This document shows positions 1 to 64,000 of a DNA stretch of 64,000 nt, in pieces. A program made the position numbers and the translations under genes. This DNA is from Allomuricauda sp. TMED12 (GTDB lineage Bacteria; Bacteroidota; Bacteroidia; Flavobacteriales; Flavobacteriaceae), in assembly GCA_002167435.2 (NCBI GenBank), contig NHBR02000140.1, positions 73,473 through 137,472 on the forward strand, read 5' to 3'. Every line of letters starts with the position of its first letter. Position 1 is the stretch's first letter. The notes beneath the pieces were generated by a model. The model was not told where the DNA came from and ran no database searches. It worked only from the letters and a program-made list of their open reading frames with translations.

Positions 1-704
1 AGTATGGGATGGCCCAAACCAAACAAATGCTTGCGTAATTGGTGTCTTCTGCCCGTTTTAGGATGCAATTGCACCAAATTAAGGGTGCTGAACCGTTCTG
101 AGGGCACGGACTCCATTACTTGATAAGCTGTTTCTGATGGTTTACCATCTATTTTGGATGTTATGGTTCCACCTTGTTCCATTTTGCCAATGGCAATTGC
201 GTAATAGGTTTTTGCAATGGTTTTGTCTTTGAACATTTTGTTCAAGGCTCGGATACTGCCACTTGTTTTTCCAACCAAAACAATACCCGTAGTGGCATAA
301 TCCAATCGGTGGACTGGTTGGGGCGTGGTAGCATCCGACAGCTTGCTGGGTTGTAGGTTTTGCGGTAAGGCATAGGCGATGGTTTTGAACTTGTTGCCAC
401 TCACTTCAATGCCCGCTGGTTTGTGAATGGCAGCCAAATGCTCATCTTCAAACAATACCTTGAGAGGGAATATGAGTTGCCTTTTAGGTGGAATTTTTTC
501 TGGAACAGTCAAGACAATACGTTCTCCACCTGTAATCATTGTTGCCGTAGTCGCTATGGTCCCATTTACGGTAATGTGCTTTTTCTTGAGGGCTTTTTTA
601 AGCGCTGATTTGGTAGGGATTGCTTCAAAGATTCCTAAACCATACTCCTGTAGTCGCTGGGGTTTGGTGATATCGGGGACGGTATGGGTTTCGGTAGCTT
701 CGAT
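1..704 (-). CDS. RluA-family RNA pseudouridine synthase, 3' end cut by window edge
   Basis: Isomerises uridine to pseudouridine in rRNA or tRNA. The reverse strand is open from 704 to 1 and reads through the catalytic motif HRLDYATTGIVLV near 300, where Asp is the nucleophile, and the later PKTGRRHQLRKHLFGLGHP segment that typifies RluA enzymes. The N-terminal part (TKSALKKALKKKHITVNG) resembles an S4-like RNA-binding start. The C-terminus lies outside the window. The start is a problem: a TAA sits at 707-705 and the first in-frame codon is ATC, with no ATG, GTG or TTG near the expected N-terminus. An ATG at about 757 opens a different frame that stops inside the gene. Either a rare start codon or a frameshift is present. 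Family call is firm; start and intactness are not. Confidence 0.85.
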   Translation of the reverse strand, partial: MEATETHTVPDITKPQRLQEYGLGIFEAIPTKSALKKALKKKHITVNGTIATTATMITGGERIVLTVPEKIPPKRQLIFPLKVLFEDEHLAAIHKPAGIEVSGNKFKTIAYALPQNLQPSKLSDATTPQPVHRLDYATTGIVLVGKTSGSIRALNKMFKDKTIAKTYYAIAIGKMEQGGTITSKIDGKPSETAYQVMESVPSERFSTLNLVQLHPKTGRRHQLRKHLFGLGHPI

Positions 705-771
705 TTATTGGAGAATTGTCTAAAAGTACTATTTTTCAAGAAAGGCCTATTATTTTTCATTCAAACATTAA

Positions 772-787
772 CCATCCTTTAGGATGG
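772..787. promoter_or_regulatory. Inverted repeat in the rluA-like/SDR divergent promoter region
   Basis: A 6-bp perfect inverted repeat (CCATCC, TTTA spacer, GGATGG) lies between the two divergent genes. On the minus strand it sits just upstream of AATGTTTG, a near match to the TAnnTTTG -7 box. It could be an operator or a small hairpin; no regulator is encoded beside it. Confidence 0.35.
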
Positions 788-841
788 AATTTTTGTATTT
801 GGCCTATGCTTTTTTGAACTTTACTTCAAAACAAAATCAAC

Positions 842-1552
842 ATGAAATTAGAAGGAAAAGTAGCATACATCACAGGAGGAACAAAAGGTATTGGATATGG
901 TATTGCCGAAAGCTTATTGGAGCAGGGCATGAAGGTTGCCGTGAGTGGACGTAGCCAAGAAAGTGCGGACGCCGCGATAAAGGGCTTGAACAACCCTGAG
1001 AATGTACTGGGGTTGGTGTCGGATGTATCCAAATTGGAAGATGAGAAAAAGGCCGTAGCCGCCATTCTCGATAAATGGGGGCAATTGGATGTGGTAATGG
1101 CCAACGCAGGTGTGGGACATTTTGCTCCGATAGATGAAATGGAAGATGAGAAATGGCACCAAATGATTGATACTAACCTTAATGGAGTATATCACACGCT
1201 AAAGGCATCCGTGGATGCACTGAAAAAATCCGAAGGTTATTATATGACCTTGGCAAGTTTGGCGGGTACCAACTTTTTCCCAACGGCAGCGGGTTACAAC
1301 GCCACAAAATTTGGGGTCGTCGGTTTTACACAGGCAGCTATGCTGGATTTGAGAAAGTACAACATCAAAGTAACCACCATTATGCCCGGTTCCGTGGCCA
1401 GTCACTTTAACAACAACGAACCATCGGATAAGGATGCTTGGAAAATACAGCCTGAGGACATTGGTAAGTTGGTCATCGATTTACTTACCATGCACCCACG
1501 AACCTTGCCTAGTAAAATTGAGGTGCGTCCTACCCGGCCCGATTTAAAATAA
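842..1552 (+). CDS. Short-chain dehydrogenase/reductase, 3-oxoacyl-ACP-reductase-like
   Basis: An NAD(P)-dependent oxidoreductase of the classical SDR family, 236 residues, the usual length. The cofactor glycine motif TGGTKGIG is at residues 11-18, NAG at 88-90, and the catalytic Ser139, Tyr152 and Lys156 (YNATK) are all present. The substrate cannot be read from sequence; the closest general resemblance is to FabG-like ketoreductases. It is divergent from the RluA-type gene with about 137 bp between them, and its stop codon directly abuts the stop of the convergent addB gene at 1553, with no obvious terminator in between. ATG start at 842. Confidence 0.9.
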   Translation: MKLEGKVAYITGGTKGIGYGIAESLLEQGMKVAVSGRSQESADAAIKGLNNPENVLGLVSDVSKLEDEKKAVAAILDKWGQLDVVMANAGVGHFAPIDEMEDEKWHQMIDTNLNGVYHTLKASVDALKKSEGYYMTLASLAGTNFFPTAAGYNATKFGVVGFTQAAMLDLRKYNIKVTTIMPGSVASHFNNNEPSDKDAWKIQPEDIGKLVIDLLTMHPRTLPSKIEVRPTRPDLK

Positions 1553-4285
1553 TCAATCTATTTTCTCAGTAAGTGGGACCGCTGCATTGCAAATTTCACT
1601 TATCAATTCGAATAAATAATTTTCAAAGGTTGCAAGGGTATCCGAATGTATTTGGGTATCCTTGTCTTCTGAAAAGGGGAACAATCCTTGACTCAATTTT
1701 TTAAAGGAGATGATTCCCGCCTGTACGTCACTTATGCCATGTTTTTTGGAATAGAGGTAGGCATAGCAAAGCAATTGGAAGGCCTTGCTCTTGTCATAAT
1801 CCGTAATTAGCGTTTCCCAATCTGTTATTTTCACATTCTTGGCCTCTACTTTGCCGGTTTTGTAATCTATGATTCTGATGGTACCGTCGAACTCATCCAC
1901 ACGGTCCAAAGTTCCTTTTAGTTTGATGGGAAAATCAAGCCCAGGAATGGTGATAAATTCTTCGTAGCGTTCTTCGAGTGCCAATATTTTGATTTGGTGT
2001 CGTTTGAGCTGTTTGAGTTCATCTTCCAAGAAGTTGTGCAAATATTTTATGATGACATTGTACACTAACAAAAATTTTCCTTTCGATAAATCCACTCCAG
2101 AAAGGTTCATTTCAAAATGATGCTGCACCACTTTGGGAACCTGGGTTTTTAAGGCGATTACATTTTCTTCTGTCAATAGCTGATTGATGAGCGGCTTATA
2201 AAGTTGCTCCAAACTATCGTGAATAATGGTTCCGAAGGTATTGGCTGCAATATTTTCTTCCACTTCTTCCAGATCATTGATTTTTAATATGTTTCTGGTG
2301 TAAAAATCAATCGGGTTCCGAATGTAGTTGGTTAATGAGGTCGGTGAAAATCCATTTTGGGCAAATGTTTTTAGATCTTCCATAAACTGACCATCCTTTT
2401 CAATTTGGATGATTTGCTTCGACTCAATGCTGATTTTAGGTGTAGCAATGGTATGGGTAGTGTGTGATTTTAGATTTTCATCCGTCAGCAATTGCTTTAT
2501 GAGGCGACTCTTTTCTCCGCCTTCCAACACATCGGGTTCGGTGTTGTAGATGATGTAAATGTTCTTCGCCCGTTGAATCAACCGGTAAAAGTGATACACG
2601 TAGATGGCGTCCTTTTCTTTGTAGGTGGGCAGGCCATAATCCCGCTTTACATCAAAAGGAATAAAAGAATTGTTCGATTTACCCGAAGGTAGAATACCCT
2701 CGTTCACTGAAGTGATGATGACTGTTTCAAAATCGAGGTTTCGGCTCTCCAACATCCCCATAATTTGAAAACCTGTCAATGGCTGACCTATAAAATCCAA
2801 GGTTTCCATATTGGCCAATTGCTTAAAGAGATTTTTGATGGATTTGAGATTTCCCATAAAATCCACTTTGTCCAAATATTGCCCTAATTGGTTAAAAAGG
2901 GCATAGAACCTATACAGATATTCCAGTTCCAAGGCATTTTTCTCGTCTTGATAAATATTTTTCAATCGCCCGATAAGAAGCAAACAGTTGTTGATCCAAT
3001 CCATTGGTGAGATTTCACCCGATGGAAATATGATGGATAACAAATCTTTTGCCTTGGGATATTTTGAAAGTGCCTCTGCGTTTAGGTATAACAGGTTTCC
3101 TTCCTTGATATCCTTGGACATCCGTTGCGCAAAACTACCTTGATCTTCCGAGGATAGGGTTAAAGCGTATGGATTGGAGATAAATTCTAAAACTCGTTTA
3201 AAAAACCAACCTCTATCGGATACATTGAGATGCAGTTCCAGATAGTTTACAAAAAAAGAATACAGCACCGTTTTGTTCAATGGCATTCCCATGGTAATGT
3301 TTACCTCTGGAATGTTTTTAGGAACAGCATTGAGCATTGGATTCAGCAAGGTTTCGTCCGCAAGCACCAAAGCCGTTTTGGTAAGGTCAATATTTTCTTG
3401 CTGACCTATTTCCCCCAACAATTGACCTACATATTTCGTTTGTGATATGCTTTTGGGCACTCCTGCTATAGTGATGTTCTTTTTCGTCAGAAAGTTGTTT
3501 TGCGGTGCTATTTTATGACCATGCTTGTAGTACGGCCAATTGTTTTGATAATCTCGTATAAATAATCCCGCATCGTGTATGGGATCCTTTAAAAAGTAAG
3601 CATCGATGTCCCAATAGATATACGCATTGCCCTGTTCCAGATAGTGTTGGATGATGGTAGATTCTGCGGAGTTCAACGCATTAAAACCCACAAATATGAT
3701 GGGATTGGTATTGGTTTTTTGGTATTTTCCAGTTTGAATGGCCTTTACTGCTTCACGTTGAATCAAGCCTTGATACCCTCTTTTTTGCTTTAGCAAGGCA
3801 TCATAAAAGTCTTTGTAGATGGTTTCCAGGTTCTTCCAAAGCTGCAGGTAATTCTCAACGAGTTCCGTTTTTTCCTTACTCGCTGACCAATGGTTGATTT
3901 CCTTAATGGCAGAGAGGTAATTCAAAATGTCCCCGGCAGGAATTAGATACCCGTCAATCTCGTTAAAATCCTGTAAAAGTGTTTGCCCCCAATTAATAAA
4001 TGAAGCAAAATCATCCAATTCCTCAATCTGCGATGCCTTGTAAACTTTAAAAAGAAGAAGGAGCAAATCTATATTCGATGCTTGGTTTAAATCTGATAGG
4101 TTACCGATAAACTCTTGAATGGATACTACGTCCGGACTGAATATGTTTTTTTTCAGTCGGTTGGAGATGTGTTTTTTTAAAAAGGTGCCTGATCTTTTAC
4201 TGGGCAGTACAAAGGTACACTTGGTAATATCCAACTGTTTGCTATGGAGGTCATTCAGCACATATTCTAGGAAAGTGTCATGCAT
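1553..4285 (-). CDS. addB: AddB-like PD-(D/E)XK exonuclease subunit
   Basis: Predicted second subunit of the AddAB double-strand-break resection helicase-nuclease that prepares ends for RecA. The 910-residue protein has a RecB-type nuclease domain at the C-terminus, seen as HDSLEQLY, LKGTLDRVDEFDG and [13 protein letters not shown], where Asp and Lys form the metal-binding active site. The N-terminal position of the ATP-binding loop reads VLPSKRSGTFLKK, not a GxGKT loop, so ATPase activity in this subunit is probably lost. I also see no Cys set around the nuclease domain like the iron-sulphur staple of Bacillus AddB. The partner addA lies about 2.7 kb upstream on the same strand, separated by ompA and kbl. 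ATG start; family known from Bacteroidetes AddAB. Confidence 0.85.
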   Translation of the reverse strand: MHDTFLEYVLNDLHSKQLDITKCTFVLPSKRSGTFLKKHISNRLKKNIFSPDVVSIQEFIGNLSDLNQASNIDLLLLLFKVYKASQIEELDDFASFINWGQTLLQDFNEIDGYLIPAGDILNYLSAIKEINHWSASKEKTELVENYLQLWKNLETIYKDFYDALLKQKRGYQGLIQREAVKAIQTGKYQKTNTNPIIFVGFNALNSAESTIIQHYLEQGNAYIYWDIDAYFLKDPIHDAGLFIRDYQNNWPYYKHGHKIAPQNNFLTKKNITIAGVPKSISQTKYVGQLLGEIGQQENIDLTKTALVLADETLLNPMLNAVPKNIPEVNITMGMPLNKTVLYSFFVNYLELHLNVSDRGWFFKRVLEFISNPYALTLSSEDQGSFAQRMSKDIKEGNLLYLNAEALSKYPKAKDLLSIIFPSGEISPMDWINNCLLLIGRLKNIYQDEKNALELEYLYRFYALFNQLGQYLDKVDFMGNLKSIKNLFKQLANMETLDFIGQPLTGFQIMGMLESRNLDFETVIITSVNEGILPSGKSNNSFIPFDVKRDYGLPTYKEKDAIYVYHFYRLIQRAKNIYIIYNTEPDVLEGGEKSRLIKQLLTDENLKSHTTHTIATPKISIESKQIIQIEKDGQFMEDLKTFAQNGFSPTSLTNYIRNPIDFYTRNILKINDLEEVEENIAANTFGTIIHDSLEQLYKPLINQLLTEENVIALKTQVPKVVQHHFEMNLSGVDLSKGKFLLVYNVIIKYLHNFLEDELKQLKRHQIKILALEERYEEFITIPGLDFPIKLKGTLDRVDEFDGTIRIIDYKTGKVEAKNVKITDWETLITDYDKSKAFQLLCYAYLYSKKHGISDVQAGIISFKKLSQGLFPFSEDKDTQIHSDTLATFENYLFELISEICNAAVPLTEKID

Positions 4286-4290
4286 GGATT

Positions 4291-4328
4291 AAAAATAAAA
4301 AAGGCCCCGCATTTGCGGAGCCTTTTTC
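4291..4328 (-). terminator. Intrinsic terminator of the ompA-like gene
   Basis: A hairpin with 10-bp arms (4301-4310 and 4315-4324, one mismatch, loop ATTT) is followed on the minus strand by a T-rich run. It separates the OmpA gene from addB, so addB probably needs its own promoter or read-through. Confidence 0.85.
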
Positions 4329-4347
4329 AAGAAAACTTTGTTTCTTA

Positions 4348-5706
4348 TTATTTTACCAAGTTGATTTCAACTCGTCTGTTTTGTGCTCTACCAGCTCTTG
4401 TATTGTTAGTGGCGATTGGTTTATCCTCACCATAACCGATAGCAGTCAATCTATCAGAACCGATTCCTTTGTCAATCAAGAAGTCTCTAACAGAGTTAGC
4501 TCTTGACTCAGAAAGTTTTTGGTTCAAGCTTGCACTACCTACGCTATCAGTGTGTCCTTCTACAGTAAACTTAGCAGTAGGATACTCGTTCAAGATTTGG
4601 ATAATGTCAACCATCACAGAAGTAGATTCAGCTTTGATAGAAGATTTACCAGTATCGAACAAGATAGTTCTAGCGTAATCGTTCAATTGCTTCTGAACTT
4701 CTTCAGTCACTTCAGGACATCCGTTGTTTGCAACAGTACCAGCAACGTCTGGACACTGATCGTCTTTGTCAAGAACTCCGTCACCGTCAGCATCAGGCCA
4801 AGGGCATCCGTTGTTTTCAGCAGGACCAGCTTCGTTAGGACACTCATCATCTTTGTCAGCAACACCGTCACCATCAGCATCAGGACAACCAGCTAGTGCA
4901 GGAAGACCAGGAGTGCTAGGACAAGCATCATCTTTATCGGCAACACCATCACCGTCAGAATCAGGACATCCGTTCATTTCTTTAGAACCTGCTTCGTTAG
5001 GACATGAATCCTTAGCATCTTCGATACCATCACCGTCAGAGTCAGGACATCCGTTGAAAGCTTCAAGACCGGCAACTTCTGGACAAGCATCGTCTTTGTC
5101 GTAGATACCATCACCATCAGTGTCAGTACCACCAAACTTAATGCTTATACCTGCCATGTGTTGGAAATGCTTAACCAAGTAATCTTCGAAAGCATGCTTG
5201 TATTGTGTTTGAAGTGTAAAACCTAGGTTGTCTGAAAACCAAAAGTTAACACCTACACCACCATTAACAGTACCGGCTCCGATTTCATCGACCCAAGTGT
5301 AACCACCACCTACTTCAACGAAAGGATCAACAGTAGTGTTTTTAAGGAAGTTGTACTTAATAGTACCATCAATAGCATAGTGAGAAAGATCATCAACGTC
5401 CAAATCTCCTAATTTTTCAATTCTGTTCAAAGAACCTCTTGCTCCTACAGAAAAACCATCACCGATATACTTGGAAACGGCTACATAAGATACAGAAGGT
5501 AAAATGTTCCAGTGATCGGATACATTAAAATACTCATCGAACAACGTAGTACTTGAAAAAGGATTGTTACTATCGTTAGTTGGATAAGTATCTATTGCAT
5601 TCACCCCTATGCTAACCTGCCAGGGATTATTTTCGTCCTGCGCTTGTATGCTGTTGAACCCTACAAATACAAGAGCAACAACTAATAATTTGCTAAGATG
5701 TTTCAT
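4348..5706 (-). CDS. OmpA-family outer membrane protein with TSP3 calcium-binding repeats
   Basis: Outer-membrane protein that anchors the envelope to peptidoglycan. It has a signal peptide ([17 protein letters not shown]..., cleavage after IQAQ), an N-terminal beta-barrel of about 190 residues, five thrombospondin type-3 repeats of the DxDGDGxxDxDDxCP type, which bind calcium, and a C-terminal OmpA domain with [11 protein letters not shown] and [13 protein letters not shown] for peptidoglycan binding. This order is typical of Bacteroidetes. I choose ATG at 5706; the longer reading begins at a TTG two codons upstream. A textbook promoter and a strong terminator flank it, so it is monocistronic and likely highly expressed. 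Confidence 0.93.
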
Positions 5707-5740
5707 GCTCAAAATTTTAAGTTTAAGTGTTTATCAGCAG

Positions 5741-5770
5741 CAAATGTAAGTTGTTAAGAATTATTAACAA
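5741..5770 (-). promoter_or_regulatory. Bacteroidetes-type promoter of the ompA-like gene
   Basis: On the minus strand TTG (5770-5768), an exact 19-nt spacer, then TACATTTG (5748-5741), matching the TTG-N19-TAnnTTTG consensus for the primary sigma factor of this phylum. The start codon is 34 nt downstream of the -7 box. Confidence 0.8.
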
Positions 5771-5828
5771 AATCTAAATTTCTTTTTTTTGACTCATTTG
5801 CCTGAAGATTTGTCGTATTTCATCGAAT

Positions 5829-7022
5829 TTAGATGACATTTAACGACTTTCCTACCTTAATAAATGCATTAATTGCATGGTCCAAGTGTTGTTTGTCGTG
5901 GGCTGCGGATAGTTGCACGCGTATTCTCGCCTTATTTTTTGGAACTACAGGATAGAAGAAACCAATCACATAAATTCCTTCTTCCAATAGCATATCGGCC
6001 ATATTTTGTGAAAGTTTGGCATCGTATAGCATTACCGGGACAATGGCGGAATCACCATCAATAATATCAAAACCGGCTTCTTTCATACCTTTTTTGAAGT
6101 ATTCCGTGTTACTTTGGAGCTTATCTCGCAACGATGTGTCTGTATCAAGCATTTCAAACACCTTAATCGAAGCCCCGACAATGGCTGGTGCCAATGAATT
6201 GGAGAATAAATATGGTCTAGAGCGTTGGCGGAGCATTTCAATAATCTCTTTTTTACCTGTGGTGTAACCGCCCATGGCACCACCCAAAGCCTTACCGAGT
6301 GTACCTGTAATAATATCAATTCGGTCCATTACGCCTTTTTCCTCAAGTGTACCGCGACCTGTTTCGCCAATAAAACCGGCTGCGTGGCATTCATCAATCA
6401 TTACCATTGCATCATACTTATCTGCCAAATCACAGATTTTGTCCAAGGGAGCCAAAAGCCCATCCATGGAGAACACCCCGTCGGTAACTATAATCTTAAA
6501 GCGAGCTCCATCAGTGTTACTTTGCTTTAGCTTTTCCTCAAGATCGGCCATATCATTATTGGTGTAGCGATATCGCTTGGCTTTGCATAAACGAACCCCA
6601 TCAATAATAGAGGCGTGGTTCAAGGAATCTGAAATAATCGCATCTTCCGCTGTGAGCAAGGGTTCAAAAACGCCACCATTCGCATCAAAGGCAGCCGCAT
6701 ATAATATGGTATCCTCGGTGCCGTAGAAATCTGCAATTTTTTGTTCCAGCTCTTTGTGAATATCCTGCGTTCCACAAATAAATCGAACTGAAGACATTCC
6801 AAAGCCGTGTGTGTCCATCGTATCTTTTGCGGCTTGGATCACATCAGGATGGGAGGAGAGACCTAAATAGTTGTTCGCACAAAAATTGATGACTTCTTCC
6901 CCTGTGGAGATTTTTATGACAGCTCCCTGTGGAGAAGTAATGATTCGTTCTTTTTTAAATAGGCCAGCTTCTTCTATTTCTTTCAACTCTTTGGCCAAAT
7001 GATCTTTTATTTTTCCGTACAT
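5829..7022 (-). CDS. kbl: Glycine C-acetyltransferase (2-amino-3-ketobutyrate CoA ligase)
   Basis: PLP enzyme that, after threonine dehydrogenase, cleaves 2-amino-3-ketobutyrate with CoA to glycine and acetyl-CoA. The 397 residues match the family length. The Schiff-base lysine is Lys244 in [22 protein letters not shown] and [12 protein letters not shown] are the usual cofactor-pocket segments of the alpha-oxoamine synthase family. ATG start at 7022. No tdh is nearby; instead it lies 14 bp downstream of addA and upstream of ompA. 8-amino-7-oxononanoate synthase is the main alternative in this fold, but the match to Kbl throughout is better. Confidence 0.93.
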
Positions 7023-7036
7023 ATCTTTAATTAACT

Positions 7037-10000
7037 TTATACAAAAATAGGGTCTATTTCTTGGTCTATATAAACAATAATGGATTGTTTGATTTTATAA
7101 TCCATTGCTTTTAAAATATTGGCATAGTTTGCGATTTGCTCCTTGTGCTTGGGCGAAGGTTTACCTGTTTTGTAGTCTATAATAGTGGCTTTGTTTCCAT
7201 CTATAATAATTCTGTCGGGGCGAAGGGAATGCCCGTCAGTAGTCAGGATTTCCTTTTCATTCAAAATATCTAGGTTTTCCAAGAATAAGTCTTTCAACTT
7301 TGGATGGTTCACAACGGCCATTATTTTTTGTTTGATGTTGCTCGCGGCCTCTTTGGGAAAATGTCCCTCAATTTCCAACCGCTCCAATATACCATCAACA
7401 TCTTGCGCGGTATCAATTTGGCTCAATGCAAAGTGAATCAAGTTTCCCATTTCGATGGCTTCCATTCGTTCATCGTCCCACATACGGCCCGATTTGGTGG
7501 AAATGGTGAATCCAGTATCCAGTTTGGGTCGGGTGACGTAGGAAATATAATTTCCGGTGGATTTCGAAAGTGAAGCCCCTATTTCTTTTGATGGAAAGGT
7601 TCCTAAGGTATAGATACCACTTTCATTATCAGGAATATTCTTCTGCTGCACGTACAATTGAAACAGGTCTGAGTAAGAAGTAGCACTTTCAACCGAAGCA
7701 GCATCTCTTTTGTTGGTCTCGGTAATCACAAAGAGTCCTTTTACGGGGCGGGTCAGTGCAACGTAAAGGACATTCATGGAATCCAACAAGGTCTTTTGCT
7801 CTTCAGCCACATATTTTTGTTGGGCCACCTCATTGTATTCCAACATATCCTTAGTGTTGTTGATTAGGAATTCCTTCAAGCCTAAAGTTTCATCGCTGGC
7901 AGTGGCTGGCACCCAAGATTTCTTTTTCTTTCGTTTATCATCCAGAATCGCATTGGCGAACGGAAAAATCACAAATGGGAATTCAAGGCCTTTGGCCTTG
8001 TGGATGGTCATGATTTTTACGGCGTCCACACCATCGGGAGCTGCGATGGAAAGCGAATCTTTTTTTACTTCCCAATAATTAAGGAAAGCATATACGCTGG
8101 GTCCTTCCCTTTTTTCCATATCGAGCACTTCGTCCATCAAAAATGAGATGTGTGCCACGGAGCCATGATAAAGCTCAAATTGTACAATGGCGGTTTCCAA
8201 AATAGTGAGTACAGGTTCGCCTTTTAATTCATTAATATTGAAGTTGTATTCCGAGGCCAAGAAAGTTTCAATGTCATCCAAATGTTTGTTGATGAAGCTG
8301 TGCTTGCCATTTTCATCGGAGGATAGATACATTAATATATGGTATGCTGCCTCCCTGTCTTTTACATTTTCAAAAATCCGGAGGATCGATACCAAGAAGA
8401 TGACTTTCTCATTCTTTGCCAATAAAAGTGCATCCGAAGAAATGATGGGAATGTTCTGCTGCCCCAAAAAATCTGCCAGTAACATTCCTTTTTTATTGTC
8501 GCGCACCAACACGCAGATGTCCGAATAAGCATGATTTTCCGAAACTATATGCTGGATGGATTTAAAGGTTTCTTCGCAATAAACATCATCCTTGTCCTCT
8601 TCATCAGCATCCAAAAAGGACATCTGAATATAACCTCCAGGTTTGTTGTTTGTTTTTTGATGGGAGTCGTTCAAAAAGAGATTGCGATAATCCTCGTTGT
8701 CGAGAACAGGGGCCATTTTGGTGAAAAAGCTGTTGTTGAAGTCCACGATTTCATCATAGCTTCTCCAGTTCGTGTCCAAGGAATATATGCTGGGCTCCAC
8801 CACGAACGGATGCGATTTTTTATTGATCAAATTGAGGAATTGCTCCGCTCGTCCTCCACGCCAACGATAAATCGCTTGTTTTACATCGCCTACCAAAAAA
8901 AGAGATCCTCGTTCTTGCTTTTCGTCCTCGCTTTCCAGGGCGTTTCCAATAAGAGGCACCAGGTTCTCCCATTGCATTTTGGAGGTGTCCTGGAACTCAT
9001 CAATAAAATAATGGCGGTATTTTTCGCCCATCCGTTCATAAATGAACGGTACGGGTTGGTTCTTGATTTCTTTGGACAGAATCGCATTTAGGGAGGAAAT
9101 GGGAATGATGTCCCTATCCAGCTCAATATTCTTGATTTCCTTGGCGATTTCGTTCAAAACCGTCATCGGAACGATGTTGCCATAAATGTTTTGCAAATAA
9201 CTATGCCGATAAATTAGTTGCTTTACAGCAAGATAATGTTGTAAAACGATGATGGCTAAACCGGTGACATCTCTTTTATCGTTTGCCTTGAGCAATTTGC
9301 CTTCCACCAGATTGGGCTCAAGAGTTTTGGCGGCGTACAGTTTTTTTGGGTCGAGTTCCCCGTCAATCATTTTTTTAAAATGATTGGGCAATGTTTGTCT
9401 GGGGAAATCAGAAAAATCAAACCCTTGACTTTCCATTTCCTGAAGTACATTTTGAGCGAGTTGCTTTACCTTTTCCTCAATGGCCTTGCTTTCTGATGCT
9501 ATCCGTTTTTGAATGTCCTGAAAATCCCCAATTGATTTTTCACGCAGCGGATTTATATGCTCGGCATGGTTTTCTTGAAAAAGGAGTTTTCCGATTTCTA
9601 CTAGGTCATAAGTGATGTTCCAACTTTTGTCGCCATCAATTTTTTCAAGGGAAAACGCAATTAGGGCTTCGGTAAGTTTTTCATCATTACCGGCACGCTC
9701 CAGCAACCTTCCCACTGCTTCTTCCAACAGTAAATCCAAATTGAGCTCCACTTCAAAATTTTGGGACAGGTGCAGATCGCGGGCAAAGGTTTTTATGATT
9801 TTATGGTTGAACTTGTCTATGGTGGAAATCTCAAAAAAGGAGTAGTTGTGGAGAATTCGCTTTAGAATAAGTCGAGACCTTTTTCGCAGTTGTTCCTCTG
9901 TCAAAGAAAGTTCATTGCAAAGTGATTGGAAAAGACCCTTCTGTTTTTCGGGAACCGTATCCTGTCCAAAAGCGTAAAGATTGTCCAAGATCCTGGTTTT

Positions 10001-10162
10001 CATTTCATCCACCGCTTTGTTGGTAAACGTAATGGCCAAAATCTGGCGAAATTTTACCGCGGCATCGTTGGAGAGCAATAATTTAAGGTATGCTTTGGCA
10101 AGGGCATAGGTCTTGCCCGAACCTGCAGATGCGCTATATATTTTAAAATTAGACCCCTCCAA
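7037..10162 (-). CDS. addA: AddA-like UvrD/RecB helicase-nuclease
   Basis: Helicase and nuclease subunit of the AddAB recombination-repair complex. The 1041 residues start with the Walker A loop ASAGSGKT (11-18), followed by [16 protein letters not shown], the Walker B-type [45 protein letters not shown] and [14 protein letters not shown], the ordered motifs of superfamily 1A helicases. The C-terminus carries a RecB-type nuclease site, RPDRIIIDG and [13 protein letters not shown]. The start appears to be TTG at 10162: the frame is open to a TAA at about 10195 but contains no ATG near the expected N-terminus, and the Walker A motif begins at residue 11, its usual place. kbl follows 14 bp downstream. 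Confidence 0.9.
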
Positions 10163-10239
10163 GGATGTTTTTCCTGCAAAATAAGGATTCCTTACCTGAT
10201 GTTAACATGGTTTTAGCGGAATATAAATGTTAAAACTTG

Positions 10240-10247
10240 TATTTTTA
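10240..10247 (+). promoter_or_regulatory. Probable -7 box of the superoxide dismutase gene
   Basis: TATTTTTA, one base off TAnnTTTG, 36 nt ahead of the start codon. No TTG at the expected -33 spacing, so only moderately supported. Confidence 0.4.
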
Positions 10248-10283
10248 CGTGAATAAATTAGTAACCTAAAAAAACAGAATATT

Positions 10284-10892
10284 ATGGCTTTTGAATTACC
10301 TAAGTTACCGTATGCATACGATGCATTGGAACCACATATAGATGCAAGAACCATGGAAATCCACCATACCAAGCATCACAATGGCTACACCACTAAATTA
10401 AACGCTGCTATTGAAGGAACAGATTTGGCCGGAAAAGGAATTGAAGAAATCCTTACTGGTTTGGATATGTCCAACACCGCAGTTAGAAACAATGGAGGAG
10501 GATTTTTTAACCACAGCCTTTTTTGGGAAGTAATGTCACCAAACGGTGGTGGAACTCCATCTGGAGAATTGGCCTCCGCCATTGATGAAGCTTTTGGTTC
10601 TTTTGATGCGTTCAAAGAAAAATTCAGTGCCGCTGCGGGGTCAAGATTTGGGTCAGGTTGGGCTTGGTTGTGTGTGCACAAAGGAGGAAAAGTGGAAATT
10701 TGCTCCACTCCAAACCAAGACAATCCCATTATGCCAGGAGTAGGTTGTGGAGGTTATCCCATTTTGGGCTTGGATGTTTGGGAACATGCATACTATCTAC
10801 ATTATCAGAATAGAAGACCTGAATATATCTCAGAGTTTTTCAGTGTAATTAACTGGGATAAAGTTTCCGAGAATTACGCAGCAAGCAAATAA
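10284..10892 (+). CDS. Superoxide dismutase, Mn-type (or cambialistic)
   Basis: Converts superoxide to oxygen and hydrogen peroxide in the cytoplasm; no signal peptide is seen. The 202 residues match the Fe/Mn SOD family. The four metal ligands are His27, His77, Asp164 and His168, the last two inside DVWEHAYY. Residues that discriminate the metal point to manganese: glycines before NHSLFW in place of the Fe-type Gln, and Gln in TPNQDNP in the C-terminal half. Cambialistic use cannot be excluded. It is divergent from addA and followed by a very strong terminator. ATG start. Confidence 0.93.
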
Positions 10893-10914
10893 GAGTTGGC
10901 TTGCCTATAAAATC

Positions 10915-10947
10915 AAAGCCCTGCACGAAAGTGTGGGGCTTTTTTAG
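10915..10947 (+). terminator. Intrinsic terminator of the superoxide dismutase gene
   Basis: A 12-bp stem (10915-10926 with 10931-10942, two G-U pairs), GAAA tetraloop and a T run. The GAAA loop and U tract make this a strong Rho-independent terminator. Confidence 0.92.
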
Positions 10948-10960
10948 TTTTAGTTTTTTT

Positions 10961-11146
10961 AAATAGAAAAGGGCGAGGAAGTCCTCACCCTTTTCGTCCC
11001 AAATCTTACCATAAACTTAACCTACTTATGCTATGGCGAGACTAAAATACTGGTATTGTGAGAAATAACAAAGGTTTTTAAAAAATATTTTGCTTTTTGA
11101 AAGAAAAAGAAAACGTGTAGTTCATCGATAAAAATGTTAAAACCTT
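10961..11146 (-). ncRNA. Candidate small RNA, tandem copy 1 (conserved 39-nt core plus terminator)
   Basis: Read on the minus strand, an exact TAnnTTTG box (TATATTTG, 11160-11153) is followed by an AU-rich segment containing a TTTATCGATGAA box (11132-11121), then the conserved core at 11036-10998, then a terminator hairpin (10967-10979 with 10982-10994, one mismatch) and a T-rich tail. The core differs from the other two copies by a single base, T for C, and this changes CCAT/ATGG end pairing to CCATA/TATGG, a longer stem. No convincing ORF. Inferred to be a small RNA of about 185 nt; the family is not identified. Rfam Flavo-1 should be tested. Confidence 0.6.
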
Positions 11147-11451
11147 GGTAGTCAAATATAAAGAAGCCGGAGCACGCTCCGGCTTCTTTCCCCAAATCTT
11201 ACCATGAACTTAACCTACTTATGCTATGGTTCTCCAAATGTAAGCTAAGCAGTGTTTTTGTACCTAAGCTTTTAGATGAAACTCCCTTAAATGGGTTGAA
11301 GTGTTCAGCGAGGCCTGCTTATTGATAAATGTCAAGAAAACTAGGTGGGCTTTTTTCTGATTGGGAAAAGTGCAGAAAATAAAAAAGGTGGAATAGCTTC
11401 CACCTTTTTTGCCCCAAATCTTACCATGAACTTAACCTACTTATGCTATGG
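10998..11451 (-). repeat. Three direct copies of a conserved 39-bp element
   Basis: Copies at 10998-11036, 11191-11229 and 11413-11451 share the sequence read on the minus strand as CCATAGCATAAGTAGGTTAA followed by an ATGG-containing half ending in GATTTGGG. Copies 2 and 3 are identical and copy 1 has one substitution. Spacing is 193 and 222 bp, and the intervening sequence is not repeated. The ends CCAT and ATGG can pair. Confidence 0.9.
11157..11345 (-). ncRNA. Candidate small RNA, tandem copy 2 (conserved 39-nt core plus terminator)
   Basis: The conserved core is at 11229-11191 on the minus strand, directly followed by a perfect 13-bp terminator stem (11161-11173 with 11176-11188) and a T-rich tail. 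The 5' part is variable but holds TTTATCAATAAGC at 11329-11317, resembling the TTTATCGATGAA box of copies 1 and 3. The stem sequence of the terminator is unrelated to those of the other copies, so the core, not the terminator, is what is conserved. The 5' end is not defined; the stated limit is approximate. Confidence 0.58.
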
Positions 11452-11545
11452 CAGATACTAAAGTAGGATTGCGGGTTTCTGGTTGTATAAAAACCCGCTA
11501 TACTGCTAGTTTCATCGATAAAGTGCACGCTTTGCACTCTTTTTC
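11375..11545 (-). ncRNA. Candidate small RNA, tandem copy 3 (conserved 39-nt core plus terminator)
   Basis: Nearest copy to purF. The core is at 11451-11413 on the minus strand and is identical to copy 2 across 39 nt. It is followed by a perfect 13-bp terminator (11381-11393 with 11398-11410) ending in a run of six T. Upstream are an extra hairpin (8-bp arms 11471-11478 and 11491-11498) and the TTTATCGATGAA box (11522-11511). A further 6-bp hairpin at about 11523-11538 could end purF transcription or mark a processing point. It may be a purF 3' UTR product or an independent RNA. Confidence 0.57.
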
Positions 11546-11556
11546 TATGTAACTGA

Positions 11557-13455
11557 TTAATAAGCTCTTTGGTTCTTTCCCTCAAAAAAGTTGACAAAAG
11601 CCTTGTTGACTATTCTGTTTCCGCCGGGTGTTGGATAATTACCTGTGAAATACCAATCTCCCAAGTTGTGGGGGCAGGCACTGTGCAACCCTTCAATGGT
11701 CTGATAGATAATCTCAACCTCGGCATTGATACCTTCCGGACTTAAGATCTCACCAATCTTTTTTGAAATCTGTTTCGCCGAAAAAGGCGCATAAAATTCC
11801 TTAACATAATTTACCGCATCCTTGTTTGAAGGATCTGTCTGGGTCAAACACTTTTCATAGATTTCCTTGATCAAATGTGTAGTGCCATGATCTTCATGCA
11901 ATGCCTTAGCGGCCTTAAAAGCAACAAAATCTTCCAGCTTAGCCATATCAATACCGTAGCAATCAGGGTAACGTATTTGCGGAGCTGAGGAAACAACAAC
12001 AATCTTTTTCGGAGAAAGTCTATCCAATATTTTTAGAATACTTCGTTTTAATGTCGTTCCCCGAACAATACTATCATCGATAATAACAAGGTTGTCCGTG
12101 CTCTTTACAGAACCGTATGAAATATCATAAACATGGGTAACCAAATCATCTCTGCTACTATCTTGGGTAATAAAGGTTCTCAGCTTCGCATCTTTGATGG
12201 CCACTTTTTCTATGCGTGGCCTAACACTCAATATTTTATGAAGCTGTTCTCCCGTCATATTCGGCCCCAGGGCTAAAATTTGTTCCTCCTTTTTCTTGTT
12301 GAGGTAATTTTGAGCCTCTTTTACCATTCCAAAAAAGGAAGTCTCTGCTGTATTGGGGATATAGGAGAAAACCGCGTTCTCCAAATCGTTGTCTATGGAC
12401 TTCAATATTTCTGGAAATACCAGTTTCCCCAATTTTTTTCTTTCCTGATAGATTTCTTTATCACTACCTCGGGAGAAATAGATGCGTTCAAAAGAACAAG
12501 CCTTACGTTCGGTCGGCTCCAAAATCTTTTTCAGGGCCGTGGAACCACTTTTCTTGATGATAACGGCATGTCCGGGATCTAGCTCTTTTACATCTTCAAA
12601 ATTAACGTTGAATACGGTTTGTATTACAGGACGTTCCGATGCCACCACCACAACTTCATCATCTTGGTAGTAATATGCGGGTCGTATTCCCGCAGGATCC
12701 CTCATTACAAAGGCGTCACCATGGCCAATAAGTCCGCTCATGGCATAGCCGCCATCCCAGTTTTTAGAGGCCTTTCTCAAAATCTTTGCCACATTCAAAC
12801 GTTCTGCAATAAGGGCAGAGGCTTCTCTTTTTGTATATCCTTCTTTTTTGATTTGTTTGTAGAGCTTGGCAACGGCATCATCCAGAAAGTGACCGATTTT
12901 TTCCATTACGGTTACCGTATCGGCTTTTTCCTTGGGGTGCTGCCCAAGTTCCACCAGGTTCCCAAAGAGCTCATCAACATTGGTCATGTTAAAGTTACCC
13001 GCAACAATAAGGTTACGGTGCATCCAGTTGTTCTGTCTCAAAAAGGGATGTACATTCTCAATACTGTTTTTGCCAAAGGTGCCATAGCGAACGTGCCCCA
13101 TCAAAAGTTCTCCGATATAGGGAATGTTCTTTTTTTGCCAAGCCACGTCATCCTCATGTTCCGGATGCTCGGTCAAGGCAGTATTGATACGGTTGTTGAT
13201 TTGGGCAAAAATATCCTGAATGGGCTGTTGTTGGGCCGACCTTACGCGGCTCATGTACCTTTCTCCTGGATCCATGTCCATTTTAATACTTGCAAAACCA
13301 GCTCCGTCTTGTCCACGGTTGTGCTGTTTCTCCATCATTAGGTACATCTTATTTACGCCGTAAAATGCAGTGCCGTACTTTTCTTTGTAGTACTCCAGGG
13401 GTTTAAGCAAACGGATCAACGATATTCCGCATTCGTGCTTAATGGGATCACTCAT
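11557..13455 (-). CDS. purF: Amidophosphoribosyltransferase, long flavobacterial form
   Basis: First committed step of purine synthesis: PRPP and glutamine to phosphoribosylamine. The class II glutaminase domain comes first, with the nucleophile Cys9 in KHECGISL, which implies removal of eight N-terminal residues, then RGQDGAGF and the MGHVRYGTFG segment. The C-terminal phosphoribosyltransferase half has the PRPP loop VIIDDSIVRGTTLKRSI. At 632 residues it is longer than the roughly 500-residue E. coli enzyme; a long form is usual in Flavobacteriia. It lies 44 bp downstream of a PfkB-type kinase and upstream of the three tandem RNA elements. ATG start. Confidence 0.92.
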   Translation of the reverse strand: MSDPIKHECGISLIRLLKPLEYYKEKYGTAFYGVNKMYLMMEKQHNRGQDGAGFASIKMDMDPGERYMSRVRSAQQQPIQDIFAQINNRINTALTEHPEHEDDVAWQKKNIPYIGELLMGHVRYGTFGKNSIENVHPFLRQNNWMHRNLIVAGNFNMTNVDELFGNLVELGQHPKEKADTVTVMEKIGHFLDDAVAKLYKQIKKEGYTKREASALIAERLNVAKILRKASKNWDGGYAMSGLIGHGDAFVMRDPAGIRPAYYYQDDEVVVVASERPVIQTVFNVNFEDVKELDPGHAVIIKKSGSTALKKILEPTERKACSFERIYFSRGSDKEIYQERKKLGKLVFPEILKSIDNDLENAVFSYIPNTAETSFFGMVKEAQNYLNKKKEEQILALGPNMTGEQLHKILSVRPRIEKVAIKDAKLRTFITQDSSRDDLVTHVYDISYGSVKSTDNLVIIDDSIVRGTTLKRSILKILDRLSPKKIVVVSSAPQIRYPDCYGIDMAKLEDFVAFKAAKALHEDHGTTHLIKEIYEKCLTQTDPSNKDAVNYVKEFYAPFSAKQISKKIGEILSPEGINAEVEIIYQTIEGLHSACPHNLGDWYFTGNYPTPGGNRIVNKAFVNFFEGKNQRAY

Positions 13456-13463
13456 AACAAATC

Positions 13464-13493
13464 AAATAAAAAAGCCCCGAAATTTTCAGGGCA
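13464..13493 (-). terminator. Intrinsic terminator after the PfkB-type kinase gene
   Basis: A 9-bp stem (GCCCTGAAA with TTTCGGGGC on the minus strand, one U-G pair) followed by six T. It lies between the kinase stop and the purF start, so purF is transcribed separately or by read-through. Confidence 0.82.
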
Positions 13494-13498
13494 AACAT

Positions 13499-14425
13499 TT
13501 ACGTTAATTCAATATTGAACTGTGTCAGTTCTTTAAACTGTACCAAGCGGGCATCGACCTCGCTCTTTTCTAAATTTACCATACGTTCGGTTCCAAAGCG
13601 TTCCACACAGAACGATGCCAAATTGGAGCCGTGAATAATGGCGTTCTTCATACTTTCAAAAGATATGTTGCCTGCTTCGGTCAAATATCCTGCAAAACCG
13701 CCTGCAAAAGTGTCTCCTGCACCGGTTGGGTCAAAAACTTCTTCCAAAGGAAGAGCAGGGGCAAAGAAAATATTGTCTTTATGGAACAAGAGAGCGCCGT
13801 GCTCCCCTTTTTTAATCACCACATATTTAGGCCCCATGGCCTCAATCTTTGCAGCAGCTTTTACCAAGGAATATTCGTTGGTCATTTGTCTTGCCTCCTC
13901 ATCATTAATGGTTATAACATCGATTTTGGAGATTACCGCCATCAATTCATCCCATGTATTGTCCATCCAAAAATTCATGGTATCCAAAACTATAAGTTTT
14001 GGTCGTTTTTTCATTTGATTAATTACACTCAACTGGATGTTTGGGTGAAGATTACCCAACATTACGATATCAGCATCGGCATAATCACTGGGTACAACGG
14101 GATTAAAATCGGCCAAAGTATTTAGTTCGGTGGCCAAGGTATCTCTTGAATTAAGGTCGTTGTGATATTTTCCTTCCCAAAAGAAGGTTTTGCCACCTTT
14201 TACCACTTCAACTCCTGAAAGGTCAATGTCTTTATTTTTAAAAATGTCCATGTAAGATTGTGGAAAATCATCTCCCACTACGGATACAATTGCGGAGTCT
14301 ATCTTAAATTGTGAAGCTGCCAAGCCGATAAAGGTGCCAGCGCCACCCAAAATCCTTCCTGTTTTCCCGAACGGTGTTTCAATGGCATCAAAGGCCATGG
14401 TTCCCACGATCAGTAATTTACCCAT
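13499..14425 (-). CDS. PfkB-family carbohydrate/nucleoside kinase
   Basis: ATP-dependent kinase of the ribokinase superfamily, 308 residues. The signature DPTGAGDTFAGGFAGYL near residues 230-246 holds the catalytic Asp and the anion hole, and the N-terminal GGAGTFIGLAASQF segment is the substrate-side glycine pair. The substrate is not readable; adenosine or ribose-type kinases are possible, and the position just upstream of purF fits a purine-related role (inference). ATG start at 14425 with an exact TAnnTTTG -7 box 16 nt upstream, and a terminator directly after the stop, so it is likely monocistronic. Confidence 0.88.
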   Translation of the reverse strand: MGKLLIVGTMAFDAIETPFGKTGRILGGAGTFIGLAASQFKIDSAIVSVVGDDFPQSYMDIFKNKDIDLSGVEVVKGGKTFFWEGKYHNDLNSRDTLATELNTLADFNPVVPSDYADADIVMLGNLHPNIQLSVINQMKKRPKLIVLDTMNFWMDNTWDELMAVISKIDVITINDEEARQMTNEYSLVKAAAKIEAMGPKYVVIKKGEHGALLFHKDNIFFAPALPLEEVFDPTGAGDTFAGGFAGYLTEAGNISFESMKNAIIHGSNLASFCVERFGTERMVNLEKSEVDARLVQFKELTQFNIELT

Positions 14426-14441
14426 TCCCTAATTTTTGCTG

Positions 14442-14449
14442 CAAATATA
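14442..14449 (-). promoter_or_regulatory. -7 box of the PfkB-type kinase gene
   Basis: TATATTTG on the minus strand, an exact TAnnTTTG match; TTC at a 20-nt spacing could act as a weak -33 element. Confidence 0.6.
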
Positions 14450-14605
14450 CGGTTTGATATTCCATATTGGAATCATTGGCATAGGTTTTAAAAAAAAGAG
14501 TGGGTAAATACAAGTTCAAGCTATAGTTTTGGGCTTGAGTGCTTGTGCGAAAGGAGGGTGTTTTTCAAGTCTTACATCTAGCGTCTGATTTCCGATTTCT
14601 CAGAT

Positions 14606-15241
14606 CTATTTTCTTCCAAAGTCTGCCGGAATTTCACCCCAGGCCTTGGTCTCCCACTTCACGATAGGAGTGTTGAACCTGTTTTTTTTCAGCCATTCCT
14701 CGGCCCGTTCAATAAGTTCGAACAATTGAGCATTTTTGGCTGTTTTTTGCAACTTGGTGCCACACTTTTTCTTTCGAACCCACCCAATGGCGATTCTGGA
14801 ATCGGAATAAAGGATGCGTTCACTTTTTTGTTGCTTTAAAAAGGCAAGACCGTGGACCAAGGCCAAAAATTCCCCGACATTATTTGTTCCTTGCTGAAAA
14901 GGACCTTGGTGAAAAAGAACTCGCTTGGTTTTTGTGTCTACCCCGCGGTACTCCATTTTTCCGGGGTTTCCACTGGAAGCAGCATCTACCGCAATAGAAT
15001 CGTAATTGGGGTCTCCAATTTTTAGTAATTCCTCTGGGGTGAGCTCTGTTTTACCCTTGGATTTGCCTTTATATTCCAAATAATTGCCATTGAAGGCTTT
15101 TTTAGCCTCTTCAAAAGTGGCAAAGGATTTGTATTGTGCACCCTTTATTCCATCAATTTGTGCTTTGCAATCGACCCAAGATTCAAAAATACCGGGGTGC
15201 TTGCCTTTCCAGACTACATAGAACTTTTTTTTCTTGGCCAT
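14606..15241 (-). CDS. Viroplasmin domain-RNase H1 family protein
   Basis: Cleaves RNA in RNA-DNA hybrids. The 211 residues begin with a caulimovirus-type viroplasmin (RNase H1 N-terminal, hybrid-binding) domain, KKFYVVWKGKHPGIFESWVDC, and continue with an RNase H fold: first Asp in IAVDAASSGNPG, Glu in NNVGEFLALVHGL, Asp in LYSDSRIAIGW and a last Asp in WGEIPADFGRK. All four acidic metal ligands appear present. The stop of purN abuts the start (15241/15242), so the two are co-transcribed. ATG start. Confidence 0.9.
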   Translation of the reverse strand: MAKKKKFYVVWKGKHPGIFESWVDCKAQIDGIKGAQYKSFATFEEAKKAFNGNYLEYKGKSKGKTELTPEELLKIGDPNYDSIAVDAASSGNPGKMEYRGVDTKTKRVLFHQGPFQQGTNNVGEFLALVHGLAFLKQQKSERILYSDSRIAIGWVRKKKCGTKLQKTAKNAQLFELIERAEEWLKKNRFNTPIVKWETKAWGEIPADFGRK

Positions 15242-15805
15242 TTAGGATAAAAGTTTTTCAATCACTTTCGGAAAATGTTCATATTCCAATTGATGCACTT
15301 TTTTGGCAATGGAATTTGCATCGTCTGAAGGAATCACATCTGTTTTTGCTTGAAAAATGATGGCGCCCTCATCATAATTTTCGTTTACATAATGAATGGT
15401 AATACCGGTTTCAGTCTCCTTATTGTCCTTTACAGCTTGATGAACTTTATCCCCGTACATCCCTTTTCCTCCATATTTAGGTAACAAAGCAGGGTGAATA
15501 TTGATAATTTTATTCGGGAAAGCATCAATAAGGTTGGATGGAATCTTCCAAAGAAAACCGGCAAGTACAATTAAATCCGTGTTAAGTCCTTGTAAAAAAT
15601 TTACGACCGCATCAGAATCCTTAAATGCGGGCTTATTAAAGTAGAAAGCAGGCACTCCAAGACGGTCGCAACGCTCCAAGACCTTTGCCGAGTTCTTGTT
15701 GGTAAGCACCGCAGCCACTGTCACCTCTGGGTTTTCACGAAAAAAGGAAATAATATTTTCTGCATTTGACCCACTGCCCGATGCAAAGATGACAATTCGT
15801 TTCAT
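15242..15805 (-). CDS. purN: Phosphoribosylglycinamide formyltransferase
   Basis: Transfers a formyl group from 10-formyl-THF to GAR in purine synthesis. The 187 residues are the normal length. It begins with the GAR-binding FASGSGSNAENI, and the catalytic triad is visible as Asn and His in INIHPALLPKYGG and Asp in NENYDEGAIIFQA. It is divergent from acpP with about 160 bp between and leads directly into the RNase H gene. purF and a possible nucleoside kinase are in the same region, although in separate transcripts. ATG start. Confidence 0.95.
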   Translation of the reverse strand: MKRIVIFASGSGSNAENIISFFRENPEVTVAAVLTNKNSAKVLERCDRLGVPAFYFNKPAFKDSDAVVNFLQGLNTDLIVLAGFLWKIPSNLIDAFPNKIINIHPALLPKYGGKGMYGDKVHQAVKDNKETETGITIHYVNENYDEGAIIFQAKTDVIPSDDANSIAKKVHQLEYEHFPKVIEKLLS

Positions 15806-15904
15806 TCGTTAGGAATTCATGTGATTTTGGATTAAATTACGTCGGCTAAAATAATGTACATCATTTTAAGATCCTTAATTTAGAGCACATTTTATCGACA
15901 AATA

Positions 15905-15934
15905 GTGTATTTAATCCAAAGTTTTATATTTTTG
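15905..15934 (+). promoter_or_regulatory. Promoter of acpP
   Basis: An exact -7 box TATTTTTG (15927-15934) with GTG in place of TTG at the 19-nt spacing (15905-15907). It lies 34 nt ahead of the start codon. Confidence 0.65.
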
Positions 15935-15967
15935 CCAACGATTTAAATTTTTAAAACCACAATAATT

Positions 15968-16201
15968 ATGTCAGACATTGCATCAAGAGTAAAGGCTATC
16001 ATCGTTGATAAACTAGGTGTAGATGAAAATGAAGTAGTTGCAGAAGCTAGCTTTACCAACGACTTAGGAGCGGATTCCTTGGACACTGTTGAACTTATCA
16101 TGGAGTTTGAGAAAGAATTTGATATTCAGATACCAGATGACCAAGCAGAGAACATTGCTACTGTAGGTCAAGCAATTAGCTATATAGAAGAAGCTAAGTA
16201 A
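15968..16201 (+). CDS. acpP: Acyl carrier protein
   Basis: Carries fatty-acyl intermediates on 4'-phosphopantetheine. The 77-residue acidic protein has the attachment Ser37 in the [12 protein letters not shown] motif. It lies upstream of fabF, a conserved arrangement, but a strong terminator in the 101-bp gap suggests that most transcripts stop after acpP, giving much more ACP than FabF (inference). ATG start. Confidence 0.97.
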
Positions 16202-16227
16202 TTATATGATATATCGCTAGAGATTAT

Positions 16228-16268
16228 AAATTATCCATGTGGTTATTATCACATGGATAATTTTTTTT
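16228..16268 (+). terminator. Terminator or attenuator between acpP and fabF
   Basis: A perfect 14-bp stem (AAATTATCCATGTG with its complement), 8-nt loop and a run of T. It probably lets acpP be expressed above the downstream genes. Confidence 0.88.
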
Positions 16269-16302
16269 ATAATTTACGTCTAAAGGGTAAAAAAATAGTT
16301 CA

Positions 16303-17553
16303 ATGCAGTTAAAGCGAGTTGTAGTTACCGGAATGGGAGCGTTAACACCCATAGGTAACAATTTGGAAGCTTATTGGGAAGGACTACGGACCGGCAAGAG
16401 CGGTTCTGCCCCCATTACTTATTTCGATACAGAAAAATTTAAAACAAAGTTTGCCTGCGAGCTCAAAGGGTACGATTCTTCCGATTTTTTTGATCGTAAG
16501 GAAGCCAGAAAACTCGACAGGTTTGCCCAATATGCTTTGGTATCCTCAGATGAAGCCATAGCAGATTCTGGAATCGACTTGGACGTTGTTGACAAGTTTA
16601 AGGTAGGTGTTATATGGGGTGCAGGAATAGGAGGATTGGAAACTTTTCAAAATGAGGTGATCAATTACGCCAATGGCGATGGAACACCCCGGTTCAATCC
16701 ATTCTTCATTCCAAAAATGATTGCGGATATAGCACCAGGTAACATCTCCATTAAACATGGATTTATGGGACCAAACTATACTACTGTTTCTGCATGTGCC
16801 TCTTCTGCCAATGCCATGATAGACGCACTTAACTATATTAGGTTGGGACATTGCGATGTCGTTGTAACCGGAGGTAGTGAAGCTGCAGTAACTATGGCAG
16901 GTATGGGTGGATTTAATGCCATGCATGCGCTTTCCACAAGAAATGAAAGCCCAGAAACCGCTTCCAGACCATTCGATGCTACGCGCGACGGTTTTGTATT
17001 GGGAGAAGGAGGAGGAGCACTTATTTTGGAGGAATACGAACATGCGAAAGCAAGAGGTGCCAAGATATATGCTGAAGTTTTAGGTGGCGGACTGTCCAGT
17101 GACGCTTATCATATGACCGCACCGCATCCAGAAGGAATTGGAGTAGTACAGGTAATGAAAAATTGCTTGGAAAATGCCGGACTAAAACCCGAAGATGTCG
17201 ATGCTATAAATACGCACGGAACCTCTACGCCACTTGGTGACGTAGCAGAACTGAAGGCTATTTCTAAAGTATTTGGCGACCATGCCAAAGATATCAACAT
17301 CAATTCGACCAAATCCATGACCGGACACTTGTTGGGTGCTGCAGGAGCCATTGAGGCCATAGCATCCATTTTGGCCATGGAGCACAATCTAGTACCTCCT
17401 ACCATTAACCATAGTGTTGTTGATGAACAAATAGATCCATCATTAAACTTGACCTTAAACAAGGCTCAAGAGCGAGAAGTGAAGGTTGCCATGAGCAATA
17501 CGTTTGGCTTTGGAGGACACAATGCTTGTGTGTTATTCAAAAAATTAGGGTAG
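16303..17553 (+). CDS. fabF: 3-oxoacyl-ACP synthase II (KAS II)
   Basis: Condenses malonyl-ACP with acyl-ACP in fatty-acid elongation. The 416 residues hold the Cys-His-His triad: Cys165 in TVSACASSANAM, His305 in NTHGTSTPLGD and His342 in KSMTGHLLGAAG, with Lys337. The C-terminal glycine-rich FGFGGHNACVLF is typical. It lies downstream of acpP and 9 bp upstream of rnc. ATG start. Confidence 0.97.
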   Translation: MQLKRVVVTGMGALTPIGNNLEAYWEGLRTGKSGSAPITYFDTEKFKTKFACELKGYDSSDFFDRKEARKLDRFAQYALVSSDEAIADSGIDLDVVDKFKVGVIWGAGIGGLETFQNEVINYANGDGTPRFNPFFIPKMIADIAPGNISIKHGFMGPNYTTVSACASSANAMIDALNYIRLGHCDVVVTGGSEAAVTMAGMGGFNAMHALSTRNESPETASRPFDATRDGFVLGEGGGALILEEYEHAKARGAKIYAEVLGGGLSSDAYHMTAPHPEGIGVVQVMKNCLENAGLKPEDVDAINTHGTSTPLGDVAELKAISKVFGDHAKDININSTKSMTGHLLGAAGAIEAIASILAMEHNLVPPTINHSVVDEQIDPSLNLTLNKAQEREVKVAMSNTFGFGGHNACVLFKKLG

Positions 17554-17562
17554 TTTTGTAAC

Positions 17563-18300
17563 ATGAAACTTACTTCCAAAATATTCAATTCCCATCCGAG
17601 CACGGATGGGGATTTTTTTTTGGGAATGAAAAGAATTCTTGGGTTTAAGCCCAAAAACTTGGAAATCTATAAAACAGCGTTCCTTCATAGGTCCATGAAT
17701 AAAAAGGACGATAAGGGAAACCCGGTCAACTACGAACGTTTGGAATTTTTGGGTGACTCCATGCTTGGAACCATCATCTCTAAATATTTATATAACGAAG
17801 TTCCTGAAGGAGATGAAGGCTACTTAACCAAAATGCGCTCCAAAGTAGTTAGCAGAAAGCACCTTAACGAATTAGGGAAGGACTTGGGCTTATTGAAATA
17901 TGTGGAGAGTAGGATTCCTAAATCACATTTTGGAGAAAACATACACGGAAATGTTTTTGAGGCACTTGTGGGAGCCATTTACTTGGATCGAGGCTATAAC
18001 TATTGCGAAAAATTTATTGATGAGAGGGTTATAGAACCTTATGTGGACATTGAACAGCTGGAAGGAAAGGTAATCAGTTATAAGAGTTTAGTGATAGAAT
18101 GGTGTCAAAAGGAAAAGAAACCCTTTAATTATCATGTGTACGAAGATACAGGTAATGATGAGCTCAAGCACTTTGCTGTAAAACTGACCATTGGAGATAG
18201 AATGTTGGCAAAAGCAAGGGCCACATCCAAGAAAAAAGCGGAGGAAAAAGCATCCAAACGAGCCTATTTTGCACTACAGAGCAAGATAGAAAATCAGTAA
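17563..18300 (+). CDS. rnc: Ribonuclease III
   Basis: Double-strand-specific endoribonuclease for rRNA maturation and RNA decay. The signature NYERLEFLGDSMLG (residues 56-69) carries the catalytic Glu and Asp; GNVFEALVGAIYLDRG is the second acidic motif. A dsRNA-binding domain follows at about residues 165-240, ending KARATSKKKAEEKASKRAY. The 245-residue length is normal. It is 9 bp downstream of fabF and translationally close to it. ATG start. Confidence 0.96.
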   Translation: MKLTSKIFNSHPSTDGDFFLGMKRILGFKPKNLEIYKTAFLHRSMNKKDDKGNPVNYERLEFLGDSMLGTIISKYLYNEVPEGDEGYLTKMRSKVVSRKHLNELGKDLGLLKYVESRIPKSHFGENIHGNVFEALVGAIYLDRGYNYCEKFIDERVIEPYVDIEQLEGKVISYKSLVIEWCQKEKKPFNYHVYEDTGNDELKHFAVKLTIGDRMLAKARATSKKKAEEKASKRAYFALQSKIENQ

Positions 18301-18406
18301 CTTTAAATAACGATAAACTCAAACGTTTTCGCTTGTTTTATAAGTGTATTGTTTTGTATTAACTAGGCATTCATTAGGATTAAGCCTATATTTACCGTTC
18401 CGTGTT

Positions 18407-18877
18407 ATGGGCATGTTAACAACACACAAGATATCGGCAGACTTATATGATGATTGTTTTTCTCTCATCGCAATTCACAGCAATTTGGAAGATCATGCCA
18501 TTACTTATGCCATAAATTCCGGTTGTGGGCTATATTTAAAACGGATGAAAAAAGACCTTCATTTAGATGAAAACAAGTCTTTCTCCGTTTTCGATTGGGA
18601 CGATGAGATTAACGATGTGTATTGGACGCTGATTTCAAACAAATGTGAAGTTGAGGAGGAGACACCATCGGTAGGATTATTTGGGAACAATATTTCCAGA
18701 AGAACTGACCATTTAGTAAAAGAACGAAAAGAGGTGGATTACTTTTTGAAAGTTGATACAGCGGATGAAGCTGTGTTTTCTCAAAAAATTAAAGCCATCA
18801 ATAAGATTTCCAAAGTGATAACAGCATATCCATTGGACACACAAAACTTAAAATCAAAAAGAAATTTAATCTTTTAA
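18407..18877 (+). CDS. IPExxxVDY family protein
   Basis: A small soluble protein of unknown function found in Flavobacteriia between rnc and pyk; the EVDYFLKV segment near the C-terminus corresponds to the family's name motif. The product is about 156 residues. I choose ATG at 18407 (18413 is also possible), not an earlier in-frame codon at 18344, because TATATTTA, one base off the -7 consensus, lies at 18387-18394 and would place transcription start just ahead of 18407. pyk starts 2 bp after its stop, so the two are co-translated. No catalytic motif or membrane segment is visible. Confidence 0.8.
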   Translation: MGMLTTHKISADLYDDCFSLIAIHSNLEDHAITYAINSGCGLYLKRMKKDLHLDENKSFSVFDWDDEINDVYWTLISNKCEVEEETPSVGLFGNNISRRTDHLVKERKEVDYFLKVDTADEAVFSQKIKAINKISKVITAYPLDTQNLKSKRNLIF

Positions 18878-18879
18878 CA

Positions 18880-20322
18880 ATGCCAACTAGAAAGAAGACT
18901 AAAATTGTAGCAACCCTCGGGCCAGCCACCAGTAAAAAGGAAGTCCTAAAGGAAATGATCTTGGCGGGAGTGGATGTTTTTAGAATAAACTTTTCCCACG
19001 CCGCTTACGAAGATGTTGCGGAACGAATTAAAATGATAAGGGAACTCAATGAAGAGTTGGATATCAACACCGCCATACTTGCCGATCTTCAAGGTCCTAA
19101 ATTAAGAGTTGGAGTAATGGGAGGAGAGGCCATAGTTTCTCCAGGTGACGAAATTACCTTTGTTACAGGTGAACCTTTTGAAGGAACTGCAGAGAGGGTA
19201 TATATGAACTACCAAACCTTTCCTAAGGATGTAAAAGCGGGAGAACGTATCCTTTTGGACGATGGCAAACTTATTTTTGAAGTAAAATCCACCAATGGGA
19301 AAGATGAGGTGGTGGCCACAGTTATACAAGGAGGTCCGTTGAAATCGAAAAAAGGGGTAAATCTGCCCAACACAGATATTTCTTTACCAGCCCTTACCGA
19401 AAAAGATATTAAGGATGCCATTTTTGCGATAGGGCAAAATGTTGATTGGATAGCCTTGTCCTTTGTGCGCCATGCACAAGACTTGTATGATCTTCATAAT
19501 TTGATCAAGGAACATACTGAACATAAAATTCCGGTTATCTCTAAAATAGAAAAGCCAGAAGCACTTGAAAACATTGAGGAGATTGTGAAGGCTTCCGATG
19601 GACTTATGGTGGCCCGTGGAGATTTGGGTGTAGAGGTTCCAGCACAGGAGGTTCCATTGATTCAGAAAAAATTGGTGCTCAGTGCCAAAAAAGGAAGAAT
19701 TCCGGTAATCATTGCCACCCAAATGATGGAAACTATGATTACCAGTTTAACCCCAACTCGTGCAGAAGTAAACGATGTGGCCAACTCCGTTATGGATGGT
19801 GCAGATGCCGTGATGCTATCAGGAGAAACATCAGTAGGTAATTATCCTGTTCAGGTTATTGAGAAAATGGCCAGTATCGTATCCAGTGTAGAAGGGTCAA
19901 GCTTGATTCAAGTACCACAGACTCCTCCACATATCAGAACAAATAGATACATTACAAAATCAGTTTGTTATCACGCAGCGCTTATGGCCAACGAAATTGA
20001 GGCAAGGGCTATTTCCACATTGACAAATAGTGGCTATACTGCATTTCAGATTTCTGCTTGGAGACCTGCTGCGCACATACTTGTGTTTACATCAAACAAA
20101 AGAATATTGACTCAGCTTAATCTTTTGTGGGGTGTAAAAGCATTTTACTACGATAAGTTTGTTTCTACCGACCAAACTATTGAAGATGTGAACCAAATAG
20201 CCTGTCAAAAAGGATTTTTGGATGTTGGCGATATGCTTGTCAGCTTAGCGGCAATGCCGATAAAAGAAAAAGGTATGGTTAACACTTTACGTGTTACCGA
20301 AATAGAGAGTTGTAATTTTTAA
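18880..20322 (+). CDS. pyk: Pyruvate kinase
   Basis: Last step of glycolysis: phosphoenolpyruvate and ADP to pyruvate and ATP. The 480-residue protein contains the N-terminal KIVATLGPATS, the metal-binding and catalytic ISKIEKPEALENI (Lys and Glu) and LMVARGDLGVEVP, and MDGADAVMLSGETSVGNYP. It follows the IPExxxVDY gene by 2 bp and is closed by an intrinsic terminator. ATG start. Confidence 0.97.
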   Translation: MPTRKKTKIVATLGPATSKKEVLKEMILAGVDVFRINFSHAAYEDVAERIKMIRELNEELDINTAILADLQGPKLRVGVMGGEAIVSPGDEITFVTGEPFEGTAERVYMNYQTFPKDVKAGERILLDDGKLIFEVKSTNGKDEVVATVIQGGPLKSKKGVNLPNTDISLPALTEKDIKDAIFAIGQNVDWIALSFVRHAQDLYDLHNLIKEHTEHKIPVISKIEKPEALENIEEIVKASDGLMVARGDLGVEVPAQEVPLIQKKLVLSAKKGRIPVIIATQMMETMITSLTPTRAEVNDVANSVMDGADAVMLSGETSVGNYPVQVIEKMASIVSSVEGSSLIQVPQTPPHIRTNRYITKSVCYHAALMANEIEARAISTLTNSGYTAFQISAWRPAAHILVFTSNKRILTQLNLLWGVKAFYYDKFVSTDQTIEDVNQIACQKGFLDVGDMLVSLAAMPIKEKGMVNTLRVTEIESCNF

Positions 20323-20346
20323 AAGCTCCAATAAATAATTTTATAC

Positions 20347-20379
20347 AAAGGTGTGCATTGAAAAATGTGCACCTTTTTT
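20347..20379 (+). terminator. Intrinsic terminator of pyk
   Basis: A 12-bp stem with two wobble pairs (AAAGGTGTGCAT with ATGTGCACCTTT) and a run of six T. Confidence 0.85.
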
Positions 20380-20487
20380 GTTTGACTATTTCTTTCGTGA
20401 TTTTAACTGGGTATGACAAGCTCACATTGTATGTAAGCATAAGCAAAGAAATTGGACTAATTGTTTTGTGACGGAACAATCAAACCA

Positions 20488-21336
20488 ATGAAGCACGAAT
20501 ACAACGATTCCAAATTAGGGGCCATTTTAGGTTTTACGGACGACATCAAAAGAGACCAAGAACGATTTTCCGTTACCTCCAAGACCATTAAGTTTTTGTG
20601 GAACAGAAATAATTGTCCATTGGTGATTCAGATAGACGGAATGGATTTGGAATTGTTGCCCGATCAGATTATAACGGTTACTTATCTACAATATGTGTCC
20701 TATTCTGAAACAGAACTGCCCCTTTCGGCCATCCTTTTCAACAGGGAATTTTATTGTATTTCTGATCATGATAGCGAAGTTTCCTGCAACGGTATTTTGT
20801 TTTTTGGAACGCAGGATATCCCTATTATAACAATTCCCGAGGGTCAGTTGAACAAGTTCAATCTGCTGCACGATATGTTCATCGAGGAATTTTCTACCCC
20901 AGACAATATCCAAGGCGATATGCTACAAATGCTCCTAAAAAGGATGATTATTATGAGCACACGTTTGGCAAAGGAACAGCTCATCGTTAAAACACTTGGG
21001 AATGATCACATTGACACTATCCGAAAATTCAATTTTTTAGTGGACCTGCACTATAAGACTAAGAGGAAGGTGAGTGATTATGCCGAAATGTTGTACAAAT
21101 CACCCAAAACACTTTCCAATCTTTTTTCCATTTACAACCAAAAATCACCCCAACAGATCATTCTGGAACGAATTGCGTTGGAGGCGAAGCGTCTCATCAA
21201 TTTTACCGATAAGCAAAATCAGGAAATTGCCTTTGAACTTGGTTTCAACGACCCTGCCCATTTTAGTCGATTTTTCAAAAAAATGACCCAGATGACCCCA
21301 TCGGAATACCGCGAAAACCTGCTGTTGACGGCCTAG
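20488..21336 (+). CDS. AraC-family transcriptional regulator
   Basis: DNA-binding regulator of about 282 residues. The C-terminal third has the two helix-turn-helix motifs of the AraC family, seen as VSDYAEMLYKSPKTLSNLF and EIAFELGFNDPAHFSRFFKKM. The N-terminal 160 residues look like a cupin-type sensing domain. I choose ATG at 20488 over a TTG at 20461. It lies directly upstream of a 52-residue ORF and an AhpD-like gene on the same strand and probably controls them. Effector unknown. Confidence 0.87.
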   Translation: MKHEYNDSKLGAILGFTDDIKRDQERFSVTSKTIKFLWNRNNCPLVIQIDGMDLELLPDQIITVTYLQYVSYSETELPLSAILFNREFYCISDHDSEVSCNGILFFGTQDIPIITIPEGQLNKFNLLHDMFIEEFSTPDNIQGDMLQMLLKRMIIMSTRLAKEQLIVKTLGNDHIDTIRKFNFLVDLHYKTKRKVSDYAEMLYKSPKTLSNLFSIYNQKSPQQIILERIALEAKRLINFTDKQNQEIAFELGFNDPAHFSRFFKKMTQMTPSEYRENLLLTA

Positions 21337-21391
21337 GGAAAATTGGTCAAGCCATCGGGAAATCCTTCCTAACACCCACCCCTCTTTTCGA

Positions 21392-21399
21392 AGCATCTT
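21392..21399 (+). promoter_or_regulatory. Possible -7 box ahead of the 52-residue ORF
   Basis: CATCTTTG, one base off TAnnTTTG, 30 nt before the ATG of the small ORF. No TTG at the usual spacing, which would fit an activator-dependent promoter (inference). Confidence 0.4.
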
Positions 21400-21428
21400 T
21401 GCCCTGTAATTAAAAACACAAATAAAAG

Positions 21429-21587
21429 ATGAAACCCACGGAAAAATCCATTTTCAATCTCATAGAGATTTTTAGAACATCACAGAAAACCGAAGTGCAA
21501 ACCGTAAAGGTTTCCGAACACTGTGAGCAGAAATATCATCACGATTTTTACTGTGATGTGGAAAAACCATTTGTACAGACGTATTAA
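21429..21587 (+). CDS. Small 52-residue hypothetical protein upstream of the AhpD-like gene
   Basis: ATG to TAA, 52 codons, too short for many gene callers. The middle and end are rich in possible metal ligands: CEQKYHHDFYCDVEKP holds two Cys and two His. It is preceded by a plausible -7 box and followed 35 bp later by the AhpD-like gene, and codon choice looks like that of its neighbours. I do not recognise the family. A small metal-binding or redox partner is possible but only a guess. Confidence 0.55.
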   Translation: MKPTEKSIFNLIEIFRTSQKTEVQTVKVSEHCEQKYHHDFYCDVEKPFVQTY

Positions 21588-21622
21588 TCCATTCATAAAG
21601 ATTCAATAAAAAATTTACAATT

Positions 21623-22171
21623 ATGAGCACAATCAATGTACCTAAAAGGGAAGAAGTAAGTGCAGCCAATCAGGCTATTTTTGACAATCTGGAGAAGGCA
21701 GTGGGTTTTGTGCCCAACCTTTTTGCCACCTATGCCCACTCAGAAAATGCGTTGGCTAACTATCTTAACTTTTCCAACGCGAAAACCTCATTAAAGGCTA
21801 AAGAAAAAGAAGTGGTTAATTTGGCCGTAAGCCAGGTGAACAACTGTATTTATTGTTTGTCCGCACATACTGCCATTGGTCTAATGAACGGATTTACCGA
21901 TGAGCAGATTCTTGAATTAAGGGCCGGAAAAGCCTCTTTTGATCAAAAATTGGATGCTTTGGCACGCTTGGCCAAAAACATTACTGAAAACAGAGGAGCA
22001 ACAGATACCCAAGTGTTGGATAATTTCTTTGCGGCCGGATGGACCAAAGAAAATTTGATTGACACAATTGCTTTGGTTGGAGATAAAACAATATCCAACT
22101 ATATCCATAGCACTACGAAGGTTCCTGTTGATTTTCCTGTAGCGCAGCCTTTGGAAGCCTTAGAAGCCTAA
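21623..22171 (+). CDS. AhpD-like peroxidase-related carboxymuconolactone decarboxylase family protein
   Basis: Probable alkylhydroperoxidase-type reductase. The 182 residues carry Cys75 and Cys78 with His82 in NNCIYCLSAHTAIG, the CxxC-xxx-H site of AhpD-like members, preceded by EKEVVNLAVSQV. It is all helical by appearance and cytoplasmic. It follows an AraC regulator and the 52-residue ORF in a likely induced operon; electrophile or peroxide stress is a reasonable but unproven signal. ATG start. Confidence 0.88.
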   Translation: MSTINVPKREEVSAANQAIFDNLEKAVGFVPNLFATYAHSENALANYLNFSNAKTSLKAKEKEVVNLAVSQVNNCIYCLSAHTAIGLMNGFTDEQILELRAGKASFDQKLDALARLAKNITENRGATDTQVLDNFFAAGWTKENLIDTIALVGDKTISNYIHSTTKVPVDFPVAQPLEALEA

Positions 22172-22192
22172 ACAAAATACAATTACAAGTTT

Positions 22193-22226
22193 AAAAGCCC
22201 TTTCAATTTTGGAAGGGCTTTTTTTA
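22193..22226. terminator. Terminator between the AhpD-like and TetR genes
   Basis: A 9-bp stem (AAAGCCCTT with AAGGGCTTT) followed by seven T on the plus strand; the minus-strand tail is poorer in T. It mainly ends the plus-strand operon and overlaps the stop region of the convergent TetR gene. Confidence 0.8.
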
Positions 22227-22802
22227 TGCCAGTTCAGCATTAATAAAAAGAGAGGGTGCTATGCTTTTGGCCATAAAAATGGGCCAATCATTTTTAAACA
22301 AGTGACTCTCGGTAACGGCACTTTCGTACAAAAGATAGAGACCTCCCGATATTTTTTCAGTTTCTGCTTTTGAAAGGTTGGAAATAGTATCACCAACAAT
22401 CTCCCCCAAATATAGTAGCAACTCTTTTTTTTGTTGCTGAATAACCGTTAGAATATTTGTTTGATCGGGTGAAAGCTCGCCAAGGGTTTTAAGGGCCCAA
22501 CAACCCTGAAAATTTTCTTCAAGATACATGTCCCGTAAAAGGTCAAAAATGGCTAGTAATTTGGCCCTACTTCCTTTTCGGTTTTCTACATAACTTTTAA
22601 AGCTGTCCATAAAAACACTGTGCCGCTGATTTAGGTAAGCAATGCAGATATCCTCCTTGGATTTAAAATGACTATAAAGGGTAGCTTTGGCTATATCACA
22701 TTTTTTTATGATTTCGTTTACCCCTGTTGAGTTATATCCTTGGGAATAGAAAAGCTCTCCCGCTGAGGATATAATGTGCTTGTGCAATTCATTTCGTTGC
22801 AT
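22224..22802 (-). CDS. TetR/AcrR-family transcriptional regulator
   Basis: A 192-residue repressor with the N-terminal helix-turn-helix STGVNEIIKKCDIAKATLYSHFKSKEDI and a longer ligand-binding helical domain. I choose ATG at 22802 (MQRNELHKHII), because the 24 extra upstream residues in the open frame would cover the promoter region and a palindrome. It is divergent from an M16 peptidase gene; its target may be itself and its neighbour. Ligand unknown. Confidence 0.85.
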   Translation of the reverse strand: MQRNELHKHIISSAGELFYSQGYNSTGVNEIIKKCDIAKATLYSHFKSKEDICIAYLNQRHSVFMDSFKSYVENRKGSRAKLLAIFDLLRDMYLEENFQGCWALKTLGELSPDQTNILTVIQQQKKELLLYLGEIVGDTISNLSKAETEKISGGLYLLYESAVTESHLFKNDWPIFMAKSIAPSLFINAELA

Positions 22803-22839
22803 AAAATGAGTAAGAATATAGTTAATGGTGGTCGATGGT

Positions 22840-22852
22840 ATTACAAAGTAAT
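22840..22852. promoter_or_regulatory. Palindrome upstream of the TetR gene, candidate operator
   Basis: A perfect 5-bp inverted repeat with 3-nt centre (ATTAC-AAA-GTAAT), 38 bp before the chosen start and overlapping TTACTTTG, a near match to the -7 consensus on the minus strand. Fits an autoregulatory TetR site. Confidence 0.4.
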
Positions 22853-23045
22853 AAAGAAAAATTGGGTCGAGCAATTAAACCGAGACCCTGGTGATGGTTA
22901 AACCAATTTTTTTACCCATAACAAGGTGTTTTCCATGGCGAATGAAATCCTTTTCCTAAGCTAACTGTTTAAAATAGCGTTTGTTGCCAACAATTTCCTA
23001 TATTGTATTATTCAATTTTATCAATCAAATTAAAACACTATCTAA

Positions 23046-25826
23046 ATGAAAAAGTTACTTCTGGCCGCCATTGTTGGCCTTTTGTCCAGCTCCATGGGTT
23101 TTGGACAAGAATTCCAGTTTAAAGCAGATGATATTAACATCGATTACAAAACGTACACCTTAAAAAATGGTCTTACGCTTTTGGTTTATGAAGACCATAA
23201 AGCACCCATTGCCGCTGTTAATGTTTGGTATCACGTTGGGTCCAAAAATGAGAAGCCAGGGAAAAGTGGATTTGCGCACTTGTTTGAGCATTTAATGTTC
23301 AATGGAAGTGAAAATTATAACACCGATTATTTCCAAGCTTTGGAAAGTATAGGGGGAACCGATTTAAATGGAACCACCAACACGGACCGGACCAACTATT
23401 TTCAAAATGTTCCTGTTTCCGCCCTAGATCAAGTTTTGTTTTTAGAGTCGGATCGGATGGGGCATTTGTTAGGCGCCATTGACCAAGAAAGGTTGGATGA
23501 GCAACGAGGTGTTGTGCAAAATGAGAAAAGGCAAGGAGAAAATCAACCTTATGGCATGCAATGGGATTACTTGACCAAGGCCATGTACCCTAAGGGACAT
23601 CCCTATTCTTGGACCGTAATTGGTGAGATGGAAGATTTGAACGCCGCTTCTTTAGAAGATGTACAGGATTGGTTTAAATCCTATTATGGGGCCGCCAATG
23701 CCGTTGTTGCCATTGCAGGAGATGTGGATGCTGAGGAAGCACATCAAAAGGTAATCAAGTATTTTGGAGATATTCCTTCGGGCCCTACAGTGGAACGACA
23801 AGAGGTCAATATCCCCAATAAAATTTATGATTCCCGTCAAGAATACCAAGATCGTGTTCCTGAGACCAGAGTATTGTTTGCTTGGAATTCCCCTCCATTT
23901 GGATTTAAAGAGGATTTGCACTTTGACCTAATCTCGGCTATTCTCACCAGCGGTAAAAATTCAAGACTATATCAAAAATTTATATACCAAGATCAGTCGG
24001 CCAGTGCTGCCGTTTCTTTTCAAGCATCGAGTGAGATTGCGAGTCGATTTATTACCTATTTAAATGTAAAAGCGGGAGAAGACCCCGAAAAGTTAGAAAG
24101 GGAACTTGAGGCTGAGATAGATAAATTTATTAAAGAAGGCCCAACAGAAGAAGAGCTTAAAAGAGTAAAGGCAAATTACTTTGCCAATTTTATCAAAGGC
24201 ATGGAACGAATAGGAGGCTTCGGTGGAGTTTCGGATATCCTTGCATCCAATCAGACATATCATGGAGATGCGTCTTACTACAAAACAAAATTGGAATACG
24301 TTGAAGAAGCCACTATAGCAGATCTACAGAAAACCGCTGCCAAATGGCTCACCAAAGGAAAACATATTTTGGTTTGCACACCGTTTCCGGAGTATGATAT
24401 AGTAGAATCTTCCGTGGATAGAAGCAAGTTGCCTGAACTAGGGGCACCAAAAAGTTCCAAATTCCCAGAACTTCAGCGTACGCAATTGTCCAATGGACTT
24501 AATGTAGTTTTGGCCCAGCGGGAAGGAGTTCCCACGGTAGTTATCAATTTAGTTGCCGATGCCGGTTACAAAACCGATTATTTGTCCAGTCCTGGTACGG
24601 CGAATTTGGCCATGAACTTGATGGATGAAGGAACCAAAGACAAGACTTCCTTGGAAATCAATGAACAGCTTCAACTCCTAGGGGCATCTTTGAGCACCTT
24701 TTCAAGTCAAGATGAATCCAATGTGTATATGAGCACATTGAAGCCAAGTTTGGATGCCAGTCTGGATTTATTTATGGATGTTGTACTCAACCCTGTTTTC
24801 CCCGAAAAGGAATTCGAGAGACTTCAAAAAGAACAGATCAATAACATAAAACAGGAAAAATCACAGCCCATAACCATGGCTTTGCGGGTGATGAACAAGT
24901 ACCTTTATGGAGAAGATCATCCTTACAGCAGTCCTTATACGGGAACTGGATATGAAGATACTGTTTCAAAATTGACCAGGGAAGATGTTGTGGAATTTTA
25001 TAATACATGGTTCAAGCCCAACAATTCTACCTTAATTGTTACTGGTGATGTTGATATGGGTGAGTTGAAATCCAAATTGGAAAAAACACTCGGCAAATGG
25101 AAAAAGGGTGATGTGCCGAACATTGTATTCAACGAACCCAAAACAAACACTAAGAATACGCTGTATTTGATGAACAGACCAGAATCCCAACAATCCGTTA
25201 TTTTAGCAGGACATTTGACGGAGAAGTATGGGGGTGTTTCAGAGATAGCTTTGGAGCAAATGGTGAATATTCTTGGGGGTGATTTTACTTCCCGAATCAA
25301 TATGAATTTAAGGGAAGATAAACATTGGTCCTATGGGGCTGGAGGTTTTGTGCTTGGATCCAAAGAAGAGCGTCCGTTTATTGTTTATGCTCCTGTGCAA
25401 ACGGATAAGACTGCTGAATCCGTTACCGAAATCAGAAAGGAAATATCCGAATTCACTTCTACCCGTCCTGCAACCAGTGAGGAGTTGGAAAAAGTGAAAA
25501 CCAATCAAGTGTTGAAGCTTCCGGGCCAATGGGAGACCAACAGTTCTGTTAATAGTTCTGTTAGAAATTTGATCAGATATGATTTACCAGACGATTATTA
25601 TCAAAAGTATGATCAAAACGTGCGAAATCTTTCTGTGGATGACATTAGAAAGGTAAGTAACCAAGTGGTGCAACCAGAAAAGGTAAATTGGTTTATGGTG
25701 GGCGATAGGGCCGAAATCATCACCAAATTGGACGAACTTGGTTTTGATAATATCATAGAAATTGATGCTGACGGTAATCCTAAAAAACCTGTGGTCAAAC
25801 CTGTTGAAACCGATATCAAAAATTAA
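23046..25826 (+). CDS. Secreted M16-family zinc metallopeptidase (insulinase-like), two-repeat form
   Basis: Exported peptidase of 926 residues. A signal peptide ends near GFGQ at residues 18-21. The inverted zinc motif HLFEH is at 78-82 with a downstream Glu in the ERLDEQRGVVQNEKRQ stretch, so the first M16 repeat is active. The second repeat (about residues 480-910, LQRTQLSNGLNVVLAQ onward) lacks HxxEH, as in other two-domain members. It acts in the periplasm or outer membrane on peptides. ATG start, terminator after the stop. Confidence 0.92.
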   Translation: MKKLLLAAIVGLLSSSMGFGQEFQFKADDINIDYKTYTLKNGLTLLVYEDHKAPIAAVNVWYHVGSKNEKPGKSGFAHLFEHLMFNGSENYNTDYFQALESIGGTDLNGTTNTDRTNYFQNVPVSALDQVLFLESDRMGHLLGAIDQERLDEQRGVVQNEKRQGENQPYGMQWDYLTKAMYPKGHPYSWTVIGEMEDLNAASLEDVQDWFKSYYGAANAVVAIAGDVDAEEAHQKVIKYFGDIPSGPTVERQEVNIPNKIYDSRQEYQDRVPETRVLFAWNSPPFGFKEDLHFDLISAILTSGKNSRLYQKFIYQDQSASAAVSFQASSEIASRFITYLNVKAGEDPEKLERELEAEIDKFIKEGPTEEELKRVKANYFANFIKGMERIGGFGGVSDILASNQTYHGDASYYKTKLEYVEEATIADLQKTAAKWLTKGKHILVCTPFPEYDIVESSVDRSKLPELGAPKSSKFPELQRTQLSNGLNVVLAQREGVPTVVINLVADAGYKTDYLSSPGTANLAMNLMDEGTKDKTSLEINEQLQLLGASLSTFSSQDESNVYMSTLKPSLDASLDLFMDVVLNPVFPEKEFERLQKEQINNIKQEKSQPITMALRVMNKYLYGEDHPYSSPYTGTGYEDTVSKLTREDVVEFYNTWFKPNNSTLIVTGDVDMGELKSKLEKTLGKWKKGDVPNIVFNEPKTNTKNTLYLMNRPESQQSVILAGHLTEKYGGVSEIALEQMVNILGGDFTSRINMNLREDKHWSYGAGGFVLGSKEERPFIVYAPVQTDKTAESVTEIRKEISEFTSTRPATSEELEKVKTNQVLKLPGQWETNSSVNSSVRNLIRYDLPDDYYQKYDQNVRNLSVDDIRKVSNQVVQPEKVNWFMVGDRAEIITKLDELGFDNIIEIDADGNPKKPVVKPVETDIKN

Positions 25827-25832
25827 AACATG

Positions 25833-25861
25833 AAGCCTCCCAAAACGGGAGGCTTTTTCTT
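25833..25861 (+). terminator. Intrinsic terminator of the M16 peptidase gene
   Basis: A perfect 9-bp stem (AAGCCTCCC with GGGAGGCTT), 5-nt loop and T run; lies between convergent genes. Confidence 0.9.
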
Positions 25862-26961
25862 TAAAAATCAAATTTGAGCTGAACGAGCACCAACTCTTTT
25901 TCCTCACTCTTTTTTTCCTTTTCCGTGTTGAGGTTGGCTAAAGAAATCCCTAACAGCCTAACCGAATTTTCCAATGATGATTGGTACAACAGCTCCTTGG
26001 CAGTTTCCAATATCAAATCTTTGCTTGCTATAAAATAAGGTAACGTTTTGCTTCGGGTTTGCAAGGTAAAATCGCTGTATTTGATTTTTAACGTGATGGT
26101 TTTTCCTGCTATTTTAGATTTTTGAAGTCTTCTTTCCAGTTCTATGGCAATATTCTCTAATTTCTCCAACATAAAGATTTCACTGCTCAGGTTCTCAAAA
26201 AACGTACGTTCTGCACCCACAGATTTGGGAATTCGATGAGGTTTTACGCTGCTCAAGTGAATTCCTCGAACCACATGGAAATAGTAACTGCCACTTTTTC
26301 CAAAATGGTCCTCCAAAAATTCAAGGGATTTTTTCTTTAGGTCCAGCCCTGTAAAAATCCCCAAACGATACATTTTTTCGGCGGTCACTTTGCCCACACC
26401 ATAAAACTTTCTAATATCCAAGTTTTCCAAAAATTCAATGACTTCCTCGGGGTTTACTGTTTTTTGTCCGTTGGGCTTGTTATAATCGCTGGCAACCTTG
26501 GCAATAAATTTGTTTATGGAGATTCCTGCGGAAGCCGTCATGCCCGTTTTATCAAAAATTTTCCCCCGGATTTCTTGGGCAATCAATGTAGCGGATGGGT
26601 TTCCTTTTTTGTTCTCGGTAACATCCAAATACGCCTCGTCCAAAGATAGTGGCTCTACTAAGTCAGTATATTCAAAGAAGATATTTCGAATCTGCATGGA
26701 AACCTCTTTGTAGCGATCAAAACGAGGTTTTACAAAAATGAGTTCGGGGCAATTTCTGCGGGCAATAGATCCAGCCATGGCGCTTCTCACCCCAAATTTT
26801 CGCGCTTCGTAGCTGGCAGCGGACACTACGCCCCGTTTGGAGCCTCCCCCCACGGCAATGGGTTTTCCTTTAAGTTCAGGATTATCATGCTGTTCTACAG
26901 AAGCGTAAAAGGCATCCATATCCACATGAATAATTTTTCTTAGGGGAAAATCAAAGTCCAT
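25861..26961 (-). CDS. dinB: DNA polymerase IV
   Basis: Y-family translesion polymerase. The motifs HVDMDAFYASVEQ at the N-terminus and EPLSLDEAYLDVT carry the three catalytic acidic residues; the little-finger domain follows. The C-terminus ends in VQLKFDF, resembling the QLxLF beta-clamp-binding peptide. I choose ATG at 26961 (MDFDFPLRK), 366 residues, because the longer frame would run into the divergent CYTH gene. An exact TAnnTTTG box lies 3 nt ahead of the ATG, so the message may be leaderless. Confidence 0.94.
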   Translation of the reverse strand: MDFDFPLRKIIHVDMDAFYASVEQHDNPELKGKPIAVGGGSKRGVVSAASYEARKFGVRSAMAGSIARRNCPELIFVKPRFDRYKEVSMQIRNIFFEYTDLVEPLSLDEAYLDVTENKKGNPSATLIAQEIRGKIFDKTGMTASAGISINKFIAKVASDYNKPNGQKTVNPEEVIEFLENLDIRKFYGVGKVTAEKMYRLGIFTGLDLKKKSLEFLEDHFGKSGSYYFHVVRGIHLSSVKPHRIPKSVGAERTFFENLSSEIFMLEKLENIAIELERRLQKSKIAGKTITLKIKYSDFTLQTRSKTLPYFIASKDLILETAKELLYQSSLENSVRLLGISLANLNTEKEKKSEEKELVLVQLKFDF

Positions 26962-26964
26962 TTT

Positions 26965-26983
26965 CAAATTTAGGGTATATTTA
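26965..26983. promoter_or_regulatory. Back-to-back promoters of dinB and the CYTH gene
   Basis: In a 27-bp gap the minus strand has TAAATTTG (26972-26965), an exact -7 box 3 nt before dinB, and the plus strand has TATATTTA (26976-26983), a near match 5 nt before the CYTH ATG. Both starts would then be at or next to the initiation codon. Confidence 0.5.
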
Positions 26984-26988
26984 GTTTG

Positions 26989-27462
26989 ATGGAACATTTA
27001 GAAATAGAACGAAAGTTTTTAGTTAAGTCTGATGGATTCAGGCAAAAGGCTACATCTCAAACTCGAATAGTTCAAGGATTTTTGAACACAGATCCGGACA
27101 GAACAGTCAGAGTTAGAATAAAAGGGGATAAAGGCTTTTTGACCGTAAAAGGGGCAAGTAATGAATCAGGAACCACTCGATTTGAATGGGAAACCGAAAT
27201 TACGGCTTCCGAAGCGGCCAATCTTATTGATCTCTGTGAAGCAGGTATCTTGGAAAAAATAAGGTTTGAACTGCCTTTTGGCAATCATTTGTATGAAGTA
27301 GATGAGTTTTTAGGGGAGAATAAAGGTCTCGTTTTGGCAGAAATTGAATTGAACCATGAGGACGAGCGTTTTGAAAAACCTGATTGGTTGGGGGAGGAAG
27401 TAACAGGCCAAGTGCAATACTACAATTCTCAGTTAAGTAAAAAACCGTTTAAGCAATGGTAG
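26989..27462 (+). CDS. CYTH domain protein (triphosphate tunnel metalloenzyme)
   Basis: A 157-residue single-domain CYTH protein. The N-terminal EIERKFLVK is the ExExK signature, and charged strands such as RTVRVRIKGDKGFLTVKG and TRFEWETEI line the tunnel that binds triphosphate and metal. Likely an inorganic triphosphatase or related phosphohydrolase. ATG at 26989 is preferred over a TTG one codon before. Its stop overlaps the start of the next gene. Confidence 0.88.
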   Translation: MEHLEIERKFLVKSDGFRQKATSQTRIVQGFLNTDPDRTVRVRIKGDKGFLTVKGASNESGTTRFEWETEITASEAANLIDLCEAGILEKIRFELPFGNHLYEVDEFLGENKGLVLAEIELNHEDERFEKPDWLGEEVTGQVQYYNSQLSKKPFKQW

Positions 27463-28133
27463 CCGAGTCACCAAAAACTATACGAACAATCAATCTATTG
27501 ATTATTATTAGCGCTCTTTTGGCTATATATATGGAGTTTTTGGGCAATAGGACAGTTTATATGGTCTTAAAGCCATTGACCACTATTCTGGTGACTTCTT
27601 TATTATTTTTTCTGCCCAAACAAGAGTCTTCCAAGTTTAAAATGTTAATAGTTGCCGCGTTATTATTCTGTTTGTTGGGGGATATACTTTTGTTGTTTCC
27701 AGCTTATTTTGTGTTTGGACTCGCCGCTTTTTTGGTAGCACATATACTATTTACAATTGGGTTTATAAACCTTAAAGGATTTCATCCACATTGGACTTCT
27801 TTTTTGATTCTTTATGCCATTGGGGCCTCACTGTTCTTTTGGTTGCAGTCAGGCTTGGGTGAATTTGCGGTGCCCGTCGGTGTTTACGTATTGGTTATTT
27901 GTTTTATGGCGTGGCAAGGTATTGGGCTTTTCCTAAAGGAAAAAAGAAAGGAATTTCTTTTTATAGCCATAGCTGTCTTGCTCTTCATGTTTTCCGATAC
28001 CATGATTGCCATATCAAAATTCAAAACTGATTTTGACTATTCCAGTATTGTTATTTTAAGTACATACTGGATGAGCATTGGTTTGATTGCAAATGCTGCT
28101 AGAAAGATTACTTTGGCAGGTAACCCCGAATAA
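27456..28133 (+). CDS. YhhN/TMEM86 family membrane protein, lysoplasmalogenase-like
   Basis: An integral membrane protein of 225 residues with about seven or eight hydrophobic helices. Segments such as LLFCLLGDILLLFP and FMFSDTMIAISKF carry the acidic residues conserved in YhhN proteins, whose characterised members hydrolyse lysoplasmalogens. The ATG overlaps the CYTH stop codon (ATGGTAG), so the two are translationally coupled. The stop abuts the convergent amidohydrolase stop at 28134. Confidence 0.82.
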   Translation: MVAESPKTIRTINLLIIISALLAIYMEFLGNRTVYMVLKPLTTILVTSLLFFLPKQESSKFKMLIVAALLFCLLGDILLLFPAYFVFGLAAFLVAHILFTIGFINLKGFHPHWTSFLILYAIGASLFFWLQSGLGEFAVPVGVYVLVICFMAWQGIGLFLKEKRKEFLFIAIAVLLFMFSDTMIAISKFKTDFDYSSIVILSTYWMSIGLIANAARKITLAGNPE

Positions 28134-29423
28134 TCAATCCAACTTCTTATCTAAAGCCAAAATGGAATGTAAAAGCACATTGGCGCCATTGGCCATATCT
28201 TCTGCAGAAGTAAACTCTTTGGGTGAATGACTTATTCCTCCTTTGCTCGGAACAAAAATCATTCCCACGGGTGTAAATCTAGATATATCCTGAGCGTCAT
28301 GGCCAGCGCCGCTGGGCATATATTGATGGCTCAATCCAAGAGCCTGTGCAGATGTCTCTATTTCCTTTTGGATACTTGTATCCGTCAAGGCAGGTTCTGC
28401 CGTAGTATCCAACGGTAAGAATTCTACAGACACATTGGATGCTGCTGCGATTTCTTCTGTTTTTTTCTTGATGGCCTGATACACCTTTTTAATAACTTCC
28501 AAAGACAAATCACGAATTTCCAGACTAGCAGTTACCTTTCCTGGAATTACATTGGGTGCACCTGGTTGTGCCTTGATTCTACCCACAGTGCCTACTTGAG
28601 TTCCTTCAAAACTATTGGTAATCTCATTTACCGTAACAATATATTTGGCAGCAGCCAACAAGGCATCCTGTCTGGCGTTCATGGGAGTGGTACCTGCGTG
28701 GTTGGCAAACCCGGTAAAAACCACATCCCACCAATTTAGACCAACGATGCCTTCTACCACACCAATATCCAGATTTTCCTTTTCAAGCTTGCCTCCCTGT
28801 TCAATGTGAAGTTCCAAAAAAGCGGCCAAACTCCCTTTTTCGCGTTTGGCTTCATCAAGTTTTGTAGTATCTCCTCCAATTCGCATGATACCTTCACCCA
28901 TGGAATAGCCTGTTGAATTTACCACCGAAAGCGCTGATTTACCCAAATTTCCTGCCATGGCCCTGCTTCCCATTACCCCACCTTCTTCATTCGGAAAAAT
29001 GATTACTTCCAGGGGATGTTTGGTTTTAATATTGTTTTCGTTCAGGGTTTCAATCACTTCCAGGGCTGCCATGGAACCTACACAGCCATCATAATTTCCT
29101 CCATTGGGCACCCTATCGATATGGGAGCCAAAGGCAATTGGTTTTTTTGATGAATCTGTTCCTTGCCTTGTTCCAATAATGTTTCCTGCGGCATCAACCT
29201 TCACCTCCATGCCAAAACCTTTTAGGGTTTTAATCACCCAATTTCGGGCATCGATATCCGCATCACTAAAGGCAACACGCTCCGTTTCTCCATTTTCCTG
29301 AAGACCGAATTCGGCAAGATTAAATATCCGATCCTCAAGTCGGTCTTGATTGACTTTTGGTTGCTGAGCAGATAGCACTCCAATGAAGAAAAGGGTCAAA
29401 ACAGTAGTGAGCAGTTGTTTCAT
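28134..29423 (-). CDS. Secreted M20-family Zn amidohydrolase (N-carbamoyl amino acid/allantoate type)
   Basis: A hydrolase of the AllC/HyuC group, 429 residues with a signal peptide ending near SAQQ. Metal ligands can be placed: His in FGSHIDRVPNGG, Asp in NYDGCVG, Glu pair in FPNEEGGVMGSR, His in LELHIEQGG and His in GGISHSPKEF. These are characteristic of N-carbamoyl-L-amino acid and allantoate hydrolases. The export signal is unusual for well-known cytoplasmic members and fits use of external substrates. It lies 55 bp downstream of a permease and an exported aminotransferase on the same strand. Confidence 0.88.
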   Translation of the reverse strand: MKQLLTTVLTLFFIGVLSAQQPKVNQDRLEDRIFNLAEFGLQENGETERVAFSDADIDARNWVIKTLKGFGMEVKVDAAGNIIGTRQGTDSSKKPIAFGSHIDRVPNGGNYDGCVGSMAALEVIETLNENNIKTKHPLEVIIFPNEEGGVMGSRAMAGNLGKSALSVVNSTGYSMGEGIMRIGGDTTKLDEAKREKGSLAAFLELHIEQGGKLEKENLDIGVVEGIVGLNWWDVVFTGFANHAGTTPMNARQDALLAAAKYIVTVNEITNSFEGTQVGTVGRIKAQPGAPNVIPGKVTASLEIRDLSLEVIKKVYQAIKKKTEEIAAASNVSVEFLPLDTTAEPALTDTSIQKEIETSAQALGLSHQYMPSGAGHDAQDISRFTPVGMIFVPSKGGISHSPKEFTSAEDMANGANVLLHSILALDKKLD

Positions 29424-29477
29424 GATTTCCTGGTTTTTTGAAAGTTAGGAATTTAAAAATAACTTTTCTTCGGAAAC

Positions 29478-30617
29478 CTAGGCAGCTTTTTCTGCGGCAG
29501 CAGAATTTATTTCATGATCGATTAATTTTTGTCCTGACCACTTTTTTTTGCTGACACCACTGATCAATGGAATCCCAAAACCAACAGCTAAGAGGACAAT
29601 GGCCATCATGAATATATTGAAAGGGTTCACAAAGAACGAACCGCTGTTCAAAGTTGCCAAGATCAAGATAGTGGACAATGGAAATGATAACGCCAATATG
29701 GCAACACCAAAATCACTGCTAAATGTTTTTTTCTTGGATTTTTTGTCCATCTCCATACTATCTACGGCCGCTATATGGGCGTAGGGCCAAAAACTACAGG
29801 CACTTAGACCGAAAGCCATGGTGAGCAATATTTCGTTTCGGGCCTCGATTCCTGCTATGGTCACGAAAATTCCTGAAATCAACAAAACCAATCCAGCACG
29901 GGTGCACAACAAGGAAAAAATCTGGAAGAATTGTTTCCTTTTAATTTTTACGGCCAAACCAATAAACAGCAATACCAAAGGAGTCATGATCAAGCTTAGC
30001 TTCTCAAGGGTTTCACTTAAAAAGAAAGGAAGAGAATTCATGCTAACGCCAAATGCCAAAAAAACCAGAGCTGCTCCGATAAACACGTTTACAGGCTCTG
30101 AAACCATCGCTTTGATCAATGGTTTTAATTTGGCCCCTCCATTTCTCTTTTCATTGGATTGCAGGCTGTAGTGCCAGTTCATGGCTACTAAATACAAAAA
30201 GAATAGCACAAATACCTTGTTTCCAAGGTCCGACATAGCCGCCTTTGCAAGATATTCGTCTCCCAAAAATTCCAATATAAAAGGGAAGGAAGATAATCCG
30301 GGAGCCAAGGAAGGCACCAATAACTTAGCGGTTCTATACTCCGAAGTTCCCTTGCCAATTCCCATTAAGGGCAAAATAAGGGGCATGGCGAAAAACAACA
30401 ATAGGTTAAGCCCAAGGGCCAATAAGGGCAATATTAATAAATGTAACTCCACATTTATGCCCAACAACGCAATAAATATGGTTGCGGGCAATGCGAGGTT
30501 AAGAATTACTTTTTTTATTCCAGTAATCTCCTCCTTGGATTTAAACTTTACTTTAAGTAAAAACCCAATGAAGATGAAAAAAAGAAATACAATGGTTTTT
30601 TGAATGCCTACATCCAC
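29478..30617 (-). CDS. AEC-type (auxin efflux carrier-like) permease
   Basis: A 379-residue integral membrane protein with around ten hydrophobic helices. The N-terminal VILNLALPATIFIALLG resembles the AEC family signature, in which a proline-containing helix break is repeated in both halves. Start is GTG at 30617, sharing one base with the TAG of the upstream aminotransferase (TAGTG), so coupling is tight. Substrate unknown; organic or amino acids fit the neighbours. AEC assignment is moderate, membrane transporter is firm. Confidence 0.72.
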   Translation of the reverse strand: MDVGIQKTIVFLFFIFIGFLLKVKFKSKEEITGIKKVILNLALPATIFIALLGINVELHLLILPLLALGLNLLLFFAMPLILPLMGIGKGTSEYRTAKLLVPSLAPGLSSFPFILEFLGDEYLAKAAMSDLGNKVFVLFFLYLVAMNWHYSLQSNEKRNGGAKLKPLIKAMVSEPVNVFIGAALVFLAFGVSMNSLPFFLSETLEKLSLIMTPLVLLFIGLAVKIKRKQFFQIFSLLCTRAGLVLLISGIFVTIAGIEARNEILLTMAFGLSACSFWPYAHIAAVDSMEMDKKSKKKTFSSDFGVAILALSFPLSTILILATLNSGSFFVNPFNIFMMAIVLLAVGFGIPLISGVSKKKWSGQKLIDHEINSAAAEKAA

Positions 30618-31816
30618 TATACCAACACTTTATTGAGTGCAGCGGTAAATGTTTTCATTTCGTCCATGGTTCCCATGCTTACACGGCACCAGTTTTGGTC
30701 CATAAATTCAAAAGCACGAACCCCCACCTTTAACTCAGTCATTTGCTCTAAGAACGCCTGGCCCTCCATTTCAATAGGGAAAATGATAAAACTTGTTGAA
30801 GAGGGAACATAAGAAGTGATGCCCATTTTTTCTAGACTCTTATAGACGTAATCTCGGCACTCGGCATTGAGGCTACGGGATTTTTCAATAAAAGCATTAT
30901 CATCCATGGCGGCCATGGCAGCATACACGGACGGTAAAGATATTCCCATACCTCCTCTTGTGATTTTTTGTATTCTTCCCAAGGTTTCTTCTTGGGCGAC
31001 AGCATATCCAACACGTAGTCCTGCCATTCCATGTATTTTGGAGAAGGTTCTGGCAATAATCACATCTTTGCCTTCATTTACTAAGGAAACCATGCTCTTT
31101 TTGGCTCCTTCGTCCAAGAACCATAGGTAGGCTTCATCCACAAATACGGGAACTTTCTCCGATACTCTAGAACAGAAATCAACCAACTCTTCGTGGTCCG
31201 TCATGGAACCTGTTGGGTTGTTGGGATTACATATGTATACCAATTTGGTTTCATCATCAATAGCTTCTTCCATGGCCTTAAGGTCATGCGACCAATCGTC
31301 TTTCAATGGAATAGGCTTCCATGAAGCACCAACAGATTCAGCCACTCTAATAAGAGACATATAAGCTGGATCAGCGGAAACTACATTGCCTCCGTTCATA
31401 AAGAATACCATCGCTGTTTTTTCCAACAAATCGGAAGAGCCGGGCCCCATCATAACATTTTTGCTTTCAACACCTTCAAAGTCGGCTATTTTGTCCACTA
31501 ATTGGAACAATTCCTTCCATGCATATCTGTTTCCACCGGAAGCGGAACTTTTAAAAGCTTCCAAGGCCATTGGTGAAGGTCCGTAGGGATTTTCGTTAGC
31601 ATTCAATTTTGCAGCCAGTTCTGGAAGGACTGCCTCAGGTTTCGGTAAATATTCTTTAAAGAAAGGACTGTACACTGCATTTCCTTCGGCGTCCAAGGTT
31701 AATGGAGCTTTTGGTGTTTCAGCTAATCCTATGTAAGGTAAGGCCATTGCACCGCCTGCGGTAAGCACACTTTTTCTTATCCAATCACGTCTGTTGATGT
31801 TAGTTGTAGTTCCCAT
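30617..31816 (-). CDS. Tat-exported PLP aminotransferase, histidinol-phosphate-aminotransferase-like
   Basis: Fold type I aminotransferase of 399 residues. The PLP lysine is in ARTFSKIHGMAGLRVGYAV, the HisC pattern, and YICNPNNPTGS and VDEAYLWF are cofactor-site segments. It begins with a twin-arginine signal, NRRDWIRKS followed by a hydrophobic stretch and Ala-rich end, so it is probably exported folded with its cofactor. True HisC is cytoplasmic, so biosynthesis of histidine is unlikely. It is first in a likely operon with the permease and M20 amidohydrolase and has its own promoter. Confidence 0.88.
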   Translation of the reverse strand: MGTTTNINRRDWIRKSVLTAGGAMALPYIGLAETPKAPLTLDAEGNAVYSPFFKEYLPKPEAVLPELAAKLNANENPYGPSPMALEAFKSSASGGNRYAWKELFQLVDKIADFEGVESKNVMMGPGSSDLLEKTAMVFFMNGGNVVSADPAYMSLIRVAESVGASWKPIPLKDDWSHDLKAMEEAIDDETKLVYICNPNNPTGSMTDHEELVDFCSRVSEKVPVFVDEAYLWFLDEGAKKSMVSLVNEGKDVIIARTFSKIHGMAGLRVGYAVAQEETLGRIQKITRGGMGISLPSVYAAMAAMDDNAFIEKSRSLNAECRDYVYKSLEKMGITSYVPSSTSFIIFPIEMEGQAFLEQMTELKVGVRAFEFMDQNWCRVSMGTMDEMKTFTAALNKVLV

Positions 31817-31842
31817 TGGTTTTTTAGTTTTTTAGAAGATAT

Positions 31843-31873
31843 TAAAAATATGCGATCATTTTGCTAAAAACAA
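31843..31873 (-). promoter_or_regulatory. Promoter of the aminotransferase-permease operon
   Basis: Minus strand TTG (31873-31871), 20-nt spacer, TATTTTTA (31850-31843), one base off TAnnTTTG, 26 nt ahead of the ATG. Confidence 0.65.
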
Positions 31874-31957
31874 CACTAAAAACATAAAAATCAGCTATTT
31901 ATAAAAGAATATATTAAAATTGAAAGGATTTTTTTAAAGAATTGTTAACCGGACCTG

Positions 31958-32563
31958 CTATTGAAGGGGGCTTTTTTGAAGATATTCCAACGTGAGAATA
32001 CCTCTTAGATTATTGATAATGATATGATCTAGCAGTTCATGGATGCTGTATTCATCGAACAAATTGGCCTTGGAATAGACAATTTCTTCCATTCGGGACA
32101 AAAAAAGTGTACAAACCAATTCAATATTAACGTTGGTTCTGACTTGTCCCAAAACCTGTGCTTTTTTTAAAAGTGGACATACAACATTCCAAACAATGTC
32201 CTTTTTCAATTGGGAATAAATTTGATAGGCCTTTGGGTAATACTTATTGAGCCCATATAGAAAGGAAGGGTTGAGTTCCTGAAAGGAAATCAACCCTCGC
32301 TTATATATATAGATTATTGTGGTAAGTGGTTGCTCTTCATTTGGGTTTTGGAGTATGTACACGTCGATATCGTTGCGCACTTTATCCAAATAAAACTGAA
32401 AGCTCTCCTTAACCAGTTTTTCCTTGCTGTTAAAATGTTTGTATAGGGTTTTTTTGGAAATACCAAGATTGGTGGCCAATTCATCCATGGAGAACCGTTT
32501 GCTCCCAAATTTGGTGAAATTCTCTATGGCGTAGGCCAATATGTCGCTTTTACCCTCAGTCAT
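31958..32563 (-). CDS. TetR/AcrR-family regulator at the end of the RND operon
   Basis: A 201-residue regulator with the helix-turn-helix MDELATNLGISKKTLYKHFNSKEKL at about residues 25-50. Its start is 2 bp after the stop of the outer membrane efflux gene, so it is co-transcribed with the pump and may repress it in a feedback loop. No terminator is evident after the stop; the gap of about 140 bp downstream holds the aminotransferase promoter. ATG start. Confidence 0.87.
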   Translation of the reverse strand: MTEGKSDILAYAIENFTKFGSKRFSMDELATNLGISKKTLYKHFNSKEKLVKESFQFYLDKVRNDIDVYILQNPNEEQPLTTIIYIYKRGLISFQELNPSFLYGLNKYYPKAYQIYSQLKKDIVWNVVCPLLKKAQVLGQVRTNVNIELVCTLFLSRMEEIVYSKANLFDEYSIHELLDHIIINNLRGILTLEYLQKSPLQ

Positions 32564-32565
32564 TT

Positions 32566-33966
32566 TTATTTCCAGCCTCCGCCCAAAGCTCTGTACAATT
32601 CTACTATGGCACTTAATTGTGCATACTGCGAATCCACATAGTTAAGCTCGGAGTTCAAGGCGTTTTGCCTAGCAGTCAATACTTCCAAATAGTTGGCAAG
32701 ACCATTGTTCAGTAGCTCTTCGGAATAACCTTCTGCTGTTGCATAGGCATCAAGCTCTTTGGAACGAGCTTCCAATTTTTTTGTTTCCGCATCGTAAGTA
32801 TACAGGGCATCGCTCACTTCTCGTCCAGCGGTCAACAAAGCTTGTTTGTAATTCAATAAAGCTTGTTCTTGTTGGGCTTTGGCCACTTCCATTTGTGTAC
32901 GCAACCGTCTACCGTTAAAAATGGGTTGAGTCAAGGATCCGATCAAAGATGAAAACAGTGAACTTGCATCCAACCAATTATCAAACTCCAAGCTCTGAAA
33001 ACCTCCGGAAGCGGATAGACTCAAAGACGGGTATAGACTACTTTTGGCCACATTGGTCAGTTCAAAAGCATTGATAAGACTATATTCTGCTTGCATCACA
33101 TCTGGACGATTTGCAAGAAGCAAATAAGGTACTCCTGTGCTCAGTTCGGTATCAATGGTTTGATTGTCTAGACTGCCACGTTCAATTTGCTGCGGTGTTT
33201 CACCCAAAAGAATGCTAAAGGTATTTTCCAAAAGTTTGATATTGTTCTCCAAGTCGATCACAATTATTTCTGTGGTGTGCACTTGGGCTTCCGTCTGTTT
33301 AACGGCAACTTCGGTTACCTGTCCTGCCTCTTTCAAGGCAACGGTAGTTTCTAAACTGTTTTTTCTGGCTTCCAAAGTTTGTTTGGAGACTTTCAACTGT
33401 TTGTCCAGCGCCAATAATTGATAGTATGTAGAAGCAATGCTGGCAATCAAGTTTGTTTTTACTGCTTGATGGGCGGAAACACTTTGTAAATAAACCGCAC
33501 CAAACGCCCTTTTGTTACTTCTGATCTTTCCCCAAACATCAGCTTCCCACGAAAGGGCACCAGATAACTCATATTGCTCTAAGGGACGGGTGAAAAAACT
33601 ACCAAACTGACTGTTTTGCGAGTTTTTTGTTCTTGTAAAACTAGCTGTTCCAGATAAGGTTGGATAATACCCTGCCTTTCCTTGTTTTACATAAGCTTCT
33701 GCGGCTATAACATTCTGAAGGGCAATCCTGATATCGATGTTGTTCTTCAAACCTTCTTGAATATAGGATGTCAATTGTTGGTCATTGAACAAGTCCCTCC
33801 ATGATACATCTGCCATAGAAATACTGTCCTGTGGCAAATTATCTGTTCGGTAAAGGCTTTCGGTCTCTATTTCCGGTCTTGAATAGTTTTTGGCTACAAA
33901 GCAAGATTGCAACAATAACGGGGCCGTTAACACCAAGAGCAGTTTATATGTGGATTTAATTTTCAT
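32566..33966 (-). CDS. TolC/OprM-like outer membrane efflux lipoprotein
   Basis: Outer membrane channel of a tripartite efflux pump, about 466 residues. I choose ATG at 33966 (MKIKSTYKLLL), which gives a clean lipoprotein signal with the lipobox LLLQSC; an upstream ATG at 34014 would overlap the RND gene and place 16 polar residues before the signal. Two OEP repeats follow, with coiled-coil segments such as KQLKVSKQTLEARKNSLETT. Typical length for the NodT/OprM group. Confidence 0.9.
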   Translation of the reverse strand: MKIKSTYKLLLVLTAPLLLQSCFVAKNYSRPEIETESLYRTDNLPQDSISMADVSWRDLFNDQQLTSYIQEGLKNNIDIRIALQNVIAAEAYVKQGKAGYYPTLSGTASFTRTKNSQNSQFGSFFTRPLEQYELSGALSWEADVWGKIRSNKRAFGAVYLQSVSAHQAVKTNLIASIASTYYQLLALDKQLKVSKQTLEARKNSLETTVALKEAGQVTEVAVKQTEAQVHTTEIIVIDLENNIKLLENTFSILLGETPQQIERGSLDNQTIDTELSTGVPYLLLANRPDVMQAEYSLINAFELTNVAKSSLYPSLSLSASGGFQSLEFDNWLDASSLFSSLIGSLTQPIFNGRRLRTQMEVAKAQQEQALLNYKQALLTAGREVSDALYTYDAETKKLEARSKELDAYATAEGYSEELLNNGLANYLEVLTARQNALNSELNYVDSQYAQLSAIVELYRALGGGWK

Positions 33967-33997
33967 GGATGATATACTTTGTTTGGTCAAAGGATAA

Positions 33998-36900
33998 TTA
34001 GGCATTGTTTTCATTTTGAATTACTTCGGGCTTTCCGGAAATACGTTCCTGTAATGCCTGGAATACTACAAATAGCACGGGTATAATGAATATCCCCAAT
34101 ATGGTACCTACAAGCATTCCCCCAACTGCGCTCACGCCTATAGATTGGTTTCCTATGGCTCCGATACCTGATGAAAGGGCCAAAGGCAACAAACCAAATA
34201 TGAAGGCAAATGAGGTCATTAAAATAGGACGAAGTCTTGCACGGGCACCATCTGCGGCTGCATCGAAAAGGGATAAACCGGCTCGTCTACGTTGCAAGGC
34301 AAATTCCACGATCAAAATGGCATTTTTGGCCAAAAGACCTATCAACATGATCAGAGCGATCTGGAAATAAATATTGTTCTGTAAGCCCGCCAAATTGATG
34401 AAAAGAATTGCTCCAGCAATTCCAAAGGGCAATGACAGCAATATGGAAAGTGGCAGAATGTAGCTTTCGTATTGTGCGCTCAATAAGAAGTAAACGAATA
34501 CCAAGCTCAGGATAAATATTAGGATGGTCTGTGATCCAGCATTGCTTTCCTCTCTTGTAAGGCCCGAGTAGTCGTATGTATACGAAGTTGGCAATACTTG
34601 GGCGGACACTTCTTCTATAGCAGCAATGGCATCACCTGTGCTATAACCTGGATTGGGCACCCCTGTTATTTTTACGGAACTCAAAAGGTTGAATCGTTGC
34701 ACAACTTCTGGGCCATAAATCTTTTTGAGGGTCACAAATTGGCTTACGGCAACAGATTCCCCATTGTTGTTCCTAACAAAAATATGGTTCAAGGATTTTT
34801 CGTTGGCACGATCTTCTGGTTTGGCCTGAATCATAACTCGATACTGCTTACCAAACTTGTTAAAATCTGTAGCATAAATACCTCCATAATATCCCTGGAG
34901 CGCATTAAAGATGTCGGTTGCCGTGAACCCGGACATTTTTACTTTCTCCATGTCGATGTCCAAATTATACTGTGGAAAACCCGGGTCGAACTGGGAAATT
35001 GCGTATTGTATTTCTGGTCTGCCATTAAGTGCTCCCAAAAACTGGTTTTTCACGTCGTTAATGGAGTTCCAGTCCTCACCTGTTTTGCTCTGAAGTTGCA
35101 CTTCAAAACCGGAGCTGGTTCCAAATCCTTGAATACTCGGAGGAGTAAAGTAAATGATTTCGGCATCATTAAAACCTGAGGTTATTCCGTACAGTTTCTG
35201 CATGGTTGCATTTACAGATAAAGAATCAGCCTCTCTATCGCTCCAGTCTTTCAACTTCATAATGGAAAAGGCATAAGATCCAGCACTAACACGACTCAAC
35301 AAACTGAAACCTGCCACGCTCATCCTCACATCGATTATATCCATGGACTCATAAATGGAATCCAGTTTCATGATGGTTTCCTCGGTTTTTTCGATGGTTG
35401 TACCCGGAGGCATACTTACATTAACAAAGATCATTCCCCTATCCTCGTCCGGCACAAAGCCAGAGGGTGTTGATCTGAACAAGAATATGGCCAGAACACT
35501 GAAGCCCAATAGTAGTGCAAGGGTTATCCATTTTCTCTTTACCAATGTACCAATAGTATTGGTGTACTTATTGGTCATTACTGTAAACCCAATATTAAAA
35601 GCCTTAAAAAAACGGGCCATGAAATTGGATTTTTCGCCTTTTTCTGAACTATGGGGTTTTAAGAACAATGCCGCCAAAGCGGGGCTTAAAGTCAAAGCGT
35701 TTACTGCCGAGATTAAAATTGCCACAGCCAAGGTAATACCAAATTGTTGGTAGAAAACTCCCGAAGATCCTTGAATAAAGGATACAGGTATGAATACCGC
35801 GGACATTACCAAAGTTATGGAGATAATAGCCCCAGAAATTTCGCCCATGGCATTTCTGGTTGCAGTTTTTGCGGAATCCACTCCTTTTTCCAACTTCGCG
35901 TGCACTGCCTCTACCACCACAATGGCGTCATCCACCACAATACCAATAGCCAAAATCATGGCAAAAAGAGTAAGCATGTTTATGGAGTATCCAAACAATT
36001 GTAGGAAGAAAAAAGTACCTATAATAGCCACGGGAACGGCAATGGCTGGAATTAATGTGGATCTAAAATCCTGAAGGAAAAGGAACACCACAATGAATAC
36101 CAAGATAAATGCCTCGATCAGTGTTTGTACAACATGATCAATGGAGGCATCCAAAAAATCCTTGGAGTTAAAAGGAATTACATAATCAAGTCCTGTAGGG
36201 AATTCTACTTTTGCTTCTTCTAGAATGGTTTCAATCTCATCGATGATTTCTTTTGCATTGGAACCGGAGGTTTGATACACACCTACGGCAACACCGGGGT
36301 TGCCCATACCAGAGTTCTTTCTTACATAGCTTAATGCTCCCAACTCAATTTCGGCGACATCTTTTAATCGAAGAAAGCCTCCATCATCAGTGGTTTTAAG
36401 AATAATGTTTTCATATTCTTTTACTTCTGCTAGACGGCCTTTGTATTTCATCACATACTCAAAAATACCATCGGCGTTTTCACCAATTTTACCTGTTGCA
36501 GCTTCTCTGTTTTGCTCCCTCAGAGCAGCTTGAATATCAGCGGGAACCAAATTGTAGGCTGCCATCTTATCTGGTGAAATCCAAATACGCATGGAGTAGT
36601 CCTTGGAACCAAATACGTTTACGTTTCCAACACCTTTAACCCTTTGTAGTTTCGGCACCAAGTTGATCTTGGCATAGTTTTCTACAAATGTGGCGTCGTA
36701 ATCCTCATTTTCAGAGAAAATGGAGAAAAACAACAATGCACTGTTCTGGGCTTTTTGGGTAGTGACTCCAGTATTTATTACCTCTTGTGGCAACAAACTG
36801 TTCGCTCTGGCTACACGGTTCTGCACGTTTACAGCTGCAATGTCTGGATCAACACCAAGCTCGAAAAATACACTGATGTTGGCCGTACCGTCGTTACTTG

Positions 36901-37144
36901 CCGATGAGGTCATGTAGGTCATTCCCTCCACACCATTGATTTGTTCTTCCAGGGGAATTACCACACTTTTAAGCACTGTTTCGGCATTGGCACCGGTATA
37001 ATTGGCGTTAACCTGAACAGTGGGTGGGGCAATCTCTGGATATTGCTCTACGGGCAATGTACCTAGCCCCAGAATACCCAGAATCAAAATAATAACGGAT
37101 ATTACCGTGGAAAGTACAGGACGATCTATAAATTTTTGGAACAT
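33998..37144 (-). CDS. RND multidrug efflux permease, HAE1 family
   Basis: Proton-driven inner membrane pump of 1048 residues, the usual AcrB length. The first helix is followed by two large periplasmic loops, and helix 4 holds the proton-relay aspartates in ILAIGIVVDDAIVVVEAVHAKLE. The start MFQKFIDRPVLSTVISVIIL is typical. It takes substrates such as hydrophobic drugs or bile-like compounds from the periplasm; the actual substrate cannot be read. It lies between adaptor and outer membrane genes in a standard operon. Confidence 0.95.
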   Translation of the reverse strand: MFQKFIDRPVLSTVISVIILILGILGLGTLPVEQYPEIAPPTVQVNANYTGANAETVLKSVVIPLEEQINGVEGMTYMTSSASNDGTANISVFFELGVDPDIAAVNVQNRVARANSLLPQEVINTGVTTQKAQNSALLFFSIFSENEDYDATFVENYAKINLVPKLQRVKGVGNVNVFGSKDYSMRIWISPDKMAAYNLVPADIQAALREQNREAATGKIGENADGIFEYVMKYKGRLAEVKEYENIILKTTDDGGFLRLKDVAEIELGALSYVRKNSGMGNPGVAVGVYQTSGSNAKEIIDEIETILEEAKVEFPTGLDYVIPFNSKDFLDASIDHVVQTLIEAFILVFIVVFLFLQDFRSTLIPAIAVPVAIIGTFFFLQLFGYSINMLTLFAMILAIGIVVDDAIVVVEAVHAKLEKGVDSAKTATRNAMGEISGAIISITLVMSAVFIPVSFIQGSSGVFYQQFGITLAVAILISAVNALTLSPALAALFLKPHSSEKGEKSNFMARFFKAFNIGFTVMTNKYTNTIGTLVKRKWITLALLLGFSVLAIFLFRSTPSGFVPDEDRGMIFVNVSMPPGTTIEKTEETIMKLDSIYESMDIIDVRMSVAGFSLLSRVSAGSYAFSIMKLKDWSDREADSLSVNATMQKLYGITSGFNDAEIIYFTPPSIQGFGTSSGFEVQLQSKTGEDWNSINDVKNQFLGALNGRPEIQYAISQFDPGFPQYNLDIDMEKVKMSGFTATDIFNALQGYYGGIYATDFNKFGKQYRVMIQAKPEDRANEKSLNHIFVRNNNGESVAVSQFVTLKKIYGPEVVQRFNLLSSVKITGVPNPGYSTGDAIAAIEEVSAQVLPTSYTYDYSGLTREESNAGSQTILIFILSLVFVYFLLSAQYESYILPLSILLSLPFGIAGAILFINLAGLQNNIYFQIALIMLIGLLAKNAILIVEFALQRRRAGLSLFDAAADGARARLRPILMTSFAFIFGLLPLALSSGIGAIGNQSIGVSAVGGMLVGTILGIFIIPVLFVVFQALQERISGKPEVIQNENNA

Positions 37145-37176
37145 ATGGTTTTTGCTCTATAAGTGATTGATGGGAA

Positions 37177-38253
37177 TTATTTTTTTATTGGATTGATGGT
37201 CTGACCATCCTTTAGTTTGGATACACCTTCGGTTACGATAATGTTTCCTTCCTCCAAATCTTCTTCCACGATAAATTCTTTATCAGTTTGAGCAATTATC
37301 TTTAATGGTTTTGTATTGACCGTGTTATCATCATTGAGGACAAAAACCATTTTGGTGCCTTGAAGATCGATAGTAGCAAATTGTGGGATTACAAAAGTAT
37401 CCTCGTAGGTAGATGGAACCTTTATGGTACCCGTGCTACCAGAGCTCAACAAAAGGTTGGGATTGTCAAAATCTGCCCTAAGGGTAACGCTTCCTGTAGT
37501 TGGGTTGATAATATTGTTCACCATCACAATTTTACCTTTCTGTGGATAAGTTTCACCATTTACCATAACCAATTCTACATCTGGGGTATTTTCAGAAGAA
37601 GCAGTAGTGCCATCATTGGTCATTTCGGTTTTCATTTGCAATAACTCTTTCTCTGTCATGGAGAAATAAGCACGAATACCGCTGATATCTGAAACCATTG
37701 ATAGCGGTTGTCCCATGGTGCTACTCACCAAGGCGCCCACTTTGTATGGAATTTCACCAATATACCCATTTACTGGACTTACAATGTTCGAGTAGTCGAT
37801 GTTCGCCGTAATGCTGCTATAGTTACTTTTTGCTTGTTCCAATTGAGCTTTTGCAGTTTCCAATTGTATCTCGCTAATAATGTTTTTTTCAACTAAGGGA
37901 ATCAACTTATCTACTTCTACCTGAGCTACATTTACGGCAGCTTTGGCCGCTTCGGCATCTTGCGAAAGAGTTTGGGTTTCCAGTTTAAACAATAACTGGC
38001 CCTTTTTCACTTTTTGACCTTCTTCCACATAGATTTTTTGAACAAAGCCGGAAACCTTTGGCCAAATTTCCACATTTTGAACCCCTTGAATGTTGGTGGA
38101 GTAGGAATTGTATATGGTAATATCCTGCTTTTCCAGTGTGCCCACTTTAAGTGAGGGTGCCTGAGGTGCGTTGGCTTGTTGCTGATTTTTCCCTCCACAG
38201 GATATAATCAAAAGTGCAACTGCTGATACTAAGGTTGATTTGATTGTTTTCAT
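37177..38253 (-). CDS. RND efflux periplasmic adaptor lipoprotein
   Basis: Membrane fusion protein of 358 residues joining the RND pump to the outer membrane channel. The signal ends in the lipobox LIISCGGK. Then come a lipoyl-type half (VSGFVQKIYVEEGQKVKKGQLLFKLE), a helical hairpin (QDAEAAKAAVNVAQVEVDKL and onward) and the beta-barrel and membrane-proximal domains. First structural gene of the pump operon, 33 bp ahead of the permease. ATG start. Confidence 0.93.
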   Translation of the reverse strand: MKTIKSTLVSAVALLIISCGGKNQQQANAPQAPSLKVGTLEKQDITIYNSYSTNIQGVQNVEIWPKVSGFVQKIYVEEGQKVKKGQLLFKLETQTLSQDAEAAKAAVNVAQVEVDKLIPLVEKNIISEIQLETAKAQLEQAKSNYSSITANIDYSNIVSPVNGYIGEIPYKVGALVSSTMGQPLSMVSDISGIRAYFSMTEKELLQMKTEMTNDGTTASSENTPDVELVMVNGETYPQKGKIVMVNNIINPTTGSVTLRADFDNPNLLLSSGSTGTIKVPSTYEDTFVIPQFATIDLQGTKMVFVLNDDNTVNTKPLKIIAQTDKEFIVEEDLEEGNIIVTEGVSKLKDGQTINPIKK

Positions 38254-38293
38254 TTAAGAATTTACTTTGCTACGTTTATGGTTGTTGGAGTGA

Positions 38294-38773
38294 TTACTCA
38301 TTTAATATTGATTCAAGCTTTTTGATTGATTTCTTTAAAATCTTTTCGTTTTCATTGGCATAATCAAGGTACACTTGGGTTCTCACCTGGCCTTCTTCGT
38401 ACTTTTTTGGACTATGCTTTTTATGATAGTCCAAAACCAAGGTGATTATATTTTTTTCGGTTTCAACACGGTTCAAGTTTTCCTGAAGTTTGGAAAGAAA
38501 AAATGTTTTTTTCTTCGCAGTGATAAAATACCTTCTCCGATCACCAGGTTTGGTGAAATATGTGACCAGCCCCATGTTTTGTAATAGATTTAAAGAGGTT
38601 GAGGTGGAACTTTTGCTGGCTCCTCTTTTTACCAAACAATCTTCAAAAGTAATTCCATCCTCATCGGTCAATATGAGTATTGCGTATATGCGAGCAGCCA
38701 AAGGAGGTAGGTTGTACTCTTTTTCTAAATGGAGCCCTAAAGTTTCAATTATTTCTTCCTTGGTCTTTTCCAT
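38294..38773 (-). CDS. GbsR/MarR-family transcriptional regulator
   Basis: A winged-helix regulator of about 159 residues; the DNA-binding part covers LPPLAARIYAILILTDEDGITFEDCLVKRGASKSSTSTSLNLLQNMGLV and the wing KPGDRRRYF. I choose ATG at 38773; the TTG at 38794 overlaps the -7 box. It stands 40 bp upstream of the efflux genes on the same strand, so it is probably the first gene of that operon and its regulator. Confidence 0.87.
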   Translation of the reverse strand: MEKTKEEIIETLGLHLEKEYNLPPLAARIYAILILTDEDGITFEDCLVKRGASKSSTSTSLNLLQNMGLVTYFTKPGDRRRYFITAKKKTFFLSKLQENLNRVETEKNIITLVLDYHKKHSPKKYEEGQVRTQVYLDYANENEKILKKSIKKLESILNE

Positions 38774-38791
38774 AAGGTGATTTTGAAGAGA

Positions 38792-38799
38792 CAAAAATA
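38792..38799 (-). promoter_or_regulatory. -7 box of the regulator-efflux operon
   Basis: TATTTTTG on the minus strand, an exact TAnnTTTG match, 18 nt before the ATG. A loose repeat of GGTT/AACC halves around 38804-38819 could be the regulator's site, weakly supported. Confidence 0.55.
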
Positions 38800-38875
38800 A
38801 CGTTGGTTCTGAACAAACCGAACTAACAGGAACTAAATTTTTGTTAAAAGAAAGTTTCCGCTAGCAGAATATACA

Positions 38876-39274
38876 TCAGCCCTCAGAAAGAATTCCTTCC
38901 TTATCTATGATCGGGATTGTGGTAAGGTTGTTTTCTGCAATAGTATGTTTAGGAAATAGGAACCTTTTTTCAAATAGTTTGTTTTCGGCAAAAAAGGTAA
39001 CGAAGAATTCATTGTTGAGTGCAAGTACTTCTTCTTGTATAAATTCGATTTTTTTAAAGGACTTTGGCTCAAGAACCCCAATACCATGCCGCATGGTAGA
39101 GGTTTTTGTATCCCCATCAAAACCTTTGGAAACCACAATGGCCATTTCAATGGCATCCGCTCTATTATTAATGAGGTAGGCATTCCAATCTTTGGATAGA
39201 AATTCATCGTTCCATTCACGAATTATCGCAACATGGACATCCTTGGCTACGGGAATTTCAATATCCTTTTTCAT
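38876..39274 (-). CDS. Hypothetical protein downstream of pheS
   Basis: A 132-residue soluble protein that I do not recognise as a named family. It begins MKKDIEIPVAKDVHVAIIREW and continues with alternating charged and hydrophobic stretches that look like a beta sandwich (EMAIVVSKGFDG, FFVTFFAENKLFEKRFLFPKH). It starts 9 bp after the pheS stop and is therefore probably co-transcribed with it; similar small proteins occur beside pheS in related genomes (from memory). No signal peptide. Confidence 0.75.
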   Translation of the reverse strand: MKKDIEIPVAKDVHVAIIREWNDEFLSKDWNAYLINNRADAIEMAIVVSKGFDGDTKTSTMRHGIGVLEPKSFKKIEFIQEEVLALNNEFFVTFFAENKLFEKRFLFPKHTIAENNLTTIPIIDKEGILSEG

Positions 39275-39282
39275 AAAATGAG

Positions 39283-40302
39283 TTACAGGGCACTTTTGAA
39301 CTGCTCCAGAAAACGAACATCATTTTCGCTAAGTAGGCGAATGTCAGAAATTTGATGAAGCAACAGCGCAATACGGTCTATTCCCATACCAAAGGCAAAA
39401 CCAGAATACACTTCGGGATCTATGCCACAATTTTTAAGGACATTGGGGTCTACCATGCCACAGCCCATAATTTCCAGCCACCCGGTACCCTTGGTCATTC
39501 GGTAATCGGTTTCGGTCTCAAGGCCCCAGTAAACATCAACTTCCGCACTAGGCTCTGTAAACGGAAAATAGGAAGGGCGCAACCTAATTTTTGACTTTCC
39601 GAACATTTCGGAGGTGAAATATTGCAAGGTCTGTTTCAAATCGGCAAAGGATACATTCTTGTCCACATACAAACCTTCTACCTGATGGAAAAAGCAATGG
39701 GAACGGGCCGAAATTGCTTCGTTTCTATATACCCTTCCAGGAGAAATGGTCCTGATTGGAGGCTTGTTGGCTTCCATATATCTCACCTGTACGGATGAGG
39801 TATGGGTGCGCAAAAGGATATCTGGATCCGTTTGGATGAAAAAAGTATCCTGCATATCTCGGGCAGGGTGGTATTCCGGAAGATTGAGTGCGGTAAAGTT
39901 GTGCCAGTCATCTTCAATCTCCGGTCCTTCAGAAACATTGAACCCGATTCTTGAAAAAATGTCAATGATTTGGTTCTTTACAATGCTTATGGGATGACGG
40001 GAGCCAATTTCAACAGGTTCACCAGGTCTGGTCAAATCACCATATTTTCCAGCTGCCTCTGTTTGGTTTTCCAAGGCCTCCTTAAGTTCGTTGACCTTTT
40101 CGGTAGCGGCAGTTTTCAATTGATTGACGACTTTGCCAAAATCTTTTTTCTGCTCGTTGGGCACATTTTTAAATTCGGCAAAGAAACTGTTCAAAAGCCC
40201 TTTTTTCCCCAAATACTTAATTCGGAAGGCTTCAATTTCTTCTATTGAGGTCGAAGTAAACTTTTCTACTTCGGCGATATGTTCTTTTATGGTTTCAATC
40301 AT
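39283..40302 (-). CDS. pheS: Phenylalanine-tRNA ligase alpha subunit
   Basis: Charges tRNA-Phe in an alpha2-beta2 complex with PheT, which is not in this window. The 339 residues begin with a coiled-coil tRNA-binding arm and then carry the class II motifs, including [22 protein letters not shown] (motif 2) and [22 protein letters not shown] (motif 3), with the substrate pocket around [13 protein letters not shown]. The start overlaps the 3' end of the upstream membrane-protein gene by 8 bp. ATG start. Confidence 0.96.
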
Positions 40303-40987
40303 GGTTGCTTGCGCTATTGGCGGACAAATTTAGCAAATTGTCCTTGAATATATAAGCAATAAGAAAATGCACTGCAATTCCTCGCAACAAATGCCACAAC
40401 CAATGGGTGCCCATGGGGAATAAATTTTGGTGAAGATCAATACTTCTAAAGAAAATGGCGACACTAAATGTTAAGAAGGCAACAACAACGTAGATTACAT
40501 TTTTGCCTTTGGTTTTGACTACATACCAGAGCAAGGGAACGAGTATAGTTGCTGCTGTGATAATGTAACCTAAAGAAATCCTCAATCCAGATGTAATGGG
40601 AAGTATCCGCAACAAGAAAGAAATTCCAAGAAGGATTGTGATTAATAGGAGTCGTTGCCACCACGACTTTACTAGTTTAAAAATAAAGTAGATTACCAAA
40701 GCGGCACATAGCAACATTATAGGCATCCAATCCAAACGAAGCCAAAACTCGTGACTGCGCGTTGCGTGGTATACCGTACCGCCCACATAGCTGATTCCGA
40801 TTATGGGTAATACCCAAGCTAAAAATCGATGTTGTTTTGGATTGCGATATACTTTAATGCCCCAATAGATGATCAATACCAAGAAAATTAAGTTACTATA
40901 GGTGTTAAAGGGCTCCACTGGAAACCTTCCTTCAACGGTCTCTAAATATACCGGTCCTGTATCCTGAGGAAACTCTTTTAGGGGCAT
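40295..40987 (-). CDS. CREST-superfamily (alkaline ceramidase-like) membrane protein
   Basis: An integral membrane protein of 230 residues with about seven helices. It has the spaced residues of the ceramidase/PAQR/Per1 (CREST) hydrolase group: [34 protein letters not shown] and a late [15 protein letters not shown] with two His, expected to hold a catalytic metal. Its lipid substrate is unknown; sphingolipids occur in some Bacteroidetes, so ceramide is possible. It overlaps pheS by 8 bp and is transcribed with it. Confidence 0.72.
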
Positions 40988-40997
40988 TACGATATAA

Positions 40998-42857
40998 TCA
41001 AACTAATGTTTGTGAATTGAGGTTTTCATCCACCCATTCCAAGCAAGATTTAAAGCTTTTAAAAACGTGGTGTTTTGGGATAAGGTCGGGAATGATATCT
41101 ATGCGTTCCAGCATATACTTGGGTTGGTCTAAAATATTCACCAAAAGCACAAGAATATCTTTACGTTTTAAGTCCTGTAAAACATCTTCCATGGCATAAA
41201 GCCCAGTTTGGTCCATATACTGCATTCTGCCCATTCTTATAATTACAGTGGAAGCATGTTCGGGTATTTGTGATGCCAGTTGTTGAAATTCGTTGGTAGA
41301 GCCAAAAAATAGCGGGCCTTTTATGTGTTTAATAAAGACTTCATCTTTAATTTTCTGAGGTAAATTTTTTTCATCGGACCAAGCTTCCTCGCGTAAGGCT
41401 CTCACATTTGAGCGTTGAGCGGTCAGGTCTCCTATTTTTTTCATAAACATTAAAGAAGCGATTACGAGTCCTATTCCCACAGCATAAACCAAGTTCCAAA
41501 TGGATGACAGTACCATTACCACCAACATAATAATAACTTCAGAGCTAAGTTTAAGCGGCCCAATTTTAATGTCTTTTGGTAAGTGGGGAATGGCTTTTAA
41601 GCCTCGGTAATCCATCACACCAATACCTACCGTAACCAAAATACCTGCCAATACCGCAGCTGGTATTTGGGATGCGACAGGCCCGAGTGCAAGTAAAATT
41701 ATGAGCAAAAGTACACCGGCGATCATACCGGATAGTTTTGTTTTTCCTCCCGAGTTTATGTTTACTACTGTTCTTATGGTGGCCCCGGCACCGGGAATAC
41801 CCCCAAAAATGGCAGCAATGCTATTTCCAATACCCTGGCCCACTAATTCTTTGTTGGGTTTGTGTTTTGTCTGGGTCATATTGTCCGCAACAACCGAGGT
41901 AAGCAAAGAATCTATGGCGCCAAGGAGGGCCAAAGTAAGTGCGGTAAAGATGTATGGGGTAATAACATCGAGGTTGAACGCTGTAAAAATATCAAGATTG
42001 GGAATGGGCAAACCACTGGGAATCTGTTCAATGGGCCTGTAATCCATTTTAAAACCAAAAGCCAGACCCGAAACAACAATCAAGGCCACTAGGGTACTGG
42101 GAATAGCTGCTGTTATTCTTTTAAAACCATAAATGATGATTATAGTAGCCAAGGCCAATCCGAGTTCCAGCCAATTAATATTTCTAAGCGCCCTTGGCAG
42201 CACTTTAAATGTCCCGATAACCCCTGATGCTTCCTTGGAAGCTAAGGTACCAGCTTCTTTCAACATATCGGCATGGGCGATTTTTTCAGCTCGTTTTATG
42301 GTTTCTGTAAAGTCCTCTAAAACCAAAATCCCCTCACCGGCCTCCTCCTTAAGAATATTTTCTAGAATCTCCTCTTCAGCTTCCGGTATAAATTGATTGA
42401 CGTATGCTTGGTCCTCTTTAGGATAATATCCAACTGCGGGCAATATTTGGGTGACTAGAATAATAACTCCGATAGCGGTCATAAAGCCGGAAACTACTGG
42501 ATATGGAATGTACTTTATATACTTGCCCATACCTAAAAGGCCCAAACCGATCTGCATAATTCCTGCCAATAAGAAAATAGTAAGAATAGCGGGGAGTGCT
42601 TTATTGATATCACCATCATTGATAGCTATGATTCCTGCAATGACCACCATACTTACGGCTGTCATAGGTGCAGTGGGGCCAGAGATCTGTGTGTTGGTTC
42701 CTCCAAAAAGAGCAGCAAAAAAACTTATGAAAATAGCTCCATATAACCCAGCACTTGGTCCTAATCCAGAGCTTACACCAAAGGCAAGAGCTAAGGGCAG
42801 GGCTACGATGCCTGCAGTAATACCTCCGAACAAATCTCCCTTTAGGTGTTTAAACAT
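40998..42857 (-). CDS. SulP-family anion transporter with STAS domain and acidic insertion
   Basis: Inner membrane anion permease of about 619 residues (ATG at 42857, MFKHLKGDL). The core shows the family's helices, e.g. ITAGIVALPLALAFGVSSGLGP, and a C-terminal STAS domain (STVIIRMGRMQYMDQTGLYAMEDVL). Between core helices, about residues 146-225, is a mostly acidic, hydrophilic insertion that the second SulP protein of this locus lacks. Bicarbonate or sulfate are the likely substrates; adjacency to a carbonic anhydrase favours bicarbonate. Confidence 0.9.
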   Translation of the reverse strand: MFKHLKGDLFGGITAGIVALPLALAFGVSSGLGPSAGLYGAIFISFFAALFGGTNTQISGPTAPMTAVSMVVIAGIIAINDGDINKALPAILTIFLLAGIMQIGLGLLGMGKYIKYIPYPVVSGFMTAIGVIILVTQILPAVGYYPKEDQAYVNQFIPEAEEEILENILKEEAGEGILVLEDFTETIKRAEKIAHADMLKEAGTLASKEASGVIGTFKVLPRALRNINWLELGLALATIIIIYGFKRITAAIPSTLVALIVVSGLAFGFKMDYRPIEQIPSGLPIPNLDIFTAFNLDVITPYIFTALTLALLGAIDSLLTSVVADNMTQTKHKPNKELVGQGIGNSIAAIFGGIPGAGATIRTVVNINSGGKTKLSGMIAGVLLLIILLALGPVASQIPAAVLAGILVTVGIGVMDYRGLKAIPHLPKDIKIGPLKLSSEVIIMLVVMVLSSIWNLVYAVGIGLVIASLMFMKKIGDLTAQRSNVRALREEAWSDEKNLPQKIKDEVFIKHIKGPLFFGSTNEFQQLASQIPEHASTVIIRMGRMQYMDQTGLYAMEDVLQDLKRKDILVLLVNILDQPKYMLERIDIIPDLIPKHHVFKSFKSCLEWVDENLNSQTLV

Positions 42858-42900
42858 GGTATGGGTGTTAATATGCAGTTTGAATATAGCAATATTATAA

Positions 42901-42940
42901 ATACAAAATGCCAGTGGATACAATCCACTGGCATTTATAA
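42901..42940 (-). terminator. Terminator after the carbonic anhydrase gene
   Basis: A perfect 14-bp stem (42906-42919 with 42923-42936) with a 3-nt loop, T-rich on the minus-strand side. Separates the anhydrase from the downstream SulP gene, which probably has its own promoter. Confidence 0.8.
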
Positions 42941-42955
42941 CATAATGTTATTATT

Positions 42956-43582
42956 TTATAGAAAAGTTACTTTACCATCTGAGATGTCGTACATGGCACC
43001 GACTATAGCAATTTCTCCATTCTCCTCCATCTCTTTTAAGATTACACTTTGGTTTCTAATGTTTTCCAATGCCATCTCAACGTTTTTAATGGAAACGGCG
43101 TCTACAAAATCTAAGTTACTGGAATTTCTCTTTGATTCCTCACGGGGCTCTTTTACTGCGTATACTGCCGGTTCTATTTTATTGATCAAGGCGGTTAGGT
43201 TGCCGAGACGTGCATGGTCACAAGCTCCTTTGACCGCTCCACAGCTGGTGTGCCCGAGAACTATGATGGCTTTGGTACCTGCCAATTTACAGGCAAATTC
43301 CATGCTCCCCAAAATATCTTGGTTTACAAAATTACCAGCTATTCTTATACTAAAAATATCTCCAAGTCCTTGGTCAAAAACAAGTTCAGCAGATACCCTG
43401 GAGTCTATGCAGCTTAAAATGGTGGCAAATGGAAATTGACCATCCTTCGTGTCATTGACTTGTTCTAAAAGGTTTCTGTTAGCTTTTAAATTTTGTTGAA
43501 AACGCTCATTGCCCTCCTTTAAAAACTGGATGGCCTTTTCCGGGCTCATGGTTGATTGCGTTTCTTTTGTATGTGCTTTCAT
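42956..43582 (-). CDS. Beta-class carbonic anhydrase
   Basis: Interconverts CO2 and bicarbonate with zinc. The 208 residues hold the ligands Cys58, His111 and Cys114 and the Asp60-Arg62 dyad, in CIDSRVSAE and LGHTSCGAVKGA. No clear signal peptide, so it is cytoplasmic. It sits 9 bp downstream of one SulP transporter gene and upstream of another, suggesting coupled bicarbonate uptake and conversion. ATG start. Confidence 0.95.
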   Translation of the reverse strand: MKAHTKETQSTMSPEKAIQFLKEGNERFQQNLKANRNLLEQVNDTKDGQFPFATILSCIDSRVSAELVFDQGLGDIFSIRIAGNFVNQDILGSMEFACKLAGTKAIIVLGHTSCGAVKGACDHARLGNLTALINKIEPAVYAVKEPREESKRNSSNLDFVDAVSIKNVEMALENIRNQSVILKEMEENGEIAIVGAMYDISDGKVTFL

Positions 43583-43591
43583 GTGTATATT

Positions 43592-45175
43592 TTATGCCGA
43601 TTTTTTCGGTGTCAGATTAAAAAATTCTATGTAACTATCAGGATTTTCAACCTCACCTTTTTCGGAGATAATTTTTATATCGATTTTTCTGTTTTTTGCT
43701 TTTTCGGAGAAATCTTCTAGGATTTCCACGATATCATTATCAAGAAAACGTGTTTTTCTAACGTCCAATTCAAGATAAGAATTTTCAGGAAGACTATCCA
43801 GCTCTTTCAGAATAGCTCCTTTATTAAAAAAGGTAACCTCTTCGGCCAATGTCATTTTTATTTTATGGACCCCATTACTTTTATCCTCGATATGTAAAAA
43901 ATGAGAGTTCTGGTAGCTCTTTATAAGAACAACTACAATACCTACTCCTAAACCTAAGGTTATTCCAACCAAAAGGTCGGTAAAAACAATACCTACCACG
44001 GTTACCACAAAGGGAACAAATTGTTTCCACCCTGCTTGGTACATGGTTTTGAACAAGCTGGGCTTCGCCAACTTATATCCCACAATAAATAGTATCGCCG
44101 CCAAAACGGATAATGGAATCATATTGAGCAGGGTTGGGATGATAATAACCGAACCCAAAAGTAAAAATCCGTGAATGATGGCAGAGGCCTTTGTTTTACC
44201 CCCGGATTGAATGTTGGCCGAACTACGGACGATTACCTGGGTCACCGGAAGACCTCCAACCAGACCGGAAAGGATATTTCCGACTCCTTGGGCTCTAAGC
44301 TCACGGTTGGTGGGCGTAGTTCTTTTATCGGGATCTAATTTATCCGTTGCTTCCACACAGAGCAAGGTTTCCAAACTGGCCACCAATGCTATGGTGAAAC
44401 CTGTTACCCATACATCAGGGTTGGTTATGGCTGAAAAGTTCGGGAAACTAAAAAAGCCCAAGAACGATTCAAGACTATCAGGAACGGGTACCTTTACCAA
44501 ATGTTCAGTGGAGATGCCCCATGTGCCATCGCCTTGCGTTAATGTAAAATAAACAATCCCAATTACTACGGCGACCAATGGACCTTGAATGAGTTCAAAG
44601 ATTTTGGACTTTTTTGTCAAAACCTGACTCCATAAAATTAGTATGGCCAAGGCAATAACCGCAATTAGGGTAGCACCTGGACTAATAAAATTGATTGAAT
44701 TGATAATTTCACTAAAGGTGTTTTCGCCATCTACCTGGAAGAAGGCCCAGTCACCTTCTGGATCGGCATCATATCCAAAAAAATGTGGTATTTGCTTTAA
44801 AATGATTATGATACCAATACCGGTAAGCATTCCTTTAATTACCGAAGATGGGAAATAGTAAGCAATAACCCCAGCTTTTAAGAATCCGAAAATAAGTTGG
44901 ATAATACCCCCTAAAACTACAGCAACCAGAAAGTTTTGATACCCCCCCAAAGTTCCAATAGCTGTAAGAACAATGGCCGCGAGTCCGGCAGCAGGACCGC
45001 TCACTCCAATTTGGGAACCACTAAGGGCCCCGACTACGATTCCGCCGATAATACCTGCGATGAGTCCTGAAAACAAAGGTGCTCCACTGGCAAGGGCGAT
45101 ACCCAAACAAAGTGGCAGCGCCACAAAAAAGACCACAATACTGGCAGGCAAGTCATTTTTTAAATACTTGAACAT
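43592..45175 (-). CDS. SulP-family anion transporter, carbonic-anhydrase-linked
   Basis: Inner membrane transporter of 527 residues with the SulP core (IVVFFVALPLCLGIALASGAP and repeats) and a shorter C-terminal STAS-like domain (NSYLELDVRKTRFLDNDIVEIL). It leads the operon with the beta-carbonic anhydrase 9 bp downstream. Bicarbonate transport of the BicA kind is the likely role, by context. It lacks the acidic insertion of the other SulP protein. ATG start. Confidence 0.9.
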   Translation of the reverse strand: MFKYLKNDLPASIVVFFVALPLCLGIALASGAPLFSGLIAGIIGGIVVGALSGSQIGVSGPAAGLAAIVLTAIGTLGGYQNFLVAVVLGGIIQLIFGFLKAGVIAYYFPSSVIKGMLTGIGIIIILKQIPHFFGYDADPEGDWAFFQVDGENTFSEIINSINFISPGATLIAVIALAILILWSQVLTKKSKIFELIQGPLVAVVIGIVYFTLTQGDGTWGISTEHLVKVPVPDSLESFLGFFSFPNFSAITNPDVWVTGFTIALVASLETLLCVEATDKLDPDKRTTPTNRELRAQGVGNILSGLVGGLPVTQVIVRSSANIQSGGKTKASAIIHGFLLLGSVIIIPTLLNMIPLSVLAAILFIVGYKLAKPSLFKTMYQAGWKQFVPFVVTVVGIVFTDLLVGITLGLGVGIVVVLIKSYQNSHFLHIEDKSNGVHKIKMTLAEEVTFFNKGAILKELDSLPENSYLELDVRKTRFLDNDIVEILEDFSEKAKNRKIDIKIISEKGEVENPDSYIEFFNLTPKKSA

Positions 45176-45255
45176 AATAAGTAAGATTGATCCTCTACAT
45201 TAAATAAATTGTAGTAGAAGACGATGAAAATTTGATTTGAACGTGAGTTTGAGTG

Positions 45256-45570
45256 TCAAACTAATTTTCTGGGAGGAGGGTCTAAAATTTCAATGGTATA
45301 ATCAGAGGTTGGGAAAATATACCCTAGAAAATCTATCCCCTGGGTTTTGATAATTTGATAGCTTGCCAATTCCAAAAAGTACTTGAAGTAGGCATCCATT
45401 TCGTCAAATTTTTTATCGGATTCCTCGTTTTTACTGCTTTTTTCTTCTTCAGCACTACTAAGAATCATGGTCTTTCCCAACGCTTTATCCAACAAGGGAA
45501 TAATCGGTGAGGTCGATATGGACAATATCAACAGAAAAGATATAATTGGAAAAAGTAATGCTTTGAGCAC
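45256..45570 (-). CDS. Hypothetical membrane-anchored small protein
   Basis: A 104-residue protein with a hydrophobic N-terminus (LLFPIISFLLILSI), likely a signal or membrane anchor, then an acidic and Lys/Ser-rich stretch and a C-terminus ending in DPPPRKLV. It begins at GTG (45570), 55 bp after batE on the same strand, with TATTTTTA just upstream as a possible -7 box. I do not recognise it. It may have no link to the bat genes. Confidence 0.6.
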   Translation of the reverse strand: MLKALLFPIISFLLILSISTSPIIPLLDKALGKTMILSSAEEEKSSKNEESDKKFDEMDAYFKYFLELASYQIIKTQGIDFLGYIFPTSDYTIEILDPPPRKLV

Positions 45571-45625
45571 AGAATTAATTTTGATTAAAAATAAAGAAAT
45601 ATAAGGAAGGATACGGAATTTTTAC

Positions 45626-46390
45626 TTAAAAGTCCTTGATTTTCTTAACATTGTCGCCTTTAAGCCACCCGGTTTGGCCATCGGCGATACGTATTCTTTT
45701 CCAATCGTCAAGTTCATCCAAAACATTCACTTTGGTTCCCTCGTGAATGGTAAAGATAGTACTGCTGTCGGCATTGGGTTCCGAGTTAACATTTACCTCT
45801 TTGTCAAAAACTATAGCGGGATCGTTGTTTTTGTATTGTTGAAAGTTAAGATAGGCCATCAAAATACAAATTACTCCTATAACCAAAGAAAAGATACTTG
45901 AGATGAAGGCGGCTCTCTTTTGATTGGCAGGTCCTAGGAAGTAATACGCCATGTAACCTAAAACAAACAAAAATGCCAAGGCAACAGCAACATAGGCCCA
46001 CCCATCGTAAGAGAGCAATCCTATGGTAGATTTGTATATTTTGGAGATTTCTGTCCTTGGAACCACCTCGATTGCATCCAACCTCATGTTTTGTGCAAAC
46101 CTTAAATTATTTTTGATTTCGGCATTATTTGGACTTAAAAGCAACGCTTTTTCATAATAGTAAATGCTGGGTCCTATGGAATTAAGCTTATAATAGCAAT
46201 TCCCCAGATTAAAGTATAATGAGGCCGAATGTTCACCATTTTCGATTATCTGCTCATAGTTTTCTATCGCTGCTGAGTACTCTCCGTTATTATAAAGTTC
46301 GGTAGCTTCGTTAAAGAGGGCCTTGTTTTGAGAAAACCCAAAAGAGAACGAAAGTAGACATAATAAAAGGATAATCTTCTTCATGCTCAT
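45626..46390 (-). CDS. batE: BatE-like TPR protein with SH3-type domain
   Basis: Last gene of the aerotolerance operon, 254 residues. After a signal peptide (ending SFGFSQ) come TPR units (YNNGEYSAAIENYEQII, SASLYFNLGNCYYKL), two membrane helices in the middle, and a C-terminal SH3-like domain (IHEGTKVNVLDELDDW to GWLKGDNVKK). Its ATG overlaps the batD stop by ATGA, giving coupling. Role in the periplasmic side of the Bat complex is inferred from the operon. Confidence 0.85.
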   Translation of the reverse strand: MSMKKIILLLCLLSFSFGFSQNKALFNEATELYNNGEYSAAIENYEQIIENGEHSASLYFNLGNCYYKLNSIGPSIYYYEKALLLSPNNAEIKNNLRFAQNMRLDAIEVVPRTEISKIYKSTIGLLSYDGWAYVAVALAFLFVLGYMAYYFLGPANQKRAAFISSIFSLVIGVICILMAYLNFQQYKNNDPAIVFDKEVNVNSEPNADSSTIFTIHEGTKVNVLDELDDWKRIRIADGQTGWLKGDNVKKIKDF

Positions 46391-48174
46391 AGGTGCTTAT
46401 CCAAATTAGAAATTACTTCACTTGCCTTTTCATAATCCTGTTGCATCTGAACATTGGAAAATGGACTATAGCGTGCCATTTCGCAACTGGTCAACAATCC
46501 AATAAACCCTTCAATATCAGAATTCTTCACACCCTTGTTGGAAAGTATATGGGTTATTTTATCCTTACTGAATTCAGATGTCTCAATGTGCAACTTGGCC
46601 TTTAAATAATTGTGCAGTCCTTTTTCGAGAGCAACATAAAAGGCTTCCTTGTTCCCCAGTTCGTTTTTTGCTGTAGATAGATATTTCCGAGCCAGTTTGT
46701 TGGCCTGTCTTATTTTGTTTCCAGCCACATCGCTAGCAATAGCCTCTCTTTTTTTGAAAATCAAAATCGCTATTGGAATCAGTAAAAGGGGGGCAAGCAG
46801 TAGAATAAAAAAGAGTCTTGATCCAAAAAAACGATTAACACCAATAGGGCTCAGATTTGGGTTTATATTAATAAAATGAAATTGCTCACCTGTCGGCACT
46901 ACTAATTGTTTGCTGGCCGAGGGGCTTACATTATTGTCCGAGTTACCCGAAGGTCCCTCTATTACCTCAATATTGATTTCTTCTGAATTTATGGTTTCAT
47001 ATTTACCTGTACTAGGATTGAAATAGCTAAAGGAGATACTTGGAATGGGGTATTTACCCCTAAAAGAGGGTACAATAGTATAATTGTTGGCTACTTTTCC
47101 TTCCATGCCGGTACTGTATGTACTGATATCTTCATCATATTCTGGGTCATACACTTCCAATGAGCTTGGAAGTTCCGGTTCTGGAAGTTGGAATAGCTTT
47201 AAGTTCCCTTTTCCGGAGACTTCAACTTTGGCTTGGAGTGATTCTGAAGCATTCAATTGTGTTTTACTGGTTGTCACGGAAAAGTCAAAATCCCCAACTG
47301 CTCCACTAAAGTCTCCCGGTTTTCCTGCTTCGGGCAATGGTTTTACATTAATGGTTCTGCTACCTGCCGAAACCGTTTTACTAGTTTGGGTATAAATCCG
47401 ACCACCAAAGAAGTCTCTTCGGTTTGTGGGGACATCAACAAAAATTTCTAGGGAAAGCGGCTCAATATTTAATTGTCCTGATTTCTGCGGATATAGCACC
47501 ACTCTTTTTAAGATTACATAGCGGTATGGTTTTCCCTGATAAGTTCCATTTTGCGCAGTGTGTTTTGTAACGGGAATGTCTTGGCTCCAAAAATTGTTAT
47601 ACGTTGGATTGTCCAGCGGGCGATAGTTGGTTACGCTTATGTTTGGACTGACGTATAGTTTATAGATAACGGTAACAGCTTCATTGAGATATGGGTTTCC
47701 TTTGGAAACCTCGGCAACCAAATGAAGACTTTCATCGGCGACATCATCCACCGTTTTTTGAGAATTGGGTTTGTCGACCGCAGCGGTTACTTCAACCTTT
47801 TTAGGTGTTGTTTTATAGGTTTGCCCACCAATCTCTATAGTGGCCTGGTTTATGGTAAAATTACCTCTGGCGGTGGGCACCAAAATATAAGTGTAGGTTT
47901 TGGAAAAGCTACGCTTACCATTTACCCAAGAGGAACTTATAGACTGAGAGGGTCCCATAACCACTTTGAAACCTTCAAACTGGGGTGGCTTAAAGTTGTC
48001 ACCATCTTTGTTCATGGTAAAATCCACGCGAAGACGTTCGTTTAGCCCCAATTCCTCTTTGCTCAAGTTCATGGTAAACGTAATTTCTTCGGCATCGTCT
48101 TGGGCATACGAATGTAGTCCTGTTAAAAGGAACATTCCCAAAATAAATAATATGTTGCCCTTCAACACTTTCAT
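46387..48174 (-). CDS. batD: BatD-family protein
   Basis: A 595-residue protein with signal peptide, several beta-rich domains in the periplasmic part (starting ITFTMNLSKEELGLNERLRVDFTM), a membrane helix near residue 450-470 (LFFILLLAPLLLIPIAILIF) and a cytoplasmic helical tail. This is the oxygen-tolerance (BatD) architecture. The start shares a base with the batC stop (TAATG) and the stop overlaps batE. Function in stress or aerotolerance is known only from Bacteroides genetics. Confidence 0.88.
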   Translation of the reverse strand: MKVLKGNILFILGMFLLTGLHSYAQDDAEEITFTMNLSKEELGLNERLRVDFTMNKDGDNFKPPQFEGFKVVMGPSQSISSSWVNGKRSFSKTYTYILVPTARGNFTINQATIEIGGQTYKTTPKKVEVTAAVDKPNSQKTVDDVADESLHLVAEVSKGNPYLNEAVTVIYKLYVSPNISVTNYRPLDNPTYNNFWSQDIPVTKHTAQNGTYQGKPYRYVILKRVVLYPQKSGQLNIEPLSLEIFVDVPTNRRDFFGGRIYTQTSKTVSAGSRTINVKPLPEAGKPGDFSGAVGDFDFSVTTSKTQLNASESLQAKVEVSGKGNLKLFQLPEPELPSSLEVYDPEYDEDISTYSTGMEGKVANNYTIVPSFRGKYPIPSISFSYFNPSTGKYETINSEEINIEVIEGPSGNSDNNVSPSASKQLVVPTGEQFHFININPNLSPIGVNRFFGSRLFFILLLAPLLLIPIAILIFKKREAIASDVAGNKIRQANKLARKYLSTAKNELGNKEAFYVALEKGLHNYLKAKLHIETSEFSKDKITHILSNKGVKNSDIEGFIGLLTSCEMARYSPFSNVQMQQDYEKASEVISNLDKHL

Positions 48175-49070
48175 TACCAGTCCTTTTCGTTTTTAATTTT
48201 TTTACCTCGAACTTTACGGGCCTCCATTTTTTCCTGTACTTTTTTCTCTTCGTTTTGCATGGCCTCTAGTAAATTCTGTATCTGTTGTTCAGAAAGTTGA
48301 TTAGGCTTGGGCTGTTGTTTTTGGTCTTGGGGTTGATCTCCTTCATTAGGTTTTTTCTCTTGTTCTTTCTTTTCATCCCCATCACCTTTTTGGTTTTCTT
48401 CAGGCTTATCTTCTCCATTTTCCCCTTGGTCTCCCTTGTCTTTATTTTCATCTTCTTTCTGCTCGCCTTCGTCCTTTTTCTCGTTGTCCCCTCCTTCGTT
48501 GTTCTGGTCCTGATTTTTATCCTTATCCTCGTTTTCCTGGTCTTTTTTGTCTTGGTTGTCCTTGTTTTGGTCGTTCTTTTGCTCGTCCTGTTGTTTTTCC
48601 AACATCTTTTTGGCCAAAGCAAGATTATAACGGGTTTCGTCGTCGTTAGGGTTACTGCGGAGTGCTTGTTTATAAGCTTCTACAGCTTTTTCATATTCTT
48701 TGTTTTTCATAAACACATTGCCCATGTTATGAAAAGCCTTGTGTTTTTCACCTTTTTCTTCGGCAGCAGCTTCTGCTTGCTTGTACCTTCCAAAGGCTTC
48801 TCCAAAACTTCCCCTGTTGTAGTAGGCATTGCCCAAATTGAATCTAGCTGCCGCATTTTTGTTGCTTTTGGAAATGGCCCTTCTGTAATCTGCCTCAGCT
48901 GTAACAAAATCGTTGGCGGTAAGTTGCTCGTTGGCCTCATAGGTAAGATTGGTGGAGGCCTGCAATGCTTTTTCCGCTTCTTTGTTCGCTTGTTCGGTTA
49001 GGTCGTCCTGCGCTTGGACAAGCCCGAAACATAGCAATAGTCCAAACATCAACTTTATCTTATGCATCAT
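48174..49070 (-). CDS. batC: BatC-like TPR protein with long charged tail
   Basis: A secreted or membrane-anchored protein of about 298 residues. Signal peptide ends near VQAQD; TPR units (AAARFNLGNAYYNRGSF, KAFHNMGNVFMKNKEYE, ETRYNLALAKKMLEKQ) follow at about 70-165; residues 170-275 are a low-complexity Lys/Asp/Glu/Gln/Asn run, probably disordered. The frame overlaps the 3' end of batB; ATG at 49070 or 49067 fits the signal peptide best, 49079 is also open. Confidence 0.85.
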   Translation of the reverse strand: MMHKIKLMFGLLLCFGLVQAQDDLTEQANKEAEKALQASTNLTYEANEQLTANDFVTAEADYRRAISKSNKNAAARFNLGNAYYNRGSFGEAFGRYKQAEAAAEEKGEKHKAFHNMGNVFMKNKEYEKAVEAYKQALRSNPNDDETRYNLALAKKMLEKQQDEQKNDQNKDNQDKKDQENEDKDKNQDQNNEGGDNEKKDEGEQKEDENKDKGDQGENGEDKPEENQKGDGDEKKEQEKKPNEGDQPQDQKQQPKPNQLSEQQIQNLLEAMQNEEKKVQEKMEARKVRGKKIKNEKDW

Positions 49071-50106
49071 CGTGTTCATTAAAAAGATTCAGTTTTTTCA
49101 ACCATTGTGTTTTTCTATCCAAAACAAAGATGTCCAAAAATAGAAATAAAAAGCCCGCGGCAAGAAACCATTGAAATTGATCTTTGTACTCCGCAAATTG
49201 TTTGGCTTCAAATTCTGTTTTGTCCATTCGGTTCAATTCTTCTTTGATGTATTCCACGGCACTTTCCGTGTTGGAACCATCAATATAATCCCCATTGCCG
49301 CTGTTGGCAATCTCTGTCAATACGTTTTCATTCAATTTGGTGATGACTACTTCGCCTTGATTGTCCTTTTTTAAACTTTCCACAATTCCGTTACGTTTTA
49401 TGGGAATTGGAGCTCCTTTTGACTTGCCTACTCCTATGGTATAAATACGGATACCATTTTGAGTTGCTTTTTCAACGGAGTTGATGGTAGAACTCTCGGA
49501 GTGGTCTTCACCATCAGAAACAATAAATAGAACCCTATTGGTCTGTTGGGAATCATCGTAATAAGTGCTGGCTAAATCTATGGCAGCGTTTATTGCGGTT
49601 CCCTGTGATGAGAGCATGTCGGTGTTCATACTCTGCAGAAACATTTTGGCCGCGCCATAATCCGTGGTTATCGGTAATTGTGGATAGGCTTGCCCAGCGT
49701 ATGCGATTATTCCGATACGGTCACTTGCCAATTGGTTGATGATTTCCGAAACAATGCGTTTTGCTTTTTCCAAACGGTTGGGGGCAATATCTTCTGCCAA
49801 CATACTTTTGGAAACATCAATGGCAAAAACGATATCCACACCTTCACGTTTTACAGTTTCTAGTTTGGTCCCGATTTTAGGGTTTACCAATCCTAAAACC
49901 AGAAATACGAGTCCGGCCAATAGAAAGGTCAATTTAACTGTTGATTTAAAACTAGATCTGTTCGGGGCCAATCGCTTTAAAAGGGATGAATCGGCAAAAC
50001 GTTTCTGAGCCTTTTTTTTCCAGATTTGAAGAAAAAAGAAAGCTAGGGCCATAACGGGTATTATGGCCAAGAGGTAGAAATATATTTTTTCGTCAAACTG
50101 AATCAT
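49060..50106 (-). CDS. batB: VWA-domain protein BatB
   Basis: A 348-residue membrane protein with two N-terminal helices, a von Willebrand factor A domain and a C-terminal helix (FQWFLAAGFLFLFLDIFVL). The MIDAS metal site is intact in part: DVSKS in FAIDVSKSMLAEDIAP, with the later Thr and DGEDHS. It is followed by batC with overlapping frames and preceded by batA with a 3-bp gap. Aerotolerance role by family. Confidence 0.9.
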   Translation of the reverse strand: MIQFDEKIYFYLLAIIPVMALAFFFLQIWKKKAQKRFADSSLLKRLAPNRSSFKSTVKLTFLLAGLVFLVLGLVNPKIGTKLETVKREGVDIVFAIDVSKSMLAEDIAPNRLEKAKRIVSEIINQLASDRIGIIAYAGQAYPQLPITTDYGAAKMFLQSMNTDMLSSQGTAINAAIDLASTYYDDSQQTNRVLFIVSDGEDHSESSTINSVEKATQNGIRIYTIGVGKSKGAPIPIKRNGIVESLKKDNQGEVVITKLNENVLTEIANSGNGDYIDGSNTESAVEYIKEELNRMDKTEFEAKQFAEYKDQFQWFLAAGFLFLFLDIFVLDRKTQWLKKLNLFNEHDDA

Positions 50107-50109
50107 TCG

Positions 50110-51108
50110 CTAAATAAAACTTTTAAATATGGAATTTCGCAATCCCCATTCCAACAGCAATAAAATTCCGGCCAAAAAAATCAACGGCCTAAATTTTTCC
50201 TCGTACTTGTAATATTTGAATTCCTCTATTTCTGTTTTTTCCAATTTGTTGATCTCATCATAAATCTCTTCCAAGGATTCATTGTCGGTAGCACGGAAAT
50301 ATTTCCCTCCGGTTACCTCAGCAATTTCTTCCAGCAATTCTTCATCAATCTCCACTTGTCGCATGCCGTATCTGAAAGAGCCATCCCTGTTATAGGCGAT
50401 GGGAGATAATGCATTTCCGTTGGTGCCCAAGCCAATAGTGTATGTTTTTATTCCAAACTCTACGGCAAGGTCGGCAGCGGTTCTAGGTTCAATAAAGCCA
50501 GAATTATTGACACCGTCCGTTAAAAGAATGATAACTTTACTTACCGCTTTGCTTTCTTTTAAGCGGTTTACCGATGTGGCCAAGCCCATTCCAATGGCCG
50601 TACCATCTTCCAGTTCACCATATGTGATTTCTTCCAAAGCTCTCAAAACAATGGTCTTGTCACTTGTTATAGGTGTCTTGGTATAGCTTTCCCCGGCATA
50701 ACCGACCAATCCAATACGGTCATTGGGTCGTTCTTCTATGAAATTTGCTGCCACGTCCTTAAGAGCTGACAAGCGATTGGGCTTCAGGTCACGTGCCAGC
50801 ATACTGGACGAAACGTCGATGGCCATTACAATATCGATACCCTTCGTGGTTTTGGTCCTAGTGGATATATCCTCTGTTTGTGGTCGTGCCAAAGCTGTTA
50901 TGATTGCAGCCAGGGCCAACAATCGAATACCGAAAAGAACAGGTTTAAGTTTTGATGCCCAACTAGTAACCGTGAATCCTTTGATACTTGAAATACGTAA
51001 AGACGCCATTTCATTTTTCCGTTTGAAAAAATACCATAGCAAAGCCAATGGCAGCAAAAGGAGCAGCCAGAAAAATTCAGGATTTGCAAATTCTATATTC
51101 TCAAACAT
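50110..51108 (-). CDS. batA: VWA-domain protein BatA
   Basis: A 332-residue membrane protein of the same plan as BatB: helices at residues about 10-30 and 60-75, a VWA domain with the MIDAS motif DVSSS in MAIDVSSSMLARDLKP and LTDGVNNSG, and a final helix. It begins directly after the stop of the preceding BatD-like gene (51108/51109). Probably partners BatB. ATG start. Confidence 0.9.
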   Translation of the reverse strand: MFENIEFANPEFFWLLLLLPLALLWYFFKRKNEMASLRISSIKGFTVTSWASKLKPVLFGIRLLALAAIITALARPQTEDISTRTKTTKGIDIVMAIDVSSSMLARDLKPNRLSALKDVAANFIEERPNDRIGLVGYAGESYTKTPITSDKTIVLRALEEITYGELEDGTAIGMGLATSVNRLKESKAVSKVIILLTDGVNNSGFIEPRTAADLAVEFGIKTYTIGLGTNGNALSPIAYNRDGSFRYGMRQVEIDEELLEEIAEVTGGKYFRATDNESLEEIYDEINKLEKTEIEEFKYYKYEEKFRPLIFLAGILLLLEWGLRNSIFKSFI

Positions 51109-52770
51109 CTATGCTTGTGTTTTTACGTCTAAACTGTTCAAAATTCGGTCTACGATCTGCTCCGCATATTCATCGCCTTCTTCCCAGGTAATCACCACTT
51201 GTTGGATAAAACCTTTTCCACCAAAAGAAAGAATACTGTACTTTGCTTTTTTGGAATCGCCATTAGGTCTTTCCAAAGTTCCAGTACCAAAGGTTTTCAT
51301 TCCCTTTACCCCAGATTGGGTGACGAACTCCTCTTGTTTGGTGATGATATTTTTCAGTCCCAATTGTTCAAAATTGCTAAGGGTTGAACCAACTATAGCA
51401 TCAAATTGGGGCTCCTCTTTTTGTTCTTTAAAAGTGATGGAACTGGTACTTACTGAAAATATCCCCACATAACTTCCATATGAGAAAGCCTGAAGCTCTT
51501 TGATCAATTCTTTGGTTTCCTTGGGAAGCTCCACATTTTGGCGTACCAAAACATCGGGTGTTTCCAATATAATGGGAGGGAAACCATAGGAGCTTGCTAC
51601 CCATTCGCCTTCCAAAAGTTCTTTTGTGGGGTAACCGAATACGGTGTCCCTAACTTGCTTAAAACCAAAGTAGGCTACAGAAAACACACTGCTCAAAACA
51701 ATGATTCCTGCAAAAATTGCAGCAGCCAAGTAAATTCTTTTTCGTTGTTTTTTCTTTGCCAGCTCTTCCAAGTATTCTTCATCTAGCAATAAATCCTCCT
51801 CGGTAGGTTCGGGCAAGGCCTCATGGGTTTTGGTCACAATTTGTTCAACGACCATTCTATCATGCTCCGCAATGGATGTGGCCGGTTTAGATTTGGCAAA
51901 CTTTACCAAATCCGCGGTCTGTAATATTTTTTGAAATTGTTGCAGCGTATCATCATCTAAATTGAGCTCCCCGGCATCCCTTAACATTTCCAGTTTTGTG
52001 ATGAGTTCGGATGTAGTACTTTCCATTGCCGAAACGTGCACGTCTTCTTCTAGATAAGAACGAACTATACTGGTAAGTTCCGAGTAATATTGCTTGTACT
52101 CGTCTTGGATGAGGTACTTGGAATTCTCCAACTTTTTAAGCTCCATAAGAGCCCGGTCATACGGCGGTAGCAAGGCCACTTTCTCTTCCTCGGTTAAAGG
52201 TTTTTTCCTTAAAAAGAACCAATAGACCAATCCTCCGATCACAATCAATCCTAAAAGAATCCAGAGTACGGTTAACCACATATCTGCTGTACTTCGCTCT
52301 ACCTCAATCAAGGGTTTGATATCGTACATCTTCTGTTTGGTAGTATCCACAACCACATCGGCAACCTTCACTTGAAAAGAATCTGTAAAAAAAGGTTGCT
52401 CGTTTATTGCTATTCGCTGTGGTGGAATGGTGTACGCCCCACTATCAAATTGCGTTAGGGAATATATTTTTTGGAGAATGACCTTGTCATTATTTTTGAG
52501 GGTATCAGCCATAATGGCCTCTACAGTTTCCAGTGGGGAAAAGGTTTGTCCTTCGGGAAAGAAAACTACATCGGTAGAGTCTGCCTCGACCGTTATTTTG
52601 TATTGGATTTGCTCCCCAATTTTGATGGCCAAAGTATCCACTTCGGCATCTACCTTGGGTCCAGTTTGCGAAAAACCAACCGTTGGCAATAGAAATAAAA
52701 ACAATAAAGCCCCCCATACAGTTTGGAGTCTTATCTTGTTTCTTATTTTATGTAAACCTTCAATTAGCAT
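51109..52770 (-). CDS. BatD-like membrane protein of the bat operon
   Basis: A 553-residue protein between the DUF58 gene and batA. It has an N-terminal signal, a beta-rich periplasmic part (residues about 40-150, VDTLAIKIGEQIQYKITVEA), a helix at about 165-187 (LTVLWILLGLIVIGGLVYWF), a charged cytoplasmic stretch, a second helix at about 325-345 and a C-terminal region. The beginning resembles BatD, but the whole does not match batD of the same operon. Starts TAATG-coupled to DUF58. Role unknown beyond the operon. Confidence 0.75.
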   Translation of the reverse strand: MLIEGLHKIRNKIRLQTVWGALLFLFLLPTVGFSQTGPKVDAEVDTLAIKIGEQIQYKITVEADSTDVVFFPEGQTFSPLETVEAIMADTLKNNDKVILQKIYSLTQFDSGAYTIPPQRIAINEQPFFTDSFQVKVADVVVDTTKQKMYDIKPLIEVERSTADMWLTVLWILLGLIVIGGLVYWFFLRKKPLTEEEKVALLPPYDRALMELKKLENSKYLIQDEYKQYYSELTSIVRSYLEEDVHVSAMESTTSELITKLEMLRDAGELNLDDDTLQQFQKILQTADLVKFAKSKPATSIAEHDRMVVEQIVTKTHEALPEPTEEDLLLDEEYLEELAKKKQRKRIYLAAAIFAGIIVLSSVFSVAYFGFKQVRDTVFGYPTKELLEGEWVASSYGFPPIILETPDVLVRQNVELPKETKELIKELQAFSYGSYVGIFSVSTSSITFKEQKEEPQFDAIVGSTLSNFEQLGLKNIITKQEEFVTQSGVKGMKTFGTGTLERPNGDSKKAKYSILSFGGKGFIQQVVITWEEGDEYAEQIVDRILNSLDVKTQA

Positions 52771-53636
52771 TATCCTCTTCGTTTAAAATACCCCAATAGT
52801 TTTTTCACATAGCTTTCATCCGCTCTACAATTGATCACTCCGCACCCTGATTTGTTAAAGGCATTTGTGAAATAGGCCACTTTGTTTTTATAATGTTGTC
52901 CGTAGGCGAACCTCACCTGTTTGGATTGGGTGTTCACCAACTGAATTTCCCCTGTTTCGGCATCTTGCATTTGCACCATGCCCAGGTTTGGGATGGTTTC
53001 TTCACGTTCGTCATAAACACGGATACCAGTTACATCGTGTTTGTTACCAACAATGCGAAGGGTGTTATCGTAATCATCAGCGATAAAATCCGAAAGCACA
53101 AAAACAATAGCCTTTTTCTTCATTACGTTGGTAAGGAACTTTAAAGCTTCTGCAAGATTTGTTTCGCTACTTTTTGGATGGAATTCCAACAACTCCCTGA
53201 TGATTCTCAGTACGTGGCTTTTTCCTTTTTTAGGGGGGATAAAAAGTTCTACCTCATCAGAGAAAAGTATTAGCCCTACTTTATCGTTATTCTGGAGCGC
53301 AGAAAAGGCAAGTGTGGCCGATATTTCGGTGATGATTTCTTTTTTGAACTGGTTGGACGTGCCGAAAAGTTCCGACCCACTCACATCCACCATCAGCATC
53401 ATGGTGAGTTCGCGTTCTTCTTCAAAAACCTTTACGTAAGGTTCGTTGTAGCGTGCAGTAACGTTCCAGTCAATACTTCGTACATCATCCCCAAACTGAT
53501 ACTGGCGTACTTCGCTAAATGTCATCCCCCGACCTTTGAACGTAGAATGGTATTCCCCACCAAAAATATGGTCGGAAAGACGTCGGGTCTTTATTTCAAT
53601 TTTGCGTACTTTTTTTAGTAGTTCCTTTGTATCCAT
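52770..53636 (-). CDS. DUF58 domain protein of the bat operon
   Basis: A cytoplasmic VWA-like protein of 288 residues; HSTFKGRGMTFSEVRQYQFGDDVRSIDWNVTAR is the DUF58 signature, followed by MLMVDVSGSELFG as the metal-site strand. ATG at 53636 is preferred to a TTG three codons upstream. It lies between a MoxR ATPase and the VWA proteins, the usual MoxR-DUF58-VWA order in which the ATPase is thought to act as chaperone. Confidence 0.92.
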   Translation of the reverse strand: MDTKELLKKVRKIEIKTRRLSDHIFGGEYHSTFKGRGMTFSEVRQYQFGDDVRSIDWNVTARYNEPYVKVFEEERELTMMLMVDVSGSELFGTSNQFKKEIITEISATLAFSALQNNDKVGLILFSDEVELFIPPKKGKSHVLRIIRELLEFHPKSSETNLAEALKFLTNVMKKKAIVFVLSDFIADDYDNTLRIVGNKHDVTGIRVYDEREETIPNLGMVQMQDAETGEIQLVNTQSKQVRFAYGQHYKNKVAYFTNAFNKSGCGVINCRADESYVKKLLGYFKRRG

Positions 53637-53707
53637 TTGGTTCAAAAAAATAGGTTTTCGGGTTGGTTAAAAGTATTGCTACTTATATTCCGATAAACAT
53701 TGAACCG

Positions 53708-54709
53708 CTAAGGCACCTCTACCTCGTTTACAATCTTGTTGATGATTTCTTCGGAAGTAATATTTTCTGCCTCGGCCTCGTAGGTGATTCCGATTCGGTG
53801 GCGTAACACATCGTGCACTACGGCTCTTACGTCTTCGGGAACCACATAACCTCTTCTCTTAATAAATGCGTAACACTTGGACGCTTTGGCCAAGTTGATA
53901 CTACCCCTTGGAGAAGCACCAAAACTGATAAGTGGCTTTAAGCTTTCCAAATTGTATTTTTCTGGGTAACGCGTAGCAAAAATGAGATCGAGTATATATT
54001 TTTCGATTTTTTCGTCCATGTAAACTTCACCAACTGTAGCTTGTGCTCTTAAAATTTGCTCCAAGGATACTACAGGCTTTATAGGCTCGGTTTCACCTTT
54101 AAGGTTTTGTCGGATGATGAGTTGCTCCTCGTTCAATTTTGGATAGTCAATCACGGTTTTCAGCATAAACCTGTCCACCTGTGCTTCAGGAAGTGGGTAA
54201 GTACCTTCTTGTTCTACAGGGTTTTGTGTGGCCATTACCAAAAAAGGGGCATCCAATATAAATGTTTCGTCACCAATGGTTACCTGCTTTTCCTGCATGG
54301 CCTCCAAAAGTGCTGATTGTACTTTTGCAGGAGCCCTGTTAATCTCATCAGCCAAAACAAAGTTGGCGAATATAGGCCCTTTTTTAATGGAGAAATCGTT
54401 CTCTTTTATATTGTAGATCAGTGTACCGATAACGTCGGCAGGTAAAAGATCGGGCGTAAACTGAATTCTGCTAAAACTTCCTTTTACCGCTTTGGCCAAA
54501 GTATTAATCGCCAATGTTTTTGCCAATCCGGGAACACCTTCGAGCAAAATATGGCCTTTTCCTAAAAGACCAATCAACAGACGTTCCACCATGTGGGTCT
54601 GCCCCACAATGGATTTGTTCATCTCAACCGTTAAAAGGTCAATAAAAGCGCTTTCCTGGGCGATTTTTTCATTCACAGCACTAATATCAATAGTAGTGTT
54701 TTCTTCCAT
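53708..54709 (-). CDS. MoxR-family AAA+ ATPase
   Basis: First gene of the bat operon, 333 residues. Walker A is GVPGLAKT, Walker B is FVLADEINRAPAKVQ, sensor 1 lies in FLVMATQNPVEQEGTYPLPEAQVDRF and the arginine finger region follows. MoxR ATPases are thought to help assemble or insert metals in partner VWA proteins; here DUF58, BatA and BatB follow. The 160-bp gap upstream separates it from the divergent aldo/keto reductase gene. ATG start. Confidence 0.94.
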   Translation of the reverse strand: MEENTTIDISAVNEKIAQESAFIDLLTVEMNKSIVGQTHMVERLLIGLLGKGHILLEGVPGLAKTLAINTLAKAVKGSFSRIQFTPDLLPADVIGTLIYNIKENDFSIKKGPIFANFVLADEINRAPAKVQSALLEAMQEKQVTIGDETFILDAPFLVMATQNPVEQEGTYPLPEAQVDRFMLKTVIDYPKLNEEQLIIRQNLKGETEPIKPVVSLEQILRAQATVGEVYMDEKIEKYILDLIFATRYPEKYNLESLKPLISFGASPRGSINLAKASKCYAFIKRRGYVVPEDVRAVVHDVLRHRIGITYEAEAENITSEEIINKIVNEVEVP

Positions 54710-54868
54710 TATATACTTTTATTGTTTGGTGTTAATGTCGGGGTTTTTACTAAGGTGTGCAAAATGAAAATTTATTTAAAACCTCGCTGTTAATTAATGG
54801 TTAAAAAAAACGCTAAACCCCTAGTTTTATGAAGGATTTAAGGGTTTAATTTTATACTTTCAGCACTT

Positions 54869-55741
54869 ATGAAACAGACGACGAATTTTTCCCGCATTAT
54901 ATCGGGAGCGATGACATGGGGAAGTTGGGGGGGAAAACTTTCCAAAAACAAAATGATAGATTTGATGCACCATGCCATTGAATGCGGGCTCACAACTTTT
55001 GACCATGCCGACATTTACGGAAGTTATTCGACCGAAATAGATTTTGGAGAGGCGTTCGGAGATAGTGGAATAAAAAGAGAGGATATCCAATTGATTACCA
55101 AATGTGGTATTCAAATGACTCGGGGCAGGGATAACCGAATCAATCATTACCAGTATGACAAGGACTATATCATCTGGTCCGCTGAAGAGTCTTTGAAAAA
55201 ATTGAAGACGGATTATTTGGACTTCTTTTTGATGCACAGACCAAGTCCGTTAATGGAACCCGAAGAGATGGCGGAAGCTGCACAGCAATTGTTGCAAAGC
55301 GGAAAAATAAAGCAGTTTGGGGTGTCGAATTTCACAACATCCCAAGTGGCCATGTTAGAGACAGCCATACCTGTTGAAGGAAATCAGGTCGAATTTTCTT
55401 TGACGCACCACAACCCAATGTATGATGGTACATTTGATGATTGTATCGCCAACAAGCGAATGGCCATGGCGTGGAGCCCGTTGGGATCATTTTTTAGGGA
55501 AAAGGATGAGCAGGTGACGCGCATAAAAGAGGCTATGGGCCCGTTGATGAAGAAGTATGATGCCGATGAGAGCCAGTTGCTATTGGCTTGGATCTTACAA
55601 CACCCTGCACATATACATCCAGTAATCGGGACAACAAACAAAAAAAGAATGGAATTGGCCGCAAAGGCCAGCAAAATAGAATTGGAACTTCAAGATTGGT
55701 TTACCCTTTTGGTGGCTGGTCAAGGACACGATGTTCCCTAG
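54869..55741 (+). CDS. Aldo/keto reductase
   Basis: NADPH-dependent reductase of 290 residues (YdhF-like subgroup). The catalytic tetrad is complete: Asp45 and Tyr50 in FDHADIYGSY, Lys78 in LITKCG and His123 in FLMHRPSP. The cofactor end IGTTNKKRMELAAKA is typical. The natural substrate cannot be read. It is 14 bp ahead of an SDR gene with which it is likely co-transcribed. ATG start. Confidence 0.93.
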   Translation: MKQTTNFSRIISGAMTWGSWGGKLSKNKMIDLMHHAIECGLTTFDHADIYGSYSTEIDFGEAFGDSGIKREDIQLITKCGIQMTRGRDNRINHYQYDKDYIIWSAEESLKKLKTDYLDFFLMHRPSPLMEPEEMAEAAQQLLQSGKIKQFGVSNFTTSQVAMLETAIPVEGNQVEFSLTHHNPMYDGTFDDCIANKRMAMAWSPLGSFFREKDEQVTRIKEAMGPLMKKYDADESQLLLAWILQHPAHIHPVIGTTNKKRMELAAKASKIELELQDWFTLLVAGQGHDVP

Positions 55742-55755
55742 AATAAAGATTATAA

Positions 55756-56511
55756 ATGGAAAAAACAGCGCTTATAACTGGAGCTACGAGTGGAATAGGT
55801 AAAGCAACGGCCGAACTTTTTGCAAAGCAGGGATATAATTTGATACTCTGTGGGCGTAGGCAGGATCGTCTTGAGCAACTCAAAAATGAATTGGGAAGGG
55901 ATACTGCAATTTTCACCCTAAATTTTGATGTGAGAAATCGAGAAGACGTGTTCTCTGCCATTGAAAGTTTACCAAAAGAATTTTCGGAAATAGATATCTT
56001 GGTCAACAATGCTGGGAATGCACATGGTTTAGACCCTATCGATAAGGGCAATCCGGATGATTGGGATGCCATGTTGGACATCAACGTTAAAGGGTTGTTG
56101 TACATGTCCAAAGCTATTATTCCAAAAATGGTGGAACGCAAATCTGGGCATATCATCAATATTGGTTCTACAGCAGGCAAGGAAGTTTACCCGAACGGAA
56201 ATGTGTATTGCGCCAGTAAGCACGCAGTGGACGCCATCAACCAAGGCATGCGAATAGATTTGAATGCATATGGTATTCGCGTAGGCGCAGTTAATCCTGG
56301 ATTGGTGGAAACAGAATTCAGTGATGTTCGTTTTAAGGGTGATACTGAAAAAGCTTCCAAAGTGTACAAGGGTTTTCAGCCCTTAAAACCGGAAGATATT
56401 GCGGATATTATTCTGTTTGTAGTCACACGACCCTATCACGTGAACATTGCCGACCTGGTAGTGATGCCCACTGCACAGGCCAGCAGCACAATTGTTAATA
56501 AAAACAATTAA
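55756..56511 (+). CDS. SDR oxidoreductase, YdfG-like
   Basis: A 251-residue classical SDR with TGATSGIG at 8-15, NNAG at 84-87, and the catalytic Ser138, Tyr151 and Lys155 (VYCASKHA). Overall it resembles NADP-dependent 3-hydroxy acid (serine/allo-threonine) dehydrogenase YdfG. It follows the aldo/keto reductase by 14 bp. The left arm of the inverted repeat around the next gene starts at the base right after its stop codon. Confidence 0.92.
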   Translation: MEKTALITGATSGIGKATAELFAKQGYNLILCGRRQDRLEQLKNELGRDTAIFTLNFDVRNREDVFSAIESLPKEFSEIDILVNNAGNAHGLDPIDKGNPDDWDAMLDINVKGLLYMSKAIIPKMVERKSGHIINIGSTAGKEVYPNGNVYCASKHAVDAINQGMRIDLNAYGIRVGAVNPGLVETEFSDVRFKGDTEKASKVYKGFQPLKPEDIADIILFVVTRPYHVNIADLVVMPTAQASSTIVNKNN

Positions 56512-56944
56512 GTGTTGCGGGTTTTGTGTTGAAAGTTTAAAATAGCAATTTATGAATGGATTTGAGGAACTGGATGTTTGGAAACTGGCAAGAGAAATTT
56601 GTAATGAGGTCTGGATAATAATTGAAAGTACTTCTCTGAGTAATGATTACAGTCTCAAGAATCAAATGAATGCTTCATCTGGGTCAATTATGGATAATAT
56701 TGCAGAAGGATTTGAGCGAAACGGAAATCGCGAACTCATTCAGTTTTTAAGTATTGCAAAAGCTTCTTGCGGAGAATTGAGGTCTCAATTGTACCGATGT
56801 TTAGATAGGGAACATATAACAAAAGCTCAATTCGATAATATTTGTTCGAAAACAATCACCGAAGGAAAAAAGATTGGTGCATTTATGTCTTATCTCAAAA
56901 AATCGGAGAGAAAAGGAGCAAATTATGATTAAATCTCGCAACAC
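56512..56944. mobile_element. Inverted-repeat-bounded element carrying a four-helix-bundle gene
   Basis: The left arm at 56512-56525 (GTGTTGCGGGTTTT) and right arm at 56931-56944 are imperfect inverted repeats, 12 of 14 matching. They enclose the four-helix-bundle ORF almost exactly; the left arm begins right after the SDR stop and the right arm overlaps the ORF stop. Each arm has a partial direct repeat beside it (GTGTTGAAAG on the left, AAATCTCGAAACTC on the right). This layout recalls intervening sequences of 23S rRNA that encode S23 proteins. No transposase is seen; mobility is an inference. Confidence 0.5.
56552..56932 (+). CDS. Four-helix-bundle (S23/IVP-like) protein
   Basis: A 126-residue all-helical protein of the S23 rRNA intervening-sequence family. 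Typical marks are the start ...FEELDVWKLAREI, then NQMNASSGSIMDNIAEGFERNGNRELIQFLSIAKASCGE and a final helix ending YLKKSERKG. Family members occur in 23S rRNA insertions and, as Avd, in diversity-generating retroelements; free-standing copies like this have no known function. No reverse transcriptase or variable repeat is near. ATG start, 40 bp inside the left repeat arm. Confidence 0.88.
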   Translation: MNGFEELDVWKLAREICNEVWIIIESTSLSNDYSLKNQMNASSGSIMDNIAEGFERNGNRELIQFLSIAKASCGELRSQLYRCLDREHITKAQFDNICSKTITEGKKIGAFMSYLKKSERKGANYD

Positions 56945-56971
56945 GCAGCTCAAATCTCGAAACTCTAAACT

Positions 56972-58108
56972 ATGATCAATAAACGCCTACTCGTAAAAAA
57001 CCTGTTAGCCCACAACGACGAAAATAGTTTTTACGACAAAAAGCGTTTTATATCCATTGGTGAAAAAGAAGGAAAGGCCAAGTTTCTAAAACATGTCTGC
57101 GCCTTGGCCAACAGCAATCCAAAAAACAATTCTTTTATTGTAATCGGTGTAGAGGACGAGGATAACACGATTGTAGGGGTCGATTTCTTTGACGACAGCA
57201 AAATACAGAACCTTGTAAATGCTTATTTGGATAATCCTCCTTTGATTTCCTATGAAAATATCCCGTTTCCGCATTTGCCCGAAGGCAAGGTAGTAGGTTT
57301 GGTCACAATTAGATCCAATGGGAAAGTTTGCGCGCTACGTAAAAATATTTGGAAATATTATGGGGGTGCGGTTTTCTTTAGGGAAGGGAGCATCAGCCTA
57401 CCTAAAGCCTTTGATATTGAGTTAAAGGATATTAACTCCGATAAGGTAGCAACCATTGAACAGCATGCCCGTAACAATATAGAATACACCTTGGATGCTG
57501 TTCTAAAGTTTTTTAACACACGACACCCTGACTTAACTAGTGATTACAAAGTTTTCAAGGAGCAATTTGTGGTCTGTTGGGCCGGGAACAAGAAAAAAGT
57601 AAAAGGAAAAGTCTATTATTCCAGAGTGGACATAGAGCTCATCAACGAACAGGTAAAATTGTTCTATTCTGCTTTGGATGAAATCACTATTGAGTACGAT
57701 GAGGATTCATTCAAAACATTTGAATATGTACAATTGGGTTTGGGTTCCCAACAAAAATATTACCCATTGGAAGAAATGGTGATTACATTTTCGGAAAATG
57801 GCAAGTACACCATCAACAGTAAATTGATATTTGAACCACCACAGTTTGATAAAAAAACGCTGTACCACGTGTACAACACCAATAATGCACTGCTCAAAAA
57901 GTTGGAAAACCATATACCCTTAACGGATTCGGAACATACGGATATGACCCACCTCCCGGCAACGTACCTTATCTGCTACCTGAACGGTTTTGAAGAAGCA
58001 AGAGATAAAATGGATAATTCACGGGCTTTAATAAAAGCTTACGATAGCCATGTGTATCAATCCTTAAAAGAATCGCAGCGAATTTTACGTAAAGTACATT
58101 ACGCTTAA
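56972..58108 (+). CDS. AlbA_2-domain ATP-binding protein
   Basis: A 378-residue protein with a Schlafen AlbA_2-type N-terminal domain: KEGKAKFLKHVCALANSNPKNNSFIVIGVED, IVGVDFFDD and YGGAVFFREGS at about residues 27-135. The C-terminal two thirds (from about 160) match no family I know. Proteins of this class are annotated as ATP-binding or RNA-binding regulators. It is probably cut off from the upstream SDR by the repeat-bounded element. Its stop overlaps that of the convergent GH13 gene by 4 bp. Confidence 0.8.
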   Translation: MINKRLLVKNLLAHNDENSFYDKKRFISIGEKEGKAKFLKHVCALANSNPKNNSFIVIGVEDEDNTIVGVDFFDDSKIQNLVNAYLDNPPLISYENIPFPHLPEGKVVGLVTIRSNGKVCALRKNIWKYYGGAVFFREGSISLPKAFDIELKDINSDKVATIEQHARNNIEYTLDAVLKFFNTRHPDLTSDYKVFKEQFVVCWAGNKKKVKGKVYYSRVDIELINEQVKLFYSALDEITIEYDEDSFKTFEYVQLGLGSQQKYYPLEEMVITFSENGKYTINSKLIFEPPQFDKKTLYHVYNTNNALLKKLENHIPLTDSEHTDMTHLPATYLICYLNGFEEARDKMDNSRALIKAYDSHVYQSLKESQRILRKVHYA

Positions 58109-60024
58109 CCTTTTAGCAACCACATCATCTGATGAGGCATTAATTCCAGAAGACCACTGTTTAAACTAACTTTTTCATTGGATACTAAATCCAAGGGCTC
58201 CCCTTTGCTAAAATACCCTAGCTTTTTGATCCAGCTACTATCGATTACCTGAGGGTTTTCATCGAAATTGCAAATAACAAGCAACCCCTGCTGGTCTTCA
58301 TTTCTTTCAAATGAAAAAATATGGTCGTTGCCCGTATGGTACAATTCAAGATTATTGCTGTCGGCAAAAACCGTGTTGTTTTTTCTAATTTTGATGAGTT
58401 TTTGCAAGGTTTGGAATATTTTGGACTGGGGTAGGTTCTCATTGTCCAATTTTGAAATGGTTTCCCAGTCCTGCATGGGACGATTTACCCAGCGACTATC
58501 CCCTTTTTTGGATACATCATTTTGGAAGGAATAATCGTTTAAGGTGCCAATTTCATCACCTGCGTAGATCAAGGGAATACCGCCAAAGGCCAAAGTAATT
58601 CCATGCAGCATAATGATTTTCTTCACTGATTCCTCCAGTAAGCCTTGATCTTTAGTTGTCAAAGCCTTTTCCAGTCCCAGTAACGATGCCGCACTTCCAG
58701 TGATTCGTCCATCGCCTGTTTTTGGGTTGTACATAAACAGCAATCCCGTTGCTGGAGACCAATCCAATCGTTGGCAATAGTAATCCAATAAAAATTTACG
58801 GTGCATCCCGGGGTTCCAACCCAATTCTTCGATGAGGTGGTTTTCGTATCCCAATCCAATATCATCATGGCAACGGATGTAGTTGATCCAAGTACAATCT
58901 TTGGGTTTTGGCGGCACGTGCATCAAGCTTTTATAGAGCAATTGAGTTTTTTTAGTAGCAATGGAGTTCCATAAGAGCGCCATCAACGAAGCATTATAGG
59001 CCACTTCGCATTCGTTTCCCCGTTTTTCTTCTTCGCCAAAATACTTCACAATGTCCATTGGAGCTACAATGGCCTCTGCCAAAAGTATGGTGCCCGGAGC
59101 GACAACTTGTAGGCACATTCGGAACAAGGTGATGAGATTGTGGGCCTCGGGAAGGTTTTGCGAAATGGTGCCGATTCTTTTCCAAAGAAAGGCAAGGGCA
59201 TCAAAACGGACCACATCCACGCCCATATCCGTTAACTTTACCAAGTTGGTGAGCATCTCTAAAAATACTTCAGGATTGGTATAGTTAAGGTCCCATTGAT
59301 AACTGTTGAATACCGTCATTACCCATTTTTCCATTTCGGGGATATAGGTAAAATTACCTGGCGATGTTTCGGGAAATACTTCGGGCAGTGTTTTTTCAAA
59401 TTCGGCCGGAATGGTGTAATCCTCATAGGTGTAGTAGTAGCCCTGGTATTTTTTGTCCCCTTTCTTGGCTTTTTTCGCCCATGAATATTCGTTGGAGGTA
59501 TGGTTGACCACAAAATCGAGCATCAAATAAATACCATTGTTACGGAACGCTGTGGTCAATTCCAGTAAATCTTCTTTAGAGCCATATTTTTTATCCACCT
59601 GAAGATAACTGTTCACGGCATAACCACCATCACTTTCTCCTTTGGGTCTGGTAGTGATGGGCATAAGGTGTAAAAAGTTTATTCCCAATTTTTTAAAGTA
59701 GGGTATTTTTTCTTCCAACCCTTTTAGGTCTTTGTTAAAATGCTCTACGTATAATTGCATGCCAACAAGGTCTTCGGACTGATACCAATTGCCCGATTTT
59801 AATCTCTCTAGGTCTTGATTCTTTAATTCCTCAGGTCTATCCAAATATAATTTGGTCAGAAGTTTCAATAGTTTTTGAAAATGCTTCTCGTGACGCTCTT
59901 CGGAGTATAGAGAAAAGAACTGTTTTTGAATCAAGGTGAGGTTGGTGGCCAACCGAAGACCAAAGAGTCCCTTGCTGTCTTTCCCTTTTTGAGAAAGTAG
60001 TATATGTAGTTTGGCTTGGTTCAT
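58105..60024 (-). CDS. GH13 alpha-amylase family enzyme, amylosucrase-like
   Basis: A 639-residue glycoside hydrolase or transglycosylase without signal peptide. GH13 motifs are in order: LMLDFVVNHTSNEY, the nucleophile Asp in VDVVRFDALAFLWK, the acid Glu in ILLAEAIVAP and the transition-state His-Asp in YIRCHDDIGLGYE. Length, the N-terminal helical domain and the sequence around ITTRPKGESDGGYAVNSY suit amylosucrase or sucrose hydrolase. The upstream gene is a fructokinase, consistent with cytoplasmic sucrose splitting and fructose phosphorylation. Confidence 0.87.
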   Translation of the reverse strand: MNQAKLHILLSQKGKDSKGLFGLRLATNLTLIQKQFFSLYSEERHEKHFQKLLKLLTKLYLDRPEELKNQDLERLKSGNWYQSEDLVGMQLYVEHFNKDLKGLEEKIPYFKKLGINFLHLMPITTRPKGESDGGYAVNSYLQVDKKYGSKEDLLELTTAFRNNGIYLMLDFVVNHTSNEYSWAKKAKKGDKKYQGYYYTYEDYTIPAEFEKTLPEVFPETSPGNFTYIPEMEKWVMTVFNSYQWDLNYTNPEVFLEMLTNLVKLTDMGVDVVRFDALAFLWKRIGTISQNLPEAHNLITLFRMCLQVVAPGTILLAEAIVAPMDIVKYFGEEEKRGNECEVAYNASLMALLWNSIATKKTQLLYKSLMHVPPKPKDCTWINYIRCHDDIGLGYENHLIEELGWNPGMHRKFLLDYYCQRLDWSPATGLLFMYNPKTGDGRITGSAASLLGLEKALTTKDQGLLEESVKKIIMLHGITLAFGGIPLIYAGDEIGTLNDYSFQNDVSKKGDSRWVNRPMQDWETISKLDNENLPQSKIFQTLQKLIKIRKNNTVFADSNNLELYHTGNDHIFSFERNEDQQGLLVICNFDENPQVIDSSWIKKLGYFSKGEPLDLVSNEKVSLNSGLLELMPHQMMWLLKG

Positions 60025-60969
60025 TTACTTTTCGAGCTGGTCCTTTGTTGGCAGGGCCACAATGGCACCATAATTTGTAGTGGTTATTGCCCCAGCCTTA
60101 TTGGCCATGGCCACCATATTTTCAACTAAGGAAAAATCCTCAAAGACAGATTCAAAATTACCCAAATCGGAAATTTGATATAACAAACACCCTATAAAAG
60201 CGTCCCCCGCTCCTGTAGTGTCAACCGGATTCACAGGAACACTTGGAATTACTTTTTTAGAGCCATTCATACTTAAAAGCGTCCCATCTTTTCCTAAGGT
60301 AACAGTAATAATTTTTGTTCCTGCCTTGTGCAGTGTATCACAGGCTTGATTTAAATCTTCTTTACCTGAAATTAATTGTGCCTCTTCCAGGCTAAACTTG
60401 CACAAATGTGATTTCTCCACAAAGGGCATGCATTTTTTTATGAATGTTTCTTCATCATCTTTCCAAAGGTCACTTCTAAAATTTGGGTCAAAGCAAATAA
60501 ACATTTCTTTGGTAAGGCCATCAAAAAGATATTTGGTATATGTTTTTTCCAAAGGGCCACCCAATAGAGCCGTCGCTGCCCCCAAGTGAAGAATGTTTCC
60601 TGGGAGATTTTTTCTTAGGTCAGGGTTGTATTTAAGTTCCTTATCCGCACCCCTGCTAAAAACAAAGTCCCGTTCTCCATCTGCTGCGATGGAAACAAAG
60701 GCAAGGGTAGTAAAAGTTTTTGATCGTTGGGCCAACGAAATATCTACTCCCTCCGTTTTGAGAGTTTCTAACAGAAATTTACCAAACGGGTCTTCCCCAA
60801 CACATCCAATAAAGATTCCATTTCCTCCTAATTTGGATATGGCACAGGCCACATTGGCCGGTGCGCCGCCTGCTTTTTTGGTAAATTCATTCGCTTTGGA
60901 AAGGTCACTCCCTTGCCGTTCGGCAACAAAATCGATCAACAATTCACCGATACAGTATACTTTCTTCAT
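60025..60969 (-). CDS. Fructokinase-like PfkB-family sugar kinase
   Basis: An ATP-dependent sugar kinase of 314 residues from ATG at 60969 (MKKVYCIGELLIDF); the nine extra residues of the longer frame look non-coding. It has GGAPANVACAISKLGGNGIFIG at the N-terminus and the signature VDTTGAGDAFIGCLLYQIS near the C-terminus. Fructose is the likely substrate because the TAA directly precedes the ATG of the amylosucrase-like gene, making a two-gene sucrose operon. Confidence 0.87.
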   Translation of the reverse strand: MKKVYCIGELLIDFVAERQGSDLSKANEFTKKAGGAPANVACAISKLGGNGIFIGCVGEDPFGKFLLETLKTEGVDISLAQRSKTFTTLAFVSIAADGERDFVFSRGADKELKYNPDLRKNLPGNILHLGAATALLGGPLEKTYTKYLFDGLTKEMFICFDPNFRSDLWKDDEETFIKKCMPFVEKSHLCKFSLEEAQLISGKEDLNQACDTLHKAGTKIITVTLGKDGTLLSMNGSKKVIPSVPVNPVDTTGAGDAFIGCLLYQISDLGNFESVFEDFSLVENMVAMANKAGAITTTNYGAIVALPTKDQLEK

Positions 60970-61120
60970 ATTGTTTCGAAATATTCTAAGGTACATAGAA
61001 AATTATACCACGTCCAAAAATCAGTTAGGTTTATTTGAATTGTAGGTTAAATACGTGATAAAGCCACTGTGATTTTTCATCAGCCAACCATTTGTGTGTA
61101 ATATTGCCAAAAACTTTTCT

Positions 61121-61846
61121 ATGCGAACACTGGTTGTGGGCGACATCCATTCAGGGGTGCGGGCTTTGGAACAGTTAATCACCAAAGCCAAGATTACCTC
61201 TAGCGATCATATTATTTTTTTGGGAGATTACGTAGATGCCTGGAGCACGGCCGTTGAAACGGTTGATTTTTTGATTCAGCTTAAAAGCGAATACAAATGC
61301 ACTTTTATCCGTGGAAACCACGATGAACTTTGTAGGGCTTGGCTGGTAACTCAAAAAGAAAATCCACAGTGGTTGGCGCATGGTGGCACCGCCACAAGGA
61401 ACTCCTATTTAAATGCAGATAGGGATACATGGGATTTGCACCTCAGGTTTTATGAAGAGTTAAAGAACTATTATCTTGCTAATGACAACCGTTTGTATTT
61501 GCACGCCGGCTATACAAACCTTAAGGGAATAGACTACGAGTATTTTGAACAATCCTTTTATTGGGACAGAACATTGTGGGAACTAGCTTCGGCCATTAAC
61601 CCTGAGTTGAAGCCAACGGACCCAGAGTTTCCAAAACGTTTGACCCACTACAAAGAAGTATTTATTGGCCATACACCCTTGTCCAAAAATAAGTTTGTGG
61701 AACCCCAAAAAAAGGCCAATGTTTGGAACGTGGATACTGGAGCTGCATTTATGGGCGGGTTAACGATGTTAGACGTAGAAAGCAAAGAATATTGGCAAAG
61801 TGACCCTGTACATACATTTTATCCAGGCGAAAGAGGAAGAAATTAA
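61121..61846 (+). CDS. Metallophosphoesterase, PP1/ApaH-like
   Basis: A 241-residue calcineurin-type phosphoesterase. Metal ligands: Asp8 and His10 in VGDIHSG, Asp36 in LGDYVDAW, Asn66 in RGNHDEL, and later His in HAGYT and GHTPL. The fold is that of PP1-type serine/threonine phosphatases and diadenosine tetraphosphatase; the substrate is not known. I choose ATG at 61121, since the earlier GTG at 61094 adds nine residues ahead of the first strand. It precedes the desaturase gene by 46 bp. Confidence 0.88.
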   Translation: MRTLVVGDIHSGVRALEQLITKAKITSSDHIIFLGDYVDAWSTAVETVDFLIQLKSEYKCTFIRGNHDELCRAWLVTQKENPQWLAHGGTATRNSYLNADRDTWDLHLRFYEELKNYYLANDNRLYLHAGYTNLKGIDYEYFEQSFYWDRTLWELASAINPELKPTDPEFPKRLTHYKEVFIGHTPLSKNKFVEPQKKANVWNVDTGAAFMGGLTMLDVESKEYWQSDPVHTFYPGERGRN

Positions 61847-61892
61847 CAGAATTCCAATATTTTATGGAGACCTTTGTAAAAAACCCCGTACT

Positions 61893-62888
61893 ATGTCTAT
61901 TAAAAATGTAAGGTTGGAAGTAATGCAGCAGATTGAACCCAAAGTTGAAGGGTTTATTGACGAATTTCTTATTCCAAGCGAGAAAATATGGCAGCCTACT
62001 GATTTCTTGCCAGATTCCCAAAGCGATAAATTTTTTGATGAAATAGAGCAGATTAGAGGTGAAGCCAAGGAATTGGGATATGATTTTTGGGTAACCCTTG
62101 TGGCAGATACGATTACCGAAGAAGCACTCCCAACCTATGAATCTTGGTTGATGGATGTGGAAGGTATAGATCAGCATAACGGAAAAGATAATGGATGGAG
62201 CAAATGGGTGCGAGCCTGGACTGCAGAGGAGAATCGGCATGGAGATGTTTTGAACAAATATTTGTATCTCTCAGGTCGTGTAAACATGCGGGAGATTGAG
62301 ATTACCACGCAACATTTAATTTCGGATGGGTTTGATATAGGAACAGATAGGGACCCATACAAAAACTTTGTATATACTTCCTTTCAGGAGCTTGCTACCA
62401 ATATCTCACACAAAAGGGTGGGAAAAATGGCCAGAAAGAAAGGGAATGCCCTTCTCGCAAAAATGTGTACCATTATTGCTGGTGATGAAATGAGGCACCA
62501 TTTGGCCTATCGGGAATTTGTAAAGACGATTATGGGACAAGACCCGGATGGGATGGTGTTGGCATTTGCCGATATGATGAAGAAAAAGATTGTAATGCCT
62601 GCGCATTTTTTAAGGGAATCTGGAGGGAATATTGGCGAGGCGTTCGAGCAGTTTTCCAATTGTGCCCAACGTTTGGGAGTGTACACCGCACAGGACTACA
62701 TCGATATCTTGAAAAAACTGAACGATTATTGGGAAATTGGAAACCTTCGAGGACTTTCCGATCAAGCAGAAAAGGCCCGGGTTTATTTAATGAAACTTCC
62801 AGAAAGATTACAGCGCATATCCGAGCGCATGCAATTTTCACAAGATCAATACACCTTTAAATGGGTGCAAGCGAACGGAATGTTGTAG
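61893..62888 (+). CDS. Acyl-ACP desaturase
   Basis: Soluble ferritin-like di-iron enzyme that inserts a double bond into acyl-ACP, 331 residues. The two iron-binding helices are visible as WTAEENRHGDVLNKY and IAGDEMRHHLAYREF; a first Glu is in ITEEALPTYESWL. ATG at 61893 (MSIKNVRLEVM) is chosen because the longer frame overlaps the phosphoesterase gene. A cytoplasmic route to unsaturated fatty acids. Confidence 0.92.
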   Translation: MSIKNVRLEVMQQIEPKVEGFIDEFLIPSEKIWQPTDFLPDSQSDKFFDEIEQIRGEAKELGYDFWVTLVADTITEEALPTYESWLMDVEGIDQHNGKDNGWSKWVRAWTAEENRHGDVLNKYLYLSGRVNMREIEITTQHLISDGFDIGTDRDPYKNFVYTSFQELATNISHKRVGKMARKKGNALLAKMCTIIAGDEMRHHLAYREFVKTIMGQDPDGMVLAFADMMKKKIVMPAHFLRESGGNIGEAFEQFSNCAQRLGVYTAQDYIDILKKLNDYWEIGNLRGLSDQAEKARVYLMKLPERLQRISERMQFSQDQYTFKWVQANGML

Positions 62889-62910
62889 AAAGACAAGTCG
62901 GTCTTACTTA

Positions 62911-63474
62911 CTAGTATTTGCCGGCACGATGCTTTTCCTGCCATTCAAATAGTTGTTCCCAATGCCCCTCATGTGCCATTTTTGCTTGCATGGGCCATGA
63001 GGCAGGATCATGGATGCGATAACGTTTTCCACCAGAGTCCAGCACTTCCTGACATTTATCCGCGGATGTTTCAGCAAGTTCTTTCCAGGTTTTAATGCCG
63101 AAATTATGAAATAGGCCTTCAATTTTTGGACCTATGCCCTCAACAAGCTTTAGGTCATTTTCCTTGATGGTTTTTCCAAACGCAGCTTTAGCTTCACCTG
63201 AATCAAAAGAGAAAGATTTCCTTTGTAAAGAATTTGTACGGCTATCAAATTCAAGCTGTTTAGTTTTAGTAGTGTAGGATTCAAGCCTTTTACGACAGGT
63301 CTCCAAATCGGATTTCAACTTGGCGTTCTGTATTTCCAATGTATTTATTTCAAACGATTTTTCTTGAATTGATGGTGTGTCCGACTTTCCAAAAAAGTAT
63401 CCAAGGATTCCTGAAATAATTCCTGTGACAGCCAAAATAATCCAATACCATATAGTTGAACTTTCCCAATCCAT
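62911..63474 (-). CDS. Membrane-anchored HhH-domain protein
   Basis: A 187-residue protein: one N-terminal membrane helix (WYWIILAVTGIISGILGYFFG), a coiled-coil stretch at about residues 35-75, then a helix-hairpin-helix-like unit NDLKLVEGIGPKIEGLFHNFGI and a C-terminal motif DPASWPMQAKMAHEGHWEQL. The same HhH plus DPxxWPxQA ending occurs as an extension on ribosomal protein L21 in some Bacteroidetes (from memory). Function unknown; convergent with the desaturase gene. ATG start. Confidence 0.8.
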   Translation of the reverse strand: MDWESSTIWYWIILAVTGIISGILGYFFGKSDTPSIQEKSFEINTLEIQNAKLKSDLETCRKRLESYTTKTKQLEFDSRTNSLQRKSFSFDSGEAKAAFGKTIKENDLKLVEGIGPKIEGLFHNFGIKTWKELAETSADKCQEVLDSGGKRYRIHDPASWPMQAKMAHEGHWEQLFEWQEKHRAGKY

Positions 63475-63479
63475 AATTT

Positions 63480-63833
63480 AGATATTTGAACAGCAAAAAC
63501 TGCACATTTAAAATATTAAAAAAATCTTAAAATTCTAAATTAAAGTATCAGAAATTGAGGTATCTGGAAAAAGAAGGGATTAAATGGAAAAATCAAAAAA
63601 CAGAAAACAGAACAAATGGAACCAATCATACAGTTTTCAGATCCACTTGTAAGATATCTCTTAGATACTTGAATAAATATGATGAGATTTAGGCCAAATA
63701 TTAGGTAAAGAACCCTATTTCTCCCGACAAAGTTCCGGCATTGGAGTAGGGTTTTAAAGTTAAGTTTGAGTTAGTTAAGTTGGTTTTAAAGACCGCCCAA
63801 TTCAGTTGGATGCTGAACGGGCGGCTTTTTGTT
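63480..63833. other. Gene-free gap with possible structured RNA
   Basis: No convincing protein gene. The first 200 bp are AT-rich; a 22-codon ORF at about 63584 has no support. The right part has a nested hairpin (arms about 63710-63717 and 63748-63754, inner CTCC/GGAG pairs), then a second hairpin with TTTTT on the plus strand, as if a plus-strand RNA ended here. A simple 3' UTR of the aldehyde dehydrogenase gene is the alternative. Confidence 0.4.
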
Positions 63834-63835
63834 TT
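63790..63835. terminator. Terminator-like hairpin downstream of the aldehyde dehydrogenase gene
   Basis: CCGCCC with GGGCGG plus an inner TTCAG/CTGAA pair form a long stem. The T run (CTTTTTGTTTT) is better on the plus strand, though the nearest known gene end is on the minus strand; probably bidirectional. Confidence 0.6.
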
Positions 63836-64000
63836 ATAAATCAAACTTAATGCCTTGGGCCAATGGCAACTCGGTTGTGTAGTTAATGGTATTGGTTTGT
63901 CTGCGCATATAAATTTTCCATGCATCGGAACCACTTTCTCTACCGCCTCCAGTTTCTTTTTCACCACCAAAGGCTCCTCCAATTTCCGCACCAGATGTAC
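63834..64000 (-). CDS. ALDH7-type aldehyde dehydrogenase, C-terminal end only
   Basis: Only the last 55 codons are inside the window; the gene begins beyond the right edge. The reading frame gives [18 protein letters not shown], then [18 protein letters not shown] and an end in AQGIKFDL, which closely matches the C-terminus of L-aminoadipate-semialdehyde (piperideine-6-carboxylate) dehydrogenases of the ALDH7 group, enzymes of lysine breakdown. The catalytic Cys is outside the window. Confidence 0.85.

Follow-up and report, generated by a model that had tools for sequence, protein, structure and literature searches.

Three predicted small RNA genes between purF and sod

The 64,000-nt stretch of Allomuricauda sp. 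TMED12 DNA analysed here (the window) carries, on the minus strand between purF and the superoxide dismutase gene (sod), three cores of about 41 nt (RCCATAGCATAAGTAGGTTAAGTTYATGGTAAGATTTGGGR), each with a promoter-like box and a 13-bp terminator. The copies are spaced, start to start, by 193 and 222 nt. The features of the locus, in window coordinates, are the following.

10284..10892, plus strand: superoxide dismutase gene (sod), conserved neighbour, convergent
10962..11037, minus strand: sRNA copy 1, T variant, last transcribed; predicted transcript begins at RCCAT and includes the terminator tail, 5' end placed by the -7 box
10997-11037, minus strand: core of copy 1, 68.4 bits; 13-bp terminator stem at 10995-10966 (by folding)
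11042..11049, minus strand: -7 box of copy 1, TATTTTAG, read from the sequence, positioned as in the family profile
11117..11127, plus strand: single reversed half-site upstream of copy 1, reverse-strand score 13.5; overlaps TTTATCGATGAA
11158..11230, minus strand: sRNA copy 2, predicted transcript
11190-11230, minus strand: core of copy 2, 71.8 bits; terminator stem at 11189-11160
11235..11242, minus strand: -7 box of copy 2, TACATTTG, exact TAnnTTTG, from sequence and profile
11274..11284, minus strand: proximal half-site of copy 2, GAGTTTCATCT, LytTR-like, matrix score 8.4
11294..11304, minus strand: distal half-site of copy 2, ACACTTCAACC, LytTR-like, matrix score 9.7
11378..11452, minus strand: sRNA copy 3, first transcribed, predicted transcript
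11412-11452, minus strand: core of copy 3, 70.4 bits; terminator stem at 11410-11381
11458..11465, minus strand: -7 box of copy 3, TACTTTAG, placed one base more upstream than the boxes of the other two copies
11496..11506, minus strand: proximal half-site of copy 3, GCAGTATAGCG, LytTR-like, weak, matrix score 7.9
11516..11526, minus strand: distal half-site of copy 3, GCACTTTATCG, LytTR-like, matrix score 12.9
11557..13455, minus strand: purF, conserved upstream neighbour

An earlier note on this DNA, made from the letters alone, described three minus-strand units of 39 nt, identical or one base apart, and this is what the alignment gives: over the 39-nt core (CCATAG...TTTGGG), copy 2 (11230-11190) and copy 3 (11452-11412) are identical (over the full core of about 41 nt they differ in the first base, R), and copy 1 (11037-10997) departs from both by one change, C to T, with a second change, the final G to A, when 40 nt are compared. 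The 13-bp terminator stems after the cores, read at all three copies, are unlike one another within this genome, and TTTATCGATGAA is present upstream of copies 1 and 3, both as stated in the note. The exact TAnnTTTG box, which it had assigned to copy 1, belongs to the middle copy (TACATTTG, 11242-11235); copies 1 and 3 have TATTTTAG and TACTTTAG, respectively. The note saw no ORF of importance here, and the two minus-strand frames with TTG starts (54 and 58 aa) merely overlap the copies and do not explain the cores. A possible MVRFG.. frame inside the core was discarded as well, given that a 1-nt indel in other genera breaks it. In the complete assembly (4.3 Mb, 150 contigs), the 40-nt core with up to three mismatches retrieves the three window copies and nothing else, and the reversed 40-nt core, used as a control at the same threshold, has no match.

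Each whole copy folds better than 200 of 200 shuffles (z -3.4 to -4.5), but the 5' hairpin alone is equalled or surpassed by 11, 10 and 4 of 200 shuffles in the three copies, so that most of the folding excess comes from the terminator.

Anatomy of the RNA gene

A profile of 369 distinct copies from 167 loci displays a -7 box of the form TAnnTTnG (T 84%, A 87%, T 98%, T 88%, G 75%), usually located 22-15 nt before AAGTAGG, and T-rich sequence at the place expected for a -33 element. The box ends 4 nt before the R of RCCAT, and this R is therefore the likely transcription start. A strong terminator follows 213 of the 221 copies of the named-genome loci (0 of 221 when each is shuffled once), with the stem beginning 30-33 nt past the start of AAGTAGG in 212 copies; these further copies beside terminators are what the earlier note had proposed to look for. 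The predicted RNA is about 75 nt long (72-78 nt) and consists of a 5' hairpin (RCCAU-ARC-A-UAA[GUAGG]UUA-A-GUU-Y-AUGGU) that would display the loop UAAGUAGGUUA, a single-stranded linker (UAAGAUUUGGGG; general form UA(A)GAUUUGGGG) and the terminator. Loop and linker are nearly invariant between genera. In the hairpin alignment of 21 distinct rows, 96.5% of the cells pair and two cells are doubly changed, measures all of which shuffles often reach; among the stem variants, the GGC/GUC and GAC/GUC forms (L058, L133) fit the hairpin, and one pair is lost in the ACCAG and ACCATT forms.

The T variant represented by copy 1 is the last copy in 49 of 59 multi-copy loci, compared with 7 of 117 earlier copies, which suggests that the last copy is a distinct orthologue. 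The word CACAATACCAG precedes the box in 22 of 59 last copies, compared with 1 of 117 earlier copies and 0 of 45 single copies. Separately, a block similar to TTTGTTATTTCTCACAATACCAG lies ahead of the -7 box of the last, T-variant copy (around 11050-11085 in the window) in several genera and is nearly absent elsewhere, which suggests a second regulator.

The tandem arrangement of the copies in one intergenic region would also be expected of a DNA repeat element, or of cis-acting attenuators, with no function in trans. Given, however, that each copy has its own promoter-like box and terminator, that the next gene, sod, is convergent, and that single-copy loci exist, this explanation is hardly credible. 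The alternative offered by the earlier note, sibling RNAs that have their seed in common and differ in their terminators, agrees with the fixed -7 box, the terminators in 213 of 221 copies and the family-wide seed, as well as with the seed complement carried by two conserved partners, an mRNA leader and a second RNA (see below); on this reading they would probably act in trans.

Distribution, synteny and classification

A search of the relatives, as suggested in the note, detected the 22-nt loop pattern (up to two mismatches, up to seven matches per genome) in 237 of 299 Flavobacteriaceae genomes (212 of the 249 good ones). These represent 190 of 236 genera, and the usual location is between purF and sod. 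The named genomes contain at least 118 stretches with the pattern, and the matches listed include single-copy loci and the genera Allomuricauda/Flagellimonas, Maribacter, Zobellia, Aquimarina, Winogradskyella, Salegentibacter and Flavobacterium. In 111 of the 123 loci with enough sequence, purF lies directly upstream on the same strand, and in 60 of 70 loci the downstream neighbour is sod, in convergent orientation. When the 41-nt core is turned into a covariance model (R1; E up to 0.1), matches are obtained in 49 of 246 genomes of the order, including 32 of the 40 genomes of the family, and in 50 of 296 genomes of the phylum. In both scans, all matches above 31 bits are inside the family, and no credible match was seen outside it (the others reach up to 25.5 bits in the order and 24-30 bits in the phylum). 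The three best non-family matches of the phylum scan (24-30 bits) have no terminator in the next 50 nt and look spurious.

When all models of Rfam 15 are compared with the window, no family covers the copies, or any other part of it, at its gathering score. The note had wondered about the Flavo-1 class (RF01705), which is absent both at gathering score in the window and from the list with E <=10 for 10890-11600. Likewise, nothing exceeds the gathering score in the nine loci that surround the second set of sites and five loci of the second RNA (RNA-B, see below) and the leader, and the sub-threshold lists look dominated by the terminator. The core of the C variant, searched as three 19-nt strings (DNA, RNA and complement), was found in no paper in a literature text search, and a search of the literature on sRNAs of these bacteria yielded nothing relevant beyond the works cited here. 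Taken at sequence level, the RNAs apparently represent a real, old and so far unnamed sRNA family of the Flavobacteriaceae.

The closest described anatomy is that of the Bacteroides FopS RNAs (RF04319), which comprise 14 paralogues of about 65-70 nt that pair near start codons (PMC11697453). Like FopS as described there, the RNAs here come as several paralogues with a conserved 5' part, different downstream parts and their own promoters, to which the in silico analysis adds a terminator for each. Membership in the FopS family would account for this similarity of anatomy and size, and for a sub-threshold match to copy 3 (20.6 bits), in which the aligned block is UUCAUGGUA..AGAUUU. However, the gathering score of the family is 56, and the common block is unusual in the C variant alone (5 and 14 of 2000 shuffles reach it), not in the T, Flavobacterium-type or L058-type forms (121 to 1092 of 2000). 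Moreover, the 5' part of FopS is described as single-stranded (PMC11697453), whereas a 5' hairpin is predicted here in all five whole copies and all three cores that were folded. The RNAs here also have another seed, lie mostly at one syntenic locus and have a candidate target that is a T9SS protease, rather than the SusC described for FopS. Shared membership thus appears very improbable.

Other comparisons are looser. Rfp18 of Flavobacterium psychrophilum is described as an sRNA linked to secreted proteases (PMC9723704), and thus resembles the RNAs here in being flavobacterial and in its protease connection; by description, which is the level of this comparison, Rfp18 pairs via a third stem-loop, unlike the RNAs here, which would consist of one hairpin and the terminator.

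Arrays of sibling sRNAs are familiar from LhrC and Qrr, which likewise involve several near-identical copies under partly different control; we know of no sequence relation between either of these and the RNAs here.

Phased LytTR-like half-sites upstream of the sRNA genes

A motif search in the upstream regions of the sRNA genes returned GCATTTYATC, in phased direct repeats. The half-sites lie mainly at -61/-62 and -41/-42, counted from 22 nt before AAGTAGG, the usual start of the -7 box, and among the 221 copies, 103 pairs are 20 bp and 19 pairs are 21 bp apart. The number of matches per copy (1.995, compared with 0.235 after shuffling; 221 copies) is optimistic because the matrix was trained on the same upstream regions; the phasing is not imposed by the training. 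In the window, copies 2 and 3 carry both half-sites, one of them weak, and copy 1 has just a reversed one farther up.

The motif is nearly the site of E. coli YpdB, a LytTR response regulator that binds a direct repeat of GGCATTTCAT; LytTR sites are described as 9-11-nt repeats with 11-13-nt spacers (PMC4847170), and the spacing given in PMC6193735 is similar. The general form of such sites, two direct repeats with a period of about 21 bp upstream of a promoter, is found in the promoters of the sRNA genes and in those of the subtilase genes considered below. The activator of the sRNA genes is therefore likely to be a LytTR regulator. The repeat is akin to that of the YpdB/LytTR regulon and the period, 20-21 bp here, is a point of difference; binding of a LytTR protein is a prediction.

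A subtilase mRNA as the candidate target

Genome-wide, paired half-sites are not enriched in the genome of the window (27 matches, compared with 36 for the reversed control). Only one of the 27, recognised by reading, has a promoter and a leader of the right form; it precedes a gene for a 731-aa protein with Peptidase_S8, fn3 and T9SS sorting domains. The 5'UTR of this subtilase gene (CCAAATCTTACC...ATG) is complementary to the sRNA, and the complementarity is conserved across the genus. In the genome of the window, the leader (TAGTCCAAATCTTACCTAAACTTAATT-ATG) can be aligned as the complement of a 22-nt stretch of copy 1 (UUAAGUUUAUGGUAAGAUUUGG) from which it lacks a single base, and two further leaders (L419 and L420) contain an unbroken 19-nt complement to this copy. 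The pattern CCAAATCTTACNNV detects subtilase leaders in at least 15 of 24 genomes of the genus, a lower bound because it hides leaders with T at the last place (G001, G018 and others).

A sample free of the pattern was obtained from the neighbourhoods of RNA-B in 18 further genomes, two more regions being left aside as selected before, and tblastn identified the subtilase gene in 17 of the 18; the remaining region (L432) shows no subtilase on a contig that ends about 3.6 kb past RNA-B. Exact CCAAATCTTAC is present in 15 of these 17 leaders and GTAGTCC in all 17, and the remainder of the leader varies. The half-site matrix was trained on the sRNA upstream regions alone. When it is applied to 32 subtilase promoters, 31 of them have a match at -52/-51 and 27 have one at -31/-30; 15 of the 32 had been found via the leader pattern or the half-sites. 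The half-sites are about one helical turn nearer in the subtilase promoters than in the sRNA genes.

Among 794 start regions, called mechanically from the window, 80 named-genome loci and 20 regions (40 nt upstream counted), the subtilase leaders occupy ranks 1-11 by duplex energy, followed by 15, 16, 18, 25, 27 and 88; the top-ranked leaders are orthologues and not independent. From TAGTCC on, the leader of the window's genome is predicted to pair at -33.0 kcal/mol with copy 1, -27.9 with copy 2 and -29.1 with copy 3, with a net cofold gain of -22 to -18, and a shortened pair with copy 1 reaches -32.0 kcal/mol, a value attained by 0 of 5000 leader shuffles. No compensatory change between sRNA and leader was seen in this genus. 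The conserved translation-start complementarity concerns one gene in one genus.

A few side observations concern other sequences. A 237-aa exonuclease-like gene (named by eye) has high duplex scores and is not claimed as a target because the complementary bases code for the conserved beginning of the protein. L414-L418 and relatives, also present in the genome of the window, contain a repeat similar to GCGAACG.AACGAAGTG.AGTGCTGCAAGC followed by CCAAATCTTAC, which looks intergenic. In five genomes of the genus (L049-L053), 2.5-8 kb lie between the first and second sRNA copies, with a gene of about 490-610 aa followed by a smaller one. One of the five large proteins matches Tox-MPTase3, one matches DUF6973 and three have no Pfam match; by eye, they have lipoprotein-like starts and, with the smaller genes, recall polymorphic toxin and immunity pairs. 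Two of these leaders have CCCAAATCTTA or CCCAAATCT before the start, and that of L050 would pair with the sRNA at -32.6 kcal/mol.

The sRNA would act in trans, the 3' arm of its hairpin and the linker pairing with the subtilase 5'UTR (CCAAAUCUUACC...AUG); such pairing would cover the start region and probably block translation. The opposite sign, activation, would apply if the sRNA opened a 5'UTR hairpin (GUAGUCC/GGACUAC) around the start codon. Folding does predict this hairpin, the leader could be conserved for its sake (GTAGTCC/GGACTAC, the former present in all 17 leaders of the synteny sample), and deletion of Rfp18 is reported to have lowered two metalloprotease mRNAs (PMC9723704). Nevertheless, we regard activation as unlikely: with a start about 5 nt after the box, as placed in the sRNA genes, the transcript would lack most of the stem's 5' half and the leader would be open, and the predicted pairing with the sRNA takes in the UTR as far as the start codon.

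RNA-B, a putative second RNA with the seed complement

Of 15 sites in relatives that match with 1-3 mismatches, 12 turned out to be the reverse complement of the seed within another conserved non-coding region, RNA-B. A model of this region (R2) matches in 69 of 71 genomes of the genus and was not detected in the assembly of the window; in the family scan, which had no positive control, it matched in 0 of 120 genomes. RNA-B lies downstream of hflX on the same strand (two loci mapped), and a terminator-like hairpin forms its end. The distance between RNA-B and the subtilase leader is 1.5-7.4 kb in 13 of the 15 genomes whose leader was detected by the pattern; one of the others has RNA-B on another contig, and in that of the window it was not found. 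A reversed half-site occupies one fixed place in 16 of the 17 first-found RNA-B and in 25 of 34 of the wider set; by the strict motif, a half-site core is upstream in just 18 of 34, and the promoter of RNA-B is a putative one. The word GTTCACAACAAAANTTTA, by which the first 17 RNA-B were found, lies upstream (for example in L267, before the R2 match) and recurs with few changes in other RNA-B loci; it could be another protein site or the -33 region of RNA-B.

The anti-seed CTTAACCTACTT complements AAGUAGGUUAAG exactly and is retained in 32 of the 34 RNA-B looked at (of the 69 found), and in 28 of 30 not selected by a pattern containing ACCTAC. The flanks diverge into different forms, several of which extend the complement into the linker (CAGAUYUUAC). 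Predicted duplexes of RNA-B from G018 with the window copies have energies of -39 to -41 kcal/mol and a net gain of -15 to -19. Among the exact sites of the pattern CTTAACCTACTTNV in 36 genomes of the genus, 31 of 48 are RNA-B. The simplest reading of this complementarity is that RNA-B, as a putative separate transcript, is a decoy for the sRNA; it might instead be a target regulated by the sRNA. RNA-B would resemble sRNA sponges and anti-sRNAs in carrying the seed complement, and differ in that it is apparently a separate gene with its own terminator, seen in one genus.

Outside RNA-B and the sRNA genes, the complement of the loop 12-mer occurs at 17 sites in the 36 genomes, compared with 154 for the reversed word, so that there is no support for a large set of targets bound via the loop. 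Possibly, the loop-complement 12-mer is avoided in the genomes of the genus, as judged against a control that does not keep dinucleotides. One such site, a perfect 12-nt loop complement in the genome of the window (L308, 1501-1522, contig C7), is about 20 nt before a PorP/SprF-like gene (by eye), which follows a gene whose product has a gliding-type C-terminus. We do not propose this site as a target, the same 14-mer being present outside RNA-B in two others of the 36 genomes.

The near-invariance of loop and linker across genera could also mean that both are protein sites and that the chief role of the sRNAs is to sequester an RNA-binding protein (RbpB-like or another), the complementarity being secondary or due to chance. 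FopS RNAs bind RbpB (PMC11697453), and the presence of several copies would be in keeping with titration. It would not be expected from protein binding, however, that conserved partners carry the reverse complement rather than the same sequence, and the subtilase gene has the same promoter sites as the sRNA; a role mainly as protein decoys accordingly seems rather improbable.

A proposed circuit

The reading that we consider probable is that LytTR-driven sibling sRNAs pair with the subtilase start, probably repressing it, and that RNA-B titrates the sRNAs in this genus. The three copies would be transcribed independently into sibling sRNAs of about 75 nt, a LytTR-type (YpdB-like) response regulator switching on copies 2 and 3, and copy 1 having a different promoter. 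Repression would be relieved by RNA-B, which, as an antisense decoy, would bind loop and linker and so release the target. Because the sRNA, the protease and probably RNA-B share the sites of the regulator, the circuit would be a feed-forward loop limiting or timing the protease. The copies, boxes, terminators, phased sites and the conserved complementarity are read directly from the sequences; transcription, the identity of the regulator, pairing inside the cell, repression and titration are predictions made from them. A wider version, in which the LytTR regulator drives the protease together with redundant sRNAs that silence it, RNA-B soaks up the sRNAs, and the family serves as a general timer of secreted proteases and antagonistic proteins, is put forward tentatively, as a possibility we would not bet on. 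This version builds on the conservation of the sRNAs throughout the Flavobacteriaceae and on the toxin-like genes with related leaders that the arrays of some genomes also contain.

The Flavobacteriaceae are major degraders of polymers in the sea and in soil and, to our knowledge, targets have been established for few Bacteroidota sRNAs. Here, a loop that is nearly unchanged across most sampled genera and has no matching Rfam entry is joined by a concrete candidate mRNA partner. Together with a predicted class of regulator and a putative natural decoy, this would make a directly testable circuit of secreted-protease control, in bacteria where post-transcriptional control is little mapped.
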